A stretch of DNA of 64,000 bases from Pseudomonas sp. LFM046 (GTDB lineage Bacteria; Pseudomonadota; Gammaproteobacteria; Pseudomonadales; Pseudomonadaceae). The notes beneath the pieces are model-generated. The model saw only the letters and a program-made list of their open reading frames with translations. It did no database searches and had not been told where the DNA came from. A program made the position numbers and the translations under genes. This document shows, one piece after another, positions 1 to 64,000 of the stretch. Every line of letters begins with the position of its first letter. Position 1 is the first letter of the stretch. Location of the stretch: positions 4,164,770 through 4,228,769 of the forward strand of contig NZ_JYKO02000001.1 of NCBI RefSeq assembly GCF_000949385.2, written 5' to 3'.

Positions 1-35
1 ACCAGATCCGCCGTGGCGTTCTGAGCACCGAATAA
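1..35 (+). CDS. 3' end of an unidentified upstream gene (partial)
   Basis: The third reading frame is open from the window edge to a TAA at 33-35 and would end in QIRRGVLSTE. It is followed 16 bases later by a strong intrinsic terminator, which supports a real gene end. Too little is left to name a family. The first frame also has a nearby stop, so the frame choice rests mainly on spacing to the terminator. Confidence 0.35.
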   Translation, partial: QIRRGVLSTE

Positions 36-51
36 GGCGCGATCCCCTTCG

Positions 52-80
52 AAAAGCCCGGCTTCGTGCCGGGCTTTTTC
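52..80 (+). terminator. Rho-independent terminator
   Basis: A GC-rich stem (AAGCCCGGC / GCCGGGCTT) with a TTCGT-type loop is followed by a run of five T. It ends the gene entering from the left edge. Confidence 0.85.
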
Positions 81-160
81 GTTCCGGCCGCGCGCCTGCG
101 CGGGCCTTCGCCGACCAGACCCTGACTATGCTTGTCCCATGGGGGTTGGAGGCGCTTCAC

Positions 161-646
161 ATGCAACTCATCAGCGTCAGCATCGACAAGCCGGAAGCGA
201 TCAACTTCATCTTCGGCCAGACCCACTTCATCAAGTCCGTCGAAGACATTCACGAAACCCTGGTGGGCGCCGTCCCCGGCATCCGCTTCGGCCTCGCCTT
301 CTGCGAAGCCTCGGGCAAGTGCCTGGTGCGCTGCTCTGGCACCGACGACGCCCTGCTCGAACTGGCTCGCCGAAACGCCCTGGCCATCGGCGCCGGACAC
401 AGTTTCATCGTCTTCCTCGGGGAAGGCTTCTATCCGGTGAATGTGCTCAACAGCCTGAAGCTGGTGCCCGAGGTCTGCCGCATCTACTGCGCCACCGCCA
501 ACCCCACCGAGGTCATCCTCGCCGAGACCGACCAGGGGCGCGGCGTGCTGGGCGTGGTGGACGGTTTCCGGCCCAAGGGAGCCGAGGGAGAAGAGGACGT
601 CGCCTGGCGCAAGGGGCTGCTGCGGCAGATCGGCTACAAGCTCTGA
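161..646 (+). CDS. Adenosine-specific kinase family protein (PF04008)
   Basis: A 161-residue cytosolic protein matching the small adenosine-specific-kinase family, with the characteristic opening MQLISVSIDKPEAINFIFGQ and an ending GLLRQIGYKL. The family is known from archaeal structures; its physiological role in bacteria is unclear, so the kinase label is a family name. I chose the ATG at 161 rather than the in-frame ATG at 128 because GGAGG at 148-152 is correctly spaced and the family starts here. It is a single-gene unit between a terminator and a repeat. Confidence 0.8.
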   Translation: MQLISVSIDKPEAINFIFGQTHFIKSVEDIHETLVGAVPGIRFGLAFCEASGKCLVRCSGTDDALLELARRNALAIGAGHSFIVFLGEGFYPVNVLNSLKLVPEVCRIYCATANPTEVILAETDQGRGVLGVVDGFRPKGAEGEEDVAWRKGLLRQIGYKL

Positions 647-683
647 GGCCAGGAGTTTGCCCCCGAAGTTCGTAGGACGGGTC

Positions 684-762
684 GTAGGATGCGCTGTGCG
701 CACCGATCCCGAGATCGGCTTCGGCACCCCGTCAAACCGCCGGTGCGCACGGCGCACCCTAC
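684..762. repeat. Intergenic inverted repeat, GTAGGATGCGC family
   Basis: A 79-bp imperfect palindrome: GTAGGATGCGCTGTGCGCACC at the left is answered by GGTGCGCACGGCGCACCCTAC at the right. A shorter copy with the same ends lies at 34347-34404. It is non-coding and resembles the REP/MITE-like elements scattered in Pseudomonas genomes. The rest of the 647-1019 gap holds only a hairpin at 811-839 and the leader of the next operon. Confidence 0.7.
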
Positions 763-810
763 CGGATCAGCTTCAACCTGCTGGTTCGGCCTGAGCCGCC
801 AGCGGACGCG

Positions 811-839
811 CAAAAAAAAGCTGCCATCGCCGGCAGCTT
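811..839 (-). terminator. Hairpin with T-tract on the minus strand, no obvious gene
   Basis: The stem AAGCTGCC / GGCAGCTT has a CCGGCGATGG-type centre and eight T on the minus strand (A run at 812-819). No minus-strand gene reads into it, so it is either a bidirectional remnant or the end of an unrecognised short transcript. On the plus strand the tail is weak. Confidence 0.5.
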
Positions 840-1019
840 CAGTTTGCACCCTGGCACGTCCTGTGCCGTTTCTGTTCCTGCAAGCAGGATGCCCCACGGG
901 GATGACATCCCCGAGTCAGCGGCATGACGGCCAGGCGACAGACACTGAGCCCGTCTTCAGGCTCCCTTAAGACTTCCTCCGGATACTCCCTCCATCTGCC
1001 ATTCGCCCGGAGGGCACCG

Positions 1020-1694
1020 ATGAACAGCGCCGAGTGGAACGCCCTGTTTCCTTTCCGTTTCGGTCAAAAGTCTCAGGAACACTACCTGGCCCTGCTGCAG
1101 GCGGGAGACAGCGGACGTGGCGCCGCGGAGGACTTTGTCCACCGCCGGTTCTTCAGCGCCCACCACGCCGATATCCGCCAGTACATGCCCGAGCTGCTCA
1201 GCATGCGCAATTACCACGGTGCCCTCAGCGCCGTGACCGGCATCCGCCTTGCTGAACAGGAGCCGCTGTTCCTGGAGCAATACCTCGAAGCACCCGCCGA
1301 AGCCCTGATCGCCGGGCTGACATCCCGCCCCGTGGCAAGAAGCGAGGTGGTGGAAGTCGGCAACCTCGCGTCGATCAACGCCGGCAACGCGCGGCTGATC
1401 ATCGTTGCCGTCACCTGGCTGCTGAACCTGCGCGGCCTGGAGTGGGTGGTGTTCACCGGCTCCCCATCGCTGATCAACAGCTTCCGCCGCCTCGGCCTGG
1501 ACCCCCTGCTGCTGGGCGACGCCGACCCCGAGCGCCTGAGCTCAGGTCAGCAGGAATGGGGCACCTACTACGAGCAGAAGCCTCACGTGTACACCGGCAA
1601 CATCCGCTACGGATTCGAGCAACTGCAGCGCGCCGGCATCCTCGCTCGCCTGGGCTTTCCGGAAGACGGAGGAGCGGCGCCCCATGCAGCCTGA
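1020..1694 (+). CDS. Thermostable hemolysin family protein (PF12261), GNAT-like fold
   Basis: A 224-residue protein, the full length of the family named after the Vibrio thermostable direct-hemolysin-unrelated delta hemolysin. It has no signal peptide and no membrane segment. The centre (VGNLASINAGNARL, then WVVFTGSPSLINSFRRLGL) looks like the core of an acetyltransferase or autoinducer-synthase fold rather than a pore-former. Start at 1020 follows CGGAGGG; a longer in-frame start at 924 would add 32 residues unlike the family. It overlaps the next gene by 11 bases and heads a seven-gene operon. Enzymatic acyl transfer is my inference; haemolysis is only the family name. Confidence 0.8.
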   Translation: MNSAEWNALFPFRFGQKSQEHYLALLQAGDSGRGAAEDFVHRRFFSAHHADIRQYMPELLSMRNYHGALSAVTGIRLAEQEPLFLEQYLEAPAEALIAGLTSRPVARSEVVEVGNLASINAGNARLIIVAVTWLLNLRGLEWVVFTGSPSLINSFRRLGLDPLLLGDADPERLSSGQQEWGTYYEQKPHVYTGNIRYGFEQLQRAGILARLGFPEDGGAAPHAA

Positions 1695-3153
1695 AGCCCT
1701 GCGCGACATCCTGCGGGAGTACGCCACCCGCCTTCCCCAGCCCCTCGCCCTGCGTGGCGACACCCGCCGCTACACCTACGCCCAGTTGCTGGCCGAGGTG
1801 GAGCGGCGCGAAACCCTGCTGCGCGCCGAACCCGAAGGTGTGCTCGCCCTCGGCCTGGACAACGGCCCCGAGGCACTGCTCTGGGATCTGGCCGCACTCT
1901 TCTCCGGGCGTCCCTGCCTGACCCTGCCGCCCTTCTTCAGTCCCCAGCAGCGCACCCATTGCCTGGAGCAATGCCACGCTGCACTGGCGGTGATCGACAG
2001 GGACTACGCGGACGAACTGACCGCCGCCGGCTTCCACGCGGAGGGCCCCTTCTGGCGCCGAACCGTCAGCGGCCCCGCTGCCCTGCCCGGCGGCACTGCC
2101 AAGATCACCTACACCTCCGGGACCACCGGCCAGCCCAAGGGGGTATGCCTCGGCGCCACCGCCCTGCTGCAGGTGGCCCATGAGCTGGAAATCGCCAGCC
2201 GCGCCACCGCGCCGGCCCACTACCTGGCGGTGCTGCCCATGGCGGTCCTGCTGGAAAACCTCGGGGTCTACGCCGCGCTGCTGGCCGGCGCCTGCGTCAC
2301 CCTGCTGCCCCAACGGCAGATGGGCATCCAGGGCGCCAGCGGAGTCGACTGGCCGAAGCTGCTGGCCACCCTGGTCCTCAGCGGCGCCCAAAGCCTGATC
2401 CTGGTGCCGCAACTGCTGCTCGGCCTGGTGACCGCCATCGAGCAGGGCCACCTGAGCGCCGCACAGTTCCGCTTCGTCGCCGTGGGCGGCGCAAGGGTCT
2501 CCCCAGACTTGCTGGCCCGCGCGGCACGGGTCGGGCTGCCGGTGTTCGAAGGCTATGGCCTCTCCGAATGCGCATCGGTGGTCTGCCTCAACCGCCCCGG
2601 CACCAACCGCCCTGGCAGCGTCGGTCAGCCCCTGCCCCACGTGCAGGTCCGGTTGGCGGAAGACGGCGAAGTCGAAGTCAGCGGCTCCGCCCTGCTCGGC
2701 TACCTGGGCGAGGCGCCGTTCACCGGACGCTGGTGGCCCACCGGCGACGTGGGTGAGTTCGACGCCGATGGTTACCTGCACCTCAAGGGCCGCAAGAAAC
2801 ACCAGTTCATCACCAGCTTCGGCCGCAATGTGAACCCGGACTGGGTGGAGGCCGAGCTGACCCAGCGCGGCGTCATCGCCCAGGCCTTCGTCCACGGTGA
2901 AGGCCTGCCGGGCAACCTCGCCCTGGTCTGGCCGCTGGACCCGCAATGCGACCTGCAGACCCTGGCCGATGCCGTGGCCGGCGCCAATGCCGCGCTGCCC
3001 GACTATGCACGGATCAGGGCCTGGCACCGCCTGACCACCCCCTTCAGCAGCGCCGACGGGCTGCTCACCAGCAATGGCCGGCTGCGACGCGAGGCGATCC
3101 TCGCGCGCTACCAGGGCACCCTTCGCGAACTCGAAAACGAGGTACGACCATGA
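1684..3153 (+). CDS. AMP-dependent acyl/fatty-acid ligase of the hemolysin operon
   Basis: A 489-residue ANL-superfamily ligase, shorter than the FadD-type enzymes (about 560) elsewhere in this window. The P-loop-like A3 motif TSGTTGQPKG is at residues 144-153, GYGLSE (A5) at 290-295 and the TGD motif (A7) at 353-355. The A10 position, normally the catalytic lysine, reads SNGRLRR with Arg466 where Lys is expected. It should adenylate a carboxylic acid, perhaps passing it to CoA or to the neighbouring enzyme. It starts inside the previous gene and its TGA overlaps the next ATG (ATGA), implying translational coupling. Confidence 0.85.
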   Translation: MQPEALRDILREYATRLPQPLALRGDTRRYTYAQLLAEVERRETLLRAEPEGVLALGLDNGPEALLWDLAALFSGRPCLTLPPFFSPQQRTHCLEQCHAALAVIDRDYADELTAAGFHAEGPFWRRTVSGPAALPGGTAKITYTSGTTGQPKGVCLGATALLQVAHELEIASRATAPAHYLAVLPMAVLLENLGVYAALLAGACVTLLPQRQMGIQGASGVDWPKLLATLVLSGAQSLILVPQLLLGLVTAIEQGHLSAAQFRFVAVGGARVSPDLLARAARVGLPVFEGYGLSECASVVCLNRPGTNRPGSVGQPLPHVQVRLAEDGEVEVSGSALLGYLGEAPFTGRWWPTGDVGEFDADGYLHLKGRKKHQFITSFGRNVNPDWVEAELTQRGVIAQAFVHGEGLPGNLALVWPLDPQCDLQTLADAVAGANAALPDYARIRAWHRLTTPFSSADGLLTSNGRLRREAILARYQGTLRELENEVRP

Positions 3154-3824
3154 GTTTCTTCGAACGACTGCAAGCCGAGACCGCCGCGGAGCGGGACGCC
3201 CTGTTCAGCGTCCCGGTGATCCGCGAGGCCCTGGCGGGCCAGGTCAGCCTGGAGGGCTACCGCGCCTTCCTCGGCCAGGCCTACCACCACGTGCGCCACA
3301 CCGTGCCGCTGATGATGGCCTGCGGCGCCCGCCTGCCGTCGCGGCTGGAATGGCTGCGTGGCGCCGTCTGCGAGTACATCGAAGAAGAGTACGGCCACGA
3401 GCGCTGGATCCTCAACGACATCGCCGCCTGTGGGGGCGATGCCGAAGCCGCCAGCCGCAGCCGCCCTTCCCTGCCCATCGAACTGATGGTCGCCTACCTG
3501 TACGACCTGATCGCCCGGGGCAACCCCGTGGGCCTGTTCGGCATGGTCAACGTGCTGGAAGGCACCAGCATCGCCCTGGCCACCCAAGCCGCCGGCGCCA
3601 TCCGTGGAGGCCTCGGCCTGCCGGCGACCGCCTTCAGCTACCTGTCGTCCCATGGCGACCTGGACCAGGACCACATGGTCACCTACCGCGGCCTGATGGA
3701 CCGCCTGGAAGACGAGGACGACCAGCAGGCCGTGATTCACGCCGCCAAGGTGGTCTACCAGCTCTACACCGAGATGTTCCGCGGCCTGCCCCGCGCCGGC
3801 GAGGTGAGCCATGCGACTCGCTGA
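3150..3824 (+). CDS. Haem-oxygenase-like (TenA-like) diiron redox enzyme
   Basis: A 224-residue all-alpha protein of the iron-containing redox enzyme family (haem-oxygenase-like diiron oxidases, relatives of UndA and CADD). A complete ligand set is visible: E80-x-x-H83 on one helix, E137 in NVLEGTS, then H168, D172 and H175 in SSHGDLDQDH. Family members oxidise small substrates, including fatty acids and amino acids, with O2. Next to an acyl ligase and an SDR it plausibly acts on a free or activated acid. Start ATG overlaps the upstream stop; the next gene begins 14 bases before its end. The substrate is unknown. Confidence 0.82.
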   Translation: MSFFERLQAETAAERDALFSVPVIREALAGQVSLEGYRAFLGQAYHHVRHTVPLMMACGARLPSRLEWLRGAVCEYIEEEYGHERWILNDIAACGGDAEAASRSRPSLPIELMVAYLYDLIARGNPVGLFGMVNVLEGTSIALATQAAGAIRGGLGLPATAFSYLSSHGDLDQDHMVTYRGLMDRLEDEDDQQAVIHAAKVVYQLYTEMFRGLPRAGEVSHATR

Positions 3825-4617
3825 TTGCCGTGTCCTGCTCACTGGCGCCAGCGGCGGCATCGGCCTGGCCCTGGCCGAACAGCTCTGCGCCCGGGGTGCC
3901 CAGGTACTGGCGGTGAGCCGCCACCGCGATGCCCTGGCCGAACTGCTCCAGCACCATCCCCAGCAGTTGTCCTGGATCGGTGCCGACCTGCGCCAGGCCC
4001 AGGGACGCCAGCGGATACTGGAGGCCGCTCGCGCCATGGGCGGGATCAACGTGCTGGTGAACGCCGCCGGGGTGAACCGCTTCGCCATGCTGGAGCAGGT
4101 GGATGACGGCCAGATCGAGGAAATGCTGGCCCTCAACGTCACCGCCACCCTGCAACTGACCCGCGGCCTGCTGCCGCTGCTGCGCCAACAGCAGCACGGG
4201 CTGGTGGTCAACGTCGGCTCCATCTACGGCTCCATCGGCTACCCGGGCTACGCCGTCTACTGCGCCAGCAAGTTCGCCCTGCGCGGCTTCTCCGAAGCCC
4301 TGCGCCGCGAACTGGCGGACACCCAGGTGAACGTTCTCTACGTCGCCCCGCGCGCCACCCGCACCAGCATGAACAGCCAGGCCGCCATGGCGCTGAACGC
4401 TGAACTCAAGGTGGGTGTGGACGAGCCGGAACAGGTGGCCCGGGCGGTGATCGCCGCCGTCGAGAAAGACCTCAGTGAGCTCTACCTGGGCTGGCCGGAG
4501 AAATTCTTCGTCCGCCTCAACGGCATGCTGCCGGGCCTGGTGGACCGCGCCCTGCACAAGCAACTGCCGATCATCCGCCGCTTCAGCGCCGCCCAACACA
4601 GCAAGGACCACCCGTGA
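3811..4617 (+). CDS. Short-chain dehydrogenase/reductase
   Basis: A 268-residue classical SDR. The nucleotide-binding TGASGGIG is at residues 11-18, NAAG follows in the fourth strand, and the catalytic residues are S137, Y150 and K154 (YCASK). It probably uses NADP(H) or NAD(H) to reduce or oxidise a carbonyl or hydroxyl on the product of its operon partners. It overlaps both neighbours (14 bases upstream, a TGATG junction downstream), so it belongs tightly to the operon. Substrate not predictable. Confidence 0.88.
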   Translation: MRLADCRVLLTGASGGIGLALAEQLCARGAQVLAVSRHRDALAELLQHHPQQLSWIGADLRQAQGRQRILEAARAMGGINVLVNAAGVNRFAMLEQVDDGQIEEMLALNVTATLQLTRGLLPLLRQQQHGLVVNVGSIYGSIGYPGYAVYCASKFALRGFSEALRRELADTQVNVLYVAPRATRTSMNSQAAMALNAELKVGVDEPEQVARAVIAAVEKDLSELYLGWPEKFFVRLNGMLPGLVDRALHKQLPIIRRFSAAQHSKDHP

Positions 4618-5258
4618 TGAACAAGCTCATTAGTGCATTCGGCCTGTACCTGATTCTCAGCATCCCGGCCTGGGCCCTCGACGAGAGCGGCACCCAGCAA
4701 CTCTCGGCCATCCAGCAGCGCTGGGCAGAGATCCAGTACCAGGTGCCGGAAACGCAGCGCGAGGCCGAATTCGAGAAGCTTGCCGCCCGCAGCGGTGCCT
4801 TCACCCGCACCTCCCCCCAGGCCGCCGAGGCCTGGATCTGGCACGGCATCGTCACCAGCAGTTGGGCTGGCGCCGAAGGCGGCCTGGGTGCCCTGGGCAA
4901 GGTGAAGGACGCCCGCGCCGCCCTGGAGCGCGCCATCCAGCTCGACCCCAACGCCCTGCAGGGCTCCGCCTACACCAGCCTGGGCGCCCTCTATGACCGG
5001 GTGCCGGGCTGGCCCGTCAGCTTCGGCGACGACGAAAAGGCCGAGCAACTGCTGCGCAAAGCCCTGGAGATCAACCCGGCGGGCATCGACAGCCTGTACT
5101 TCTGGGGCGACCACCTCTATCGCCAAGGCCACCCGGAACAAGCCCGCGAAGCCCTGCTCAAGGCCAAGGCCGCCGCGCCGCGCCCCGGCCGTGAACTGGC
5201 CGACCAGGGCCGTCGCCAGGAAATCGATGCTTTACTGCAGGAAATCCAGAAAAAATAA
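4617..5258 (+). CDS. Exported TPR-repeat protein
   Basis: A 213-residue protein with a signal peptide of about 21 residues (hydrophobic LISAFGLYLILSIPAWA). The rest contains TPR-like helices: residues around 95-125 (LERAIQLDPNALQGSAY) and 140-165 (LLRKALEINPAGIDSLYF). It is probably a periplasmic scaffold or binding protein. A GTG at 4614 is also in frame, but the ATG at 4617, overlapping the upstream stop as TGATG, is more natural. It sits between the biosynthetic genes and the two-component genes and might link product to sensor; that is inference. Confidence 0.75.
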   Translation: MNKLISAFGLYLILSIPAWALDESGTQQLSAIQQRWAEIQYQVPETQREAEFEKLAARSGAFTRTSPQAAEAWIWHGIVTSSWAGAEGGLGALGKVKDARAALERAIQLDPNALQGSAYTSLGALYDRVPGWPVSFGDDEKAEQLLRKALEINPAGIDSLYFWGDHLYRQGHPEQAREALLKAKAAAPRPGRELADQGRRQEIDALLQEIQKK

Positions 5259-5273
5259 GGCAACCGCAACCTC

Positions 5274-5936
5274 ATGCGACTGCTCCTCGTCGAAGACGAC
5301 AACGCCCTGGGGGCTGGTGTGCGCGCCGGTCTGCGCCAGGAGGGCTACACCATCGATTGGCTGATGGACGGTGCCAGCGCCCTGCACGCCCTGCAGACCG
5401 AATCGTTCGACCTTGCGATCCTCGACCTCGGCCTGCCACGCCTGGACGGCATCCAGGTGCTCCAGCAGCTGCGCGCCGGCGGCTCCACCCTGCCGGTGCT
5501 GGTGCTCACGGCCCGCGATGCCACCGAAGACCGCATCACGGGCCTGGACGCGGGCGCCGACGATTACCTGGTCAAGCCCTTCGACCTCAATGAACTCAAG
5601 GCCCGCCTGCGCGCCTTGCTGCGGCGCAGCGCTGGCCGGCCCCAGGTGCTGATCGAGCACGCCGGCGTGGTGCTCGACCCGGCCAGCCAGCAGGTCAGCT
5701 ACCAGGGCAACCCGGTGGCCCTGACGCCCAAGGAGTACCAGCTGCTCCATGAACTGCTCTCGCAACCGGGCAAGGTGCTCACCCGGGAACGCCTGGTGCA
5801 GACCCTCTACGGCTGGGACGAGGAAGCCGAGAGCAACACCCTGGAAGTGCATATCCACCACCTGCGCAAGAAGCTCTCCAGCGACCTCATCCGCACCGTG
5901 CGTGGCATCGGCTACCTGGTGGACGGCCATCCATGA
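5274..5936 (+). CDS. OmpR-family response regulator (QseB/PmrA-like)
   Basis: 220 residues: receiver domain 1-115 with the acidic pair D8-D9, phospho-acceptor D51 and conserved K101, then a winged-helix DNA-binding domain (LTPKEYQLLHELLSQPGKVLTRERL ending TVRGIGYLVDG). It follows the TPR gene by 15 bases and its stop overlaps the kinase start (ATGA), so the pair is co-transcribed with the hemolysin/ligase genes, perhaps controlling them. Confidence 0.92.
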   Translation: MRLLLVEDDNALGAGVRAGLRQEGYTIDWLMDGASALHALQTESFDLAILDLGLPRLDGIQVLQQLRAGGSTLPVLVLTARDATEDRITGLDAGADDYLVKPFDLNELKARLRALLRRSAGRPQVLIEHAGVVLDPASQQVSYQGNPVALTPKEYQLLHELLSQPGKVLTRERLVQTLYGWDEEAESNTLEVHIHHLRKKLSSDLIRTVRGIGYLVDGHP

Positions 5937-7309
5937 CCTCATTGCGCGACCGCACCCTGTGGCTGGTGATGGTCCTGCTGCTGATCGGCACCCTGCTCAT
6001 CGTCTACATCAACTACCGCGACAGCAGCCACGAGGTGGAAGAAATCTACGATGCTCAGCTGGCGCAGAACGCGCGCCTGCTGCTGGGGGTGATGCGCATG
6101 CCGCTGGCCAGCGCCGAGCGCGATGCGCTCTACCGGGCCTTCAACGAGGCCCTGAGCCACGCCGAGCCACGCAAGATCGGCCACCCCTACGAAAGCAAAC
6201 TGGCCTTCCACGTCTGGAATCGTGAGGGCGACAGCCTGGTGCAATCGGCCAGCGCCCCGGCGTTCGCCTCCGTCCCGCAGAAGCCCGGTTTCCATGACGT
6301 CCAGCTGGGCGGCCACTACTGGCGTGGCTTCGCCCTGCCGGACACCGAACAGGGCCTGCTGATCTGGGTAGGCGAGCGCTCCGACGTGCGCCAGGACCTG
6401 GTGCAGCGCATCGTGCGCCACACCCTGGTGCCGAATCTGGTAGGCGTCCTCATCCTCGCCGCCCTCGTCTGGCTGGCCATCGGCTGGGGCCTGAAACCCC
6501 TGCAGAACATGGCGCGGGTGATCCGCAGCCGCCACGCCGACTCCCTTGCGCCCCTGCAGATCGTGCCGCTGCCCAAGGAACTGGAACCGATGCAGGCCGC
6601 AATCAACCGTCTTCTGGGGCAGATCGAGCAGATGCTCCAGCGCGAGCGTCGCTTTATCGGCGACGCCGCCCACGAGATGCGCACCCCGCTGGCGGTGCTG
6701 CGCCTGCACGCGCAGAACGCCCTGGAGGCCACGGCGGAGGACCAGCGCACCGAGGCCCTGCAATTCCTCACCGTGGGCGTCGACCGACTGACCCGTGTGG
6801 TCCACCAGTTGCTCACCATGGCGCGGGTGGAACCGGAACTGGCCCGGCAGAAATGGCAGCCGCTGGACCTGGGGACCGTTGTCCGCGAGCACCTGGCGGA
6901 GCTCACGCCACTGCTGCTGGACAAGGGCCTGGAACTGGCCCTGGAAGTGGCCGAGGGCGACTTCCACACCACCAGCGACGCCGCCGCCATCGGCATTGCC
7001 CTGCAGAACCTGGTGACCAACGCCACCAACTTCTCCCCACCGGGCGGCGAAGTGAAAGTGAGCCTGCTGGAGGACGGCCGGGACGCCTGCATCGTGCGGG
7101 TGGAGGATCAGGGTCCGGGCATCGATGAGACTCTACAAGAGCGCCTGTTCGAGCGCTTCTACAGCCAGGACAACCCCCAAGGTGCCGGCCTGGGCCTGGC
7201 CATCGTCCAGATGATCGCCAGCCGCCTGGGCGGCAGCATCAGCCTGCGCAACCGCGAAGAAGGCGGGCTATGCGCCGACCTGAAACTGCCCAGGCGGGTG
7301 TTGAAGTGA
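5933..7309 (+). CDS. Sensor histidine kinase (QseC/PmrB-like)
   Basis: A 458-residue inner-membrane kinase. TM1 is at about residues 9-26 and TM2 at 168-187, enclosing a periplasmic sensor of about 140 residues. A HAMP-like linker leads to the H-box (AAHEMRTPL, H247), the N-box (NLVTNATNFSP), DQGPGID and GAGLGLAIV. It is the cognate kinase of the regulator just upstream. The periplasmic ligand is not recognisable; the operon suggests a small molecule made by the neighbouring enzymes, which is inference. Confidence 0.92.
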   Translation: MTSLRDRTLWLVMVLLLIGTLLIVYINYRDSSHEVEEIYDAQLAQNARLLLGVMRMPLASAERDALYRAFNEALSHAEPRKIGHPYESKLAFHVWNREGDSLVQSASAPAFASVPQKPGFHDVQLGGHYWRGFALPDTEQGLLIWVGERSDVRQDLVQRIVRHTLVPNLVGVLILAALVWLAIGWGLKPLQNMARVIRSRHADSLAPLQIVPLPKELEPMQAAINRLLGQIEQMLQRERRFIGDAAHEMRTPLAVLRLHAQNALEATAEDQRTEALQFLTVGVDRLTRVVHQLLTMARVEPELARQKWQPLDLGTVVREHLAELTPLLLDKGLELALEVAEGDFHTTSDAAAIGIALQNLVTNATNFSPPGGEVKVSLLEDGRDACIVRVEDQGPGIDETLQERLFERFYSQDNPQGAGLGLAIVQMIASRLGGSISLRNREEGGLCADLKLPRRVLK

Positions 7310-7372
7310 TTGTGGGGTGGCGCCCCTAGGGAGCCGAGGTGCCCCTGCCCCTCAGTTCCTGCGTCTGGTCCA

Positions 7373-7721
7373 CCAGCCAATTGCGGAGTATCCGCATCTC
7401 CATCGAGTCGGCCATCGCCGAAGGCTCCGACGCTGTGATCCGCATCGGTGAGCTGAGCGATAATCGCTTGATCGCCGGCAAGCTGAGCGAGCACCGCCGC
7501 ATGCTTTGCGTGCCTCCGGACTATCTCGCTCAGCACGGTGCACCAGGCACGCCGGCCGGCTGGTACGAGTGCTGCCGGACGGGTTGCTGGGTGGCAGCGA
7601 AGGTGGCGTCTACCTGGTACGCCCATCGGCCAGGTTCTCCCCCGCAACAACCCTCGCATTCAAAAGCTGGATCGAAAGCAGATTTGCCGGCGGCCCGCCC
7701 TGGTCACCTCTCCAGCCCTGA
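7373..7721 (+). pseudogene. Remnant of a LysR-type regulator (effector domain only)
   Basis: One frame (about 7373-7550) reads an effector-domain stretch, IRIGELSDNRLIAGKL then EHRRMLCVPPDYLAQHG. A different frame from about 7550 reads GRLVRVLP, then VYLVRPSARFSP and a typical C-terminal end. The helix-turn-helix half is gone, an internal part of the effector domain of perhaps 60 codons is deleted at about 7550, and the two halves are out of frame. This is a dead gene between the two-component genes and the RarD-like transporter. Confidence 0.7.
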
Positions 7722-7758
7722 CCGCCATCCCATAACCTGATTGCTTGCGGAGGCCTTT

Positions 7759-8640
7759 GTGTTCAAAGGTATCGCCCTGTCCGTCGCATCGTCCTGCGCG
7801 TTCGCCGGTCTCTATTACTACGCCACGCTGCTCAAGCCGCTCACCGGTGAGGAAATCTTCGGCTGGCGCATGCTGCTCACCCTGCCGTGCGTGTCGCTGT
7901 TTCTGCTGCTAGGCCGGGAGTGGCAGCCGGTCAGGGAAATTTTCATCCGCATTCGGCAGCGTCCCAACCTGCTGCTCGGCCTGATGGGTAGCAGTGCTCT
8001 GCTCGGCGTGCAGCAATGGCTGTTCCTCTGGGCCCCCATCAACGGTCGGGGTCTACAGGTTTCCCTGGGGTACTTCCTGCTTCCGCTCACCATGCTGATG
8101 GTGGGGGTGGTCTTCTATCGGGAGAGGCTCACTTGGTTGCAGAGGGCCGCCGGCGCTTCTGCGCTGATGGGGGTCTCTCACGAGTTGATCCAGATGGGTG
8201 GCTTCTCCTGGGAGGCATTGCTGGTTGCGTTCGGCTTCCCGGCCTACTTCATGCTGCGTCGCAGGCTCAACACCGCCAACTTGGGGGGACTTTGGTTCGA
8301 CATGCTGTTCACGCTGCCCTTTGCCTGCTGGTTCGTGCTGGGGCAACAGGGGACGGTCGCGCAATTCGAGCAGGCGCCTCGACTGGTCGTCCTGGTGATT
8401 TTCCTGGCGGTGATCAGCGCAGCGGCCTTCATGGCGTACACCACTGCCAGCCGTCTCCTTCCATTCAGCCTGTTCGGCTTGCTGGGTTATGTGGAGCCTG
8501 TGCTGATGGTGGTCGCCGCATTGTTCATCGGCGAACGAATCGCGTCCCGCGAGTGGCTGACCTATATACCCATCTGGCTTGCGGTGGGACTGCTGGCCCT
8601 GGAAGGCGTGCGGCATATTCGGGGCAGAGCCAGAGCGTGA
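7759..8640 (+). CDS. RarD-type EamA/DMT-superfamily transporter
   Basis: A 293-residue inner-membrane protein with about ten hydrophobic helices in the RarD pattern (FAGLYYYATLLKPLTGEEIFGWRM near the N-terminus, QVSLGYFLLPL in the middle, LGYVEPVLM late). RarD-like permeases are drug/metabolite transporters of uncertain substrate. I chose GTG at 7759 because CGGAGG ends six bases before it; a TTG at 7741 is also in frame. Its base composition is less GC-rich than the operon on its left. Confidence 0.82.
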   Translation: MFKGIALSVASSCAFAGLYYYATLLKPLTGEEIFGWRMLLTLPCVSLFLLLGREWQPVREIFIRIRQRPNLLLGLMGSSALLGVQQWLFLWAPINGRGLQVSLGYFLLPLTMLMVGVVFYRERLTWLQRAAGASALMGVSHELIQMGGFSWEALLVAFGFPAYFMLRRRLNTANLGGLWFDMLFTLPFACWFVLGQQGTVAQFEQAPRLVVLVIFLAVISAAAFMAYTTASRLLPFSLFGLLGYVEPVLMVVAALFIGERIASREWLTYIPIWLAVGLLALEGVRHIRGRARA

Positions 8641-8713
8641 TTGACTGTCCGTATATGGGCACAAAGCGGCGATGAAACCAGGGGCGATTCAGAAAGCGCG
8701 GCTTTCTGACCCG

Positions 8714-9445
8714 CTATCGGTTCAATTCGTACACGCACATATTGACCGTCGCGGCCAGGTTCAGCGATTCGATCGCGCCACAACCGGGAATCGTAAAAGG
8801 CTGGGCGTTGAGTGCGATCAGTTGCTCGCGGGGCACGCCGCGTGCTTCGTTGCCGAACAGGTAGCAATCGAAGGTCTTGAAACTGGCGGATTGCACGCGA
8901 TCGCCCTTCATGTCCAGGCAGGCGATGCGTTCAAAGCGCGTGCGCAGGGAATCCAATTCCACATCCAGCTCCATGGGCGCATGAAAAATGGCGCCCATGC
9001 TGGAGCGCACGACTTTGGGGTTATACGGATCAACGCTGCCGGGACTGAGCAGGCAGCGAAAATGACCGAACCACGCCAACGTACGCAGAATGGTCCCGAG
9101 ATTGCCCGGGTCCTGAATTTCATGCAGGTAAATGGCGCGCTCGTTATCCGTGGAGGCAGCAACCGGCGCGCTCGTCGCCGGCATGGGCACCAGCGCAATG
9201 ATTCCCTGCGGTGTCTTGGTGTCGGCGATCTGCGCCATCTGGCGGTCGCTGATCACATGGGTTTCAAACGGGCTTTGCCAGTGCTCGTAGGCGCCGGTTA
9301 CATACAGCTGACTGCGCTGCAGAAGCGGATTCTTCAAGGCCGCTTTCTGCAGTTCCAGCAGCAGATGTTCGCCCTCCACCAGGAAATGACCGAACTCGGC
9401 CCGGTATTTCTTCTGGTGGAGCTTTTTAATGTCATCGAATTTCAT
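8714..9445 (-). CDS. TrmH/SpoU-family RNA 2'-O-methyltransferase
   Basis: A 243-residue SPOUT-class methyltransferase. The trefoil-knot motifs are present: IQDPGNLGTILRTLAWFG, LFGNEARGVP and the final IPGCGAIESLNLAATVNMCVYE. The N-terminal part (VEGEHLLLEL) is the usual substrate-binding extension. It should methylate a ribose 2'-OH in rRNA or tRNA; the site cannot be told. The ATG at 9445 is eleven bases after the flavoprotein stop, so the two form a minus-strand operon. GC content is clearly lower than in the surrounding core genes. Confidence 0.85.
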   Translation of the reverse strand: MKFDDIKKLHQKKYRAEFGHFLVEGEHLLLELQKAALKNPLLQRSQLYVTGAYEHWQSPFETHVISDRQMAQIADTKTPQGIIALVPMPATSAPVAASTDNERAIYLHEIQDPGNLGTILRTLAWFGHFRCLLSPGSVDPYNPKVVRSSMGAIFHAPMELDVELDSLRTRFERIACLDMKGDRVQSASFKTFDCYLFGNEARGVPREQLIALNAQPFTIPGCGAIESLNLAATVNMCVYELNR

Positions 9446-9456
9446 CAATGCGGCGC

Positions 9457-11094
9457 TCAGTGGGGCTGCTCTTCGGTCTTCTGGATTTCAGACAGAAGCG
9501 ACTTGGCCAAGGCCTCGGCGACTTTGATACCGTCCACGCCCGCCGACAGAATGCCACCGGCATAACCGGCGCCTTCACCAGCCGGATACAGGCCGCGCAG
9601 GTTGAGGCTCTGCAAGGTCTCGTGGTCGCGCGTGATGCGGACCGGGGAGGAGGTGCGGGTTTCGATGCCGGTGAGCACCGCGTCATCGCGATCAAAACCA
9701 CGAATCTGCTTGCCGAACGCCGGCAGCGCCTCGCGGATGGCCTCGATCGCATAATCCGGCAGCGAGAGCGCCAGATCGCCCAGGCGAACGCCGGGTTTGT
9801 AGGAGGGTTCCACCTCGCCAAACTCGGTCGACGGCACGCCGCGAATGAAGTCGCCCACCAATTGCGCGGGCGCACAGTAATCGCTGCCGCCCAATTCATA
9901 GGCACGGGATTCCAGGCGCTCCTGGAATTCCACACCGGCCAGCGGGCCGCCCGGGAAGTCCTGCTCCGGGTTGATGCCGACGACGATGCCGGCATTCGCA
10001 TTGCGTTCGTTGCGCGAGTACTGGCTCATGCCGTTGGTAACGACGCGCTCCGGCTCCGACGTAGCCGCCACCACAGTGCCGCCGGGGCACATGCAGAAGC
10101 TGTAGACGGCGCGGCCATTCTTGGCGTGATACACGACTTTGTAGTCGGCGGCGCCGAGCTCCTGGTGGCCGGCGTACTTGCCCAGGCGGGCCTCGTCGAT
10201 CATGCCCTGCGGGTGTTCGATGCGAAAACCCACGGCAAAGGGCTTGGCCTCGATGAACACGCCCTGTCGGTGCAGCATACGGAAGGTATCGCGGGAGCTG
10301 TGGCCCAGCGCCAGGACAACATGGCGACTGTGGATGGTTTCGCCGCTGGCCAGCACCACACCCTCGAGCTGGCCATCGTTGATCAGCAGATCGGACACCT
10401 TGCTTTCAAATCGCACCTCGCCGCCGAGGGCGATAATCTCCTCGCGCATGGTGGACACCACGCCGGTGAGGCGGAAAGTGCCGATATGCGGCTTGCTCAC
10501 GTACATGATCTCCGACGGAGCGCCGGCGCGAACAAACTCGTGCATGACCTTGCGGGCGTAGAACTTCGGGTCCTTGATCTGGCTGTAGAGCTTGCCGTCC
10601 GAGAACAGGCCGGCACCACCTTCGCCGAACTGCACGTTGGATTCCGGGGTCAGGACCTTCTTGCGCCACAGCGCCCAGGTATCCTTGGTGCGCCTGCGCA
10701 CGTCCTTGCCGCGCTCCAGCACGATGGGTTTGAACCCCATCTGCGCGAGCAACAGCGCCGCGAACAATCCACAAGGGCCAAAGCCCACGACCACCGGCCG
10801 CTCGCTCAGATTGGCCGGCGCTTCTCCTACTGGATAGTACTGGGTGTCCGGGGCCGGACGGATATTGTGGTCATCGGCAAAGCGCGCCAGAATCGCCGCC
10901 TCGTCGCGGGCCTCCAGATCGATGATGTAGATGAACAGAATGACGCTGCTTTTCTTGCGGGCATCGTAGCTGCGCTTGAACACGGTGAAGTTCAGCAGAT
11001 CGGCGTCGCTGATACCCAGGCGTTTGACGATGGCCTTGCGCAATTCATCGGCGGAGTGATCGAGGGGCAGAGACAGTTCGTTGATGCGAATCAT
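9457..11094 (-). CDS. FAD-dependent oxidoreductase, COG2509 family
   Basis: A 545-residue uncharacterised flavoprotein. An N-terminal domain of about 100 residues precedes the dinucleotide fold (VVVGFGPCGLFAALLLAQ). Later motifs are FGEGGAGLFSDGKL, SFCMCPGGTVV and the C-terminal FAD closure LYPAGEGAGYAGGILSAG. The length matches the family. The start at 11094 (MIRINEL) has AGGA upstream; a longer frame to 11133 lacks support. Substrate unknown. First gene of a two-gene minus-strand unit with the TrmH-like methyltransferase. Confidence 0.85.
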   Translation of the reverse strand: MIRINELSLPLDHSADELRKAIVKRLGISDADLLNFTVFKRSYDARKKSSVILFIYIIDLEARDEAAILARFADDHNIRPAPDTQYYPVGEAPANLSERPVVVGFGPCGLFAALLLAQMGFKPIVLERGKDVRRRTKDTWALWRKKVLTPESNVQFGEGGAGLFSDGKLYSQIKDPKFYARKVMHEFVRAGAPSEIMYVSKPHIGTFRLTGVVSTMREEIIALGGEVRFESKVSDLLINDGQLEGVVLASGETIHSRHVVLALGHSSRDTFRMLHRQGVFIEAKPFAVGFRIEHPQGMIDEARLGKYAGHQELGAADYKVVYHAKNGRAVYSFCMCPGGTVVAATSEPERVVTNGMSQYSRNERNANAGIVVGINPEQDFPGGPLAGVEFQERLESRAYELGGSDYCAPAQLVGDFIRGVPSTEFGEVEPSYKPGVRLGDLALSLPDYAIEAIREALPAFGKQIRGFDRDDAVLTGIETRTSSPVRITRDHETLQSLNLRGLYPAGEGAGYAGGILSAGVDGIKVAEALAKSLLSEIQKTEEQPH

Positions 11095-11252
11095 GGCGGT
11101 AATCCTGGCCGGTGAATCCGGCAAAGGAAGCAACAGAGGGATGAGGTAAGGCGCGAATTGTACCCGCCGCCGCCCGCCCCTGTCAGGTCTGGACTGACGG
11201 CCCTCTGGAACGCGCCATGCGGGTCGGCGCAGTGCGATCCCTGCCCCGCGGA

Positions 11253-11283
11253 TTTAACCTGCGCGGGATTATCGGCTTATAAT
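11253..11283 (+). promoter_or_regulatory. Candidate sigma-70 promoter for rlmE
   Basis: A perfect TATAAT (11278-11283) lies 18-19 bases after TTTAACC (11253-11259), giving a leader of about 80 bases before rlmE. It sits in the gap between rlmE and the divergent flavoprotein gene. Confidence 0.5.
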
Positions 11284-11368
11284 TGCCGCCGCTTTGCGCC
11301 CAACAGCTTCCCCTCTGTTGCCTATATTGTCCCGCACCTCACATTGATTTTCCGTAGTTGGCTCTCTC

Positions 11369-11989
11369 ATGAAACGATCCAAAAGCAGCCGCCGCTGGCT
11401 GGATGAACACGTCAACGATCCTTACGTCAAACGGGCTCAGAAGGATGGCTTGCGTTCCCGCGCCAGCTACAAGCTCATCGAGCTGAACGAGAAGGACAAA
11501 CTGATCCGCCCCGGCATGCTGGTCATGGACCTTGGCTCCGCTCCCGGCGGCTGGTCGCAGGTGGCCGGAGGGCTCGTGGGGGAAAAGGGACGGGTTCTGG
11601 CCAGTGACATTCTGCCGATGGACCCGCTGGATAACGTCGATTTCATTCAAGGCGACTTCACCGACGACGCGGTGTTCCAGCAGATTCTCGACAAGCTCGC
11701 CGGCAGGCAGCCCGATCTGATCGTTTCCGACATCGCCCCCAATATCAGTGGCGTCGCTGCCGCCGATCAGGCCTCCTCGATGTACCTGGTCGAACTCACC
11801 CTCGACATGGTTCGGCAAGTGCTCAAACCCAATGGAAACTATGTGGTCAAGGTCTTTCAGGGCGAAGGCTCCGACGTCTTTCTGAAGGACGTTCGCACCT
11901 CATTCGAAAAGGTGGTGATACGCAAACCCGAGGCGTCGCGGCCGCGGTCGAGGGAGGTTTATCTGGTGGCAAAGGGGTTTAGAGGATAA
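11369..11989 (+). CDS. rlmE: 23S rRNA (uridine-2'-O-)-methyltransferase RlmE (FtsJ/RrmJ)
   Basis: 206 residues, close to the 209 of E. coli RlmE, with the SAM motif [12 protein letters not shown] at residues 54-65 and the full catalytic tetrad K35, D121, K161 and E196. It methylates U2552 of 23S rRNA in the assembling large subunit. In Pseudomonas the housekeeping rlmE normally sits beside yhbY and ftsH; here neither is present and the GC content is low, so this may be an extra, acquired copy. Whether another copy exists cannot be seen from this window. Confidence 0.9.
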
Positions 11990-12101
11990 GGCGCCTGCAG
12001 CGCTGAAGTGCGATCGGTCGGACGCAAAATCCCGTGCACGATTTCGCCGACCCATCCGTTGCATCGACCAGTCGAATCCACACCCTAGAGTGGGCGATGG
12101 C

Positions 12102-12704
12102 CTATCGATGCCCCTGCTCGTTGGCGGCCTGGTTCACAGCCGCCTCAATGGCTTCAACCCAAGGCTCATTGCCAATGGCCTGCGCAATAGCACGTGCGCC
12201 CACCATCGCCGCAAAAATGACCATTGCATCGCGTTCGGCGGCGTCCGAGACGGTATGGGCAGCAGTTGGTCCCTTCAGCTCGCTGATGAACTTGTCGAAC
12301 AGGTCTTTCGTACCCGCCTTGTAAGCGTCTACGGACGCTTCATCGGCGCCTCCGTGGATGACGTGTGGCGCGAATGCCAATACCGGGCAGCGACGCTTCG
12401 CCGACCTGTTTCGAAGGTACTGGCGGACAAGCGCACAGGCTCGATTCTCGGCTTTGGCATCTGCCTGCTGATACACGTCGTCCCAGGCATCGAGGGACTG
12501 ATCGAACGCCAGCGAAAACGCTTCGGCCACAAGCGCATCCTTGGACTTGAACTGCTTGTAGAAGCCGCCAACCGTCATTCCGTTGGCAGCCATCACGTCG
12601 GACACCGATACGTTTTCGACGCCCAGCTCGCGAAACATCCGGCTCGCCGTCTCAACGATCTTCGCTCGATTCTCCGAAGCCTGTTGTTGTGATGAGCGTC
12701 CCAT
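12102..12704 (-). CDS. TetR-family transcriptional regulator
   Basis: 200 residues with an N-terminal helix-turn-helix (ETASRMFRELGVENVSVSDVMAANGMTVGGFYKQFKSKDALV region) and a helical ligand-binding domain. It follows the MaoC-like gene by four bases on the same strand, so both are co-transcribed. A palindrome in the shared promoter with the tautomerase gene (13222-13239) is a plausible operator. The ligand is unknown. Confidence 0.88.
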   Translation of the reverse strand: MGRSSQQQASENRAKIVETASRMFRELGVENVSVSDVMAANGMTVGGFYKQFKSKDALVAEAFSLAFDQSLDAWDDVYQQADAKAENRACALVRQYLRNRSAKRRCPVLAFAPHVIHGGADEASVDAYKAGTKDLFDKFISELKGPTAAHTVSDAAERDAMVIFAAMVGARAIAQAIGNEPWVEAIEAAVNQAANEQGHR

Positions 12705-12708
12705 GACC

Positions 12709-13155
12709 TTACCTCTCCTTCTTGAAGCCCACGACCTTGGTGGTCAGTTTTTGCAGTACCTCATCATTCTGATTCGAGGTCACACACTCGAAAACGACGA
12801 TGGCCCGATCAGGCCTGGATCGGGACGGCGTAATGCTGACGACCTTGCTGGTGACCTGAAGGATGTCACCAGGGCGGGTTGCCTGTGGCCAACTGATCTC
12901 CGCGCCTGCGCCGATTACGCCGCGAGCGAAGGGCAGGCTCTGCACCAGGAGCCGCATCGTGATGGCCGCTGTGTGCCATCCACTTGCAGCCAGGCCCTCG
13001 AAGAACGTGTCCTTCGCCGCGTCTTCGTCGAGATGGAATGACTGTGGGTCGAACTGGGTTGCGAACTGGATGATCTGCTCGGCGTCCAGCTCATGCTGGC
13101 CGCTTACAAAAATGTCATCCACGGCTATGTCATCCAGGTAGATACGTTCCGGCAT
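12709..13155 (-). CDS. MaoC-like hot-dog dehydratase
   Basis: A 148-residue single hot-dog protein; FATQFDPQSFHLDEDAAKDTFFEGLAASGWHT carries the Asp/His arrangement of (R)-specific enoyl-CoA hydratases. It probably hydrates or dehydrates an acyl-CoA thioester. It is first in a two-gene operon with TetR and is divergent from the tautomerase. Start ATG follows GAGAGA. It is distinct from the PhaJ4-type protein at 53980. Confidence 0.8.
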   Translation of the reverse strand: MPERIYLDDIAVDDIFVSGQHELDAEQIIQFATQFDPQSFHLDEDAAKDTFFEGLAASGWHTAAITMRLLVQSLPFARGVIGAGAEISWPQATRPGDILQVTSKVVSITPSRSRPDRAIVVFECVTSNQNDEVLQKLTTKVVGFKKER

Positions 13156-13221
13156 TCTCTCGACTCCATCGCTAGCCCGTTGGGCGCTATCCAGGGGGTG
13201 GTCGCACTCTCTTGTAAAAAT

Positions 13222-13239
13222 AGATTATGGTCATTATCT
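13222..13239. promoter_or_regulatory. Candidate TetR operator between MaoC and tautomerase genes
   Basis: An 18-base AT-rich imperfect palindrome, AGATTATGGTCATTATCT, matches its own reverse complement at 14 of 18 positions. It stands out in a GC-rich gap between two divergent promoters. Assignment to the adjacent TetR is inference. Confidence 0.45.
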
Positions 13240-13340
13240 TTTCACTGCAAGGGTGCCTGGCGACCGAACCGACCAGCGCCTGAGCTCGCGCCCAAGCCAG
13301 CGGGTCTGAAGGTTTTCCCGATCACGTCCAGGAGAATTCC

Positions 13341-13724
13341 ATGCCTCTCGTCCGTATCGATATCAAAAGGAACCCTGACACTTCCTACGCCAAGCGGCTG
13401 GGCAAGGTCGTCTATGACTCGATGAGGAGCGCGATCAACGTGCCGGATCACGACAACTTTCAGGTCCTGACCGAGCACGATGACGCCCACTTCGTCTATG
13501 ACCCGGAGTACCTCGGGATAGCGCGAACGGATGGCCTGGTGTTTATCCAGATCACCCTCAACGAGGGGCGCACAACGGATCAGAAGAAGCTTCTCTACAA
13601 GGCGATTGCCGAAGGGCTCAACAAGGAAGCAGGTGTTCGCCTGGAGGACGTTTTCATCAGCCTGGTCGAAGTCAAAAAGGAAAACTGGTCCTTCGGTAAC
13701 GGACTCGCTCAATACGCGACCTGA
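13341..13724 (+). CDS. Tautomerase-superfamily protein
   Basis: 127 residues beginning M-P-L-V-R; Pro2 would become the N-terminal catalytic proline of the 4-oxalocrotonate tautomerase superfamily. The pattern TDGLVFIQITLNEGR and the end VSLVEV-KKENWSFGNG fit the longer tautomerase subgroup. An AGGAG site precedes the ATG. It is divergent from the MaoC-TetR operon and may share its regulator and a small aromatic or acyl degradation task (inference). Confidence 0.82.
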   Translation: MPLVRIDIKRNPDTSYAKRLGKVVYDSMRSAINVPDHDNFQVLTEHDDAHFVYDPEYLGIARTDGLVFIQITLNEGRTTDQKKLLYKAIAEGLNKEAGVRLEDVFISLVEVKKENWSFGNGLAQYAT

Positions 13725-13940
13725 ACCGACGGCCGTGCAGCAACCACCCGATTGACCAGCGCCGGGCAAGCTCCGGCACCAATGGCTTTGCGGCCAGGTA
13801 GCAGCGCTCGATGAGCCAACCTCCTCCTGCAAACGGACGCGCCTCACACAGCCGCAAAGCGGCTTGTTCGCATGGCTGTTCATGGCCAGGGTGATTTGCT
13901 ATCAATCAGCACGCCCTCTCGCCACTGCCGAAACGCCTGC

Positions 13941-14971
13941 ATGGACCAGATCCTTTCGTTCCTGTCCGAAACCGTTCCCAAAGCCAAAACCGTAGAACAG
14001 CTCACACGCCCGTTGCTGGCCTTGCTCGAAAGAGTCACGGGCATGGAGTCGACCTACCTGACGACCATCGACACCGGGCAAGGTGTTCAGCGCGTGGAAT
14101 TCGCTCGCAACGCCGGCGGGATGGAGATACCCGAGGGGCTGGTGGTGCCGTGGGAGGACACCTTGTGCAAGCGTGCGCTGGACGAGAATCGCCTGTACTC
14201 GGACGACGTTGCCGAGTGCTGGGGGGACTCGGATGCCGCCAGGGCGCTGGGCATCAGGACGTACGTCAGTGCTCCGATCAAGGCACAGGATGGCCGGGTG
14301 CTCGGTACGGTTTGTGCCGCAAGCTCGTCAAAGGTCACCCGCGCTCCAGAAGTGGAACCGATCCTGAAGCTGCTTTCCGGACTGCTGGGGTACTCCCTGG
14401 AACGGGAGCTTCTTGTCGAACAATTGCAAACCGCGAACACGGAGCTGACGAGGCTGGCCCTGACCGACTCCCTGACGGGCTTGTCCAATCGGCGCGCCAT
14501 CCTGAGTGAACTCGCGCGCATGTTCGCGCTGGCTCAGCGGGAACAGAAGTACGTGCTGGTGGGCGTCGTCGATCTGGATGGCTTCAAGCACATCAACGAT
14601 ACCCATGGTCACCAGGCCGGCGACGCCTTTTTGCAAGGCGTCTCTGCCCGCCTGCAAGACAGCCTGCGTGCGAGCGACATTCTTGGGCGCACGGGCGGGG
14701 ACGAGTTCATCGTGATCGCACTGGGCACGCCATCCCGTCAGCAGGACCAGTCGACCGACATGCTGCATGCCGCCAACCTGCTGCAGGAGAGATTGGCGAA
14801 CGCCACCATCGGGCATTACGAATTGGTAACGGGCACGGCGATCTTCAGTATCGCGGCGCCAGCGTCGGCGTTGTCGCGGTGCAGCCCGATAGCGTGACCG
14901 CGGATGAGGCCATCAAGCTGGCTGACCGGGAAATGTACAAGGTGAAGCAGCAGCGCAAGGCCGCCCGGTAA
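13941..14971 (+). pseudogene. GAF-GGDEF diguanylate cyclase with a C-terminal frameshift
   Basis: A GAF domain (residues about 5-155) is followed by a GGDEF domain with LTDSLTGLSNRR, DLDGFKHINDTHGH, an RxxD inhibitory site (RASD) five residues before GGDEF, and the active-site GGDEF itself. The frame then closes at 14897 in a non-homologous tail. A second frame from about 14847 reads the missing end (QYRGASVGVVAVQP then ADREMYKVKQQRKAAR) to a TAA at 14969-14971. Loss of one C after ATCTTC at 14841-14846 explains the break. It is either a recent mutation or a sequence error. Without the shift it would be a normal 343-residue enzyme. Confidence 0.8.
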
Positions 14972-15055
14972 CTGGAGCAGTCGAACTGCTCGGGGGCTCG
15001 AATTCGAGACCTCGACCCAGCCCCCGAAGCGGCGCTTTCGCACCCTTTGTGCCAG

Positions 15056-15448
15056 CTACTCCTCAAAGCGACTCGTGGCGTCACGATCACGCTCGTAACG
15101 CCTCGTGAGCGGAAACGGCGGCAACCAGGACTCGCGACGGATATTCCAGAGCTCATAGGTTGGCTTCAGCTGGTCAGGGGCATCCAGGGCCCCCAGGCTC
15201 ACTTCGATTTCGTCATCGCTGCGCGCAAACACAGACGAGCCGCAGCGGGGACAGAAAAACCGTCCGGCGTAGTCGCGTGTTTCGCCCTCGATCGTCACCG
15301 CATCCTGAGGGAATATCGCGGACGCGTGAAAAAGGGCTCCGTGATGCTTGCGGCAGTCGAGACAGTGACAAATGCCGACCCGATAGGGGCGCCCGGACGC
15401 CACAATTCGGACGCTGCCGCAAAGACAACCACCTGTGAATCGGTCCAT
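15056..15448 (-). CDS. GFA-family zinc protein
   Basis: 130 residues of the glutathione-dependent-formaldehyde-activating-like fold. The cysteine pairs GGCLCGSVR, CHCLDCRK and CPRCGSSVF provide the structural and catalytic zinc sites. Most such proteins are not formaldehyde enzymes and have unknown substrates. AGGAG precedes the ATG. Single gene, convergent with the GGDEF gene. Confidence 0.85.
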   Translation of the reverse strand: MDRFTGGCLCGSVRIVASGRPYRVGICHCLDCRKHHGALFHASAIFPQDAVTIEGETRDYAGRFFCPRCGSSVFARSDDEIEVSLGALDAPDQLKPTYELWNIRRESWLPPFPLTRRYERDRDATSRFEE

Positions 15449-15655
15449 GCTGCGTCTCCTCTGAAATCAAGCGGACGGAATCTCTGCAATGAACGCCCAC
15501 GGGCGTCCATGAAACCTGTTCAACACCTACCGCTCGTCACCTGCATACCTGTATGTATAGCGCCGTCCGACCTTCGAAGTTGGCCGTGAAAATTCCTCGT
15601 CTGTTTCCCTGGTGATTCACTGTGGGAAAATTTCCCGCGCAAATCCTCACCATTA

Positions 15656-15686
15656 AAAGAGCCCGCACTAAGCGGGCTTTTTCGTT
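15656..15686 (+). terminator. Rho-independent terminator without an upstream gene
   Basis: GAGCCCGC / GCGGGCTT stem with a short loop and a T5 tail on the plus strand. The nearest gene upstream, the GFA gene, points the other way. The 15449-15848 gap therefore contains a possible short non-coding transcript ending here; it also holds an A+T palindrome GGGAAAATTTCCC at 15624-15636. I see no other coding signal in this gap. Confidence 0.7.
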
Positions 15687-15848
15687 ATTACCCGAAGTTC
15701 CAAAAAATTCGTCACAGGCTCGAGGAATCAGGCCTGCCGCCTGTCTAGAACACTGTAGCCAGAGATGAACAGGGGGCTTACTGGAGACTCTACCGAAATA
15801 CTTTTCGTTGGGGAGGGGAACCAAGAGAACTGAGACGGAGGCCTGATC

Positions 15849-16997
15849 ATGCTATTCAAAAAGTGCCTACTCGCTCTGGCGATTGGTGGTGTTCTCTCGG
15901 CATCCAGCGTGCTGGTCCCGGATTACATTTCGAGTTCATCCGTAGTTCACGCCCAAGATGGAGGCGGTGGACATGGCGGTAGCGGTGGTGGTGGCGGTGG
16001 CCACGGTGGTAGCGGTGGCGGCGGCAGTGGCGGCGGCGGCGGTGGCGGTAGCGGCGGCGGCAGTGGAGGCGGCGGCGGCAGTGGCGGCGGCGGCAGTGGA
16101 GGCGGCGGCGGTGGTGGCGGCGGCCATGGTGGTGGCGGTCACGGCGGTGATGGCGGCGGAGGCCATGGTGATGGCGGCGGCCATGGTGATGGCGGCGGCC
16201 ATGGTGATGGCGGCGGCCATGGTGACGGCGGCGGCCATGGTGGCGGCCATGCCGGTAACGGCCATGGAGGTCCGGGGCACGGTGACGCAGACCATGGTGG
16301 CGTAGCCGGCAACAACGGCCCGGGCAATGCCCATGACAACGACGCGGACGATAACGACGCGGATGACAATGACGCAGACGCTGCCAGAGACGCTGCCAGA
16401 GATGCAGCAGATGCGGCGAGAGACGCTGCAAGAGCGGAGGCAGATGCCGCCAGAGATGCAGCCAGGGCTGCGGCGGATGCTGCCAGAGACGCAGCCAAAG
16501 CGGCTGGAGACCCGAACGCCGATGCCGAAAGAGATGCTGCTCGAGCAGCCGCAGATGCGGCTCGGGATGAAGCCAGAGCGGCGGCAGATGCAGCCAGGGA
16601 CGCTGCCAAAGCGGCGGCAGATGCTGCCAGAGATGCAGCTCGGGCACCTGACGATGATGCTGATCAAGCTGCTCGCGAAGCGGCCGAAGATGCAGCAGAC
16701 GCGGCCAGAGAAGCTGCCGAAGACGCTGATCAAGCAGCTCGTGAAGCTGCCGAAGAAGCGGAAGACGCTGCCAGGGAAGCAGCCGAAGATGCTGACGACG
16801 TTGCTCGCGAAGCTGCCGAAGACGCGGCAGACGCTGCCAGGGAAGCAGCCGAAGACGTTGATCAAGCACCTCGCGAAGCTGCCGAAGAGGCAGCAGACGC
16901 TGCCAGGGAAGCAGCTGAAGACGCGGCAGATGCCGCTCGCGAAGCTGCAGAGGACGCCCCTGACGTAATGCCGGCTGGACAAGCGGCGGTTCAATAA
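15849..16997 (+). CDS. Secreted Gly/His-rich protein with LEA-like 11-residue repeats
   Basis: 382 residues in four parts: a signal peptide of 35 residues (KKCLLALAIGG, cleavage after VVHA); a glycine-rich region 38-160 with GGGGHGGS and four GHGDGG units; an acidic linker 162-177 of repeated DNDAD; and an alanine-rich helix 178-372 of 17 eleven-residue units. Units are AARDAA(R/K)AAAD in the first half and AAREAAEDAAD in the second, interrupted only by PNAD and DADQ. An 11-residue period is typical of group 3 LEA proteins and right-handed coiled coils. A GGAGG site precedes the ATG. No enzyme domain is visible. A protective, matrix or surface role is inference. Confidence 0.75.
   Translation: MLFKKCLLALAIGGVLSASSVLVPDYISSSSVVHAQDGGGGHGGSGGGGGGHGGSGGGGSGGGGGGGSGGGSGGGGGSGGGGSGGGGGGGGGHGGGGHGGDGGGGHGDGGGHGDGGGHGDGGGHGDGGGHGGGHAGNGHGGPGHGDADHGGVAGNNGPGNAHDNDADDNDADDNDADAARDAARDAADAARDAARAEADAARDAARAAADAARDAAKAAGDPNADAERDAARAAADAARDEARAAADAARDAAKAAADAARDAARAPDDDADQAAREAAEDAADAAREAAEDADQAAREAAEEAEDAAREAAEDADDVAREAAEDAADAAREAAEDVDQAPREAAEEAADAAREAAEDAADAAREAAEDAPDVMPAGQAAVQ
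16380..16965 (+). repeat. 33-bp coding tandem repeat (hendecad array)
   Basis: DNA encoding the eleven-residue units repeats every 33 bases for about 580 bases, with recurring GCCAGAGATGCAGC and GAAGCAGCCGAAGA blocks. Such arrays change copy number by slippage, so length is likely to vary between strains. Confidence 0.75.
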
Positions 16998-17178
16998 CGA
17001 GTCAGGTGTTTGAAGAGTCGTGTCGATCGGAGTTTCCAGGTTGGTGCTTTGCCAACCTGGGGCTCCATTGTCCATGCGCCGTCGAGCAACGCTCATGCGC
17101 CGGCCTTAGGTTCTCTGGCTTGCGCCGCTGCTACGCTGAAAGTCGATGCACTACCGCCCCAACCGGAAGGAGGTGGGT

Positions 17179-17409
17179 ATGGCGGGCATCACGCTGGACT
17201 CTGACCTGAGGTGCCCGCACTGTGGATTCGTGCAACGGCTGCGGATGCCAACCGACTTCTGCCTGTTCTTCCATGGGTGCAGCGAGTGCAAGCGCGTGAT
17301 GTGGGCCAAGCCGGGCGACTGCTGCGTGTTCTGTTCCTATGGTTCGGTGCCCTGCCCGCCTCGCCAGCACCAGGCGGTACGCTGCACGAGTGGGTGCACA
17401 CCTGAGTGA
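17179..17409 (+). CDS. GDCCVxC-motif cysteine-rich small protein
   Basis: 76 residues with DLRCPHCGF near the N-terminus and the signature GDCCVFCSYGSVPCPP. NCBI-style annotation calls this the GDCCVxC domain (seleno)protein family; here the positions are all Cys, none is a UGA. It probably binds a metal through its four or more cysteine pairs. GGAAGGAGG lies just before the ATG at 17179; an upstream ATG at 17146 is in frame but has no such site. Function unknown. Confidence 0.75.
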   Translation: MAGITLDSDLRCPHCGFVQRLRMPTDFCLFFHGCSECKRVMWAKPGDCCVFCSYGSVPCPPRQHQAVRCTSGCTPE

Positions 17410-17605
17410 ACAGCGCTTCCCGTGCCTGCCAGAAATTTCGACTCGACGTTCTCCGCTGATCCCCCACCTCCCGTTGGCACCCCGTCAGCCCGTTCCTGCG
17501 GCCTGATGGTTTCCGTGCGACCTTCCTTCCCCTCACACCCGGCCCCTCTTCCTGAAGCGGAAAGGGTGACACGCGCTGGCTACCGAGCAGTCATCCGATG
17601 CTTTC

Positions 17606-17691
17606 GTAGGATGCGGAAGAGCGAAGCGAAACCCATCAGCGATGGTCAATGGGTTGCGCAAGCTCGCGGAACGCCGCCCGCCCCATCCTAC
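17606..17691. repeat. Intergenic inverted repeat, GTAGGATGGG family (copy 1)
   Basis: An 86-bp imperfect palindrome with GTAGGAT and ATCCTAC ends. Its reverse complement closely matches the copy at 48856-48940 across the shared GGCGGCGTTCCGCGAGCTTG core. The remainder of the 17410-17784 gap shows nothing else except the terminator at 17755-17779. Confidence 0.75.
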
Positions 17692-17754
17692 AAGGATGTC
17701 CATAGCCCGGATGGAGTCTGGGCTACCAACGAGATGGGCAATGAATCCGTGAGA

Positions 17755-17779
17755 AAAGGGCCGCTACGCGGCCCCTTCC
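17755..17779 (-). terminator. Terminator of the dual-receiver regulator gene
   Basis: GGGGCCGC / GCGGCCC stem followed by TTTT on the minus strand, directly downstream of the regulator stop at 17785. Confidence 0.75.
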
Positions 17780-17784
17780 CCATC

Positions 17785-18699
17785 TCAGGCAATCATCCGT
17801 TCCCGCAGCCTAGCCAGCATGCCGAGGATGCTGCCGACCCGCTGGTTCTCGGCGGCCTCCTTGGGCGCATCGGCCACGCGCGGGAGCAGGTCGAGGGGTT
17901 GGGCGCGCCAGAGGAAGGCTTGCTCGGCGGCAGCCTTCAGGCCCTTTTCGAACAGGCCGCGGCGGATCGGCTTGGGCAGGTAGCGGAAGATCTGCGCTTC
18001 GTTGATCAGCTTGAGCAGCGCCTGGGTATCGCGGAAGGGGGTGACCACCAGGCTGAGCAGGCGTGGATGGGCCTGGGCCAGGGATTTCAGCAGCGGCGCC
18101 ATGTCCTCGCCGCCGAGCTTGAGGTCGCTGACCAGGATGTCCACCTGGTCCATGTTCAGGGTCACCAGGGCTTCGCTCAGGCTGTGGGCACGCAGCAGGC
18201 GGTGACCGCCAGCCTGGCAGAAGGCCTCGACGCAGTGCAGGGTTTCCTGGTCGTCGTCCAGCAGCAGCAGGGAAAGCGGTGCGGCCAGGTCGCTGGTGGC
18301 CGACGTGACCGGCGCAGCGGCCTGGCGTGTGGCGATTTCGGCGGCCTGGCGCAGGGTGAAGGCCATTTCCTGCGGGTCCCAAGGCTTGGTCAGGTAGCGG
18401 AAGATGCCGCCGCTGTTCAGGGCCTCCACCGCAGCGTCCAGGTCGGAGTAGCCGGTGAGCAGGATGCGCAGGCACTCCGGGGCGATCTCGCGGGAGCGCG
18501 CCAGCAGTTCGGCGCCGTTCATGCGCGGCATGCGCTGGTCGCTGACGATGATCTGCACCGACTCTTCCTTCAGGCGCTCCAGGGCCCGCAGCGGATCGCT
18601 TTCGATGATCACGTCGTACTGGCGGCGGAACTGCAGCGCCAGGCTGCGCAGGATGCGTTCCTCGTCGTCGACGAAGAGGATGCGAATGGGGGTGGTCAT
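17785..18699 (-). CDS. Response regulator with two receiver domains
   Basis: 304 residues. The first receiver (1-125) has V-D-D-E at the N-terminus and phospho-acceptor D54 in VSDQRMP. The second (about 143-255) starts LLLLDDDQETL and has VSDLKLGG. There is no DNA-binding, GGDEF or HD domain. It starts four bases after the stop of the CBS-kinase gene and is its evident partner. Such proteins relay phosphate to another output or act by protein contact. Confidence 0.88.
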   Translation of the reverse strand: MTTPIRILFVDDEERILRSLALQFRRQYDVIIESDPLRALERLKEESVQIIVSDQRMPRMNGAELLARSREIAPECLRILLTGYSDLDAAVEALNSGGIFRYLTKPWDPQEMAFTLRQAAEIATRQAAAPVTSATSDLAAPLSLLLLDDDQETLHCVEAFCQAGGHRLLRAHSLSEALVTLNMDQVDILVSDLKLGGEDMAPLLKSLAQAHPRLLSLVVTPFRDTQALLKLINEAQIFRYLPKPIRRGLFEKGLKAAAEQAFLWRAQPLDLLPRVADAPKEAAENQRVGSILGMLARLRERMIA

Positions 18700-18703
18700 G
18701 GGC

Positions 18704-20008
18704 TCAGGCGCTCCGTTTCAGTTCGACTGCCTGACTGCGCGGCAGGCTGATGAGAAAGCGCGTTCCGCGCCCCGGCTCCGAGGCCACGCGGATACTGCCG
18801 CCATGGTCACGGATGATCTTGTAGCTGATGGACAACCCCAGCCCCGTGCCCTCGCCCACCGGCTTGGTGGTGAAGAACGGGTCGAAGATGCGCCGCATCA
18901 CCTCGGGCGGCATACCCCGACCGTTGTCCTGCACGGAGATGAAGACGCTGGCGTCGTCGGCCCAGCTCTTCACCTGGATGCGCCCCGGCCCGTCCATGGC
19001 CTGGGCGGCGTTGGTGAAGAGGTTGAGCAGCACCTGGTTGATCTGGGAGGGCGTGCAGGCAATGCGCGGCAACTCGCCCAGCAACTGGAACACCTCGGCC
19101 TTGTCCTTGATGTGGTTGCGGGCGATCAGCAAGGCACTGCGGATGCAGTCGTTGAGGTCAACTTCCTCGCTCATGGCCCGGTCCAGGCGGGCGAAGTCCT
19201 TGAGCCCCGAAACCAGTTCGGCGATCTGGCCGAGGCCGTAGAGGGTATCGCCGAACAGTTGGCGCAGGTCGCCGGCCAGCAGGTCGGGCGCAGCCCCTTC
19301 GCGCGCGATCGCTGCACGGTCAAGGGCATCGGCCAGGCGCTGTTCGTCACAGGCCGGATCTTCCAGGCAAGCGGCCAGGGTGGCCTGGCTGTCGGCAAGG
19401 GCGAAGAGCGGCGTGGTCAGCGCTTCCATCAACTGCACGTTGTTCTTCACGTAGCCCAGCGGCGTGTTCAATTCATGGGCGACGCCGGCCACCATCTGGC
19501 CGAGGGACGCCATCTTCTCCGACTGCACCAGCTGAGTCTGGGATTCCTTCAGGTCCACCAGCGCCTGACGCAGCACCCGGTTGCGCTGGGCGATGCGCAG
19601 CTCCATGGCCTTCAGCAGGTCCAGCACCGTACCGAGCCCCAAGTAGCGTCCCTGCTCGTCCACCAGGATGAAATCTTCGGTAATGGGGTACTGCAATTGC
19701 GCGGTGACCTGCTTGGCCGCCAGCTCCAGGCCGGAGGCCAGGCTGACGGTCAGCGGTGCCGGGTTCATCACGTCGGCTACCGGACGACGGCCCCAGAGAT
19801 CGCGCCCGAAGCGCTGCATGAAGATGTCCTGCAACGCGTAACGGCTGACCAGGCCCAGCGGCTGGCCCTGCCCGTCCACCACTGGCAGGGACAGGAATGC
19901 CTTGTGTTCATGGGTCAGCAGACGATCGGCCACGTCACTGATGCTCATGTCCGGGGCCAGTGGCTCCACGGGTCTGAGCAGGCGCGCCAGACTGCTTTCG
20001 GCTGCCAT
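18704..20008 (-). CDS. Cytosolic sensor kinase with N-terminal CBS pair
   Basis: 434 residues, no membrane segment. A tandem CBS region (residues about 10-135: DRLLTHEHKAFLSLPVVD, then VADVMNPAPLTV) precedes a coiled coil and HisKA (LGQMVAGVAHELNTPLGYV). The ATPase domain carries NLFTNAAQAM, DNGRGMP and GTGLGLSIS. CBS pairs usually bind adenine nucleotides, so it may sense energy state. I chose the ATG at 20008, preceded by GGAG, over a longer frame to 20101. Confidence 0.88.
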   Translation of the reverse strand: MAAESSLARLLRPVEPLAPDMSISDVADRLLTHEHKAFLSLPVVDGQGQPLGLVSRYALQDIFMQRFGRDLWGRRPVADVMNPAPLTVSLASGLELAAKQVTAQLQYPITEDFILVDEQGRYLGLGTVLDLLKAMELRIAQRNRVLRQALVDLKESQTQLVQSEKMASLGQMVAGVAHELNTPLGYVKNNVQLMEALTTPLFALADSQATLAACLEDPACDEQRLADALDRAAIAREGAAPDLLAGDLRQLFGDTLYGLGQIAELVSGLKDFARLDRAMSEEVDLNDCIRSALLIARNHIKDKAEVFQLLGELPRIACTPSQINQVLLNLFTNAAQAMDGPGRIQVKSWADDASVFISVQDNGRGMPPEVMRRIFDPFFTTKPVGEGTGLGLSISYKIIRDHGGSIRVASEPGRGTRFLISLPRSQAVELKRSA

Positions 20009-20153
20009 GATCGGTACTCCGCGACTTATGGGTGCCGGGCATTCAAGCAGCATCAGGTTGCCATCATGTGACAGGTGTCTCATACAGGAAACATTTGGCA
20101 TTGCGGCGCGGGAGCGACAACACTGAAATCTACATTTTCAGGAGTCTGGGACC

Positions 20154-21029
20154 ATGCCCGAAAAAGCCACCGCCTCGACGCCCCGCAAGGGATGGATCCT
20201 TCGCCTGCTGCGCATCCTGGCGTGGTTGTTGATCGTCGTTTCCCTGGTCTGCGTGGCTATTTACCTGGCGTTCGGCCCTGCCCGGATGATCGATCGCCTG
20301 AAGCCTTCCGCGCCGGTGTTCCCGGAGCACGTCACCGAGGCGCCGCAGCCGCCAGAGACCGCCGCGCCGGTCACCGCCCCGCCGTCGGCGCCAGCCGAGA
20401 CTCGGGAACTGGTCAATCAGGTCATGGACAGCACTGAAGACATCTGGGGCGAGTTCCTCGCCCGTGGCGACTTCGCCTACCGCAAACCCAAGCTGGAACT
20501 CTATGAAGGCCGAGTGGACGCCGGCTGCAAGAACGTCGGTACCGCCAGCGGGCCGTTCTACTGCCCGGACGGCAAGCGCCTGTACCTGGACCTGGCTTTC
20601 CTCGACGAACTGGGCAAGCGCCTCCCTGAAGCGAGTGCCTTTGCCAAGAGTTATGTGGTGGCCCATGAAGTGGGCCACCACGTGCAGAACCTGACCGGGG
20701 TGAACAGCTGGATCAATGATTACCGCGCTCGCGGGGAAATCACCACGGACCTGGAAACCGCCCAGGAACTGCAGGCCGACTGCCTGGCGGGCATCTGGAT
20801 CACTTATGCACAGCGCAAGTACCCCTGGGTTCAGCCCGACCAGATGGACAAAGTCCTCAAGGCCGTGGCGGCCCTGACCCAGGAACGCGCCAAGGCCAAG
20901 GACCAGCCGCCCATGGCCGATCAGTTGGCGGCGAGCGACGTGGAGACTCGCATGCACTGGTTCAGGGTAGGCGTGGAAACCGGGGACCCGCGGGAGTGCA
21001 CCCTGCTGTTCAGCGGCATGGTGCAGTAG
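20154..21029 (+). CDS. Membrane-anchored neutral zinc metallopeptidase (YpfJ family)
   Basis: 291 residues. One TM helix at about 18-40 is followed by a Pro/Ala-rich stretch and a periplasmic catalytic domain with the zinc motif HEVGHH, the third-ligand region ELQADCLAG and family-specific GPFYCPDGKRLYLDL. Homologues are poorly characterised periplasmic peptidases. GGAG precedes the ATG. Stands alone between the kinase and hmgR genes. Confidence 0.87.
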   Translation: MPEKATASTPRKGWILRLLRILAWLLIVVSLVCVAIYLAFGPARMIDRLKPSAPVFPEHVTEAPQPPETAAPVTAPPSAPAETRELVNQVMDSTEDIWGEFLARGDFAYRKPKLELYEGRVDAGCKNVGTASGPFYCPDGKRLYLDLAFLDELGKRLPEASAFAKSYVVAHEVGHHVQNLTGVNSWINDYRARGEITTDLETAQELQADCLAGIWITYAQRKYPWVQPDQMDKVLKAVAALTQERAKAKDQPPMADQLAASDVETRMHWFRVGVETGDPRECTLLFSGMVQ

Positions 21030-21059
21030 GCCTCCGAAGGGACCGGATGAGGGGCCGGA

Positions 21060-21848
21060 TCACTCCGGCTGGCGTCCGCCCATCCTCAGGCTGATGGCTT
21101 CGGCCGCCTGGTGCAGCCGCTCGGCGGCGGAGCCCTGGGTGTCGGCGCGGAACACGCTGGCCGCGCCGACCACGGTGATCACCCCGGCCAACTTGCTACC
21201 GGTGGCGAACAGCGGAGCCGACAGGGCGTTCACCCCGGGCATCAGCAGGCCATGCACCGGGTGCAGGCCAGTGGTGCGGATCTGCGCCATCTGCTCCTGG
21301 AGTTCGGCGGCTCCTGGAGCGCCTGGCAGGGCCAGTTCCTCGTCGCGCAGGAAGGCGGTTTCGGCCTCCGGCAGGTAGGTGTTGAAGACCAGGCCGGTGG
21401 AGGAGCCCAGCAGCGGCAGCACCGAGCCCACCTGGGTGACCAGGGTCACCGCGCGCAGGGCCTGCTCCACATGGACCACGGTTGGCCCCTTGTTGCCCCA
21501 CACGGCAAGGAAGCAGGTTTCATTCAGCGCATCCCGCAGGTCCACCAGATGCGGCATGGAGACCTTCACCACATCCAGTCGACCAATGGCGGCCAGCCCC
21601 ACCAGCAGTGCCTCACGGCCGAGGCCATAGTGGTTGGTGGTGGCGTCCTGCTCGGCGAAGCCACTGGCGATCAGCGCCTGCAGGTAGCGATGGACCTTGC
21701 TGGCCGGCATCCCAACGTGTTCGGCCAGCTTCGACAGCGAGGTGGCCGGCGCCAGCTCCGCCAAACCCTTGAGAATGTCGGTGCCCACTTCCGCGGCCTG
21801 CACCTTCTGCCGCCGCGGGGCGCTCGCGCTGTCGTTTTCGCTTGTCAT
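21060..21848 (-). CDS. hmgR: IclR-family regulator of homogentisate catabolism
   Basis: 262 residues with an N-terminal winged helix (LSKLAEHVGMPASKVHRYLQAL) and an IclR effector domain. It is divergent from hmgA and separated from it by about 100 bases carrying a 17-bp palindrome. In P. putida HmgR is an IclR repressor of hmgABC released by homogentisate; position and family support the same role here. Confidence 0.85.
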   Translation of the reverse strand: MTSENDSASAPRRQKVQAAEVGTDILKGLAELAPATSLSKLAEHVGMPASKVHRYLQALIASGFAEQDATTNHYGLGREALLVGLAAIGRLDVVKVSMPHLVDLRDALNETCFLAVWGNKGPTVVHVEQALRAVTLVTQVGSVLPLLGSSTGLVFNTYLPEAETAFLRDEELALPGAPGAAELQEQMAQIRTTGLHPVHGLLMPGVNALSAPLFATGSKLAGVITVVGAASVFRADTQGSAAERLHQAAEAISLRMGGRQPE

Positions 21849-21907
21849 GTCCTGGCCTTGGTCGGTGTGAAGGGCGCTGTTATAGCTTGACCCCTTTTGC
21901 CTTTCAA

Positions 21908-21924
21908 ATTACGTTATGCGTAAT
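21908..21924. promoter_or_regulatory. Candidate HmgR operator
   Basis: A 17-bp inverted repeat, ATTACG-TTATG-CGTAAT, with perfect six-base arms, 27 bases before hmgA. P. putida HmgR is reported to bind a 17-bp palindrome in the hmg promoter, so size and place agree. Confidence 0.65.
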
Positions 21925-21950
21925 TCAATTACAAAAACAGCGAGGTCGCC

Positions 21951-23246
21951 ATGGTCTCCCCCACGCAGCTCACTTACCAGTCCGGTTTCGACAACGAATT
22001 CAGCAGCGAGGCCCTGCCGGGTGCCCTGCCCGTCGGCCAGAACTCCCCGCAGAAAGTCCCCTACGGCCTGTACGCCGAACTGCTCTCCGGCACCGCCTTC
22101 ACCGTGCCCCGCAGCGAAGGCCGGCGGACCTGGATGTACCGCATCAAGCCCTCGGCGAATCATCCGAAGTACCAGCGCCTGGAGCGCCAGATCACCGGCA
22201 ATCGCCTGGGCCCGGTCACGCCTAACCGCCTGCGCTGGAACCCGCAGGACATCCCCGCCGAACGCACCGACTTCATCGACGGCCTGCTGACCATCGCCGC
22301 CACCAGCGATGCCGAGCAGGCGTCCGGCGTGAGCGTGCACCTGTTCCGCGCCAATACCTCGATGCAGCGGGTGTTCTTCAATGCCGATGGCGAGCTGCTG
22401 ATCGTTCCGCAACAAGGCCGCCTGCGCATCGCCACTGAGCTGGGCCTGCTGGATGTGGAGCCGCTGGAAATCGCGGTGATCCCGCGCGGCATGAAATTCC
22501 GCGTCGAGCTGCTGGACGCCACTGCGAGCGGCTACATCTGCGAGAACCACGGCGCCGCCCTGCGCCTGCCGGACCTCGGCCCCATCGGCAGCAACGGCCT
22601 GGCCAACCCGCGCGACTTCCTCGCCCCGGTGGCCCATTACGAAGACATCGATGCGCCGGTGACCCTGGTGCAGAAGTTCCTCGGCGAACTCTGGGCCACC
22701 GAGCTGGATCACTCCCCGCTGGACGTGGTCGCCTGGCACGGCAACAACGTGCCCTACAAGTACGACCTGCGCCGCTTCAACACCATCGGCACCGTGAGCT
22801 ACGACCACCCCGACCCGTCGATCTTCACCGTGCTCACCTCCCCCAGTGACACCCACGGTCAGGCCAACGTCGACTTCGTGATCTTCCCGCCGCGCTGGAT
22901 GGTGGCCGAGAACACCTTCCGTCCGCCGTGGTTCCACCGCAACCTGATGAACGAATTCATGGGCCTGATCCAGGGCGCCTACGACGCCAAGGCTGAAGGC
23001 TTCGCCCCGGGCGGCGCCTCGCTGCACAATTGCATGAGCGCCCACGGCCCGGACAACGCCACCACCACCACCGCCATCGCCGTCGACCTGAAACCGCACA
23101 AGATCGACAACACCATGGCCTTCATGTTCGAGACCAGCCGCGTGCTGCGCCCCAGCCAATACGCGCTGGAATGCCCGCAGCTGCAGAGCGACTACGATGC
23201 ATGCTGGGCCGGCATGGCCAAGACCTTCGACAAGGGCAGGATTTGA
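21951..23246 (+). CDS. hmgA: Homogentisate 1,2-dioxygenase
   Basis: 431 residues, the usual length. It opens the homogentisate ring with O2 to give maleylacetoacetate in Phe/Tyr catabolism, using non-haem Fe(II). Recognisable stretches are [25 protein letters not shown] at the end, [15 protein letters not shown] and AHGPDNATT carrying the iron-ligand histidines. First gene of a two-gene operon. Confidence 0.95.
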
Positions 23247-23247
23247 C

Positions 23248-24552
23248 ATGACCCAAGCAGACACCCGCCGTAGCTGGATCGCCTCCGCCAACGGCCACCC
23301 CGACTTTCCCCTGCAGAACCTGCCGCTGGGCATCTTCAGCCCGTCCGGCGCCTCGCCCCGTGGCGGCGTGGCCATCGGCGACGCCATCTTCGACCTGAAG
23401 GCCGCTACCGATGCCGGCCTGTTCAGCGGTGAAGCGGCCGAGGCCGCCAGCGCAGCGTGCCACGACAACCTGAACGCCTTCTTCGCCCTCGGCGCCTCCG
23501 CTCGCCGCGCCCTGCGCGCCCAGTTGCAGGACCTGCTGGCCGAAGGCAGCGCCGCCCAGGCACGCCTGGAAGCCATGGGCCAGGCCCTGCTGCCGACCGC
23601 CGCCACCTGCCAGCTGCACCTGCCGGCGAAAGTGGGCGACTACACCGACTTCTATGTGGGCATCCACCACGCCAACAACGTCGGCCGCCTGTTCCGCCCG
23701 GACAATCCGCTGCTGCCCAACTACAAGTACGTGCCCATCGGCTACCACGGTCGCGCGTCCACCGTCTGCGTCTCCGGCACCCCGGTACGCCGCCCGCTGG
23801 GCCAGACCATGCCGCCGGGCAACGAAGTGCCGAACTTCGGCCCCAGCAAGCGCCTGGACTACGAACTGGAACTGGGTATCTGGATCGGCCAGGGCAACGA
23901 GATGGGCGAGTCCATCGCCATCGGCCAGGCCCAGGATCACATCGCCGGCTACTGCCTGCTCAACGACTGGTCCGCCCGTGACGTGCAGGCCTGGGAATAC
24001 CAGCCGCTCGGCCCGTTCCTGGCGAAGAACTTCGGCACCACGGTGTCGCCCTGGGTGGTCACCGCCGAAGCCCTGGAACCCTTCCGTGCCGCCCAGCCGG
24101 CGCGCCCCGAAGGTGACCCGCAGCCCCTGCCCTACCTGCTGGACGAAGCGGATCAGGCCAAGGGCGCCTTCGATATCGAACTGGAAGTGCTGATCCTCAC
24201 CGCCGCCATGCGCGAGAAAGGCCTGGCGCCCCATCGCCTGGCGCTGAGCAACACCCTGAACATGTACTGGACCGTGGCCCAGATGGTCGCCCACCACAGC
24301 GTCGGCGGCTGCAAGCTGCAGTCCGGTGACCTGTTCGGCTCCGGCACCCTCTCCGGTCCGGAACCGCAGGCCTTCGGCAGCCTGCTGGAGAGCACCTTCG
24401 GCGGCAAGCAGCCCATCAGCCTGCCCAACGGCGAGCAGCGCACGTTCCTGGAAGACGGGGATGAAGTGATCCTGCGCGCCCGGTGCAAGCGGGAAGGTTT
24501 CCCCAGCATCGGCTTCGGCGAATGCCGTGGGGTATTGCTGGCAGCGCGCTGA
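23248..24552 (+). CDS. fahA: Fumarylacetoacetase
   Basis: 434 residues. It hydrolyses fumarylacetoacetate to fumarate and acetoacetate, the last step of the homogentisate pathway. Motifs include YTDFYVGIHHANNVG, YHGRASTV and YELELGIWIG. It begins one base after the hmgA stop. The expected third gene, maleylacetoacetate isomerase (maiA), does not follow; a convergent gene for a secreted repeat protein lies there instead. Confidence 0.95.
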   Translation: MTQADTRRSWIASANGHPDFPLQNLPLGIFSPSGASPRGGVAIGDAIFDLKAATDAGLFSGEAAEAASAACHDNLNAFFALGASARRALRAQLQDLLAEGSAAQARLEAMGQALLPTAATCQLHLPAKVGDYTDFYVGIHHANNVGRLFRPDNPLLPNYKYVPIGYHGRASTVCVSGTPVRRPLGQTMPPGNEVPNFGPSKRLDYELELGIWIGQGNEMGESIAIGQAQDHIAGYCLLNDWSARDVQAWEYQPLGPFLAKNFGTTVSPWVVTAEALEPFRAAQPARPEGDPQPLPYLLDEADQAKGAFDIELEVLILTAAMREKGLAPHRLALSNTLNMYWTVAQMVAHHSVGGCKLQSGDLFGSGTLSGPEPQAFGSLLESTFGGKQPISLPNGEQRTFLEDGDEVILRARCKREGFPSIGFGECRGVLLAAR

Positions 24553-24573
24553 ATAACAGGATGCGTGAAGAGT

Positions 24574-24597
24574 GGGGGCAACCAACCGGTTGCCCCC
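24574..24597. terminator. Bidirectional hairpin between fahA and the 13-mer repeat gene
   Basis: Perfect ten-base stem GGGGGCAACC / GGTTGCCCCC with a four-base loop, between two converging genes. The T-tails are weak on both sides. Confidence 0.55.
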
Positions 24598-24605
24598 AGT
24601 CATTT

Positions 24606-25211
24606 CTAGCGGTGGTTCTTGCCGTCGTTCTTGCTGGACGACGCTTCGGCCTGGGAGCGGCCGTGGGCGTTGTGATCGCCGGGCGTCGTCTCGGACACCG
24701 CGCGAGCGTTGGCCAGGCCGCGGCTGTCCTTGTCGCGGGCGACAGCGGAAGTCGCTTTCCCGTGGCCCTTGTCCTCGCCATTGCGGGTGGCCTTGCCGGT
24801 GTGGTCGGCGTCCTGGCCGAACTTGTTGCCCTTGCCAGTGTGATCCGCGTCCTGGCCGAACTTGTTGCCCTGGCCGGTGTGATCCGCGTCCTGGCCGAAC
24901 TTGTTGCCCTTGCCAGTGTGATCCGCATCCTGGCCGAACTTGTTGCCCTGGCCGGTATGGTCGCTGTCACGGCCGAAGCTGTTGCCCCTGCCCTCGTGGC
25001 TGCTAGAGTGGCCGCCGCCCATTCCGCCACCCATACCACCGCCGTGACCTGCGCCATGACCACCACCATTCCCGCCACCGTTACCGCCGCCATTGCCGTT
25101 GCCACGGGCGTAAGCGGAATCAACCAGGGACGCGCCACCGGGCAGGACAGTGCCCGCCGCGAGGACCATCGCACAGGTCGCTGCAGCCAACAGGGTTTTC
25201 TTGCTGATCAT
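24606..25211 (-). CDS. Secreted Gly-rich protein with 13-residue tandem repeats
   Basis: 201 residues: a 35-residue signal peptide (KKTLLAAATCAMVLAAG, cleavage after DSAYA), a Gly/Asn/His/Met-rich region 37-70 (GGGNGGG, GGGMGGGMGGGH), then five copies of GNKFGQDADHTG(K/Q) at residues 76-140, and a charged hydrophilic tail. GGAGG precedes the ATG at 25211. There is no known domain. The composition (Gly, Asp, His, Asn, Lys; almost no hydrophobics) is that of a disordered hydrophilin. The signal peptide resembles that of the protein at 15849. Confidence 0.75.
   Translation of the reverse strand: MISKKTLLAAATCAMVLAAGTVLPGGASLVDSAYARGNGNGGGNGGGNGGGHGAGHGGGMGGGMGGGHSSSHEGRGNSFGRDSDHTGQGNKFGQDADHTGKGNKFGQDADHTGQGNKFGQDADHTGKGNKFGQDADHTGKATRNGEDKGHGKATSAVARDKDSRGLANARAVSETTPGDHNAHGRSQAEASSSKNDGKNHR
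24789..24985 (-). repeat. 39-bp coding tandem repeat (five copies)
   Basis: Five nearly identical 39-base units encoding the 13-residue repeat; K/Q at the last position alternates by a single base change, and the first unit (GNSFGRDSDHTGQ) is the most diverged. Confidence 0.8.
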
Positions 25212-25447
25212 TTTTGGAGCCTCCACAGGCACTTGTTCACAGTGACCGTGAGACTTCATACCGCGTGAGCCGGTTCACTCACGGGAGACGAGCGGACAGG
25301 AAAGTCGACGCCTGGCGCTGCACTTTTTGAACTACGTCATATTTCCGCTCAATCACGCTGACGATTAATCCTGTAATAGTGGCGGCATTGTCCCCTGCAT
25401 TCGCAGTCAATCAGCAAAGGAAACATCCTCATGGAGGCCATACGGAC

Positions 25448-25876
25448 ATGATCAAGACCCGATCCCTGATCGTAGCGTTCACCAGCCTTGCCCTGATTGC
25501 AGGGTCCCCAGCGCTGCTGGCCGACCCTGGCAAGAACAAGGGCCATGGTAATCAGGCCCAGAGCAGCAACAGCGGAACTCAGGGCAAGAACGGGGCCGAC
25601 AGCGGCCCGAGGGTGGATATCGGCGGCATCCGCGGCATCCTCGACGACAACCGCGAGTACTGGGGCCCCACCCAGGCGCTGCCGCCGGGCATCCAGAAGA
25701 ACCTGGCGCGCGGCAAGCCGCTGCCGCCGGGAATCGCCAAGAAGCTCGACGGCCGCCTGGTCGACCGCCTGCCCCACTACGAGGGCTATGACTGGGTTCG
25801 CGCGGGCACTGACCTGGTCCTGGTGACCGTAGCCACCGGGATCATCTACGAAGTGCTGCAGGATGTGATGGATTGA
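25448..25876 (+). CDS. CigR-like exported protein
   Basis: 142 residues with a signal peptide (about 25, ending ALLA-DPG), a hydrophilic Lys/Asn/Gly/Gln stretch, then the signature LPPGIQKNLARGKPLPPGIAKKLDGRL and a C-terminal hydrophobic segment (TDLVLVTVATGIIYEVL). This is the module annotated in Pseudomonas as anti-virulence regulator CigR family; the activity is not established outside Salmonella. ATG at 25448 follows GGAGG. It is divergent from the 13-mer repeat gene, with a 236-base shared promoter region. Confidence 0.75.
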   Translation: MIKTRSLIVAFTSLALIAGSPALLADPGKNKGHGNQAQSSNSGTQGKNGADSGPRVDIGGIRGILDDNREYWGPTQALPPGIQKNLARGKPLPPGIAKKLDGRLVDRLPHYEGYDWVRAGTDLVLVTVATGIIYEVLQDVMD

Positions 25877-25892
25877 GGCCTCCACCAGCCCC

Positions 25893-25923
25893 GTAGGTTG
25901 GCGCTGAGGAGCGAAGCCCAACG
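25893..25923. repeat. Partial GTAGGTTGG-family repeat
   Basis: A half-palindrome GTAGGTTGGCGCTGAGGAGC ending CCCAACG, adjacent to the next repeat. A fuller copy is at 54560-54594. Confidence 0.5.
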
Positions 25924-25957
25924 TGTCCAGAGCGAACCGGCCGGCACATCGCTCTTC

Positions 25958-26041
25958 GTAGGGTGGAAATCGCTCTTCATTTCCACCCTCGATGCCATCC
26001 CGGGCACCAATGGTGGACCGGTGAAGCGTGGTCCACCCTCC
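25958..26041. repeat. GTAGGGTGGA-family intergenic repeat
   Basis: Starts GTAGGGTGGAAATCGCTCTT, ends GTGGTCCACCCTCC, with two internal hairpins. Related to 43989-44068. Lies downstream of the metI gene on its strand. Confidence 0.6.
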
Positions 26042-26057
26042 GTAACATTCACAGCCC

Positions 26058-26711
26058 TCACACCCGCTTGTTCAACACCCGCGCCAGCCGGTCTCCGCCG
26101 AACTGGATCAGGGTCACCAGCACCACCAGCAGAATGATCACCGTCAACATGATCTGGGTGTCGAAACGCTGGTAGCCGTAGCGGTACGCCAGGTCCCCCA
26201 GTCCGCCTGCGCCGATGGCGCCAGCCATGGCCGATGAGTTGATCATGGTCACCAGGGTGATGGTGAAGCCGCCGACGATGCCCGGCCGCGCCTCCGGCAG
26301 CAGCACATTCCAGATGATGTGGCGGCGCTGGCAACCCATGGCCTGGGCCGCTTCCACCAGGCCGAAATCCACTTCCCGCAGGCTCACCTCGGCGATGCGC
26401 GCGAAAAACGGCGTGGCGGCGATGGTCAGCGGCACCACCGCCGCCCAGACGCCATAGCTGGTGCCCACGATCAGGCGGGTGAAGGGGATCAGCGCCACCA
26501 TCAGGATCAGGAACGGCACGGAGCGCAGCACATTCACGACACTGCCGAGGGTGCGGTTCAGGACGCGCGCCTCGAAGATGCCGCCCGGCCCCGTGGTGAC
26601 CAGCACCAGCGCCAGGGGAATCCCCACCAGGAAGACGATCAGCGAAGACGCCCCGATCATCAGCAGGGTGTCGAGGATGCCTTGCAACAGGCGATCAAGC
26701 ATGGGCGACAT
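26058..26711 (-). CDS. metI: MetI-type ABC transporter permease
   Basis: 217 residues, the same as E. coli MetI, with five hydrophobic helices and the permease EAA loop ([15 protein letters not shown], then [11 protein letters not shown]). Inner-membrane channel for D/L-methionine or another organosulfur compound. It overlaps the end of metN by 17 bases. I chose ATG 26711, with GAGG upstream, over 26702. In a sulfur-scavenging operon, so the substrate need not be methionine itself. Confidence 0.88.
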
Positions 26712-27774
26712 AGCCGAGCACCTCCGCCTTGTCCGCCAATGGTCGCGCCCGTTCCAGCAACTCCAGCCCGCCCTGCCCGGCCAGCGTGGCACTGAGCAGC
26801 AGGTGACCCTGGGCCCGCCCCTGGATGCGGTCGATGCCGCCGTGTACCAGGCTCACCCGCGTGCCGAGGGCCTGGGTGATGGCCAGCAGGTCCGGCTCGC
26901 GTCCGCTGGCACCGGTGAAGTGCAGGTCCAGCAGCAGTTCGTTGGCGCCATCCCGAGGCTGGCTCACCAGGCGCGCCAGCAGGTCGTCCGGCAGGTCGTG
27001 GCGCAGGGTGCCCAAGAGCGTCCGGGTGACCTCGTGACGGGGATCGCCGAACACCTGCCAGACCGCCCCCTGCTCCACCACCCGCCCCTGCTCCAGCACC
27101 ACCACCCGGTCGCAGATCTCGCGGATCACCGCCATTTCGTGGGTGATGAGCACAATGGTCAGCCCCAGGCGCCGATTGATGTCCCGCAGCAGGGCGAGGA
27201 TCTGCTGGGTGCTTTCCGGGTCCAGCGCCGAAGTGGCCTCGTCGCAGAGGAGGATTTCCGGCTGATGCACCAGCGCGCGGGCAATGCCGACCCGCTGCTT
27301 CTGGCCGCCCGAGAGCTGCGCCGGATAGGCATCGCGCTTGTCCGCCAGCCCCACCAGGTGCAGCAGTTCGTTGACCCTGCGCTCGACGTCGCCCCCGGAG
27401 ACTCCGGCGACTTTCAGCGGCAGGGCGACGTTCTGCCAGACGGTCTTGGCCGACATCAGGTTGAAGTGCTGGAAGATCATGCCGACGCGACGTCGCAGCC
27501 GCACCAGCTGCTGCTCGTCCAAGGCGCCGATGTCTTCGCCGTCGATCAGCACCTGGCCGGCACTGGGCTTCTCCAGACGATTGAGGGTACGGATCAGCGA
27601 CGACTTGCCGGCGCCGCTGCGGCCGATGATGCCGAACACCTCGCCTCGGCGGATGTCCAGGTCGATGCCCTGCAGCGCCTGCACCGGTCCCTTGCTGCCC
27701 TGGTAGGCCTTGCCCAGCCCCTGCAAGCGGATATGCGGCAGCTCCAGGCTGATGTTGCGATTGAAACTGACCAT
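26695..27774 (-). CDS. metN: MetN-type ABC transporter ATPase
   Basis: 359 residues. Walker [10 protein letters not shown], signature [15 protein letters not shown], Walker [13 protein letters not shown], and a C-terminal NIL domain (about 270-359) that in E. coli binds methionine and shuts the transporter. Drives import through MetI with MetQ. A 161-base gap carrying an inserted repeat separates it from metQ. Confidence 0.92.
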
Positions 27775-27816
27775 GTGGGGCCTCTCTGTTTCGAATTACC
27801 CGAAGTCGAAAAAATT

Positions 27817-27911
27817 TGTAGGGGCGAATTCATTCGCCAAGCAGGCCGAAGGTCTGCCTTCGAGTCCGCAGGGGCAGCGTTGCTGCCCTTGGCAAACGAA
27901 TTCCCCCGACA
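27817..27911. repeat. GGGGCGAATTCATTCGCC repeat inside the met operon (95 bp)
   Basis: Left end TGTAGGGGCGAATTCATTCG is intact; the right inverted end is decayed (GGCAAACGAATTCCCCCGACA). The middle has a hairpin GGGGCAGCGTTGCTGCCC. Same family as the complete element at 61487-61584. It lies between metQ and metN. Confidence 0.75.
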
Positions 27912-27935
27912 GCATTTTCATCGACCGTCGTTAGG

Positions 27936-28742
27936 TCACTCCCAACCCGGCTGATAGAGCTTGCCGTGTGCCTTATCGAGGGCCGCGCGGACCTGCGGGG
28001 AGTGCTGGTAGATATCCACAAACTGGCCGAGGCGACCGTCGTCGCGGTAATCGGCGCGGGTGACGAACTGGATGATGTATTCCTTGTTCTCGATGCCGTC
28101 GAACAGCAGCGCGCTGTTGGGATCGAGGGTGCCGGCCAGGCGGATGTAGTGCGGGTAGCCCTGGGCCAGGTCGACGTCGTCCAGGGCACGCACCAGTTGC
28201 ACCGCCTCCAGCTCGATGATGTCGATGTGCTTCGGGTTCTCGACGATGTCATCCAGCGTCGCCTTGTAGCCGACGCCATCCTTCAATTTGAGCAGGCCGG
28301 CCTTCTGCAGCAGCTGCAGGCCGCGTCCGCCGTTGATGGGATCGTTGGCGATGGCCACCTTGGCGCCGTCGGGCAGGTCGGCGATGGCCTTGTACTTTTT
28401 CGAGTAGAGGCCGACGTTGTTGATCACTCCGGGGGCGAAGGGCTTGAGCGCAAAACCGCCCTCCTTCTTCGCGTTCTCCAGGAAAGGCGTGTGCTGGAAG
28501 TAGTTCACGTCGATATCGCCAGCGGCCAGGGTGATGTTGGGGGAGTTCCAGTCGGTGAACTCCACCAACTCCACCTTGAGCCCCTTCTTGGCGGCCTCCT
28601 CCACCGCCACTTCCAGGGGTGGGGCGAAGGCGGCGGTGGTGCCGACCTTGAGGGGTTTCGAATCGGCGCCATGGGCGAGGCCGGAGGCCAGGAGCAGGCT
28701 GAGGGTGAGCGTTTTGAGGAGGTGTTTGGGCATGGTTGTCAT
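27936..28742 (-). CDS. metQ: MetQ/NlpA-type substrate-binding protein
   Basis: 268 residues: cleavable signal peptide (LTLSLLLASGLAHGA) without a lipobox cysteine, so probably a soluble periplasmic protein rather than a lipoprotein. The body is NlpA-type (KVELVEFTDWNSPNITLAAGDIDVNYFQHTPFL, then AIANDPINGGRGLQLLQKAGL). Delivers ligand to MetN-MetI. It follows the LLM monooxygenase by 26 bases, so the ligand is likely an organosulfur compound used by the operon. Confidence 0.9.
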   Translation of the reverse strand: MTTMPKHLLKTLTLSLLLASGLAHGADSKPLKVGTTAAFAPPLEVAVEEAAKKGLKVELVEFTDWNSPNITLAAGDIDVNYFQHTPFLENAKKEGGFALKPFAPGVINNVGLYSKKYKAIADLPDGAKVAIANDPINGGRGLQLLQKAGLLKLKDGVGYKATLDDIVENPKHIDIIELEAVQLVRALDDVDLAQGYPHYIRLAGTLDPNSALLFDGIENKEYIIQFVTRADYRDDGRLGQFVDIYQHSPQVRAALDKAHGKLYQPGWE

Positions 28743-28768
28743 CCTTTGAGCAAGGTCTTGAAGGGAAA

Positions 28769-30169
28769 TCAGCTGGTTGTAGGGGCGAATGAATTCGCCC
28801 CTGCAGAGGAAAATTGCCCCACTGAGAAATGGGCGCCCGGGTGGCTCTCCGGCAGCCGATCCCCCGTACCAAACAACTTGTGGCGCAGGGTCCCTTCGGC
28901 ATACGCCGTCTTGTAGGCGCCGCGTGCCTGCAACTCAGGCACCACCAGGTCGATGAAGTCCGCGTAGCTTTCCGGCGTGACGATGCGGGTGAGGTTGAAG
29001 CCGTCCAGCCCGGTCTCGTCGATCCAGGCCAGCAGCTCATCGGCCACCTGAGTGGGCGAGCCGATCAGCAGGATGTAGCGCCCACCCAGGGCGTGCTGTT
29101 CCAGCAACTGGCGGCGGGTCAGGCTGTTGTCCCTGAGCTTGCTGGCGGCCGATTCGATGGCGTTGGTCTTCACGTAGGGGATCGGCTCGTCCAGCCCGAA
29201 GCGGGAGAAGTCGATGCCGGTGGAGCTGGCGAAGTGGGCCACGCCCGCCTCGGCGCTGGCATGGGCCAGGTACTCGGCATGCTTGGCGCGGGCCTCGGCT
29301 TCAGTGGGGGCGACGATCACGCTGATGCCCATGAACACCTTCACCGCGTGTGGATCGCGCCCGGCTGCCAGTGCCGCGCCGCGCACCTTGTCCACCTGGG
29401 CACGGGTGGCGGCCTTGTTGTTACCGCTGATGAACACGCACTCGGCGTGTTCCCCGGCAAAGCGCAGCCCACGTGCCGAAGAGCCGGCCTGGAACAGCAC
29501 CGGCGTGCGCTGGGGCGAAGGCTCGCAGAGGTGATAACCCTCCACGCTGAAGAACTCGCCCCGGTGGCGAACCTTGTGCACTTTCTCCGGCCGGGCGTAG
29601 AGGCGCTGCTGGCGGTCGACGACCACCGCGCCCTCTTCCCAGCTCCCTTCCCAGAGTTTGTAGAGCACCTCCAGGTATTCATCGGCCTGGTCGTAGCGGC
29701 GGTCGTGTTCCTCCTGCCGGGCAAGGCCCATGGCGCGGGCGGCGCTCTCCAGGTAACCGGTGACGATGTTCCAGCCCACCCGCCCGTCCGTGAGGTGGTC
29801 CAGCGTGGACATGCGCCGGGCGAAGAGGTACGGCGCGTCGTAGCTCAGGTTGGCGGTCAGGCCGAAACCCAGGTGCCGGGTGACTCCGGCCATGGCCGAA
29901 ACCAGCAGCAGCGGGTCGTTCACCGGCAGCTGGATACTCTCCGCCAGGGTCAGGTCCACGTTGCCCTGGTAGACGTCATAGACCCCGACGATGTCCGCCA
30001 GGAACAGACCGTCGAACAGGCCGCGCTCCAGCAGCCGGGCCAGCTCCGTCCAGTGGGAGAGCTTGCGGTAGTCGGCCGAGCGGTCGCGTGGGTGAGTCCA
30101 GAGGCCGTGGTTGATGTGCCCCACGCAGTTCATGTTGAAGGCGTTGAGGAGGATCTGCTTGCGCGCCAT
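28769..30169 (-). CDS. LLM-class FMN-dependent monooxygenase (NtaA/SnaA/DmoA family)
   Basis: 466 residues of the bacterial-luciferase-like family that cleaves C-S or C-N bonds with FMNH2 and O2 (nitrilotriacetate, dimethylsulfide, dibenzothiophene sulfone monooxygenases). Typical stretches are HINHGLWTHPRDRS, FDGLFLADIVGVYDVY, GRVGWNIVTGYL and QAGSSARGLRFA. Its stop codon and last ten or so residues (GANSFAPTTS) come from an intergenic repeat. It overlaps the SfnB gene upstream by one base. Probably releases sulfur from a sulfone or sulfide. Confidence 0.88.
   Translation of the reverse strand: MARKQILLNAFNMNCVGHINHGLWTHPRDRSADYRKLSHWTELARLLERGLFDGLFLADIVGVYDVYQGNVDLTLAESIQLPVNDPLLLVSAMAGVTRHLGFGLTANLSYDAPYLFARRMSTLDHLTDGRVGWNIVTGYLESAARAMGLARQEEHDRRYDQADEYLEVLYKLWEGSWEEGAVVVDRQQRLYARPEKVHKVRHRGEFFSVEGYHLCEPSPQRTPVLFQAGSSARGLRFAGEHAECVFISGNNKAATRAQVDKVRGAALAAGRDPHAVKVFMGISVIVAPTEAEARAKHAEYLAHASAEAGVAHFASSTGIDFSRFGLDEPIPYVKTNAIESAASKLRDNSLTRRQLLEQHALGGRYILLIGSPTQVADELLAWIDETGLDGFNLTRIVTPESYADFIDLVVPELQARGAYKTAYAEGTLRHKLFGTGDRLPESHPGAHFSVGQFSSAGANSFAPTTS
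28779..28804. repeat. Short GGGGCGAAT repeat at the 3' end of the LLM gene
   Basis: A near-perfect 26-base palindrome TGTAGGGGCGAATGAATTCG ending CCCCTGCA, overlapping the final codons of the LLM monooxygenase. It is a collapsed copy of the 61487 family. Confidence 0.7.
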
Positions 30170-31377
30170 CAGATCGTCCCCCGCCGTGGCGGCAGTTGGT
30201 CGTTGAGGTAGTAGTTGCCCACCGCGTGGTACTTCCAGCGCAACGGGTCGTGCAGGGTGTGGACCCGTGCGTTGCGCCAGTGACGATCGAGGTTGTGCTC
30301 GGCCAGGCTGGCGCGAGTGCCAGCGAGTTCGAACAGCTTGCTGCCGGCGGCGAGGGATACCTCGGTGGTCAGGGCGCGAGCTTCGGCCACGCCGATGGAG
30401 GCGGCGGCCACGGTTTCGGCCGTGGGCGCGGCGGTGGCGGCATCCAGCACGCGGCCGGCACGGTCGAGGATGGCTTCGGCGGCGTGCAGGCGGATCGCCA
30501 GGCGGCCGAATTCCTGGATGGCCAGCGGATCGTCGCGGGCCTTGTCCACGCCCGAGTCGATCCAGGGCCGCGAGCGTTCGCGGACGAAGTCCAGCGCGTC
30601 CTCATACGCGGCGCGGGCGATGCCGACATCGATGGCGGCATGGAGAATCTGGGCGAAGGGTCCCACGGTGGTCGGGCGCTCGAAGGCGGCCTGGAAGGAC
30701 ACCAGGTCCTCGGTCCTGACCGGTACATTTTCGAACACCACCGAGCCGCTGCCGGTGGTGCGCTGGCCGAAGCCCGACCAGTCGTCGATCACCGTCAGCC
30801 CCGGGGCATTGCGCGACACGAACGCCAGGTACTGATGGCCATCCTCGGCCACCACCAGGGTCGGCACGCGCTGGGCGAAAAGGGCGCCGGTGCAATAGAA
30901 CTTGCGACCGTGGATGCGATAGCCGGCGCCTTCCTTGATCAGCCGGGTGTTGCGGTCATTGGCGGTACGGGTGCCAATCTCGGCGAGGGCGTTGCCGAAG
31001 CGTTCACCGGCCAGGGCGGCGGCGAACAGGCGGCGCTGCTGGGCTTTGCCACCATTCACCCGCAGCACTTCCAGGGCGTAGAAATGGTTCTGCGGAATCT
31101 GCCCCAGGGAGCCATCCGCCGCGCTGATGATGGCGACGACCCGAGCCAGGGTGACACGGGACACCCCCGCCCCGCCGAACTCGCGGGGCACGCCTATGCC
31201 CCCGAGGCCAGAGCGGCTGAAAGCCTCCAGTTCTTCATGGGGCAGGCGCCGGTCGCGGTCACGTTCGGCGGCGCCGGGCTTGAATTCGGCGGCGAGGCGG
31301 TGCGCCACATCGAGGGCTTCGGCGTCGTCGCGGATGATGGTGACGTGGGTCGCCGGGGCGTGTTGCAGCAAAGTCAT
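30169..31377 (-). CDS. SfnB-family sulfur-acquisition oxidoreductase (copy 1)
   Basis: 402 residues, acyl-CoA-dehydrogenase-like flavoprotein of the SfnB/DszC group. Motifs: GVPREFGGAGVSRVTLARVV, IPQNHFYALEVL, YCTGALFAQ, DDWSGFGQRTTGSGSV and the terminal NLDRHWRNARVHTLHDPLRWKY. These act on sulfones or related compounds with reduced flavin. ATG at 31377 follows GGAG. Second gene of the operon, ten bases after copy 2. Confidence 0.88.
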   Translation of the reverse strand: MTLLQHAPATHVTIIRDDAEALDVAHRLAAEFKPGAAERDRDRRLPHEELEAFSRSGLGGIGVPREFGGAGVSRVTLARVVAIISAADGSLGQIPQNHFYALEVLRVNGGKAQQRRLFAAALAGERFGNALAEIGTRTANDRNTRLIKEGAGYRIHGRKFYCTGALFAQRVPTLVVAEDGHQYLAFVSRNAPGLTVIDDWSGFGQRTTGSGSVVFENVPVRTEDLVSFQAAFERPTTVGPFAQILHAAIDVGIARAAYEDALDFVRERSRPWIDSGVDKARDDPLAIQEFGRLAIRLHAAEAILDRAGRVLDAATAAPTAETVAAASIGVAEARALTTEVSLAAGSKLFELAGTRASLAEHNLDRHWRNARVHTLHDPLRWKYHAVGNYYLNDQLPPRRGTI

Positions 31378-31387
31378 GGCGAGCTCC

Positions 31388-32623
31388 TCAGATCCAGGAA
31401 TGGCGTGCCGGGCGGGTGCCGTTGAGGTGCCAGGCGCCAACCGCCTGGACCTTCCAGCGCACCGGGTCGTGCAGGGTGTGGACGCGGGCATTGCGCCAGT
31501 GGCGGTCGAGGTTGAACTCGGCGAGGGTGGCGCGGCTGCCGGCCAGTTCGAAGAGCTTCTCGCTGGCGGCCAGGGCGATCTCGGTGGTCAGCACCTTGGC
31601 TTCGGCCACGGCGATGGAGGCGCGGGCAGCGGAGTCGGCATCGATGGGCGCGGCAGCCACTTCGTCCAGGACCCGGCCGGCACGTTCCAGCAAGGCATTG
31701 GCGGCATTCAGCTCCACCTTGAGGCGGCCGAACTCGGCGATGGTGTAGAGCTCTTCGCTGGCACGGTCGACGCCGGCATCCACCCAAGGTCGCGAGCGCT
31801 CGCGGACGAAGGCGATGGCGTCGTCGATGGCCGCTGCGGCGATGCCGGCATCGATGGCCGCCTGGATCAGTTGAGAAACGGCGCCCTGGATGCTCGGTAC
31901 CTCGGCCAGCCGGCTGTTCTGGAACACCAGGTCGTCGGCCACCGGGGCGTTTTCCAGCAGCACGGTGCCGCTGGCGGTGGTGCGCTGACCGAAGCCGGAC
32001 CAGTCGTCGATGATGGAAAGCCCCGGCACGCCCCGCTCCACCAGCCCCAGCACGCCGACGCCGTTGTCATCGATGGCCTTCACCGCCACCCAGTGGGCGA
32101 ACAGCGCGCCGGTGGAATAGAACTTCTCGCCGCTGATCTTCAGGCCATCATCGGTGCGGGCGATGCGCGCCTTGATCTCCAGGGTGTGCCGGGTGTTGCG
32201 CTCAGGGCCCGCATTGGCCAAGCGGCGGCCAGCCAGGATGCCGGCGAAGACCTTGCGTTTCTGCGCCTCGCTGCCGACGTTCTCCACCACGCTGAGCAGG
32301 CCGAACTGGTTCTGCGGAATCTGCCCCAGGGCCGGGTCGGCGGCGCAGATGATGCGGAACACCTCGGCCAGGGTGACATGGGACACCTCCGCTCCGCCGT
32401 AGGCGCGGGGAATGCGGATGCCGCCCAGTCCCAGGCGGGTGAAGAGTTCCAGTTCACGCCAGGGCAGCTGGCGCTCGCGGTCCCGGGTGGCGGCGTCATG
32501 GCGGGCCAGTTTTGCCACCTCGTGGGCGGCTTGCAGGGCCTGGGCATCGTTCTCGATCAGCGCCGCCGGGAGTAGTGGCGGGGCTTCATCACGAATAGCG
32601 TGGTGTGCGCTTGAGTGGGTCAT
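31388..32623 (-). CDS. SfnB-family sulfur-acquisition oxidoreductase (copy 2)
   Basis: 411 residues, paralogous to the next gene (shared ending NLDRHWRNARVHTLHDP and DDWSGFGQRTT core). First gene of the sulfur operon. ATG at 32623 has GAGGGAAG upstream. A sigma-54 promoter match lies about 65 bases before the start. In P. putida sfn genes are SfnR/sigma-54 controlled during sulfur starvation; family and promoter agree. Confidence 0.88.
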   Translation of the reverse strand: MTHSSAHHAIRDEAPPLLPAALIENDAQALQAAHEVAKLARHDAATRDRERQLPWRELELFTRLGLGGIRIPRAYGGAEVSHVTLAEVFRIICAADPALGQIPQNQFGLLSVVENVGSEAQKRKVFAGILAGRRLANAGPERNTRHTLEIKARIARTDDGLKISGEKFYSTGALFAHWVAVKAIDDNGVGVLGLVERGVPGLSIIDDWSGFGQRTTASGTVLLENAPVADDLVFQNSRLAEVPSIQGAVSQLIQAAIDAGIAAAAIDDAIAFVRERSRPWVDAGVDRASEELYTIAEFGRLKVELNAANALLERAGRVLDEVAAAPIDADSAARASIAVAEAKVLTTEIALAASEKLFELAGSRATLAEFNLDRHWRNARVHTLHDPVRWKVQAVGAWHLNGTRPARHSWI

Positions 32624-32686
32624 GGGCAGCTTTCTTCCCTCGGAGTTTCGCCGCAATGCATCGCGGCCTTGCTTGCGAAGGGGTAT

Positions 32687-32703
32687 TGCAGCGCCCGTGC
32701 CAG
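32687..32703 (-). promoter_or_regulatory. Sigma-54 (-24/-12) promoter of the sulfur operon
   Basis: On the minus strand CTGGCACGGGCGCTGCA matches YTGGCACGNNNNTTGCW at all invariant GG and GC positions, with one change (TTGC to CTGC). The spacing is exact. No SfnR-type activator gene is in the window. Confidence 0.65.
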
Positions 32704-32952
32704 TTTATTTTTTCTTTGATAATCAGATAGTTATAGAAGCCATCCAGAAATCAAGGCCGCCTGAAACAGGCCATCTGTTGGTCAACTGTTGCTGGAGCAA
32801 CACCTTGCCGCTCGGAGTGCGCCGGTTCCGCCATACCGCCATGACCTCGGTTTAAGTGCATTTTTTTTGCACTGAAACAGCAACAACATTCATTGGCCTT
32901 CTATTTTCTCGCCCCTTAGGATTCGCCCATCCCCGACGCCCGGCCCGGCCGG

Positions 32953-33115
32953 GGCCTGCCCAGGCAGGCCTCCCGAGGAACCGTGCGCGAGAAATAGACG
33001 TTTCCATCTCCAGGGAAGGAGGCCCCCACTCCGGTGGGATTGAGGGGTCCCAGGCGCTGTACGAAAAATCACCGAGCCACGGCGGTTTTCGCACAGCACC
33101 TGGCGGCCTCCCCTT
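32953..33115. repeat. Intergenic stem-loop region upstream of the HPP gene
   Basis: The 32704-33133 gap contains a palindrome (GGCCTGCC-CA-GGCAGGCC, 32953-32970) and a large nested hairpin: GGAGGCC at 33018 pairs with GGCCTCC ending 33111, and inside it CCAGGCGCTGT-CGAAAA pairs with TTTTCG-ACAGC-CCTGG. It could be a cruciform-type repeat or a structured leader of the HPP gene. No coding signal. Confidence 0.5.
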
Positions 33116-33133
33116 TTACAACTGCCCAGTGTC

Positions 33134-34306
33134 ATGACCATGCCCCAGAACCCTCTGCGCCTCTGGCTGCAGCGTCTGCTGCCGGATGCGAGCAACGCCC
33201 CACCCCGGCAGTGGGTGCGCGCCGCCATTGGCGGCAGCATCGCCGTCGCCCTGGCCACCCTGGCCTGCCTCCATCTGTTCGGTGCTGAACCGGCCCTGCG
33301 CCTGGCTGCCCCCTTCGCTGCCTCGTCGGTGCTGCTGTTCGCTGTGACTTCAAGCCCCGTGGCGCAGCCTTGGCCCGTGGTGGCCGGCAATGTGCTGGCG
33401 GCCGCCATCGGCCTGTTCGTGGGCCAGTGGGGGCTACCGCCGCTGGCGGCCGCTGCGCTGGCCTTTGGCCTGGCGCTCGTCGCGATGCAGGCCCTGCGCT
33501 GCCTGCACCCGCCGAGCTGTGCCGTGGCCCTGGGCGCGGCCCTGGGCGGACCGATCGTCGCGGCAATGGGCTGGCACCTGCTGCTGCCGGTAGCGCTCGG
33601 TTCGCTGCTGCTGGTGAGTACCGCCCTGCTGTTCAACAACCTCAGCGGCATTCCCTACCCACGCAAGGTGGCCCATCCCGCCAGTGGACCCCACCTGACC
33701 GCCGACCCGCTACCCGGCGAGCGCAACGGCATCGCCGAAGTGGACCTGGACCATGCACTGGCGGAATTCGGCAGCTTCGTCGACGTCACCCGCGACGACT
33801 TGCAGCGCCTGCTCCAGCTCACCGAGAAGCATGCCCTGCGCCGCACCATGGGCGACCTGCGGGCCGCGCGGATCATGTCCCGCGACCTGCGCACGGTCGG
33901 TCCCCAGGCGCCGGTGAGCGACGCCTGGAGGCTGCTCGACCGCCATCACCTGAAGGCCCTGCCGGTGCTCGACGACCAGCAGCGGCTGGTGGGCATCCTG
34001 ACCCTCTCTGACCTGCTCGGCCACGCCGCCAATACCGCTTCACGCAGCCTGGCCGACCGCTTCCGCGCCCGCCGCGAGGCGCCGGTGTCCCGGCTGATGA
34101 CCCGCCCGGTGCGCTGCGTGACGGTGGATACGCCGGTGGTGGAGCTGGTGTCGCTGCTCTCCGATCAGGGACTGCACTGCCTGCCGGTGCTGGATGATGG
34201 CGGACGGGTGGTGGGCATCGTCAGCCAGAGCGACCTGATCGCCGCGCTCTACCGCAACTGGTTGCAGGACCTGCACCGGCAGCCGGAGTTGCAACTGGCC
34301 AGTTGA
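33134..34306 (+). CDS. HPP-family membrane protein with two CBS domains
   Basis: 390 residues (or 388 from the ATG at 33140). The first 175 carry the HPP domain with about five TM helices and CLHPPSCAVALGAALGGP. The rest is cytosolic with a CBS pair (RIMSRDLRTVGPQAPVSDAW; LMTRPVRCVTVDTPVVELVSLL). Some HPP proteins transport nitrite; the substrate here is not known. CBS pairs suggest nucleotide regulation. Single-gene unit. Confidence 0.85.
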   Translation: MTMPQNPLRLWLQRLLPDASNAPPRQWVRAAIGGSIAVALATLACLHLFGAEPALRLAAPFAASSVLLFAVTSSPVAQPWPVVAGNVLAAAIGLFVGQWGLPPLAAAALAFGLALVAMQALRCLHPPSCAVALGAALGGPIVAAMGWHLLLPVALGSLLLVSTALLFNNLSGIPYPRKVAHPASGPHLTADPLPGERNGIAEVDLDHALAEFGSFVDVTRDDLQRLLQLTEKHALRRTMGDLRAARIMSRDLRTVGPQAPVSDAWRLLDRHHLKALPVLDDQQRLVGILTLSDLLGHAANTASRSLADRFRARREAPVSRLMTRPVRCVTVDTPVVELVSLLSDQGLHCLPVLDDGGRVVGIVSQSDLIAALYRNWLQDLHRQPELQLAS

Positions 34307-34346
34307 TGGGCGTCGGGTCTTGAGTGGGGCTGGCTGCCCTCTCCCC

Positions 34347-34404
34347 GTAGGGTGCGCTGTGCGCACCGAAATCTCCGCACGGTGTTTCGGTGGGCACACC
34401 CTAC
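34347..34404. repeat. GTAGGGTGCGC-family repeat (58 bp)
   Basis: GTAGGGTGCGCTGTGCGCACC at the left, GGTGGGCACACCCTAC at the right, with an internal GAAATCTCC-type loop. Second copy of the family at 684-762. Confidence 0.7.
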
Positions 34405-34424
34405 GATCAGCCAAGCGCCGGGGG

Positions 34425-34868
34425 TCAGGGCTGGAGGTCGAACAGGGCCTTGGTGGTTTCCATGTCGAAGGGCGCGGAGAAGTGTTCGTGGATGATCTTC
34501 CACTGCCCGCCGCGCTTGACGTAGCACTGGGTGCCGCGCATCCAGCTGGTCTGTACCTGGCCGTCATGTTCGCCGCCGCAGCGGATCAGGCAATGCAGGA
34601 AAGCCACGTTGCCGTCGGCATGGATGGTCGGGTCGGCCGGTTCGAAGATGTGGTCGCCGCTGCACATTTCCATGCAGTAGCGCCAGTGCTGGCCGTAGGC
34701 CTGAATGCCCTTGAACTGCAGCTGGAGGATGGCGTCGTAGGCGATCACGTCGTCCGCATAGCGCGCCACGATGCCGTCGATGTCCTTGGCACGGGCGGCC
34801 TTGAGCCACTGGTTGAAGGCTTCGTGCACGTCCAGCTCGGCGGTGGCCTTGAGGGTTTCACTGCTCAT
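34425..34868 (-). CDS. SnoaL-like/NTF2-fold protein
   Basis: 147 residues of the NTF2-like superfamily (FNQWLKAARAKDIDGIVARYADDVIAYDA; KRGGQWKIIHEHFSAPFD). Such proteins are common companions of ECF42 sigma factors. AGGAG precedes ATG 34868. It lies downstream of the ECF42 gene on the same strand, separated by about 120 bases. Ligand unknown. Confidence 0.82.
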   Translation of the reverse strand: MSSETLKATAELDVHEAFNQWLKAARAKDIDGIVARYADDVIAYDAILQLQFKGIQAYGQHWRYCMEMCSGDHIFEPADPTIHADGNVAFLHCLIRCGGEHDGQVQTSWMRGTQCYVKRGGQWKIIHEHFSAPFDMETTKALFDLQP

Positions 34869-34988
34869 GGTGCGTCTCCTTGTTCCAGGAAAGGATTCCG
34901 CCCGGCTGCAGGCCGACGGGTTCATCTATTGTCGTACGCCGCTGCCGGTCTTCGACCTGGCCCATCTCAGGACCGACCAACGGCCCGT

Positions 34989-36227
34989 TCAGTCTTCCAG
35001 CTCGCGCAGGCGCATCTCGATGAAACGCCGCTCAGGCTCCTGGCGAACCAGCGCCAGGGCACTGCGATAGGCCGCACGTGCGTCCTCCTTGCGCCCAAGG
35101 CGCCGGCAGAGGTCGGCGCGGGCCGCGTGCGCCAGGTGGTAGTCCCGCAGGTCGCCGGTTTCCAGCAGGGCATCCACTTCCACCAGCCCCGCTGCCGGTC
35201 CGTCCCGCATGGCGATGGCCACGGCACGGTTCAGTGCCACCACCGGCGACTGCACCAGACGTTGCAGCACATCGTAGAGGCCGACGATCTGGCCCCAGTC
35301 GGTGCGCGATGCGTCCGGCGCCTGGGCATGCACGGCGGCGATGGCAGCCTGTAGCACGTAGACGCCAACACGTCGGCCGGCCAGGGCCCGGGTCACCAGC
35401 GACAGGCCTTCGGCGATCTGCGCCCGGTCCCACAGGGAGCGGTCCTGGTCATCCAGCAGTATCAGCTCTCCATCGGCGCTGGCGCGGGCCGCGCGGCGCG
35501 AGTCGTGCAGCAGCATCAGGGCCAGCAGGCCCATCACTTCCGGGTCGGGCAGCAGTTCCAGGAGCAGGCGCGCCAGCCGGATGGCCTCGACGGAGAGATC
35601 GGTACGGGTCAGGGAGTCCCCCGAGGACGCCGAATAACCCTCGTTGAACACCAGGTAGATGACCCGCAGGACGTTATCCAGGCGCTCCGGCAGCTCGGCC
35701 ATGGCCGGCACCTGGTAGGGAATGCGTGCGTCGCGGATCTTCGCCTTGGCGCGGACGATGCGCTGGGCGATGGTGGACGGGCTGCTGAGGAAGGCCCGGG
35801 CGATTTCCTCGGTCTTCAGGTCGCAGACCTCGCGCAAGGTCAAAGGCACCTGGGCGTCGGCGGGCAGCGCCGGGTGGCAACAGGTGAAGATCAGCCGCAG
35901 GCGGTCATCCTCCACGTCCTCGCCCTCCTCGAAGGCACTGGCGGCCTCTTCCAGCTCCTCCACCAGCTGACTCTTGGAGGCGTCGAAGCGCGACCGTCGG
36001 CGCAGGCTGTCGATGGCCTTGAAGCGCCCGGCCGAGACCAGCCAGGCACGCGGGTTGGCGGGGATACCATCCCGCGGCCATTGCTGCACGGCGGCGATGA
36101 ACGCGTCGTGCAGGGCTTCCTCGGCCAGGTCGAAATCCCCCAGCAGACGGATCAGGGTGGCGAGCACCCGGCGCGAGTCGCTGCGGTAGATCGCCTCGAC
36201 CCGCTGGCGCAGCGCGACCTCGTCCAT
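34989..36227 (-). CDS. ECF42-type RNA polymerase sigma factor with C-terminal extension
   Basis: 412 codons, about twice the size of a usual ECF sigma. Sigma region 2 (LGDFDLAEEALHDAFIAAVQQWP) and region 4 (KTEEIARAFLSSPSTIAQRIVRAKAKIRD) occupy the first 180 residues. A long helical TPR-like tail with NEGYSASSG and LVFNEGY is the ECF42 hallmark and replaces an anti-sigma factor. It begins 17 bases inside the preceding DGPF gene, the standard ECF42 partner. Confidence 0.9.
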   Translation of the reverse strand: MDEVALRQRVEAIYRSDSRRVLATLIRLLGDFDLAEEALHDAFIAAVQQWPRDGIPANPRAWLVSAGRFKAIDSLRRRSRFDASKSQLVEELEEAASAFEEGEDVEDDRLRLIFTCCHPALPADAQVPLTLREVCDLKTEEIARAFLSSPSTIAQRIVRAKAKIRDARIPYQVPAMAELPERLDNVLRVIYLVFNEGYSASSGDSLTRTDLSVEAIRLARLLLELLPDPEVMGLLALMLLHDSRRAARASADGELILLDDQDRSLWDRAQIAEGLSLVTRALAGRRVGVYVLQAAIAAVHAQAPDASRTDWGQIVGLYDVLQRLVQSPVVALNRAVAIAMRDGPAAGLVEVDALLETGDLRDYHLAHAARADLCRRLGRKEDARAAYRSALALVRQEPERRFIEMRLRELED

Positions 36228-36243
36228 CAGGCGCGCCGCCCTG

Positions 36244-36630
36244 TCACGAGGCCACGCCAAGCGGCTGGATGTTCGGCCGCATTTCCGGTTCGCGGACTGG
36301 CCGGACCTCGATGCAGCCCAGGCGTGCCGGCGGGATCTTGGAGGCGATCTGGATGGCTTCGTTGAGGTCGCGGGCTTCGATCAGGTAGAAGCCGCCCAAC
36401 TGCTCCTTGGTTTCCGCGAAAGGCCCGTCGGTCATGGAGACCCGCCCGCCCTGAATACGCAGGGTGGTGGCGGTGCCCACCGACTCCAGGGCGTTGGACG
36501 CCAGGTAATGACCACTTGCGGTGAGCTGCGTGGTGTATTCCAGGCACTCGCCGGCGATGGCCTGGTAGTCGGCATCGGTCAGGCTGGCCAGCTTGGCCTC
36601 TTCGATATAGATCAGGCACAGGTATTTCAT
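36244..36630 (-). CDS. YciI-like DGPF-domain protein
   Basis: 128 residues with the motif TDGPFAETKEQLGGFYLIEARDLNEAI. DGPF proteins co-occur with ECF42 sigma factors and are under their control. It ends just before the sigma start, so both are one operon. Biochemical role unknown. Confidence 0.9.
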   Translation of the reverse strand: MKYLCLIYIEEAKLASLTDADYQAIAGECLEYTTQLTASGHYLASNALESVGTATTLRIQGGRVSMTDGPFAETKEQLGGFYLIEARDLNEAIQIASKIPPARLGCIEVRPVREPEMRPNIQPLGVAS

Positions 36631-36737
36631 GATGGGTTCCTCGGGTGGCTTGGGGTACTGACACCCTTTTGTCGATCCGCTGACGGGGGAATCGACAGGG
36701 CCGCCGAAATTTTCTGGCTCGCAATGGAATGGACTGC

Positions 36738-36771
36738 CCCGTGGGGCGCGAATTCACTCGCGCCCCACGGG
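36738..36771. repeat. Perfect palindromic GGGGCGCGAATTCACTCG repeat
   Basis: CCCGTGGGGCGCG on one side is answered by CGCGCCCCACGGG on the other, around AATTCACT. A compact relative of the GGGGCGAATTCATTCGCC family, in the gap between the SRPBCC and DGPF genes. Confidence 0.7.
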
Positions 36772-36809
36772 AAGGATTCAGGGTAGTCGACGGGTCGGCG
36801 GGGGTAGGA

Positions 36810-37337
36810 CTATTTCTCGGCGGCGGCCTTCAGGTTGTTCAGACCCTGGTCGAACTTGCCGCCCACCATGTCATCCATGTCGAAGAACACCTGCATCAGC
36901 CGGTGGGTGTAGGGGGAAGGCCCGTACATGGCCCAGGTCACCTGGGTTCCGCCCTCGTGGGGCTGGAGGAGGAATTCGGCGGTGTTGTGCGCTTCGAAGG
37001 GCATCTGGAAGTCCAGTTTGATCTCCACCTTCGAGGCCGGCTCGCTCTTGGTGATCTCCATGCTGCCGGTGCCCACCTCATTGTTGCCCTTCCAGGCGTA
37101 GGTAGAGCCCACGCCCTGGGCCGGACCGCTGTATTCACGCTTCAGGGCCGGGTCGATCTTTTCCCAGGGCGACCAGGCGGTCCATTGATGGAAGTCGTTG
37201 ATGAGCGGAAAGACCTTGTCCGGCGGTGCGGCGATGTGGGCCGTACGTTCGATGCGGAAGTGATCCGGGCTGATCGCGGCGTATCCCAGCACACCGACGC
37301 ACGCGACGATAAGGATGGCAAAGATGGCTTTGAGCAT
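36810..37337 (-). CDS. SRPBCC/polyketide-cyclase-like membrane-anchored protein
   Basis: 175 residues. An N-terminal TM or signal-anchor (residues 1-22, AIFAILIVACVGVLGYAAI) precedes a START-like domain (RTAHIAAPPDKVFPLINDFHQWTAWSPWEK; GTQVTWAMYGPS). Often seen with DGPF/ECF42 genes. Probably binds a small hydrophobic ligand. Upstream of the DGPF gene by about 180 bases including a repeat. Confidence 0.85.
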   Translation of the reverse strand: MLKAIFAILIVACVGVLGYAAISPDHFRIERTAHIAAPPDKVFPLINDFHQWTAWSPWEKIDPALKREYSGPAQGVGSTYAWKGNNEVGTGSMEITKSEPASKVEIKLDFQMPFEAHNTAEFLLQPHEGGTQVTWAMYGPSPYTHRLMQVFFDMDDMVGGKFDQGLNNLKAAAEK

Positions 37338-37400
37338 GGCGCGCTCCAGGGGCTTGCAGGCAGGTTGGACCGGCGAATCGGCAGGACGGCAAGAACAAGG

Positions 37401-38294
37401 TTAGTCGCTCTGCGTTGCCGCGTCCGGCAGCCTGATATGCCGCGCCAGCTCCTCGAACAGGGTGGTGACGGAGCGCAGGGCGCGGCAGTCCGGCCGGGTC
37501 AGCAGCCAGAGGGCGCTGGCGCAGCCGGTCAGGTCCGTCTCCAGCACACGCAACCTTTCATCGCCTTTCACCAGGAATTCCGGCAAGGCCGCCACACCCA
37601 GGCCGGCGCGCACCAGTTGGGCCACCGAGAACATGCTGTTGCAGCGATAGGCGGGCTGCGCTTCGGGATAGCGTTGGCGGCGCCAGACCACGCTGGATTG
37701 GTTGGGCAGGAAGTCGTCCGGAGCGATCCAGGTCATCCGCGCCGGATCGTCACCGGCTTCTCGCGACAGGTACGCCTCCGACGCGCACAGCACGTAGGGT
37801 ACGCGGCCCAGGCAACGGCCCACCAAGTGGCCCGGGGGCGCGGTGGTCAGGCGCAGGGCGATATCGGCATCGCGACGGCTGAGGTTGGCGAAGTCGTTGG
37901 AGGTGGTCAGCTCCAGTTCCAGCGCCGGGTAGGCCGGCATGAAGCGCGCCAGGGCCGGTAGCAGCAGCCCCTGGAGCACGGCGTCGGTGCAGGTCAGGCG
38001 CAGGGTGCCGCTGACCGCCTCGCGGCCTTGCTCCAGCCCCAGGCGCGCGGCATCCAGCGCCCTCTCCGCCAGTTCGGCCTGCTGCGCCAGCAGCTGCGCC
38101 GCGGCATTGGGCAGGTAGCCGGCGCGACTCTTCTCGAACAGCACGCTGCCCAGGGCCTGTTCCAGGCGGCGCAGGGATCGGAATACGGTGGACACGTCCA
38201 CCTTGAGCAGTTCGGCCGCCCGCGCCAGGGTGCCGCCACGCACCAATGCCAGCACCAGGGCGAGGTCCGCGTGGTCGATGCTGTATTGCGTCAT
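37401..38294 (-). CDS. LysR-family regulator divergent from GATase/ABM genes
   Basis: 297 residues: HTH at about 20-40 (GGTLARAAELLKVDVSTVFRSLRRLEQ) and an effector domain with FLPNQSSVVWRRQ and VRAGLGVAALPEFLV. It is divergent from the GATase gene; two 15-base direct repeats lie in the 100-base gap. Likely controls its neighbours and itself. Confidence 0.88.
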   Translation of the reverse strand: MTQYSIDHADLALVLALVRGGTLARAAELLKVDVSTVFRSLRRLEQALGSVLFEKSRAGYLPNAAAQLLAQQAELAERALDAARLGLEQGREAVSGTLRLTCTDAVLQGLLLPALARFMPAYPALELELTTSNDFANLSRRDADIALRLTTAPPGHLVGRCLGRVPYVLCASEAYLSREAGDDPARMTWIAPDDFLPNQSSVVWRRQRYPEAQPAYRCNSMFSVAQLVRAGLGVAALPEFLVKGDERLRVLETDLTGCASALWLLTRPDCRALRSVTTLFEELARHIRLPDAATQSD

Positions 38295-38306
38295 TGCAAA
38301 CCTGCC

Positions 38307-38342
38307 TTGCCTGATCGCCAATATTGATTGCCCGATCGCAAC
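38307..38342. promoter_or_regulatory. Direct repeats in the LysR/GATase promoter
   Basis: TTGCCTGATCGCCAA (38307-38321) and TTGCCCGATCGCAAC (38328-38342) are spaced 21 bases apart, two helical turns. TATATAGT follows at 38343 and may be the -10 of the GATase gene. Fits a LysR binding region; assignment is inference. Confidence 0.5.
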
Positions 38343-38394
38343 TATATAGTCCGCCTGAACGGGCGCAAGACGCGCTCCCTTGGGAGGACAGGAC

Positions 38395-39102
38395 ATGAAG
38401 CATCCCCGGCACCTGCGCATCGCCCTGGTGGGCGACAGGGACGACAGCATCACCGCGCACCGCGCCATTCCCCGCGCCCTGGACCTGGCGTCGAGCGCCA
38501 CTGGCCTGGCGCTGGAAGCCGTCTGGCTGGCGACCGACCGCATCGCCGACACCCCGCTGGAAGATTTCCACGGCCTCTGGTGCGTCCCCGGCAGCCCCTA
38601 CCGCGATACCGAAGGCGCCCTTTCGGCCATCGCCCACGCCCGCCGCAACGCCCTGCCCTTCCTCGGCACCTGCGGCGGCTTCCAGCATGCGTTGCTGGAG
38701 CACGCGCGCAACGTGCTCGGCTGGGCCGACGCCGAACATGCCGAAACCACCCCGGACGCGCCGCGCGCGGTGATCAGTCCCCTGCCCTGCGCCCTCAGGG
38801 AAACCCTGGAGCGGGTGCAATTGCGCCCCGGCTCGCGCCTGGCCAATGCCTATGGCGCTGACGAAGCCTTCGAGGGCTATCACTGCGGTTACGGCCTCAA
38901 CCCGGCCTTCCGCGAACAGCTCACCCAAGGGCCGCTGCAAGTGGCCGCCACCGACGCCAGCGGCACGGCGCGAGCGGTGGAGCTGGACGACCATCCCTTC
39001 TTCGTCGCCACGCTGTTCCAGCCGGAGCGCGCCGCCCTGATCGGCCGCCTGCCGCCGCTGGTAGCCGCCTTCGTCAATGCCTGCCGGGATGAAGCCCGAT
39101 GA
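38395..39102 (+). CDS. Class I glutamine amidotransferase-like protein (CTP synthase C-terminal-related)
   Basis: 235 residues. The nucleophile elbow FLGTCGGFQ has Cys93; the family is called CTP synthase C-terminal region-related (seleno)protein because some members carry Sec here. There is no synthetase domain, so it may hydrolyse a gamma-glutamyl or other amide. GGAGG precedes ATG 38395. It overlaps the ABM gene (ATGA). Confidence 0.8.
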   Translation: MKHPRHLRIALVGDRDDSITAHRAIPRALDLASSATGLALEAVWLATDRIADTPLEDFHGLWCVPGSPYRDTEGALSAIAHARRNALPFLGTCGGFQHALLEHARNVLGWADAEHAETTPDAPRAVISPLPCALRETLERVQLRPGSRLANAYGADEAFEGYHCGYGLNPAFREQLTQGPLQVAATDASGTARAVELDDHPFFVATLFQPERAALIGRLPPLVAAFVNACRDEAR

Positions 39103-39419
39103 TCGCCCGCACGCCTGAACCGCCCTATTACGCGGTGATCTTCACCTCCCTGCGCAGCGAGTCCGAACAGGACTACGCCGAAACCGCCGGCCGCATGCTG
39201 GAACTGGCCCGCGACCAGCCGGGCTTTCTCGGTGTGGAGTCCGCCCGTGGCGCCGATGGATTGGGGATTACCGTGTCCTACTGGAGCAGCGAGGAGGCCA
39301 TCCGCAGCTGGCGCGCCCAGGCCGAACATCGGGAAGCACAGCGGCGCGGGCGAGAGGAGTGGTACCAGGCGTTTCGCACCCGAGTGGCACATGTAAGCCG
39401 GGAGTATGGGAAGGCGTGA
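39099..39419 (+). CDS. Antibiotic biosynthesis monooxygenase (ABM) domain protein
   Basis: 106 residues of ferredoxin-like fold (YYAVIFTSLRSESEQDYAETAGRMLELARDQPGFLGVES). ABM proteins range from cofactor-free monooxygenases to haem-degrading enzymes; no haem ligand is evident. Translationally coupled to the GATase-like gene. Confidence 0.85.
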   Translation: MIARTPEPPYYAVIFTSLRSESEQDYAETAGRMLELARDQPGFLGVESARGADGLGITVSYWSSEEAIRSWRAQAEHREAQRRGREEWYQAFRTRVAHVSREYGKA

Positions 39420-39475
39420 ATCCGGGCTGAGGGCGCTCCGCCCGGACGCCCGATCGAGACGTTCCGTCGCCCCAT

Positions 39476-39503
39476 AAAAAAGCCCCGCCAGATTGGCGGG
39501 GCT
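39476..39503 (-). terminator. Terminator of the porin gene
   Basis: AGCCCCGCCA / TGGCGGGGCT stem with three-base loop and TTTTTT on the minus strand, 30 bases after the porin stop. It may also slow the plus-strand ABM transcript. Confidence 0.85.
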
Positions 39504-39533
39504 GAAACTAAAGGAGCAGAACGTTTCGTCGTC

Positions 39534-40868
39534 TTAGAACACGTACTGGGCGCGGAAGACCATGCCGTCGCCGGAGTCGTCGCCGTTGGCGTTCTCGGCG
39601 TTGTCGACGTTGGCCTTGACGTAGTAGCCGCTCAGCTTGACCGCTTCGTTGGCGTACCAGTTCACACCGAAGTTGTGGACCTTGGCTTCGACGTCGTCGA
39701 TGTTGGCGAAGGCGCCGTTGTCGTCTTCAGCGCTGATGTTGTCGAAGCGGTAGAACACTTCCCAGGCGCCGATGCGGTTGTTGGACGGCTTGATCTTGTC
39801 GAACTTGCCGAGTTTGTAGTCACGGGCTTCGCCGGTCAGGGTGTAGGCCAGCTGCACGTAGTAGCCGTCGGCATCGATGTCTTCGCGGTTGGCAGCCTTG
39901 GCTTCCACCTGACGCTTCAGGTATTCGCTCTGGATGGAGAACGGACCAGCGGCGAAGGCGGCTTCCAGGCCCCAGGTGCTGTCGTTGTCGAACGCGCCAG
40001 CCGGGGTGTTGTTGGCACCGGCCAGGACCAGGCGGTTGCCGTTGGTGCCAGCGTCCTGACCACCGTCGGTGCTCACGCCGCGGATGCCCAGGCGGCTGCG
40101 GATACGGCCGTCGAAAGCGGTGTCGGACAGGTCGCGCTGGGCGTAGTTCACGCCGAAGTGCAGGACGTTGCCGGCTTCGTGCATGGGGGCGAACACACCG
40201 CGGGCGTTGAACTGCTTGACGCTGTCGCCGTCTTTTTCCTGGTTGGTGGCGTCGTTGGCGGTGATGCCAGCCGAACCGTACAGAGAAGCACCCACGGTGC
40301 CGGAAACCTGTACGCCCATGCCGCCGTTGTGGGCGTTCACGTAGTCGGCCAGGTCATAGGCAGCGGTACGCTCCTGGGCAGTTACCCACTTGGAGCTGGT
40401 GGCCTTTTCCAGACCGAAATCGGGGTCGAAACGGCCCATCTTGATGACAACCGGCTGGAAGCCGATGTAGGAGATGGACGCTTCGTCGAAGTAGCCGTCA
40501 CCGTTGGCGTCGCCGTTGCTGCCGCCACGGTTGTCGCCACCGGCGTTGTGGGAGAAGTCGTAGTTGACCTGGTAAGCCCAGTCGGAGAAGGCGATACCGC
40601 CGATCTCCAGGAATGCGCGACGGAAGTAACCGGCGTCGGCGGTGTCGCCGTTCACGGTATAGAAGCCGTCGAAACGGCTGTAGTCAGCCTGGAGACGGCC
40701 ACCCAGCTTGAAGCTGAAAGCCTTGTCGGTGGTGCCAACTTCAAGGCCGCCTTTGGTCTTGACGACGATATCGGCGCCGTCGGTGGTAACGGTACCGGCG
40801 AAAGCCTGGGCGGAAATGGCCAGGGCCATGGCGCTGGCGGCAAAACCGGCGAAGTGCTTACGGATCAT
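39534..40868 (-). CDS. OprP/OprO-family phosphate/polyphosphate-type porin
   Basis: 444 residues: signal peptide 1-24 (ending ISAQAFA), then beta-strand-rich porin with the OprP opening [41 protein letters not shown] and C-terminal FRAQYVF with terminal Phe for BAM recognition. In P. aeruginosa OprP/OprO form trimers for phosphate and (poly)phosphate uptake. Upstream DNA is unusually AT-rich (40970-41030) with TTTGTCAC on the minus strand, at most a Pho half-site. Whether it is OprP or OprO cannot be decided. Confidence 0.9.
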
Positions 40869-41153
40869 CGAAGAATTCCCCTATTGGTCTTTAGCGTTAG
40901 AAAACACTCGAGCGGTGGGCTCGTCGGTGCTGGTGGGGAATCTTGGCGACCGGTTATTTCAGCTCGGTTGCTCCTATATAAATATTTTGTGACAAAGGAA
41001 CTTTTTTACTTCGAATATTTATAAGGCACGCGACGCTCTAGGACGGGCTTTTCAGCCGTTATTTGGGGAATTTTCAGGATCGAGGGGAAGAAAAAAACCG
41101 GCTTGCGGATTTCACATATCGCGACTACCGCCGGGGTAAAGCAGGGATTGGAC

Positions 41154-41387
41154 TCAGAGGGATTCGCGTCGTTTTTGCGCCAGATGAGCCGCCAGACCCT
41201 CGACTTCGCCCCCTTGCAGATCCGGCAGGTGACGGATCACCGCCTGGGTGAGTTTCATCTGTTTGATGAAGCGCCGGCAGTTGCGGCAGAGCATCAGGTG
41301 GCGGCGCAGCGCCATGCGCTCACGGAAGCTCAGCGTGCCGTCGAGGAGATCGCTGGAACGGGCAACCAGTTCCTTGCAATTCAGCAT
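41154..41387 (-). CDS. zf-HC2-type anti-sigma factor
   Basis: 77 residues with the zinc motif HLMLCRNCRRF. No TM segment, so cytosolic. It overlaps the sigma gene end by seven bases. Probably binds and inhibits the ECF sigma upstream. Confidence 0.85.
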   Translation of the reverse strand: MLNCKELVARSSDLLDGTLSFRERMALRRHLMLCRNCRRFIKQMKLTQAVIRHLPDLQGGEVEGLAAHLAQKRRESL

Positions 41388-41992
41388 TGGCCTGTCTCCT
41401 CGAAGTGTTCCAGCGTGGCGAACAGTTTCAGGCGTGCGCGATGCAGCAGCACCCGGACATTGGAGAGCGAGACATCCAATAAATTACAGATCTCCTCCAA
41501 CTCCAGGCCCTGGCACTCACGCAGCAGCAGCACACTGCGCTGCGTGTCCGAGAGGCTCAGCAAGGTCTTTTCCAGGCACTCGCGCAGTTCGTCCTCGGCG
41601 AGCAGCGCTTCGGGCGAGTCCTCGTGCCAGGCGGGAAGATTGCCGACCCAGTGGCCGTCCTCGGCAAATCGCTCATCCCCGACGGAACCGTGGGGTCCGG
41701 GGAGATCGTCGAGCAACACTTCGCGGCGGTTCTGCCTGAGGCGACTGCGGGCGGTGTTGGCGACGATGGTCAGAATCCAGGTCTTGAGGCTGGAGCGCTG
41801 CTGGAAGCCGTCCAGGTTGCGCACCACGGCCAGCCAGGCGTCCTGCACCACTTCGTCGGCATTGCGGTGGCCGACGATGGCGTAGGCCACCGCGCGCATG
41901 GCGCCCTGATAGGCGCCGATCAGCTCGCGAAAGGCGCCCTGATCCCCGGCCAGCAGCCGGGGTAGCAGGTCCGCGTCGGCCGGTAGGCTCAT
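41381..41992 (-). CDS. ECF sigma-70 family RNA polymerase sigma factor
   Basis: 203 residues. Region 2 (YQGAMRAVAYAIVGHRNADEVVQDAWLAVVRNLDGFQ) and region 4 (LSLSDTQRSVLLLRECQGLELEEICNLLDVSLSNVRVLLHRARLKL). Its ATG overlaps the KAS III stop (TGATG). P. aeruginosa PA3285 has the same place beside a KAS III gene. Cytosolic; likely held by the small zinc protein downstream. Confidence 0.9.
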   Translation of the reverse strand: MSLPADADLLPRLLAGDQGAFRELIGAYQGAMRAVAYAIVGHRNADEVVQDAWLAVVRNLDGFQQRSSLKTWILTIVANTARSRLRQNRREVLLDDLPGPHGSVGDERFAEDGHWVGNLPAWHEDSPEALLAEDELRECLEKTLLSLSDTQRSVLLLRECQGLELEEICNLLDVSLSNVRVLLHRARLKLFATLEHFEETGQC

Positions 41993-43113
41993 CAGCGTTT
42001 GCGCAGAATCACGCTGCCGATGGAGTAGCCGGCACCGAAGGAGCTGAGCACACCCAGCGCGCCGCTGGGCAGGTCGTCCTGGTGCTTGTGGAAAGCGATC
42101 ACCGAGCCAGCGGAGCTGGTGTTGGCGTAGGTGTCGAGGATCACCGGCGCCTCATGGGACTCGGCGTCACGGCCCAGCAGCTTGCGAGCGATCAGCAGGT
42201 TCATGTTGAGGTTGGCCTGGTGCAGCCAGAAGCGCTTCACGTCGGTGACGTTGAGCTTGTTCTCGGCCAGGTGGGCGGCGATCAGCTCGGCGACCATCGG
42301 GCAGACGTCCTTGAACACCTTGCGGCCTTCCTGCACGAACAGCTTGTCACGGGCACCTATGCCCTCTTCCGCGGCACGGTTGAGGAAGCCGAAGTTGTTG
42401 CGGATGTTGTTGGAGAACTGGGTCAGCAGCTTGGTGCCCACCACGTCGAACTGGTGCTTGGACGTGGCCTGGTCGGCGCGCTCGATGACCACCGCGGTGG
42501 CGGCATCGCCGAAGATGAAGTGGCTGTCGCGGTCACGGAAGTTCAGGTGGCCGGTGCAGATTTCCGGGTTGACCATCAGCACGGCGCGGGCCTGGCCGGT
42601 CTGGACCGCGTTGGTGGCAGCCTGGATACCGAAAGTGGCCGAGGAGCAGGCGACGTTCATGTCGTAGCCGAAGCCGTTGATGCCAAGGGCGGCCTGCACT
42701 TCGATGGCGACCGCCGGGTAGGCACGCTGCAGGTTGGAGCAGGCGACGATCACGCCGTCGATGTCCGCCGGGGTCTTGCCGGCACGTTCCAAGGCCTGCT
42801 TCGCAGCGCTCACGGCCATTTCGCAGAGGATGCCCCACTCGTCGTTGGAGCGTTCCGGGATGCGCGGCGCCATGCGCTTGGGATCGAGGATGCCTTCTTT
42901 ATCCACCACGAAACGGCTCTTGATGCCGGAGGCCTTTTCGATGAAGGCCACGCTGGACTCGGCCAGCGCTTCGATTTCACCCCGTTCGATGGCGGCGGCG
43001 TTTTCAGCATTGAAGGCCTGGACATAGGCATTGAAGGAAGCCACCAGCTCTTCGTTGGAGATGCTGTTGGGCGGGGTATACAGGCCGGTGCCACTGATGA
43101 CGACGTTGTGCAC
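41992..43113 (-). CDS. Beta-ketoacyl-ACP synthase III (FabH-like)
   Basis: 373 residues, longer than FabH of E. coli (317). Catalytic Cys156 is in NVACSSATF, with HQANLNMNL and [11 protein letters not shown] carrying His and Asn. Condenses an acyl-CoA with malonyl-ACP. GTG start at 43113 has AGAGGA before it; a longer ATG frame to 43164 lacks support. Leads the operon with an ECF sigma and anti-sigma. Role may be fatty-acid initiation from unusual primers. Confidence 0.88.
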
Positions 43114-43170
43114 GGTCGATCCTCTCGATATTGGGCCGCTCGCGGGAGCAGCCGGTTCAGGCATTCAACC

Positions 43171-43189
43171 GCCGGCCTCGCAGGCCGGC
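43171..43189. repeat. Hairpin in the KAS III leader
   Basis: Perfect GCCGGCCT-CGC-AGGCCGGC, 58 bases before the KAS III start on its strand. No T-tail. The rest of the 43114-43520 gap shows no gene. Confidence 0.55.
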
Positions 43190-43520
43190 GACGGGAAAGA
43201 GTTTCCCCGCATGGGCGGGGTGGGCGCAGCATCCTGCCATCGCATCCGTCTCTGCCCCTCGTATCGATAGGAAGCAGGTGCGCAATTCGCCACTGGTGGG
43301 TGCAAAGGGTAACTCCAGAAATTGCCTGTGGCGACGGGGACTTTGGCCAGAAATGCGCCCAAACCGTGTGGATAGATAGTCCAATCGCGACCATTCAGCC
43401 ACTTTCTTTTCACCGTCTGCGCAGCCGTCGGCAAACGGGTGATTGATCGCCAGGGGATTCAATCCGAAAGCGGAGAGCGCTATGTTGCGCGACTCACTTT
43501 CGGCAACCGGAGAGCCCTTG

Positions 43521-43955
43521 ATGAGCCTGCACGGCACTTACGATCCGCAGAACGTCTTCGCCCAGATCATTCGTGGCGAGGCGCCCAGCTACAAGCTCTA
43601 CGAGGACGACGACGTGCTCGCCTTCCTCGATATCTTCCCGCAGTCGTTCGGCCACACGCTGGTGATCCCCAAGCGTTCCAGCGCGCGCAACATCCTGGAG
43701 ATCGAGGCCGAGGCCTTGGCCAAGGTGATGGCCGTGGTGCAGCGCCTGACCCGTGTGCTGGTGGACGAACTCAAGCCGGCTGGCGTTCAGGTGGCGCAGT
43801 TCAACGGCGCCCCGGCGGGCCAGACCGTGTTCCACATTCATATGCACATCGTGCCGCGCTTCGAAGGCGAGTCGCTGGGCATCCATGCCAGCACGAAGGC
43901 CGATCCGCAGGTGCTGGAATCTCTTCAGGCGCGCCTGCTCAAGCACCTGCAATAA
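43521..43955 (+). CDS. HIT-family nucleotide hydrolase/transferase
   Basis: 144 residues. HIHMHIVP is the histidine triad, with FAQIIRGEAPSYKLYEDD as the usual N-terminal strand. Hydrolyses adenosine phosphoramidates or dinucleotides. The ATG at 43521 has GGAG before it. P. aeruginosa PA3295 holds this place before hrpA. Confidence 0.9.
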   Translation: MSLHGTYDPQNVFAQIIRGEAPSYKLYEDDDVLAFLDIFPQSFGHTLVIPKRSSARNILEIEAEALAKVMAVVQRLTRVLVDELKPAGVQVAQFNGAPAGQTVFHIHMHIVPRFEGESLGIHASTKADPQVLESLQARLLKHLQ

Positions 43956-43988
43956 CGCCCGGCTGCGGTGCCACTGCGCAACCGCGAC

Positions 43989-44068
43989 GGTGGATCGGTG
44001 AAGCGTGATCCACCCTACAAGGGGCATTTCGAGCTACGTAGGGTGGATGGCGCTTTTTCCATCCACCA
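43989..44068. repeat. GTAGGGTGGA-family repeat pair
   Basis: GGTGGATCGGTGAAGCGTGATCCACCCTAC, a spacer, and GTAGGGTGGATGGCG ending CCATCCACC form two hairpins. Related to 25958-26041, between convergent genes. Confidence 0.65.
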
Positions 44069-44173
44069 TCGCGTGCCGACCGTCACCCTCCGGTAGCTCC
44101 AACGATGGGCGGCCCGGACCGACATGTGCGGCCCCTGAAACTTCGCTTGTTGGGTTTCGTTCCTCTACCCAAC

Positions 44174-44713
44174 CTACAGATTCTTCACCGCGTCCAGCCA
44201 GGCGGGGTCCAGGCGGTTCTGCTCGGTTTCCAGCCCCTGGGCTTCCATGGCCTCGCGGTGCTGGTCGATCTCCCGCATCAGTTGGCTGAGATCGGAGAGG
44301 TTGCCATCCAGTTGGTGCATCTGGGTCAGGCCCAGGTGATAGAAGCGCAACAGCTTCATCGCCGCCGGATCGCGCGCTTCCACGCCGGCCTTGACCTTGT
44401 GCATGACATTGCCGATGCGCATCAGGCTGCGTTTGAGTTGCCAGCCGTAGACCGCCGGAGCCATCCAGGGGCGCGGCCAGAGCTGGATGCGCACCACGGC
44501 AACGGTCAGGGCAAGGCCGATCAGCACGCCCATCAGGTTCCAGCGGAAGTTGTCACCACCCGAGGCGCCGAACAGCTGCACGCATAAGGTGGACAGCAGC
44601 AGCGCCAGGGCGATGAAGAGGGCAGCGATCGTCAGGGTTATCCGCCGGGTCTGCTGGCGGTAGGCCTCGGGGCTCATGGGGCGGATTTCGAACATCGGAT
44701 TCATGCTTTCCAT
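44174..44713 (-). CDS. DUF3087 membrane protein
   Basis: 179 residues. Two TM helices at about 30-52 and 62-82 (TIAALFIALALLLSTLCVQLF; GVLIGLALTVAVV), then a cytosolic helical part. The family is conserved in Pseudomonas downstream of hrpA (PA3298). Start ATG overlaps the hrpA stop (TAATG); an internal ATG at 44704 is an alternative. Function unknown. Confidence 0.82.
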   Translation of the reverse strand: MESMNPMFEIRPMSPEAYRQQTRRITLTIAALFIALALLLSTLCVQLFGASGGDNFRWNLMGVLIGLALTVAVVRIQLWPRPWMAPAVYGWQLKRSLMRIGNVMHKVKAGVEARDPAAMKLLRFYHLGLTQMHQLDGNLSDLSQLMREIDQHREAMEAQGLETEQNRLDPAWLDAVKNL

Positions 44714-47700
44714 TACGCCTCTACCTGGGTCCACTGTTTGTTCAATCGCTTGTCCGACACCGGCATCCGCGTGCCCAACTGCTGGGCGAACAGCGAGACG
44801 CGGTACTCCTCCAGCATCCAGCGGTAGGTCACCAGTTCCGGGTCGCGCTTGCCTTCCTGGGCGTGCTTGGCCAGGCGTGCCTGGTATTGCTCCCAGTAAC
44901 CGGCGATCTCACCCGACCAGACGCGATCACGCTGCAATTGCGCGGCGATCTTGTCGAAACGCTGCTCGATGGCCTTGAGGTAGCGCGGCAGTTCCTTGAA
45001 CCATTCCGCCGGGGTCTCCCGGACGAAACCCGGATAGACCAGGTTGCCCAACTGCGCCTTGATATCGTTCAGGGCCACCGCCTGAGCCAGGTCGATGCGA
45101 CCCTTGAAGCGCTTCTGCAGCCCATGCCAGAGCTTCAGCACTTCCAGGGTCAGGCGGGCCAGGCGCTCGGCGTGCTCGGCCCAGGCGCCGCGCTTCTTCT
45201 CCGCCAGGGAGGCCAACGCAGCGCCATCGCGCGGCAGGCTGGCCTCGCCGTCGAGGATGCAGCTGTCCAGGCTGGCCAGCAGGATGTCCTCCACCAGGGC
45301 GTCCACCCGTCCCATATCGCGGTAGAGCAAGCCCAGCTCAGTCAGCCCCGGCAGCTTCCCACGGAGGAACTTGGCGGTTTCCGCCAGTTGCTGCAGCAAT
45401 AGGCGCTGCAGGGCGCGACGATGCTGCCATTCGGCCTCGGCCTGGGTGGGGAAACGGCCTTCCTTGACGGTTCCGCCCTCCTCCACCAGCGCCGGGTAGA
45501 CGGTCATGGAGAGGCCCGCCACCTTCTGCTGGGTCTTCTCCGCCACCTGGGCGAAGCCCTTGGCTTCCACCGGTTTCTGTTCCCGCTGCGCCTGGGGAAT
45601 GGCCAGGGCGGCCTGGCTGGCTTCGGCGAAGCGAGCGGTGATCTCCACCAGGTCGCGTCCTTCTCCCAGGAACTTGCCCCTGGCGTCCACCACTTCCAGG
45701 TTCATCTTCAGGTGGCTTTCCAGCTGCGCGGCGGCCTCGACCCAGGCCTCTTCCGGCACGCGGGCGCCGGTCATGCGGGTCAGCTCGCGGCCCAGGGAGT
45801 CCGGCAGGGAACCCTGGCCAAAGGCGATCTTGTCCAGGGCGGCCTTCACGAAGTCCGGCACCGGCACGAAGTTCTTGCGCATCGCCTTGGGCAGGTTGCG
45901 CACCAGGGCCACGCACTTGGCCTCCAGCAGGCCCGGCACCAGCCATTCCAGGCGCTCCGGCGGCAGTTGTGGCAGCAGCGGCGCCGGCACGCGCAGGGTC
46001 ACCCCGTCGCGAGGATGGCCCGGCTCGAAGTGATAGGACAGCGGCAGCTCCAGCTCGCCCAGGCGCAGCTTGTCCGGGTACTGCGCGGCGGTGACTTCAC
46101 TGGCTTCGCGGGCCAGCACATCTTCCTCGCGCATGATCAGCAGGTCCGGGTTCGTCGCCCGCTCCCGCTCGTACCATTTCTCGAAGCTGGCGGTCTGGTA
46201 GATGTCCGCCGGCAAGCGCGCGGCGTAATAGGCGAACAGGGTTTCCTCGTCGGCCAGGATGTCGCGGCGACGGGCCTTGGCTTCCAGCTCGTCGAGCTTC
46301 TCCAGCAACTGGCGGTTGGCGGTGAGGCACTTGGCCTTGCTGTGGATTTCGCCACGCACCAGACCTTCGCGGATGAACAGCTCGCGCGAGGTTTCCGGGT
46401 CCACCGGGCCATAGTGAACGGCGCGGCGGCCGACGATGATCAGACCGTAGAGGGTGATCTGCTCATAGGCCACCACCTGACCACGGCGCTTCTCCCAGTG
46501 GGGCTCCAGATGGTTCTTCTTCACCAGGTGGCCGGCCAGGGGCTCCAGCCAGTCCGGCTCGATCTTCGCCACCATGCGGGCGAAGAGCTTGGTGGTCTCC
46601 ACCAGCTCGGCGGTCATCACCCACTGCGGACGTTTCTTGGCGATGGCGGTGCCCGGGTGAATCCAGAAGCGGCGCTGGCGGGCCCCGAGGTAGTCGCCCT
46701 CCTCGGTCTTCTGGCCGATCTGGCTGAGGAGGCCGCAGAGGATGGCCTTGTGCACCTTGGCGTAGTCGATGCTGCGCTGTTGCTGTTCGGCCTTGGCGGT
46801 GGCGGACTGTGCAGACTGCCTCGCCTTGGCATCACTGGTAGCAGCATGGGAATCGCTGCGCTCCACCCCTCCTACGGGGGATTTGGATTTGCCGGATTCG
46901 GGGAAGAGCTTCAGTTCGCGGCAGATCAGTACCAGTTGGCGGTGTGCATCGCGCCACTCGCGCAGGCGCAGGTAGTTGAGGAAGCTCTTCCGGCACCAGT
47001 TGCGCAGGGCGTTGGAGCCCAGCGCCTGGCGCTGTTCCTCGAAGCCGCGCCACAGGTTGATCAGCGCGGCGAAGTCGGAGTCCACATCCTTCCACTGCGC
47101 GTGGGCCTGGTCGGCCGCCTGCTGGCGTTCGATCGGGCGTTCACGCGGGTCCTGCACCGAGAGTGCGGCGGCGACCACCAGCACTTCGTCGAGGCTGCCC
47201 TGGCGGGCGCCTTCCAGCACCATGCGGCCCAGGCGCGGGTCGATGGGCAGACGCGCCAGTTGGCGACCGATGGGGGTGAGCTGGCCCTCGCGGTTCACCG
47301 CCGAGAGTTCTTGCAGCAGGGTGAAGCCGTCCTTGATGGCCTTGCCATCCGGCGGCTCGATAAAGGGGAACGCCTCGATGTCGCCCAGGCGCAGATGGAG
47401 CATCTGCAGGATCACCGCCGCCAGGTTGGTGCGCAGGATCTCCGGGTCGGTAAAGGCCGGGCGCGCGAGGAAATCCTCCTCGCTGTACAGGCGTACGCAG
47501 ATGCCCGGCTCCACACGGCCGCAACGGCCCTTGCGCTGGTTGGCGCTGGCCTGGGACACGGCTTCCACCGGCAGGCGCTGAACCTTGGCGCGGTAGCTGT
47601 AGCGGCTGATGCGCGCGGTGCCGCTGTCGATCACGTAGCGAATGCCCGGCACGGTGAGGGAGGTTTCCGCCACGTTGGTGGCCAGCACGATCTTGCGCCC

Positions 47701-48741
47701 GGGCATGGGCTGGAAAATCTTCTGCTGCTCCGCCGGGGTCAGACGCGCATAGAGCGGCAGCACCTCGGTGTGGCGCAGATTGGCCTTGCGCAGCACCTCG
47801 GCGCAGTCACGGATTTCCCGCTCGCCCGGCAGGAACACCAGCACGTCGCCGGGCCGCTTGCCCACATCGCGCTCGTGGGCAGTGATCTCGTCCAGCGCGC
47901 GAAGGATGCCCTGGTCCACGGAGAGGTCGTCGAACAGCGCCTCGCCGTCTTCGTCCACTTCGGCGGCGAGCGGCCGGTACCAGGTGTCCACCGGGTAGGT
48001 GCGGCCAGAGACTTCGATGATCGGGGCGTCCCCGAAGTGCTTCGAGAAGCGCTCCAGATCGATGGTGGCCGAGGTGATGATCAGCTTGAGGTCGGGACGG
48101 CGCGGCAGCAGGGTTTTCAGGTAACCCAGCAGGAAGTCGATGTTCAGGCTCCGCTCGTGGGCCTCGTCGACAATGAGGGTGTCGTAGCGTTCGAGGAAGC
48201 GGTCGTGCTGGGTTTCCGCCAGCAGGATGCCGTCGGTCATCAGCTTGATCAGGCTGCGTTCGTTGGACTGGTCCTCGAAGCGCACCTGATAACCCACCAG
48301 CTCGCCCAACGGGCTGCCGATCTCTTCCGCCACGCGGGTCGCTACGCTGCGGGCCGCCAGCCGGCGCGGCTGGGTATGGCCGATCAGGCCGTGGGCGCCA
48401 CGGCCGATTTCCAGGCAGATCTTCGGCAACTGCGTGGTCTTGCCCGAGCCGGTCTCACCGGCGATCACCAGTACCTGGTGCTTTGCCAGCGCCGCCTTGA
48501 TCTCGTCGCGCTTGGCGGCGATGGGCAGGGCATCGTCGTAGCGCATCACCGGCACGCTGGTACGCCGCGCCTCCACCCGCGACACGGAAGCCTGGAAGCG
48601 CTCGGCCCACTGCGCCAGCTTGGCGTCATCGGGGTGCTTGCGCAGCTCATGGAGCTGCCGGCGCAGGCGATGGCGGTCGGCGCCCATGGCCTGGTCGAGG
48701 CGTTGCAGGAGTTGTTCGGGGCTGGGGGATTGCTCGCTCAT
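44713..48741 (-). CDS. hrpA: ATP-dependent RNA helicase HrpA
   Basis: 1342 residues. DEAH-box helicase: GETGSGKTTQ, DEAH in LIVDEAHERSL, SAT in ITSATIDLE, TNVAETSLTVPGI and QRKGRCGRVEPG, followed by HA2, OB and the long HrpA C-terminal region. Acts on RNA/ribosomes; E. coli HrpA rescues stalled ribosomes. Residues about 618-655 (V623 GGVERSDSHAATS, then AKARQSAQSATAKAEQ) are an insert absent from relatives as I recall them. ATG 48741 has only a weak GCGGA site; longer frames add no family sequence. Confidence 0.93.
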   Translation of the reverse strand: MSEQSPSPEQLLQRLDQAMGADRHRLRRQLHELRKHPDDAKLAQWAERFQASVSRVEARRTSVPVMRYDDALPIAAKRDEIKAALAKHQVLVIAGETGSGKTTQLPKICLEIGRGAHGLIGHTQPRRLAARSVATRVAEEIGSPLGELVGYQVRFEDQSNERSLIKLMTDGILLAETQHDRFLERYDTLIVDEAHERSLNIDFLLGYLKTLLPRRPDLKLIITSATIDLERFSKHFGDAPIIEVSGRTYPVDTWYRPLAAEVDEDGEALFDDLSVDQGILRALDEITAHERDVGKRPGDVLVFLPGEREIRDCAEVLRKANLRHTEVLPLYARLTPAEQQKIFQPMPGRKIVLATNVAETSLTVPGIRYVIDSGTARISRYSYRAKVQRLPVEAVSQASANQRKGRCGRVEPGICVRLYSEEDFLARPAFTDPEILRTNLAAVILQMLHLRLGDIEAFPFIEPPDGKAIKDGFTLLQELSAVNREGQLTPIGRQLARLPIDPRLGRMVLEGARQGSLDEVLVVAAALSVQDPRERPIERQQAADQAHAQWKDVDSDFAALINLWRGFEEQRQALGSNALRNWCRKSFLNYLRLREWRDAHRQLVLICRELKLFPESGKSKSPVGGVERSDSHAATSDAKARQSAQSATAKAEQQQRSIDYAKVHKAILCGLLSQIGQKTEEGDYLGARQRRFWIHPGTAIAKKRPQWVMTAELVETTKLFARMVAKIEPDWLEPLAGHLVKKNHLEPHWEKRRGQVVAYEQITLYGLIIVGRRAVHYGPVDPETSRELFIREGLVRGEIHSKAKCLTANRQLLEKLDELEAKARRRDILADEETLFAYYAARLPADIYQTASFEKWYERERATNPDLLIMREEDVLAREASEVTAAQYPDKLRLGELELPLSYHFEPGHPRDGVTLRVPAPLLPQLPPERLEWLVPGLLEAKCVALVRNLPKAMRKNFVPVPDFVKAALDKIAFGQGSLPDSLGRELTRMTGARVPEEAWVEAAAQLESHLKMNLEVVDARGKFLGEGRDLVEITARFAEASQAALAIPQAQREQKPVEAKGFAQVAEKTQQKVAGLSMTVYPALVEEGGTVKEGRFPTQAEAEWQHRRALQRLLLQQLAETAKFLRGKLPGLTELGLLYRDMGRVDALVEDILLASLDSCILDGEASLPRDGAALASLAEKKRGAWAEHAERLARLTLEVLKLWHGLQKRFKGRIDLAQAVALNDIKAQLGNLVYPGFVRETPAEWFKELPRYLKAIEQRFDKIAAQLQRDRVWSGEIAGYWEQYQARLAKHAQEGKRDPELVTYRWMLEEYRVSLFAQQLGTRMPVSDKRLNKQWTQVEA

Positions 48742-48816
48742 CGGGTCCGCTGATTCTGCTGTCGTTTTCGGCAAGGGCGGAATTGTCGCAGATTTCCCCC
48801 GGCGAGGGCTCGGGCC

Positions 48817-48995
48817 TGTGGGGCGCGAATTCATTCGCCAAGGGCGGCGCATTTCGTAGGATGGGTCGGGCGGCGTTCCGCGAGCTTGCGAAACCCATCA
48901 ACCATGGTCCGCATGGGTTTCGTGCCTCAACCCATCCTACGGGGCTGTCCCGCCGAGGGCGCCACATCACCCTTTTCGCGAATGAATTCGCTCCA
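48817..48995. repeat. Split GGGGCGCGAATTCATTCGCC element flanking hrpA
   Basis: Left end GTGGGGCGCGAATTCATTCG (48817) and right end CGCGAATGAATTCGCTCC (48977-48994) are inverted, with another repeat (48856-48940) nested inside. Lies between hrpA and fadD1. Confidence 0.65.
48856..48940. repeat. GTAGGATGGG-family repeat (copy 2), nested
   Basis: 85 bases from GTAGGATGGGTCGGGCGGCG to CAACCCATCCTAC. Same as the reverse complement of 17606-17691. Sits inside the split element around it. Confidence 0.75.
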
Positions 48996-49011
48996 ACAAT
49001 CTTCCTCCGGA

Positions 49012-49042
49012 AACGACAAGGCCCCGCGAGTGCGGGGCCTTG
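49012..49042 (-). terminator. fadD1 terminator
   Basis: AAGGCCCCGC / GCGGGGCCTT stem with GAGT-type loop; minus-strand tail TTGTCGTTT. 20 bases after the fadD1 stop. Confidence 0.75.
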
Positions 49043-49059
49043 TCAGTTGCGGGGCGGGA

Positions 49060-50766
49060 TCAGGCCTGGGCCTTCTCCTGCTTGGCCTTGAGCTTCTTCA
49101 GCTCTTCGTCCCTCAGTTCGCGGCGCAGGATCTTGCCGACGTTGGTGGTCGGCAGCGCGTCGCGGAACTCGACGGCGCGGGGCATCTTGTAGCCGGTGAC
49201 GTTGGCGCGCATGTGCTCCATCACCTGCTCCTTGGTGAGGCTGGCGCCCGGCTTGACCACCACGAACATCTTGATGGACTCGCCGGATTTCTCGTCCGGC
49301 ACACCGATGGCGGCGCACTGCAGCACGCCCGGCAGGGCTGCCAGCACGTCTTCCAGCTCGTTCGGGTACACGTTGAAGCCCGACACCAGGATCATGTCCT
49401 TCTTGCGGTCGACGATGCGCATGTAGCCATCTTCCTGGATCACCGCAATGTCACCGGTGCGCAGCCAGCCGTCGGCGTCGAGGATTTCGTCGGTGGCTTC
49501 CTGGCGCTGCCAGTAGCCCTTCATCACCTGCGGGCCCTTGACGCAGAGCTCGCCGGGCGCGCCCAGGCCGACGTCATTGCCGGCATCGTCCACCACCTTG
49601 CACTGGGTGGACGGTACCGGAATACCGATGGTGCCGATCTGGTTGTTCTCGAAGATATTCACCGACACGACCGGGCTGGTCTCGGTCATGCCATAGCCTT
49701 CGCAGATTTCGCAGCCGGTGACCTCCTTCCAGCGCTCGGCCGTGGCCTGCTGCAATGCCATGCCACCGGAGAACGTCGCCTTCAGCGAGGAGAAGTCCAG
49801 CTTGCGGAAGTCCTCGTTGTTGCACAGGGCGACGAACAGGGTATTGAGGCCGACGAAACCGGTGAACTTGTACTTCGCCAGTTCCTTGGTCATGGCCGGC
49901 AGGTCGCGCGGGTTGCTGATCAGGACGTTGTGGCCGCCGACCAGCATCATCGCCATGCAATGGAAGGTGAAGGCGTAGATGTGATAGAGCGGCAGCGGGG
50001 CGATGAGGATCTCTTTGCCCTCAACCATGTTGGCGCCCATCAGGGCCTTCACCTGAAGCATGTTGGCCACCAGGTTGCGGTGGGTCAGCATGGCGCCCTT
50101 GGCCACGCCGGTGGTGCCGCCGGTGTACTGCAGCACGGCGATGTCGCCGCTCTGCGGGCTGGCTTCGTTCACGGCACGGCCACGGCCCTTGGCCAGGGCA
50201 TCGTTGAGCTTGACCGCCTGGGGCAGGCTGAACGGCGGCACCATCTTCTTCACATGCTTGATCACGGCATTGACCAGCAGGCGCTTGAAGGTGGGCAGCA
50301 GGTCGCCCACTTCGGTGACGATGACGTGCTTCACGCCCGTCTTGGGCAGCACTTCCTCGGCCAGGTGGGCCATGTTGGCCAGGCACACCAGGGCCTTGGC
50401 GCCGGCGTCGTTGAACTGGTGCTCCATTTCCCGCGCGGTGTACAACGGGTTGGTGTTGACCACCACCAGGCCCGCACGCAAGGCACCGAAGACCACGACC
50501 GGGTACTGCAGGATGTTCGGCAGCTGCACGGCGATGCGGTCGCCGGGCTTGAGGTCGGTGTGGTTCTGGAGGAAGGCGGCGAAGGCGCCGGAGAGTTCGT
50601 AGAGCTCACCGTAGGTGAAGGTCTTGCCCAGGTTGCTGAATGCGGGCTTGTCGGCAAAGCGTTGGCAGGACTGCTTCAATACCGCCTGGACGTTGGGGTA
50701 CTGATCGGGGTTGATCTCGGCAGGAACACCCGAAGGATATTTGTCCTTCCAGAAGTTTTCGGTCAT
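49060..50766 (-). CDS. fadD1: Long-chain fatty-acid-CoA ligase FadD1
   Basis: 568 residues. Activates long-chain fatty acids to acyl-CoA for beta-oxidation at the inner membrane. YTGGTTGVAKGAM is the AMP-binding motif; GYGMTETSP, GWLRTGDIAV and VGKILRRELRDEE (with the A10 Lys) complete the set. The opening MTENFWKDKYPSGVP is typical of FadD1. Tandem with fadD2, each with its own leader and terminator. Confidence 0.95.
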   Translation of the reverse strand: MTENFWKDKYPSGVPAEINPDQYPNVQAVLKQSCQRFADKPAFSNLGKTFTYGELYELSGAFAAFLQNHTDLKPGDRIAVQLPNILQYPVVVFGALRAGLVVVNTNPLYTAREMEHQFNDAGAKALVCLANMAHLAEEVLPKTGVKHVIVTEVGDLLPTFKRLLVNAVIKHVKKMVPPFSLPQAVKLNDALAKGRGRAVNEASPQSGDIAVLQYTGGTTGVAKGAMLTHRNLVANMLQVKALMGANMVEGKEILIAPLPLYHIYAFTFHCMAMMLVGGHNVLISNPRDLPAMTKELAKYKFTGFVGLNTLFVALCNNEDFRKLDFSSLKATFSGGMALQQATAERWKEVTGCEICEGYGMTETSPVVSVNIFENNQIGTIGIPVPSTQCKVVDDAGNDVGLGAPGELCVKGPQVMKGYWQRQEATDEILDADGWLRTGDIAVIQEDGYMRIVDRKKDMILVSGFNVYPNELEDVLAALPGVLQCAAIGVPDEKSGESIKMFVVVKPGASLTKEQVMEHMRANVTGYKMPRAVEFRDALPTTNVGKILRRELRDEELKKLKAKQEKAQA

Positions 50767-51073
50767 GGAGGCCCACTCCTAAGCAACAGCTGATTTCACT
50801 GCCCTCAGAGGAGCAGTTGTTTGTTGTGTTCTGTGCGATTGTGCGCCCGTCCGGGCAAAAAAACGCGCCGAGAGTAGCAGCTTTGCCAGAGGCTAACCAG
50901 CACCAAAATAGCCCTGACAGGTCACAAAAATGACTTAATTAATTTTCACGGTCACTTTTGGAGTCTGAGCTCTAATTTACCGACAAACGGCGTACGGCGG
51001 GGCTTTCGCGGGTGTCTGGGGAGGCGTCGGGTGGGGTCAGGCGCAGGCCCCGGAGTTCGGGAAGGGAGAAAAG

Positions 51074-51102
51074 CGGGGCAGGACGGATGATCCGCCCTGC
51101 CC
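51074..51102 (-). terminator. fadD2 terminator
   Basis: GGGCAGGGCGGAT / ATCCGTCCTGCCC stem followed by GCTTTT on the minus strand, just after the fadD2 stop. The 50767-51073 gap also holds an AT-rich stretch (50900-50955) that probably contains the fadD1 promoter. Confidence 0.7.
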
Positions 51103-51109
51103 TCTTGCG

Positions 51110-52798
51110 TCAGGCGATGTCGCGCAGCTCGCGACGGAGAATCTTGCCCACCGGCGTCATGGGCAGGGCATCCTTCAGCACGATGTGCTTGGGCACCTTG
51201 TAGCCGGTGAAGTTTTCCTTGCAGTAGGCCTTCAGCTCCTCGACGCTGACGCCGCCCTCGCGGGGCACCACGAAGAGTTTCACCGCCTCGCCGGACTTCT
51301 CGTCCGGCACACCGATGGCCGCGCAGTTGGCCACTTTCGGGTGGGCCATGACCACGTCTTCGATCTCGTTCGGATAGACATTGAAGCCGGAGACGATGAT
51401 CAGGTCCTTCTTGCGGTCGACGATGCGCACGTAGCCGTCCGGGTCGATCACCGCGATGTCGCCGGTCTTGAGCCAGCCCTCGGCGTCCAGCACCTCGGCT
51501 GTAGCTTCAGGTCGATTCCAGTACCCCTTCATCACCTGCGGCCCCTTGATGCACAGCTCCCCACGCTCGCCGAGGGGCATTTCGCAGCCCTGATCGTCGA
51601 TGGTCTTGAACGCGGTACCCACCACCGGGATGCCCACAGTGCCCAGGCGCGCCTGGCCGCCGTAGGGGTTGGTGCTGGCCACGGGGGACGTCTCGGTCAG
51701 GCCATAGCCCTCCACCACTGAGCAACCGGTGATGGACTGCCAGCGCTCCGCAGTGGCCTTGACCAGGGCGGTACCACCGGAGTTGGTGACCTTGAGGTTG
51801 GAAAAGTCGAGGTTCTTGAACTCGGGGTGATCCATCAGCGCCACGAACAGGGTGTTCAGGCCCAGCAGCGCGGAGAAGCGCCACTTCTTCAACTCCTTGA
51901 TGAAGCCGCCGATGTCACGCGGGTTGGTGATGAGTATGTTGTGGTGGCCGTTGACCATCATGCACATGCAGTTCGCGGTGAAGGCATAGATGTGGTACAG
52001 CGGCAGCGGCGCGATCATGATTTCCCGGCCCTGCTTCATCAGCGGCGCGCCGTCCGGCCCCAGCTGCGACAGGCAGGCATCCACCTGCTGCATATTGGCC
52101 ACCAGGTTGCCGTGGGTCAGCATCGCCCCCTTGGCAACGCCCGTGGTGCCGCCGGTGTACTGCAGCACGGCGATGTCATCCAGCCCCACCCGCACCGGTT
52201 TCAGCGCATGGCCCTGTCCCTGCTTCAGCGCGTCCTTGAAGGGCACGGCCTGGGGCAGGTTGAAGTCAGGCACCATCTTCTTCACCGTCTTCACCACGGT
52301 GTTCACCAGCCAGCCCTTGAGGCTCGGCAGGAGGTCCCCCATGCGGGTTTCGATCAGGAATTCGATCTCGGTGTCGGGCAGCACCTCTTCGACCAGCTTG
52401 CCGAACAGGTTGATGTAGACCAGCGCGCGCACCCCGGCGTCCTTGAACTGGTGGCGCATCTCGCGGGCGGTGTAGAGCGGGTTGGTGTTGACCACGATGA
52501 GCCCGGCGCGCAGGGCGCCGAACACGGCAATGGGGTACTGCAGGACGTTGGGCATCTGCACGGCGATGCGGTCGCCGGGCGCAAGATCGGTGTGCTTCTG
52601 CAGGTAGGCGGCGAAGGCGGCGGACAGGCGATCCAGCTCGGCATAAGTCAGGGTCACGCCCAGATTGCTGAAGGCGGGGCGATCCGCGAACTTCTTGCAG
52701 GACCGCTCAAACACCTCGATCACCGACTTGTACGCCGTCAGATCGATCTGCTTGGGCACACCGGCCGGGCGTTTGTCGCTCCAGAAATCAGGTTGCAT
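51110..52798 (-). CDS. fadD2: Long-chain fatty-acid-CoA ligase FadD2
   Basis: 562 residues, paralogue of FadD1. YTGGTTGVAKGAML, GYGLTETSP, GWLKTGDIAV and VGKILRRELRD are intact. Start MQPDFWSDKRPAGVP at 52798, preceded by GAGG, is the family start; an extended frame to 52900 is not supported. Divergent from the hydrolase-phaJ4 pair. Confidence 0.95.
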   Translation of the reverse strand: MQPDFWSDKRPAGVPKQIDLTAYKSVIEVFERSCKKFADRPAFSNLGVTLTYAELDRLSAAFAAYLQKHTDLAPGDRIAVQMPNVLQYPIAVFGALRAGLIVVNTNPLYTAREMRHQFKDAGVRALVYINLFGKLVEEVLPDTEIEFLIETRMGDLLPSLKGWLVNTVVKTVKKMVPDFNLPQAVPFKDALKQGQGHALKPVRVGLDDIAVLQYTGGTTGVAKGAMLTHGNLVANMQQVDACLSQLGPDGAPLMKQGREIMIAPLPLYHIYAFTANCMCMMVNGHHNILITNPRDIGGFIKELKKWRFSALLGLNTLFVALMDHPEFKNLDFSNLKVTNSGGTALVKATAERWQSITGCSVVEGYGLTETSPVASTNPYGGQARLGTVGIPVVGTAFKTIDDQGCEMPLGERGELCIKGPQVMKGYWNRPEATAEVLDAEGWLKTGDIAVIDPDGYVRIVDRKKDLIIVSGFNVYPNEIEDVVMAHPKVANCAAIGVPDEKSGEAVKLFVVPREGGVSVEELKAYCKENFTGYKVPKHIVLKDALPMTPVGKILRRELRDIA

Positions 52799-53023
52799 TG
52801 TTGTTGTCCTCTTATCCCTGAATGTGTCTGGCCCGTGCTTCGGGGCTGCCCGGAAATTAGCAGCTCCCCGGGATAGCGCAAATACTCCCGCGCCCGTCAT
52901 TGACGACGTGAATCTTGCCGCTCACGTATTGCGCGCCATGGAACCGGCCGGTCACGATCGGACGCTTTGCGCCACCTCCGCGCCCGTGCACAATGCGCCG
53001 ATTCCCAGGCAGAAGGATCGGCC

Positions 53024-53983
53024 ATGCGCCACGACGCTTTCTGGCTCGACGCCAGCGATGCAGTGCCCCTGTACGTCAACCACTGGGCCGGCGACGCCCC
53101 GCCCCGGGCGGCGGTGATGCTGTCCCACGGCATGGCCGAACACAGCGGCCGCTACGCCCGCCTGGGCGAGGCCCTGGTGGCCGCCGGCTTCGAGCTCTAC
53201 GCCCTGGACCAGCGCGGCCACGGACGCACCGCGGAGCATGGCGTCCTCGGCCAGTACGCCGCGGAGGATGGCTGGAACAAGGTGATCAGCGACCTCTCCT
53301 GCCTCAACCACCACATCCGCCAGCAGCACCCGCAGGCGCCCATCTTTCTGCTGGGCCACAGCATGGGCAGCTACATCGGCCAGGCGTATCTGATGCAGCA
53401 CAGCTGCAGCCTTCAGGGCGCCATCCTTTCCGGCTCCAATCACCAGCCCGTGGCGTTGTACCGGGCCGCCCGCCTGATCGCCCGCTTCGAGCGCTGGCGC
53501 CAGGGCAAGGAAGGCCGCAGCGCGTTGATCGAGTTCCTCTCCTTCGGCTCCTTCAACAAGGCCTTCAAGCCCAATCGCACCACCTTCGACTGGCTGAGTC
53601 GTGACCCGCAGGAAGTGGACAAATACGTCAATGACCCGCTCTGCGGCTTCCGCTGCACCAATCAGCTGTGGCTCGACCTGCTCGGCGGGCTTCAGATCAT
53701 CACCCCGCCGAAGAACCTGGCGCAGATCGACCCCGATCTGCCGCTGCTGGTGATCGGCGGTGAGCGTGACCCGGTCAGTGACGGCCGGCGCCTGCAGGAC
53801 CTGGCCGATGCACTGCGCGCGGCCGGCCTGAAGAACGTGCAACTGAACATCTACCCCGGCGCCCGCCACGAGTTGCTCAACGAGAGCAACCGCGACGAGG
53901 TGACCGCGGACCTGATCGACTGGCTGGAACAGGCCCTTGCCCACAGCCATCGCCACCCACAGCAAGCCAAGGAGACCGCATGA
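53024..53983 (+). CDS. Alpha/beta hydrolase (monoacylglycerol-lipase-like)
   Basis: 319 residues. Lid-containing hydrolase: LSHGMAEHSGRYARL oxyanion region, YALDQRGHGRTAEH, nucleophile GHSMGS, GGERDPVSDG Asp and PGARHELLNE His. Same place as PA3301. Probably releases fatty acids or cleaves acyl esters. ATG 53024 has AGAAGGA before it. Overlaps phaJ4 (ATGA). Confidence 0.88.
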   Translation: MRHDAFWLDASDAVPLYVNHWAGDAPPRAAVMLSHGMAEHSGRYARLGEALVAAGFELYALDQRGHGRTAEHGVLGQYAAEDGWNKVISDLSCLNHHIRQQHPQAPIFLLGHSMGSYIGQAYLMQHSCSLQGAILSGSNHQPVALYRAARLIARFERWRQGKEGRSALIEFLSFGSFNKAFKPNRTTFDWLSRDPQEVDKYVNDPLCGFRCTNQLWLDLLGGLQIITPPKNLAQIDPDLPLLVIGGERDPVSDGRRLQDLADALRAAGLKNVQLNIYPGARHELLNESNRDEVTADLIDWLEQALAHSHRHPQQAKETA

Positions 53984-54450
53984 GCCAGGTAACCAACTTC
54001 ACCTACGACGCCCTCGAAGTCGGCCAGAAGGCCAACTTCTCCACCACCGTGGAAGAGCGCCACATCCAGCTCTTCGCCGCCGTCTCCGGCGACCGCAACC
54101 CGGTACACCTGGACGCCGAGTACGCCGCCGGCACCCTGTTCAAGGAACGCATCGCCCACGGCATGTTCACCGGCGCCCTGATCAGCGCCGCCATCGCCTG
54201 CGAAATGCCTGGCCCGGGCAGCATCTACCTCGGCCAGCAGCTGAAATTCACCCGCCCGGTGAAGCTGGGCGACAGCCTGACCGTGGAGCTGGAAATCCTC
54301 GAGAAGCTGCCGAAGAACCGCGTGCGCATCGCCACCCGCGTGTTCAACCAGAACGCCGAGCAGGTGGTGGATGGCGAAGCCGAAGTGCTGGCGCCCAAGC
54401 AGCAGCTGTCGGTGGAACTGCCGGAGCTGCCGCCGATCACCATCGGCTGA
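53980..54450 (+). CDS. phaJ4: (R)-specific enoyl-CoA hydratase PhaJ4
   Basis: 156 residues. Hot-dog hydratase with the hydratase-2 motif AAVSGDRNPVHLDAEYAA (Asp, His) and IAHGMFTGALIS. Turns trans-2-enoyl-CoA from beta-oxidation to (R)-3-hydroxyacyl-CoA, the monomer for medium-chain PHA. Matches PA3302/PhaJ4 in size and place. Confidence 0.92.
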   Translation: MSQVTNFTYDALEVGQKANFSTTVEERHIQLFAAVSGDRNPVHLDAEYAAGTLFKERIAHGMFTGALISAAIACEMPGPGSIYLGQQLKFTRPVKLGDSLTVELEILEKLPKNRVRIATRVFNQNAEQVVDGEAEVLAPKQQLSVELPELPPITIG

Positions 54451-54464
54451 GGTTGAGCTGGAAA

Positions 54465-54495
54465 TGAAAAAGCCCGGACTTGTCCGGGCTTTTTC
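54465..54495 (+). terminator. phaJ4 terminator
   Basis: AAAAAGCCCGGAC / GTCCGGGCTTTTTC, about 15 bases after the stop. Confidence 0.9.
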
Positions 54496-54518
54496 ATGGG
54501 CGACGCTGCCGCTTTTCT

Positions 54519-54594
54519 GTAGGGGCGAATTCATTCGCCAAGCAGGGCGAAGCCCTGCCGTAGGTTGGGCCTCGTTCCTCGGCGCCAACCTACG
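54519..54594. repeat. Two adjacent repeats: GGGGCGAATTC half and GTAGGTTGG palindrome
   Basis: 54519-54559 is a left half of the 61487 family (TGTAGGGGCGAATTCATTCG then GCAGGGCGAAGCCCTGC). 54560-54594 is GTAGGTTGGGCC to GGCGCCAACCTAC. They abut with no spacer. Confidence 0.7.
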
Positions 54595-54609
54595 AAAAGC
54601 TCGTCCGCG

Positions 54610-55467
54610 TTATTCCTCCCCCACCGTCACGCTGGCCGTCATGCCGGCACTCAACTGGACGTCGGCCGGCAGCTTGTCCAGCTTGATCCGCACGGGAATC
54701 CGCTGAGCCAGGCGCACCCAGTTGAAGGTGGGTTCGACGTTGGCCAGCAACTGGGTGTCCGGACTGGCGTTGCGGTCGGTGATACCCCGGCTGATGCTTT
54801 CCACCGTGCCCGACAGCGGCTCGCCGGCGCTCATCAGCCAGACCTTCACCGGTGCCCCCACCTTGATGCGCGGCAGCTTGGTTTCCTCGAAGTAGGCCTG
54901 GACGTAGAACGAACCGTCGTCCACCAGCGCCATCACCGGCTGGCCAGCACTCACGTAGTTACCCTGGGCCAGGCGCAGGTTGGTGACCTGCCCGCTGCGC
55001 GGCGCGCGCAATTCGCTGCGGGCAAGGTTCAGTTCGGCCACCTTGAGTTCGGCCTGGGCCTCGCGGAATTCGGCGCGGGCCACTTCGGCCGTGATCAGCG
55101 CGTTCTCCCGCAGCTCCGCGCTGATGGCCTGGGGCCCCAGGTGCTCACGGCGGGAGGCTTCGTGTTCGCGCAGGCGCAGTTGATTCTGGCGGGTGTCGGC
55201 CACCGCGCGGGCCTTTTCCAGCGCTGCCTGGTAGCGCTCGCGGTCAACGCTGAGCAGCAGGTCGCCCGCCTTCACCTCCTGGTTGTCGCGGACCTTGAGG
55301 TCCATCACCCAGCCGGAAACATCCGGCGCTATCACCACCACGTCGGCGCGAATCCGCGCATCGCGGGTCCAGGGCGAAAGCATGTAGTGCTGCCAGAGGC
55401 CATAGCCGGCCACCAGAGCCACCGCGACCAGGACCAGGGTTACCGCCACACGCAACATCGAACGCAT
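54610..55467 (-). CDS. HlyD/AaeA-like membrane-fusion protein
   Basis: 285 residues. N-terminal TM (7-29), lipoyl halves IAPDVSGWVMDLKV and LRAPRSGQVTNLRLAQGNYVSAGQPVMALVD around a coiled coil (85-150). Periplasmic adaptor of the FUSC pump. Last gene of the FUSC-DUF1656-HlyD operon. Confidence 0.9.
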   Translation of the reverse strand: MRSMLRVAVTLVLVAVALVAGYGLWQHYMLSPWTRDARIRADVVVIAPDVSGWVMDLKVRDNQEVKAGDLLLSVDRERYQAALEKARAVADTRQNQLRLREHEASRREHLGPQAISAELRENALITAEVARAEFREAQAELKVAELNLARSELRAPRSGQVTNLRLAQGNYVSAGQPVMALVDDGSFYVQAYFEETKLPRIKVGAPVKVWLMSAGEPLSGTVESISRGITDRNASPDTQLLANVEPTFNWVRLAQRIPVRIKLDKLPADVQLSAGMTASVTVGEE

Positions 55468-55478
55468 CACTCTCTCCT

Positions 55479-55685
55479 TCACCAGTGCCCGGTCAGCGCC
55501 ACCAGGGCGGCCAGCACACAGACATACAGGGCACAATCGAACAGCGCTTCGTGCCAGATCCAGCGCGTAACCCCGATACGCGCCAGGCCAAGCCGCAGCA
55601 CGCCGGTCACCAGCAGCGCCAGCAGCGCATAAATCAGAAAGGGGCTGAGCAGCACGCCGCCCAGGGACCATTCACGCAAGCCCAT
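55479..55685 (-). CDS. DUF1656 small membrane protein (AaeX-like)
   Basis: 68 residues, two TM helices (8-30, 43-65). Standard middle gene in aaeXAB-type operons. Overlaps the FUSC gene by 14 bases and stands 11 bases before the HlyD start. Confidence 0.88.
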   Translation of the reverse strand: MGLREWSLGGVLLSPFLIYALLALLVTGVLRLGLARIGVTRWIWHEALFDCALYVCVLAALVALTGHW

Positions 55686-57723
55686 GGCTCGCCTCCTGTT
55701 GTTCGCACCATTGCCGCCAGCTCTGCTGCAACTGCAGCAGGGCCGCCTGGGCCAGGCGGCGGTCGATACTGCTTCCGGCGCCACGCAGGGCGGTAAGCAA
55801 CTCACCGGCGGGCTCGTCGAGGGTCAGGGCACGCCCCGGCGCCGGGCCTTGCAGCAGGATGCGCTCCAGCTGTCGCAGGAAACGCTCTTCCGAAACCCCC
55901 AAGGGTTTATCGGCAGCCGCCAGGCAGCGCCGCAGGTGCAGCAGTTCATCCCCCAGGTCCAGGCTGGCGAGGCCATCGTCCCAACGGCTGCGACTCTGCT
56001 CCGGCAGCACGGGATAGAGCCGCGCCAGTTGCAGGAGGCGGTCGGCCATGCGACCGCCGAACCAGTTCTCCGCGCCCGCCAGGCGCACCCCGGTCAGACG
56101 CGCCAGGTCCGCGAGGGTCGCCTTGAGCAGGCGCCGGCCATGCCAGACCGGGTTGCGCAGCAGAATCAGCCGGAACGAGAGCACCGCGAAGCCCACGCCG
56201 AGCACCATGGAAATCGCCTCGTTGAAGAACACCCCGACGTCGAAGCGCATGATGTTCTGCGGCGCACACAGGACGATGAAATGCAGACAGAAGGAGGTGG
56301 CCGTGGCTGCCAGCGCCGGCCTGGCCATCCCCAGGGCGCCGAAGAAGAGCGGCACGCCGAGGGCCAGGCAGAGCATGGGAAAGCCACTGAGCTGGGGCAG
56401 CAGGACCTGGCCGACGACAAACGCCACGGGCAGCGCGTAGAGGATGCCGCGCAGGAACATGAAGCCGATCTGTTCGGCGTTCTCGCGGCTGGCGAACAGG
56501 CCGCAGATTACGCAAGTCAGGGTCAGGGCGCCGACCGCCGAGGTCCAGGCGGTCGCCAGCCAGAACGCCGACAGGCCGAGGAACGCCAGGGCGCTGCGCA
56601 GGCCGTAGATCGCGGCGGTCTGCACATCGCGGTGGGTGGATAGCGGCGGCGGCACGTCCGACGGTGCCTCGCCCCGCTCCACCGCATGCATGGAGCCGAC
56701 CGCCGCCGCGGCCTGGCGCATCACCACCGCCATGCGGCCCAGGCAGTATTGCTGGACGGTGGACAGCGACTCGTCCTCGGAAGCCTGCAGCAGGCGATCG
56801 CGCAGATCATCCAGGCGTGAGACATCGGGTTCGGCCAGGGCCGCTTCTACTTCTTCCACCCAGGGTCGCAGGCGCTCGGCCTCCCCCTCCCCGAGCTGGC
56901 GCCACTGGCGTGCCACACCCCGGGCCAGGCGCAGCAGGCTGAGCAGGTCATGGCTGAGCACCTGCAGGGCCACCGCGCGCTGGCGGCCGCGATCGCCCTC
57001 GAACCAGGCATGCTCGCGCTGGGCATCCACCGCCACGATGCGCCCGAGCACCCCGAGCAGCCCCTGGCGCTCCTGGCGTTCGCCCTTGAGCGCGGAGATC
57101 GCCGCCTGAATGCCGCATTGCCAGGCATCCCGCGCCTGGCGGGCGAGCTGGCGCTCCACCCGCTGCGGCCAGAGCAGCGCGCTGGTCAGGGTGGCGCAGA
57201 TGATGCCGAGGCTGATTTCAGTGGAGCGCGCCACCGCCTGGTCGAACACGGCCAGGGGATGGGCGATGGCCGGCAGACCGATGATGGCGACCGTGTAGCC
57301 CGCCAGGACGAACGAATAAGACCAGGCACTGCGCATCATGGTCGAGGCGGCGGTACAGATGCCCAGCCAAGTGGCCAGCGCCAGCAGGAACAGCCAGGGC
57401 GTCTGGGCGAAGAGCGCGACGATGGCCACCGACATGACCGTGCCCACCAACGTACCCAGCAGTCGTGCCAGGCCCTTCTGCACCACCATGCCGGACAGCG
57501 GCTGGGCGACGATGAAGGCCGTCATCAGCGCCCATTGCGGCTGTTCCAGGCCGAAGCGGAACGCACACCAGAGCGCCAGGCCGCCACCCAGCAACGTCTT
57601 GATCGCGAATTGCAGCGCCGGCATATCGGGCGCCAGAAAGGCACGCAGGGTATCGCGCACGGGCAAGGTCCAAGGGTGATAGGGATTGAATCTGAAGATA
57701 GTCCGCCGGGAACGGCGAGCCAT
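55672..57723 (-). CDS. FUSC-family inner-membrane efflux protein (AaeB-like)
   Basis: 683 residues. Two sets of TM helices (about 40-160 and 370-500) with an inter-TM cytosolic domain and a C-terminal cytosolic domain. PFAM fusaric-acid-resistance type. Exports aromatic acids with the HlyD subunit. ATG 57723 chosen (TTG at 57729 is in frame). First gene of its operon; palindrome at 57737-57752 is 14 bases upstream. Confidence 0.9.
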   Translation of the reverse strand: MARRSRRTIFRFNPYHPWTLPVRDTLRAFLAPDMPALQFAIKTLLGGGLALWCAFRFGLEQPQWALMTAFIVAQPLSGMVVQKGLARLLGTLVGTVMSVAIVALFAQTPWLFLLALATWLGICTAASTMMRSAWSYSFVLAGYTVAIIGLPAIAHPLAVFDQAVARSTEISLGIICATLTSALLWPQRVERQLARQARDAWQCGIQAAISALKGERQERQGLLGVLGRIVAVDAQREHAWFEGDRGRQRAVALQVLSHDLLSLLRLARGVARQWRQLGEGEAERLRPWVEEVEAALAEPDVSRLDDLRDRLLQASEDESLSTVQQYCLGRMAVVMRQAAAAVGSMHAVERGEAPSDVPPPLSTHRDVQTAAIYGLRSALAFLGLSAFWLATAWTSAVGALTLTCVICGLFASRENAEQIGFMFLRGILYALPVAFVVGQVLLPQLSGFPMLCLALGVPLFFGALGMARPALAATATSFCLHFIVLCAPQNIMRFDVGVFFNEAISMVLGVGFAVLSFRLILLRNPVWHGRRLLKATLADLARLTGVRLAGAENWFGGRMADRLLQLARLYPVLPEQSRSRWDDGLASLDLGDELLHLRRCLAAADKPLGVSEERFLRQLERILLQGPAPGRALTLDEPAGELLTALRGAGSSIDRRLAQAALLQLQQSWRQWCEQQEASHGLA

Positions 57724-57736
57724 ACGCAAGACTTAT

Positions 57737-57752
57737 TATTAGCTAGCTAATA
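57737..57752. promoter_or_regulatory. Candidate TetR operator, perfect 16-bp palindrome
   Basis: TATTAGCTAGCTAATA, 14 bases before the FUSC start. A second AT-palindrome TTAATTAATTAA lies at 57798-57809, nearer the divergent tetR. Both in a 130-base AT-rich gap. Confidence 0.6.
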
Positions 57753-57853
57753 GATTGCCGTCCAGAGGTCGCTTTCACGTTCGTCGGCTCCTCGTTGTTA
57801 ATTAATTAAATGCATATTTAAATAAACCGTCGTCCTCCTCCGGAGATGTTCCC

Positions 57854-58492
57854 GTGACCCGCCCCCGCTCCCCCGGCCGCCCTACCGGCGATTCTCAGCT
57901 CCAGCGCGAACGCCTGCTGGACGCCGCCACCCACACCTTTGCCCAACTCGGCATCCATGCCGCCAGCCTGCGCGGCATCGCCCAGCACGCGGGCGTGACG
58001 CCGGCGCTGGTCAATTACTACTTCGGCAACAAGGAACGCCTGGTCGATGCGATGCTGGAAGAGCGCCTGCTGCCGCTGTTCCAGGGCATGGCCGAGCGCT
58101 TGCAGGAAGTGGGTGACGATCCCTTCGCACTGGTCAGCGCCTTCGTGCGCGGCATGAGTGCCAACCTCAGCCGCAATCCCTGGCTGCCGCCGCTCTGGGT
58201 CCGCGAAGTGCTCTGCGAAGGCGGCGCCCTGCGGGAACTGCTGCCCGGCCGCTTCGCGCCCATGGTGCCTGTCCTCCTCGCCCAGCGCTTTGCCGCGGCC
58301 CAGGCCGGCGGGCGCCTGAACCCCGACCTCGACCCGCGTTTGCTGGTGGTCTCGCTGGTCGGTCTGGTGATGCTGCCCTACGCCGCCGGCCCGGTCTGGC
58401 GCGGCATCTTCGCCAGCCCGGAGCTGGGCGACGAAGCGATGGTGAAGCACATACTGGCCCTGCTGGAGCGCGGACTGGAGGTGAAGCCATGA
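57854..58492 (+). CDS. TetR-family regulator (CecR-like)
   Basis: 212 residues. HTH (LDAATHTFAQLGIHAASLRGIAQHAGVTPALVNYYFGNKERLV) and a CecR-like C-terminal domain. GTG start with CGGAG before it. Its stop overlaps the start of the HlyD-type gene, so it is the first gene of the ABC exporter operon; E. coli cecR-ybhGFSR has the same order. Probably controls both this and the divergent FUSC operon. Confidence 0.88.
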   Translation: MTRPRSPGRPTGDSQLQRERLLDAATHTFAQLGIHAASLRGIAQHAGVTPALVNYYFGNKERLVDAMLEERLLPLFQGMAERLQEVGDDPFALVSAFVRGMSANLSRNPWLPPLWVREVLCEGGALRELLPGRFAPMVPVLLAQRFAAAQAGGRLNPDLDPRLLVVSLVGLVMLPYAAGPVWRGIFASPELGDEAMVKHILALLERGLEVKP

Positions 58493-59451
58493 ACCGCCTG
58501 CTCCCCTGCCTGCTGGCCTGCTTCCTGCTCAGCGGTTGCGAAGACCCGGCCCGGGAACCCCTGCTCGGCACACTTGAATGGGACCGCATCGGCCTGCCCG
58601 CCGAAGCCTCGGAAACCATCCTCGCCTGGCACGTGGCCGAGGGCGATCAGGTGCAGGCCGGCCAATTGCTGCTGGAACTCGACCCGCGCCGCCTCGACGC
58701 CCGCATCAAGGAAGCGGAAGGCGATGTCGGCCAGGCCAAGGCACGGCTGGAGGAACTGAGCACCGGCGCCCGCAGCGAAACGGTGGACGCGGCCCGCGCC
58801 ACCCTCACCCGCAACCGCGCCGAACTCACCGACGCCGAACGCACGTTCCAGCGCATCTCCGCGCTCTACCAGCGCCGCCAGGTAGCCATCGCCGAACTGG
58901 ACCGCGCCCGCGCCGCCCGTGACCAGGCCCGCGCCGCCGTCAGCAACGCCGACGCCCAGTTGCGGGAACTCACCAACGGCACCCGCCCGGAACAGATCGA
59001 ACAGGCCGCCGCCGTACTCCAGGCCGCCCAGGGCAGGCTCGCGCAGCTGCAGGTCACCCGCGAGCACCTCAGCCTGCGTGCCCCCCGCGCCGGCAGGGTG
59101 GACGCCCTGCCCTTCAAGCCCGGCGACCAGCCGCCACTGAACGCCGAACTGGTCAGCCTGCTGGTGGGCGATGCGCCTTATGCGCGAGTCTACGTGCCGG
59201 CCTCGGTACGTCCGCAGATCGCCATCGGCGACCGGGTCTCGGTGAAGGTGGAAGGTGTGGCCGAACCCTTCGAGGCCACTGTGCGCAGCATCGCCAGCGA
59301 ATCCAGCTTCACCCCCTACTTCGCGCTGACCGGCGAAGACGCCAGCCGCCTGGTCTACCGTGCCGAACTGGTGCTCGAGGGCGAAGCCGCGCGCAAGCTG
59401 CCCTCCGGACTGCCGGTGCAGGCGCAGCGGGTGAGCCATGAACAGCAGTGA
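58489..59451 (+). CDS. HlyD-family lipoprotein adaptor (YbhG-like)
   Basis: 320 residues. Lipobox LLSGC (Cys17), so anchored by lipid, unlike E. coli YbhG, then lipoyl halves and a long coiled coil (70-190: ARLEELSTGARSETVDAARATL). Connects the ABC pair to an outer-membrane channel not encoded here. Overlaps both neighbours. Confidence 0.88.
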   Translation: MNRLLPCLLACFLLSGCEDPAREPLLGTLEWDRIGLPAEASETILAWHVAEGDQVQAGQLLLELDPRRLDARIKEAEGDVGQAKARLEELSTGARSETVDAARATLTRNRAELTDAERTFQRISALYQRRQVAIAELDRARAARDQARAAVSNADAQLRELTNGTRPEQIEQAAAVLQAAQGRLAQLQVTREHLSLRAPRAGRVDALPFKPGDQPPLNAELVSLLVGDAPYARVYVPASVRPQIAIGDRVSVKVEGVAEPFEATVRSIASESSFTPYFALTGEDASRLVYRAELVLEGEAARKLPSGLPVQAQRVSHEQQ

Positions 59452-60385
59452 AGCGGTGATCCGCGCCAGCGGGCTGACCAAGCGCTTCGGCCAGCTCACG
59501 GCGGTCGACGGGCTGAACCTCAAGGTCAATCGCGCGGAAGTGTTCGGTTTCCTCGGTCCCAACGGCTGTGGCAAGTCCACCACCATCCGCATGCTCTGCG
59601 GCCTGCTGCTGCCCAGTGCCGGCGAGATCGAGGTGCTCGGTTGCCGCATCCCGCAGGACGCCGAGACGCTGAAGCGCCGCATTGGTTACATGACCCAGAA
59701 GTTCTCCCTCTACGAGGACCTGACGGTGTACGAGAACCTCGAATTTCTCGCCACCGTTCAGGACCTGGACCGCCGCGCCGCCCGCCAGCGCATCGACGAG
59801 CTGCTGGAACGCTACTGGCTGGAGGACCGTCGCAACCAACTGGCCGGCACCATGAGCGGCGGTCAGAAACAGCGCTTGGCCCTGGCGGGCGCCGTGCTGC
59901 ACAAGCCCGACCTCCTGCTGCTGGACGAACCCACCAGCGCCGTGGACCCGCAGTCGCGCCGGGAATTCTGGGATTCGCTGTTCGAACTGGCCGAAGCCGG
60001 CACCACCCTGCTGGTCTCCACCCACTACATGGACGAAGCCGAGCGCTGCACCCGCCTCGGCATCCTCGACGCCGGCCGGCTGGTGGCCGACGGCAGCCCG
60101 GCCGACCTGATGGCCGCCCTGCCCGGCCGCCCGTTGCTGGTGGAATGCGACCAGCCGCGCCAAGCCCAGCGAGCGCTGCAAGATGCCGAGGAAGTCATCG
60201 CCATGGCCCAGATCGGCGCCTCGCTCAGGGTGCTCAGTGCCGTCGCCGACGCCCGGGAGCGCATTGCCAGGCGCCTGGCCGACCAGGGCATCGTCGCCTC
60301 GGTAAAGGACACCGAGGCCAACCTCGAAGATGTCTTCGTCGCCGTCACCCACCGCCCGCTCGAGCGGGTTGGAGCATCGTCATGA
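59438..60385 (+). CDS. ABC exporter ATPase (YbhF-like, single domain)
   Basis: 315 residues. Walker A GPNGCGKST, signature MSGGQKQRL, Walker B LLLLDEPTSAVD. E. coli YbhF has two ATPase domains (578 residues); here only one, so the protein should dimerise. Start overlaps the lipoprotein end. Confidence 0.92.
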   Translation: MNSSEAVIRASGLTKRFGQLTAVDGLNLKVNRAEVFGFLGPNGCGKSTTIRMLCGLLLPSAGEIEVLGCRIPQDAETLKRRIGYMTQKFSLYEDLTVYENLEFLATVQDLDRRAARQRIDELLERYWLEDRRNQLAGTMSGGQKQRLALAGAVLHKPDLLLLDEPTSAVDPQSRREFWDSLFELAEAGTTLLVSTHYMDEAERCTRLGILDAGRLVADGSPADLMAALPGRPLLVECDQPRQAQRALQDAEEVIAMAQIGASLRVLSAVADARERIARRLADQGIVASVKDTEANLEDVFVAVTHRPLERVGASS

Positions 60386-61461
60386 ACCTGCGCCGCCTGG
60401 GGGCCATCGTCCGCAAGGAACTGCGCCAGCTGCGCCGCGACCGTCTGACCTTCGCCATGATCGTCGGCATCCCCATCATGCAACTCATCCTCTTCGGTTA
60501 CGCCATCAACATGGATGTGCGCGGCCTGCACGCCGCCGTGCTGGACCAGGCGAACACCGCCCGCTCCCGCGAAGTGGTGGCGGAATTCGGCGCCAGCCAA
60601 GTGCTGGATTACCGCTACCAGCTTTCCACTCCCCAACAGCTGGATCAGTTGCTGCGCGAGGGCAGCATCAGCGCCGCCCTGGTGGTGCCGCCGGACTTCG
60701 AGGCACGCCTGCAACGCAAGGACCGCCCGCCGCTGCAGCTGGTGGTGGACGGCTCCGACCAGGTGGTGCAGGCCTCGGCCCGGCAACTGGCGGCCTATCC
60801 CCTGCCCGGCTGGCCCAACCTCACCGGCGTGCAGGTGGTGAACTTCTATAACCCGGAACGGCTGGCGCCGCTGAACACGGTGCCGGGGCTGATCGGCGTG
60901 ATCCTCACCATGACCATGGTGCTGTTCACCGCCATCGCCCTGGTGCGCGAGCGGGAGCGCGGCAACATGGAGCTGCTGATCACCACGCCCCTGTCGCCCT
61001 GGGAACTGACCCTGGGCAAGGTGCTGCCTTTCGTCGGTATCGGCCTGGTGCAGGTGACGGTGATCCTGCTGGTGGGGCTCTGGCTGTTCGAGGTGCCGGT
61101 GCGCGGGTCCCTGCTGGAACTCTACGGCGCGGCCGTGGTGTTCATCTTCGCCAGCCTGACCCTCGGGGTGTTCATCTCCACTCTCGCCCAGAGCCAGTTC
61201 CAGGCGATGCAGATGGCGTTTTTCACCTTCCTGCCGCAGATCCTGCTGTCGGGCTTCATGTTCCCCTTCGCCGGTATGCCCAAGGTGGCCCAGTGGATAG
61301 CCGAGGTGCTGCCACTGACCCACTTCCTGCGCCTGACCCGCGGCATCATGCTGCGCGGCGCGGGCCTGGCGGACCTCTGGCTGGAACTGGTGGTGCTGAT
61401 CGTGTTCACCCTGGTCATGCTCACCGTCGCGGTGATGCGGGTGCACAAGCGGTTGGATTGA
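60382..61461 (+). CDS. ABC-2 family permease (YbhS/YbhR-like)
   Basis: 359 residues. One N-terminal TM, a large periplasmic domain (45-165), then five TM helices and EWLITTPLSPWELTLGK-like EAA region. Only one permease gene follows, where E. coli has ybhS and ybhR, so it should act as a homodimer. Start overlaps the ATPase stop (ATGA). Confidence 0.92.
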   Translation: MNLRRLGAIVRKELRQLRRDRLTFAMIVGIPIMQLILFGYAINMDVRGLHAAVLDQANTARSREVVAEFGASQVLDYRYQLSTPQQLDQLLREGSISAALVVPPDFEARLQRKDRPPLQLVVDGSDQVVQASARQLAAYPLPGWPNLTGVQVVNFYNPERLAPLNTVPGLIGVILTMTMVLFTAIALVRERERGNMELLITTPLSPWELTLGKVLPFVGIGLVQVTVILLVGLWLFEVPVRGSLLELYGAAVVFIFASLTLGVFISTLAQSQFQAMQMAFFTFLPQILLSGFMFPFAGMPKVAQWIAEVLPLTHFLRLTRGIMLRGAGLADLWLELVVLIVFTLVMLTVAVMRVHKRLD

Positions 61462-61486
61462 GGCGCATTCGGCCGGGCAATCATTC

Positions 61487-61584
61487 TGTAGGGGCGAATT
61501 CATTCGCCAAGCAGACCGAAGGCCTGCCCTGCCAAACATCAAGGGGCAGCTGCGCCGCCCTTGGCGAATGAATTCGCCCCTACA
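61487..61584. repeat. Complete 98-bp MITE-like element, GGGGCGAATTCATTCGCC family
   Basis: The first 24 bases (from TGTAGGGGCGAATTCATTCG) and the last 24 are perfect inverted repeats. The centre has GCAGACCGAAGGCCTGCC and GGGGCAGCTGCGCCGCCC. No coding capacity. Other members: 27817, 28779, 36738, 48817, 54519. Confidence 0.85.
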
Positions 61585-61609
61585 AGGACATTCCCATTCG
61601 TTACCCCGA

Positions 61610-62740
61610 TCAGCCCAACAACCCCGCCATGGTCCGCTCGCCCAGCGCCGGGCCGATGCTCATGCCGACGCCGCTGTGCATCAGCACGGCGGTCACCCCC
61701 GGCGCGGCCTTGAGGACCGAGAAAGGACCGGGGCCGCGAGCGCCGTAGACGCCTTGCCAGCGCTCGACCACCTTGAGGCGGGTACCCAGGGTGTGTTCGG
61801 CCAGCTCCAGCATGATGTTGTCCACCGCCTCGGCGTTGAAGGGCGACGCATCGGTGCCGTAGTGGTGCGAGTCGCCGACGATCAGCTCGCCATAGGGCGT
61901 CGGGCTGACCAGCAGGTGGATGCCGTTCTCTTCCAGTTCCGGCTGCTCGTTCAGGATCTGCTCGCGAATGGCCTCCGCTTCCGGCAGGTCGGAAAAGGCG
62001 CCGTAGTGGACGCAGCTCAGGCCGGTGAGCACCGCCTGGTTCAAGCCGAAGTCGCGCTCGGGACGTACACGCAGCATCTGCAGGCGGCACACCTGGGGTT
62101 GCAGCGGGGCGATCTTCTCGGCCAGCAGTGCCTGGTACTCATGGCCCGAGCAGACCACGATCTTCTGCGCGCGGCAGCTGCCCTGGGTGCTGTGGACAAG
62201 TCCCGGTTCGACATCGCGCACCAGGGTGGAGAAGTGGAATTCGACGCCAAGCTCGGAGCGCAGGTATTCCACCAGCGCGGGAATGGCCTCGCGGGAATAG
62301 ATCTGCTGATCGTCCAACCCCAGCAGCGCCGCGCGGTGGTGGCTGAACTGGCCGTTGTAGAGGTCGTGGAGGCGTTCGCCACGCAGCAACTCCACGTGGT
62401 AGCCGTACTCCGGCGCGCGGACTGCGCAGAAGGCCTCCAGCAGCTCTTCCTCGGCGCGGGTACGGGCGAACAGCAGCGAGCCGTTGCGGCGGATGTGGAA
62501 ACCAGCAGCCTCGGCCCAACCGGCCCAGATTTCACGGCTGTCCCGTGCCAGCGCAAACATCGGGCCCGGCGGCTGGCCGGTGACCAGCGCCTGGCCGAAA
62601 TTGCGTACCGAAGCGCCCAACGGCGTGGCGCTGCGCTCGAAGACGCTGACGCGCAAGCCGCGACGGGCGGCGGCGTAGGCGTGGGAAAGGCCGAGGATGC
62701 CGGCGCCGACGATGGCGATATCGGTGTCTTGCAGGGGCAT
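61610..62740 (-). CDS. FAD-dependent oxidoreductase, TIGR03364-type (phosphonate-linked)
   Basis: 376 residues, D-amino-acid-oxidase-like. FAD-binding IAIVGAGILGLSHAYAAARRG and C-terminal LMHSGVGMSIGPALGE. TIGR03364 members lie in 2-aminoethylphosphonate loci and probably oxidise an aminophosphonate. Downstream of the binding-protein gene on the same strand. Confidence 0.85.
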   Translation of the reverse strand: MPLQDTDIAIVGAGILGLSHAYAAARRGLRVSVFERSATPLGASVRNFGQALVTGQPPGPMFALARDSREIWAGWAEAAGFHIRRNGSLLFARTRAEEELLEAFCAVRAPEYGYHVELLRGERLHDLYNGQFSHHRAALLGLDDQQIYSREAIPALVEYLRSELGVEFHFSTLVRDVEPGLVHSTQGSCRAQKIVVCSGHEYQALLAEKIAPLQPQVCRLQMLRVRPERDFGLNQAVLTGLSCVHYGAFSDLPEAEAIREQILNEQPELEENGIHLLVSPTPYGELIVGDSHHYGTDASPFNAEAVDNIMLELAEHTLGTRLKVVERWQGVYGARGPGPFSVLKAAPGVTAVLMHSGVGMSIGPALGERTMAGLLG

Positions 62741-62763
62741 GGGGTTCTCCTGGAATTCAGTCG

Positions 62764-62799
62764 CCCCCTCTCCCCAGCCCTCTCCCCGAGGGGAGAGGG
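62764..62799. repeat. CCCTCTCCCC-type hairpin repeat
   Basis: CCCTCTCCCC-GA-GGGGAGAGGG (62778-62799), with a second CCCTCTCCCCAG half before it. A widespread type of intergenic repeat. Between the binding-protein and oxidoreductase genes. Confidence 0.6.
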
Positions 62800-62826
62800 C
62801 GTAGTCGGAACGAGAGGGCCGAGGTC

Positions 62827-63846
62827 TTACTGCGGCAGCTTCTCGGACTTGCCGTCGTAGCGCTTGCGCCATTCGGCCAGGATCTGGTCGCGGTTCTGCG
62901 AGGCCCAGGCGAAGTCGTTCTTGATCAGGCGCTGCTCGTAGTCAGCCGGCAGTTCGGTCTGCGGCTTGGCAATGCCAGGGGCGGCGAGGACGGCGAAGTT
63001 CTCCTTGTACAGGTCCATGGCGGCGGGGCTGGCGGAGAAGTCGGCGAGCTTCTTGGCCGCTTCCATGTGGTCGGTGCCCTTGACGATGCCGGTGGCTTCG
63101 ATTTCCCAGCCCAGGCCTTCCTTCGGCAGGACGATGTCCAGTGGCGCACCCTGGCGCTTCAGCTGCACAGCCGGGTATTCGAAGGAGATGCCGATGGGGA
63201 ACTCACCTGCGGCGGCCAGCTTGCACGGCTTGGAGCCGGAGTGGACGTACTGGCCGATGTTCTGGTGCAGGCCATCCATGTAGGCCCAGCCCTGCTTCTC
63301 GCCGAAGGTCTGCAGCCAGGCGCTGACGTCGAGGAAGCCGGTGCCGGAAGAGGCCGGGTTCGGCATCACGATCTTGCCCTTGTATTCAGGCTTGGTCAGG
63401 TCTTCCCAGCTGCCGGGCTTGGCCAGGCCCTGCTTCTCGGCCTCCACGGTGTTGAAGCAGATGGTGGCGGCCCATACGTCCATGCCGACCCAGGCCGGCG
63501 GGTTGGCGGCGTCGCGGTAGTTGGCGCCGATGGTTTCCAGGTGCTTGGGCGCGTACTTCTCCAGCATGCCCTGCGCATCGAGTATGGCCAGGCTGGAAGC
63601 CGCCAGGCCCCAGACGGCGTCGGCCTGCGGGGCGTCTTTCTCGGCCAGCAGCTTGGCGGTGATGATGCCGGTGGAGTCGCGCACCCACTTGATCTCGATG
63701 TCCGGGTTCTGCGCTTCGAAGGCCTTCTTGTAGGCCGACAGCTGTTCGGCTTCCAGGGCGGTGTAAACGGTCAGCTCGGTGGCAGCGTGGGCCTGGAGGC
63801 TGAAGCCGGCCACTGCGGCAGCGGCGAAGGCGAGGCGTTTGAACAT
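62827..63846 (-). CDS. 2-Aminoethylphosphonate ABC transporter substrate-binding protein
   Basis: 339 residues. Signal peptide 1-21 (ending LQAHA). Type 2 periplasmic binding protein of the Fe3+/AEP group: LTVYTALEAEQLSAYKKAF, VWGLAASSLAILDAQGML, MPNPASSGTGFLDVSAWLQ. Probably the AEP-binding protein of a PhnSTUV-like importer. Confidence 0.88.
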   Translation of the reverse strand: MFKRLAFAAAAVAGFSLQAHAATELTVYTALEAEQLSAYKKAFEAQNPDIEIKWVRDSTGIITAKLLAEKDAPQADAVWGLAASSLAILDAQGMLEKYAPKHLETIGANYRDAANPPAWVGMDVWAATICFNTVEAEKQGLAKPGSWEDLTKPEYKGKIVMPNPASSGTGFLDVSAWLQTFGEKQGWAYMDGLHQNIGQYVHSGSKPCKLAAAGEFPIGISFEYPAVQLKRQGAPLDIVLPKEGLGWEIEATGIVKGTDHMEAAKKLADFSASPAAMDLYKENFAVLAAPGIAKPQTELPADYEQRLIKNDFAWASQNRDQILAEWRKRYDGKSEKLPQ

Positions 63847-63899
63847 GGAAAGCTCCTTGTCGGGGTTGGCTTGCGGTGTGTGATTGTTCAGGTGGTGGT

Positions 63900-64000
63900 T
63901 CAGGCGGTGGCCGGTGCGCCCCGGCGCCAGGCCTGGGACCGGCGCAGCAGGCCGCGCGAGGCCCAGGCCAGCAGCAGGGACACCGCGGCCGAGGTGAGCA
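63900..64000 (-). CDS. ABC permease C-terminus (partial)
   Basis: The minus strand from the window edge reads LTSAAVSLLLAWASRGLLRR and ends at TGA 63900-63902. This is the end of an inner-membrane permease, likely of the AEP transporter because it precedes the binding-protein gene. Continues beyond the window. Confidence 0.7.
   Translation of the reverse strand, partial: LTSAAVSLLLAWASRGLLRRSQAWRRGAPATA

Follow-up and report, generated by a model that had tools for sequence, protein, structure and literature searches.

A widely conserved thermostable hemolysin family operon in Pseudomonas sp. LFM046 that probably makes a fatty-acid-derived compound

Results

The window, a 64,000-nucleotide stretch of the Pseudomonas sp. 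LFM046 genome, contains seven genes, here called A to G, all on the + strand between positions 1020 and 7309, just where the original prediction had placed a seven-gene operon. The open reading frames overlap at A/B (11 bases), B/C (4 bases), C/D (14 bases), D/E (4 bases), and F/G (4 bases), and a gap of 15 bases separates E from F. This spacing bears out the claim that every junction overlaps or is at most 15 bases, and it supports a single transcription unit, in keeping with the earlier view that the genes are made together. Pfam and NCBIfam profiles likewise agree with the families first assigned to the seven products.

The first gene (A, 1020 to 1694, + strand) encodes a 224-amino-acid T_hemolysin protein (PF12261) that scores 210.7 bits against a Pfam cut-off of 27. 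Its start is preceded by GGAGG; an alternative, longer ATG frame would begin at 924 and cover the repeat described below. Structure prediction gives A a GNAT-like fold resembling those of the LuxI/LasI acyl-homoserine-lactone synthases and the N-acyl amino acid synthase FeeM, and no signal peptide was seen by eye. Both features had been anticipated, and the predicted fold suggests an acyltransferase of the LuxI/GNAT type rather than a toxin. Membership of the LuxI family was nevertheless rejected, because neither the signature residues nor a profile match is present: PF00765 does not match A or any other protein of this genome, and the residues R, F, W, E, D, D, and E..R, invariant in eight aligned LuxI proteins, are absent from A, which by eye has E-V-G-N where LuxI has E-L-S-R. 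Profile comparison with LuxI proteins gave a nonsignificant 0.9% probability, and a sequence search of solved structures returned a single chance match (E 1.5). A also differs from LuxI, LasI, and FeeM in the company that it keeps, an oxidase and a short-chain dehydrogenase/reductase (SDR).

Gene B (1684 to 3153, + strand) encodes a 489-amino-acid AMP-forming acyl ligase with AMP-binding and AMP-binding_C_3 domains, the former with its P-loop and core motifs present. At what we take to be the position of the A10 catalytic lysine, the protein from the window has Arg466, and arginine is the usual residue there (108 of 121 sequences, with lysine in 8 and another residue or a gap in 5), so full adenylation by B is uncertain. 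Gene C (3150 to 3824, + strand) encodes a heme-oxygenase-like diiron oxidase that matches Haem_oxygenas_2 with 107.1 bits (cut-off, 28.9). Its presumed metal ligands, E80, H83, E137, H168, D172, and H175, follow a six-ligand pattern that we assume to apply here, and all six are kept in 113 of 113 sequences. By family and ligand residues, C resembles 3dde (the nearest solved chain, at 85 bits), CADD, and MboA; UndA is another heme-oxygenase-like diiron oxidase. Unlike 3dde, CADD, and MboA, C belongs to a subfamily of its own, whose members score at least 291 bits and whose next matches score at most 145. B-C fusions occur in several lineages. Gene D (3811 to 4617, + strand) encodes an SDR (adh_short) that scores 397 bits against NCBIfam NF006565, for which the cut-off is 238. 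Gene E (4614 to 5258, + strand) encodes a TPR protein that is probably exported, judging from a signal-like N terminus recognized by eye; its best natural solved relative is the sterol-binding protein BstC, and many other TPR proteins are also similar. The earlier interpretation of B, C, and D as activation, O2 chemistry, and redox is consistent with these families and with the conserved ligands of C.

The last two genes would form a sensor pair. F (5274 to 5936, + strand) is an OmpR-type response regulator of the PmrA/QseB/BqsR kind, with Response_reg and Trans_reg_C domains. Its best NCBIfam score is to PmrA, at 256 bits below the equivalog cut-off of 330, and its 244 bits against QseB likewise do not reach the equivalog cut-off of 345. 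G (5933 to 7309, + strand) is a 2CSK_N-HisKA-HATPase sensor histidine kinase in which two hydrophobic stretches, placed by eye, enclose some 130 residues, not far from the roughly 140 first estimated. This periplasmic domain is of the ordinary 2CSK_N type and carries an HExxE motif (H33, E34, and E37), which the nearest paralog of G in this genome lacks; the motif may be widespread among QseC-type kinases. The pair resembles BqsRS/CarRS and PmrAB in its OmpR-type regulator, TTAAG-N6-TTAAG-like operator, and (R/H)ExxE in the sensor, but it is tied to a biosynthetic operon and stays below the PmrA and QseB cut-offs.

Upstream of A, at 955 to 971 (+ strand), lies a PmrA/BqsR-type direct repeat, CTTCAG-N5-CTTAAG, that has one mismatch to the consensus (11 of 12 positions) and is a putative operator of the operon. 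A TTAAG-type direct repeat was found at the target promoter in 18 of 18 and 46 of 62 loci, the loci compared being related and the shuffle controls mononucleotide. Of 18 genomes of the genus, 15 (by hand count) carry the repeat immediately 5' of their hemolysin gene. There was no genome-wide excess, either here (3 matches versus 5 for the reversed control) or over 18 genomes (60 forward matches versus 73), so the support comes solely from position and conservation. This genome has a second copy ahead of a BOF gene, so both repeats could be targets of a different regulator.

The arrangement goes beyond chance: A-B-C-D-E are found in that order in gamma-, beta-, and alphaproteobacteria, including on a Vibrio parahaemolyticus plasmid, and in Mariprofundaceae, so the gene-order comparison proposed with the original prediction reveals a conserved set. 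Oxidase and hemolysin genes occur together in 75 of 77 oxidase-bearing genomes. Seven oxidases have no neighboring hemolysin gene. For four of them, the contig breaks off inside B or shortly after it. The other three are real exceptions: in G405, G435, and G507, genomes that belong to a single Mariprofundaceae genus, C-D-E lie together and A is alone on another contig, with no A or B upstream of C-D-E despite room there; A and C are thus not always linked. In Streptomyces and some Pseudomonadaceae, TauD oxygenases also accompany A and B. The neighbors of stand-alone hemolysin genes (RNase J, FtsK, LolA, MreBC, and a pentapeptide protein) were uninformative. In an Alteromonadales-type module, a 256-amino-acid membrane-type protein and a 232-amino-acid protein received no Pfam name; by eye the former had seemed FTR1-like, which Pfam did not confirm.

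The pattern that the original prediction named as its refutation, a majority of homologs lacking the kinase/regulator, was not borne out: the pair was found at 78 of 108 fetched B-C-D loci (three of the 78 with the kinase alone in view), but 61 of the 108 are from Pseudomonadaceae. In that family, the pair adjoins the pathway genes at 60 of the 61 loci, and this adjacency, together with the shared operator-like repeat, sustains the proposed link between pathway and sensor. The pair was detected at none of 14 Mariprofundaceae-group loci, ten of which could be viewed over at least 10 kb on the downstream side and about 5 kb on the upstream side, and was undetected at 15 of 33 other non-Pseudomonas loci. 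An obligate dependence of the pathway on the kinase was rejected on the Mariprofundaceae-group loci.

Discussion

The gene set around this hemolysin gene is widely conserved and uncharacterized. Genome papers list T_hemolysin as a virulence hemolysin (e.g., PMC5592226 and PMC6474259), and the parts available to us of the literature on thermostable hemolysin/delta-VPH, the VCA loci, and oxidase neighborhoods yielded no paper that gives the operon a pathway. The dth region of V. cholerae, VCA1102 to VCA1111, in which dth is VCA1111 and DthC is VCA1110 (PMC12208996, PMC8357300, PMC6474259), resembles the window in having a thermostable hemolysin beside an acyl ligase (PMC12208996, PMC6474259), and the cluster bears the label "fatty acid biosynthesis, heme biliverdin, thermostable hemolysin" (PMC8357300); the portions of the published description compared here assign no pathway, fold, or regulator. 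Mutants in acs1 and prpE behave like the vca1110 mutant, so the effect of vca1110 is not specific (PMC12208996). In Serratia 39006, the putative operon or1352 to or1355 brings a delta-VPH homolog together with an AMP ligase and an iron oxygenase; it differs in having a TauD oxygenase in place of the diiron oxidase and a Bcr/CflA exporter, and as described it has no SDR, TPR protein, or sensor pair (PMC4046660).

On balance, we lean toward A to E being a five-protein fatty-acyl-derived pathway, with F-G as its regulatory pair in this lineage, gated by Fe2+ or another cation. Computation shows the gene order and its conservation, the predicted fold of A, the conserved metal-ligand residues of C, and the repeat with its link to F-G; we infer the substrates, the order of steps, the product, and Fe2+ as the input. 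B would adenylate an acyl chain, and C would use O2 to oxidize the chain in its activated or conjugated form. A would couple an acyl group to a nucleophile such as a small amine, D would reduce or oxidize a carbonyl or alcohol, and E would serve as a periplasmic carrier of a hydrophobic ligand. The input to G may be a divalent cation, with Fe2+ the likeliest, or a related envelope stress, and F would then activate the operon via the CTTAAG-type repeat; in many bacteria, a dedicated two-component sensor probably turns on the gene set. The repeat, the HExxE motif, and the genomic company point to the cation or Fe2+ input. A membrane-active acyl conjugate is the probable product and would account for the hemolysis reported for the Vibrio homolog.

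A possible, though doubtful, alternative is that the product, an aminolipid or a comparable envelope lipid, stays in the membrane and gives protection from cationic or iron stress, with F-G as a PmrAB-like stress switch. The top score of F to PmrA, short of the cut-off as it is, fits this, as does the similarity of E to BstC, diluted by the many other TPR proteins that E also resembles. Genes of the GT2, VTT, and PMT families, presumably ArnC-, DedA-, and ArnT-like, lie near the operon at L100, L103, L107, and L138, but at those four loci only, and the operon has no further lipid head-group gene.

It is unlikely that T_hemolysin proteins are further, phylum-wide LuxI-fold acyl-signal synthases whose oxidized acyl product serves as an Fe2+-gated intercellular signal or metal-binding lipid from Pseudomonas to Mariprofundaceae. 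We give little credence to the proposal, made in the original prediction, that A to D make a diffusible acyl signal sensed by G itself. The predicted LuxI-like fold of A and the near-constant adjacency of the pair in Pseudomonadaceae speak for self-sensing, but the pair is undetected at all Mariprofundaceae-group loci and many others, the periplasmic domain of G is ordinary, and the cation-type operator, HExxE motif, and genomic company favor a cation or Fe2+ input instead. An acylated, metallophore-like metal-binding compound is just as improbable: at four loci, including one in Novosphingobium, genes for a TonB receptor, an ECF sigma factor, and FecR stand beside the operon, and VIT proteins, a cupredoxin, and iron-oxidizer hosts would suit such a compound, but the operon studied here has neither exporter nor uptake receptor, and induction by Fe2+ would be the opposite of siderophore control. 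That A is a true, secreted pore-forming hemolysin served by the rest of the operon, as the family name and the second-hand report of hemolytic activity for the V. cholerae protein (PMC4046660) would have it, is highly improbable and was rejected on the predicted fold, the lack of a visible signal peptide, and the usual ligase and oxygenase neighbors, TauD enzymes among them.

A fatty-acyl-derived pathway under cation control would recast a family listed as a virulence hemolysin as a probable acyltransferase within a proposed pathway, tied to a cation-type sensor via a predicted operator. If this is true, the presence of the gene should not count as that of a toxin, and many Proteobacteria would share a conserved acyl product that is still to be isolated.

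Operon layout and gene order

The seven genes at positions 1020 to 7309 of the window stand as an operon, as the original prediction had placed them. All lie on the forward strand; the first four junctions overlap by 11, 4, 14, and 4 bases, the fifth leaves 15 bases between genes, and the sixth overlaps by 4. Pfam and NCBIfam assign the products, here called A to G, to the T_hemolysin family (A), the AMP-binding ligases (B), the Haem_oxygenas_2 family of diiron oxidases (C), the SDR (D) and TPR (E) families, the OmpR-type regulators (F), and the 2CSK_N histidine kinases (G). This operon is real and widely conserved. The gene on its 5' side (128 to 646) belongs to the adenosine-specific kinase family (PF04008), and frames resembling by eye a decayed LysR-type regulator (7339 to 7721) separate the operon from an EamA-type transporter-like gene at 7741.

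Gene order was compared over 127 loci, a nonrandom set picked for spread, in which F and G were counted only at 160 bits or more. Among the 66 loci from Pseudomonadaceae, 61 carried B-C-D, and 60 of these 61 also carried F and G; the sole exception, L125, held only pieces of a kinase. At L125 these fragmentary matches (7067 to 7290) lie beside an otherwise complete A-E operon. The Mariprofundaceae group comprised 22 loci, namely, the named loci L081 to L085 and those of families f39, which includes contigs identical to named Mariprofundaceae contigs, and f59, a grouping of our own analysis. B-C-D occurred in 14 of them and the F-G pair in none of the 14. The view at 10 of these extends at least 10 kb rightward and roughly 5 kb leftward; the other four are cut nearer. 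The 39 other loci had B-C-D in 33 cases and B-C-E in one, with F and G both visible in 15 and G at the fragment edge in three more (L103, L107, and L138). Placement of the pair also varied: it can follow E, lie upstream either divergently (L097 and L100) or codirectionally (L137), or be reversed downstream (L020 and L101). These maps, counts, and placements show A-B-C-D-E to be the usual core, which F-G often accompanies without being part of its chemistry. A signal sensed by its own kinase, as originally proposed, is thus possible but not favored, the pair being a frequent partner and not detected at any Mariprofundaceae-group B-C-D locus.

Features of the core proteins

Protein B contains the core ANL motifs. 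At the site that we take to be the A10 lysine position, 108 of 121 B sequences, a set including a few ligases not of the operon type, have arginine, 8 have lysine, and 5 have another residue or a gap. B and C are fused into one protein in L023, L100, L105, L106, L115, and L117, and L193 encodes a seventh long B. Residues E80, H83, E137, H168, D172, and H175 of C are kept in all 113 sequences, and its closest solved chains are 3dde, CADD (CT610), 4-aminobenzoate synthase, and MboA. D scores above the cutoff of an NCBIfam SDR model that names no substrate. E is well conserved, with an N terminus that looks signal-like by eye; apart from designed TPR proteins, its best solved relative is the sterol-binding protein BstC (E value, 1.6e-10).

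Distribution of the hemolysin and oxidase genes

The hemolysin family (PF12261) is present in one copy in each of 18 genomes of the genus, in 140 of 248 genomes of the family sample, and in 78 of 398 genomes of the phylum sample, 77 of them above the cutoff (G544, below it, was excluded from later counts). An oxidase profile matched 83 of the 398 genomes at an E value of 1e-20, and the scores split into 77 matches of at least 291 bits and six of at most 145 bits, the latter excluded from counts. The hemolysin gene also occurred in 75 of the 77 oxidase-bearing genomes, and 70 of the 77 oxidases had it within 3.5 kb on the same strand. In four of the seven exceptions (G461, G476, G425, and G481), the contig stops inside or just beyond B. 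The other three, G405, G435, and G507, which belong to a single genus in the Mariprofundaceae family group, have C-D-E together with no A or B in the 2.6 to 4.7 kb fetched upstream, and A alone on a different contig. Loci L214 to L216 show this C-D-E arrangement, L222 and L223 show the separate A, and L221 shows A alone in a relative in which the oxidase was not found. The hemolysin gene is present without this oxidase in G045 and G493, and G282 and G307 each have an additional stand-alone copy. Stand-alone family members also occur in Mariprofundaceae-group genomes (L081, L082, L083, L120, and L152), adjoining housekeeping or unrelated genes in L082, L083, and L120.

A putative operator and the F-G pair

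The sequence CTTCAG-N5-CTTAAG lies 5' of A, at 955 to 971. About 220 bases of upstream sequence per locus were scored against the consensus YTTAAK-N5-YTTAAK, alongside 30 mononucleotide shuffles per region. A repeat matching at least 11 of 12 positions preceded 46 of 62 Pseudomonadaceae loci with the oxidase and 1 of 5 without it, all 18 other loci with the kinase versus 7 of 21 without it, and 1 of 22 Mariprofundaceae-group loci. By hand count, 15 of the 18 genomes from the genus have it ahead of the operon. There was no genome-wide enrichment over a reversed control, either in the strain's own genome (3 versus 5) or among forward matches summed over the 18 genomes (60 versus 73). With at most one mismatch, the only other site in the strain's own genome precedes a BOF (OB-fold) gene adjoining an SdiA-regulated gene. 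That site (L200, 4337 to 4364; contig 1, approximately 165,336 to 165,363) consists of three tandem CTTAAG-type half-sites; similar sequence is seen by eye in most genomes of the genus, the flanking gene having been checked in the strain's own genome only. We take the Pseudomonas aeruginosa gene PA14_04180 to be the OB-fold gene carO. PA14_04180 is reported to be the gene most induced by BqsR and to have a cluster of such pentamers (PMC4682146). F likely controls the operon through the predicted operator repeat.

No paralogue in the same genome exceeds 49% identity to F. G contains an HExxE motif, which may be common in QseC-like kinases. One report describes motifs of this type in iron-sensing kinases (PMC12666569). 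Fe2+ or cations are a plausible input to F-G.

Genomic company and function

In 21 loci, 19 of them from Pseudomonadaceae and the others from Pantoea and a Vibrio plasmid, cytochrome b561-type genes (an assignment checked on one member) lie near the operon, and VIT proteins are encoded nearby in Pantoea and Variovorax. In seven loci (L096, L103, L104, L107, L109, L137, and L138; Pfam check in L104 and L107), a cupredoxin and two further proteins adjoin the kinase. These conserved companions, a membrane-type protein of about 256 amino acids and an exported-looking one of about 232, have no Pfam name. ECF-FecR-TonB genes, assigned from the Novosphingobium annotation and Pfam on one receptor, accompany the operon in four loci, and its hosts include the iron-oxidizing Mariprofundaceae. 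This company and these hosts support, without proving, a link to iron or cation stress.

An A gene with an AMP ligase and no diiron oxidase was seen in L022, L025, L123, L124, L126, and L127, with a TauD dioxygenase nearby in all of these but L123; some also have a gene for AurF, an aminotransferase, or an amidase. In Streptomyces and some Pseudomonadaceae, A and B are found with genes for TauD, AurF, an aminotransferase, or an amidase, suggesting a general acyl-transfer and ligase module that partners with various oxygenases.

The dth region of Vibrio cholerae appears to be a locus of this type (PMC12208996, PMC8357300, and PMC6474259). The V. cholerae protein is described in another report as hemolytic in lysates and supernatants, with no signal peptide found (PMC4046660). 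The portions of the literature covered on T_hemolysin, thermostable hemolysin, and oxidase neighborhoods assigned no pathway to the operon. The lead protein, A, is probably misnamed as a hemolysin, and the operon likely encodes an acyltransferase pathway; a membrane-active product would fit the reported hemolysis by a V. cholerae protein in which no signal peptide was found.
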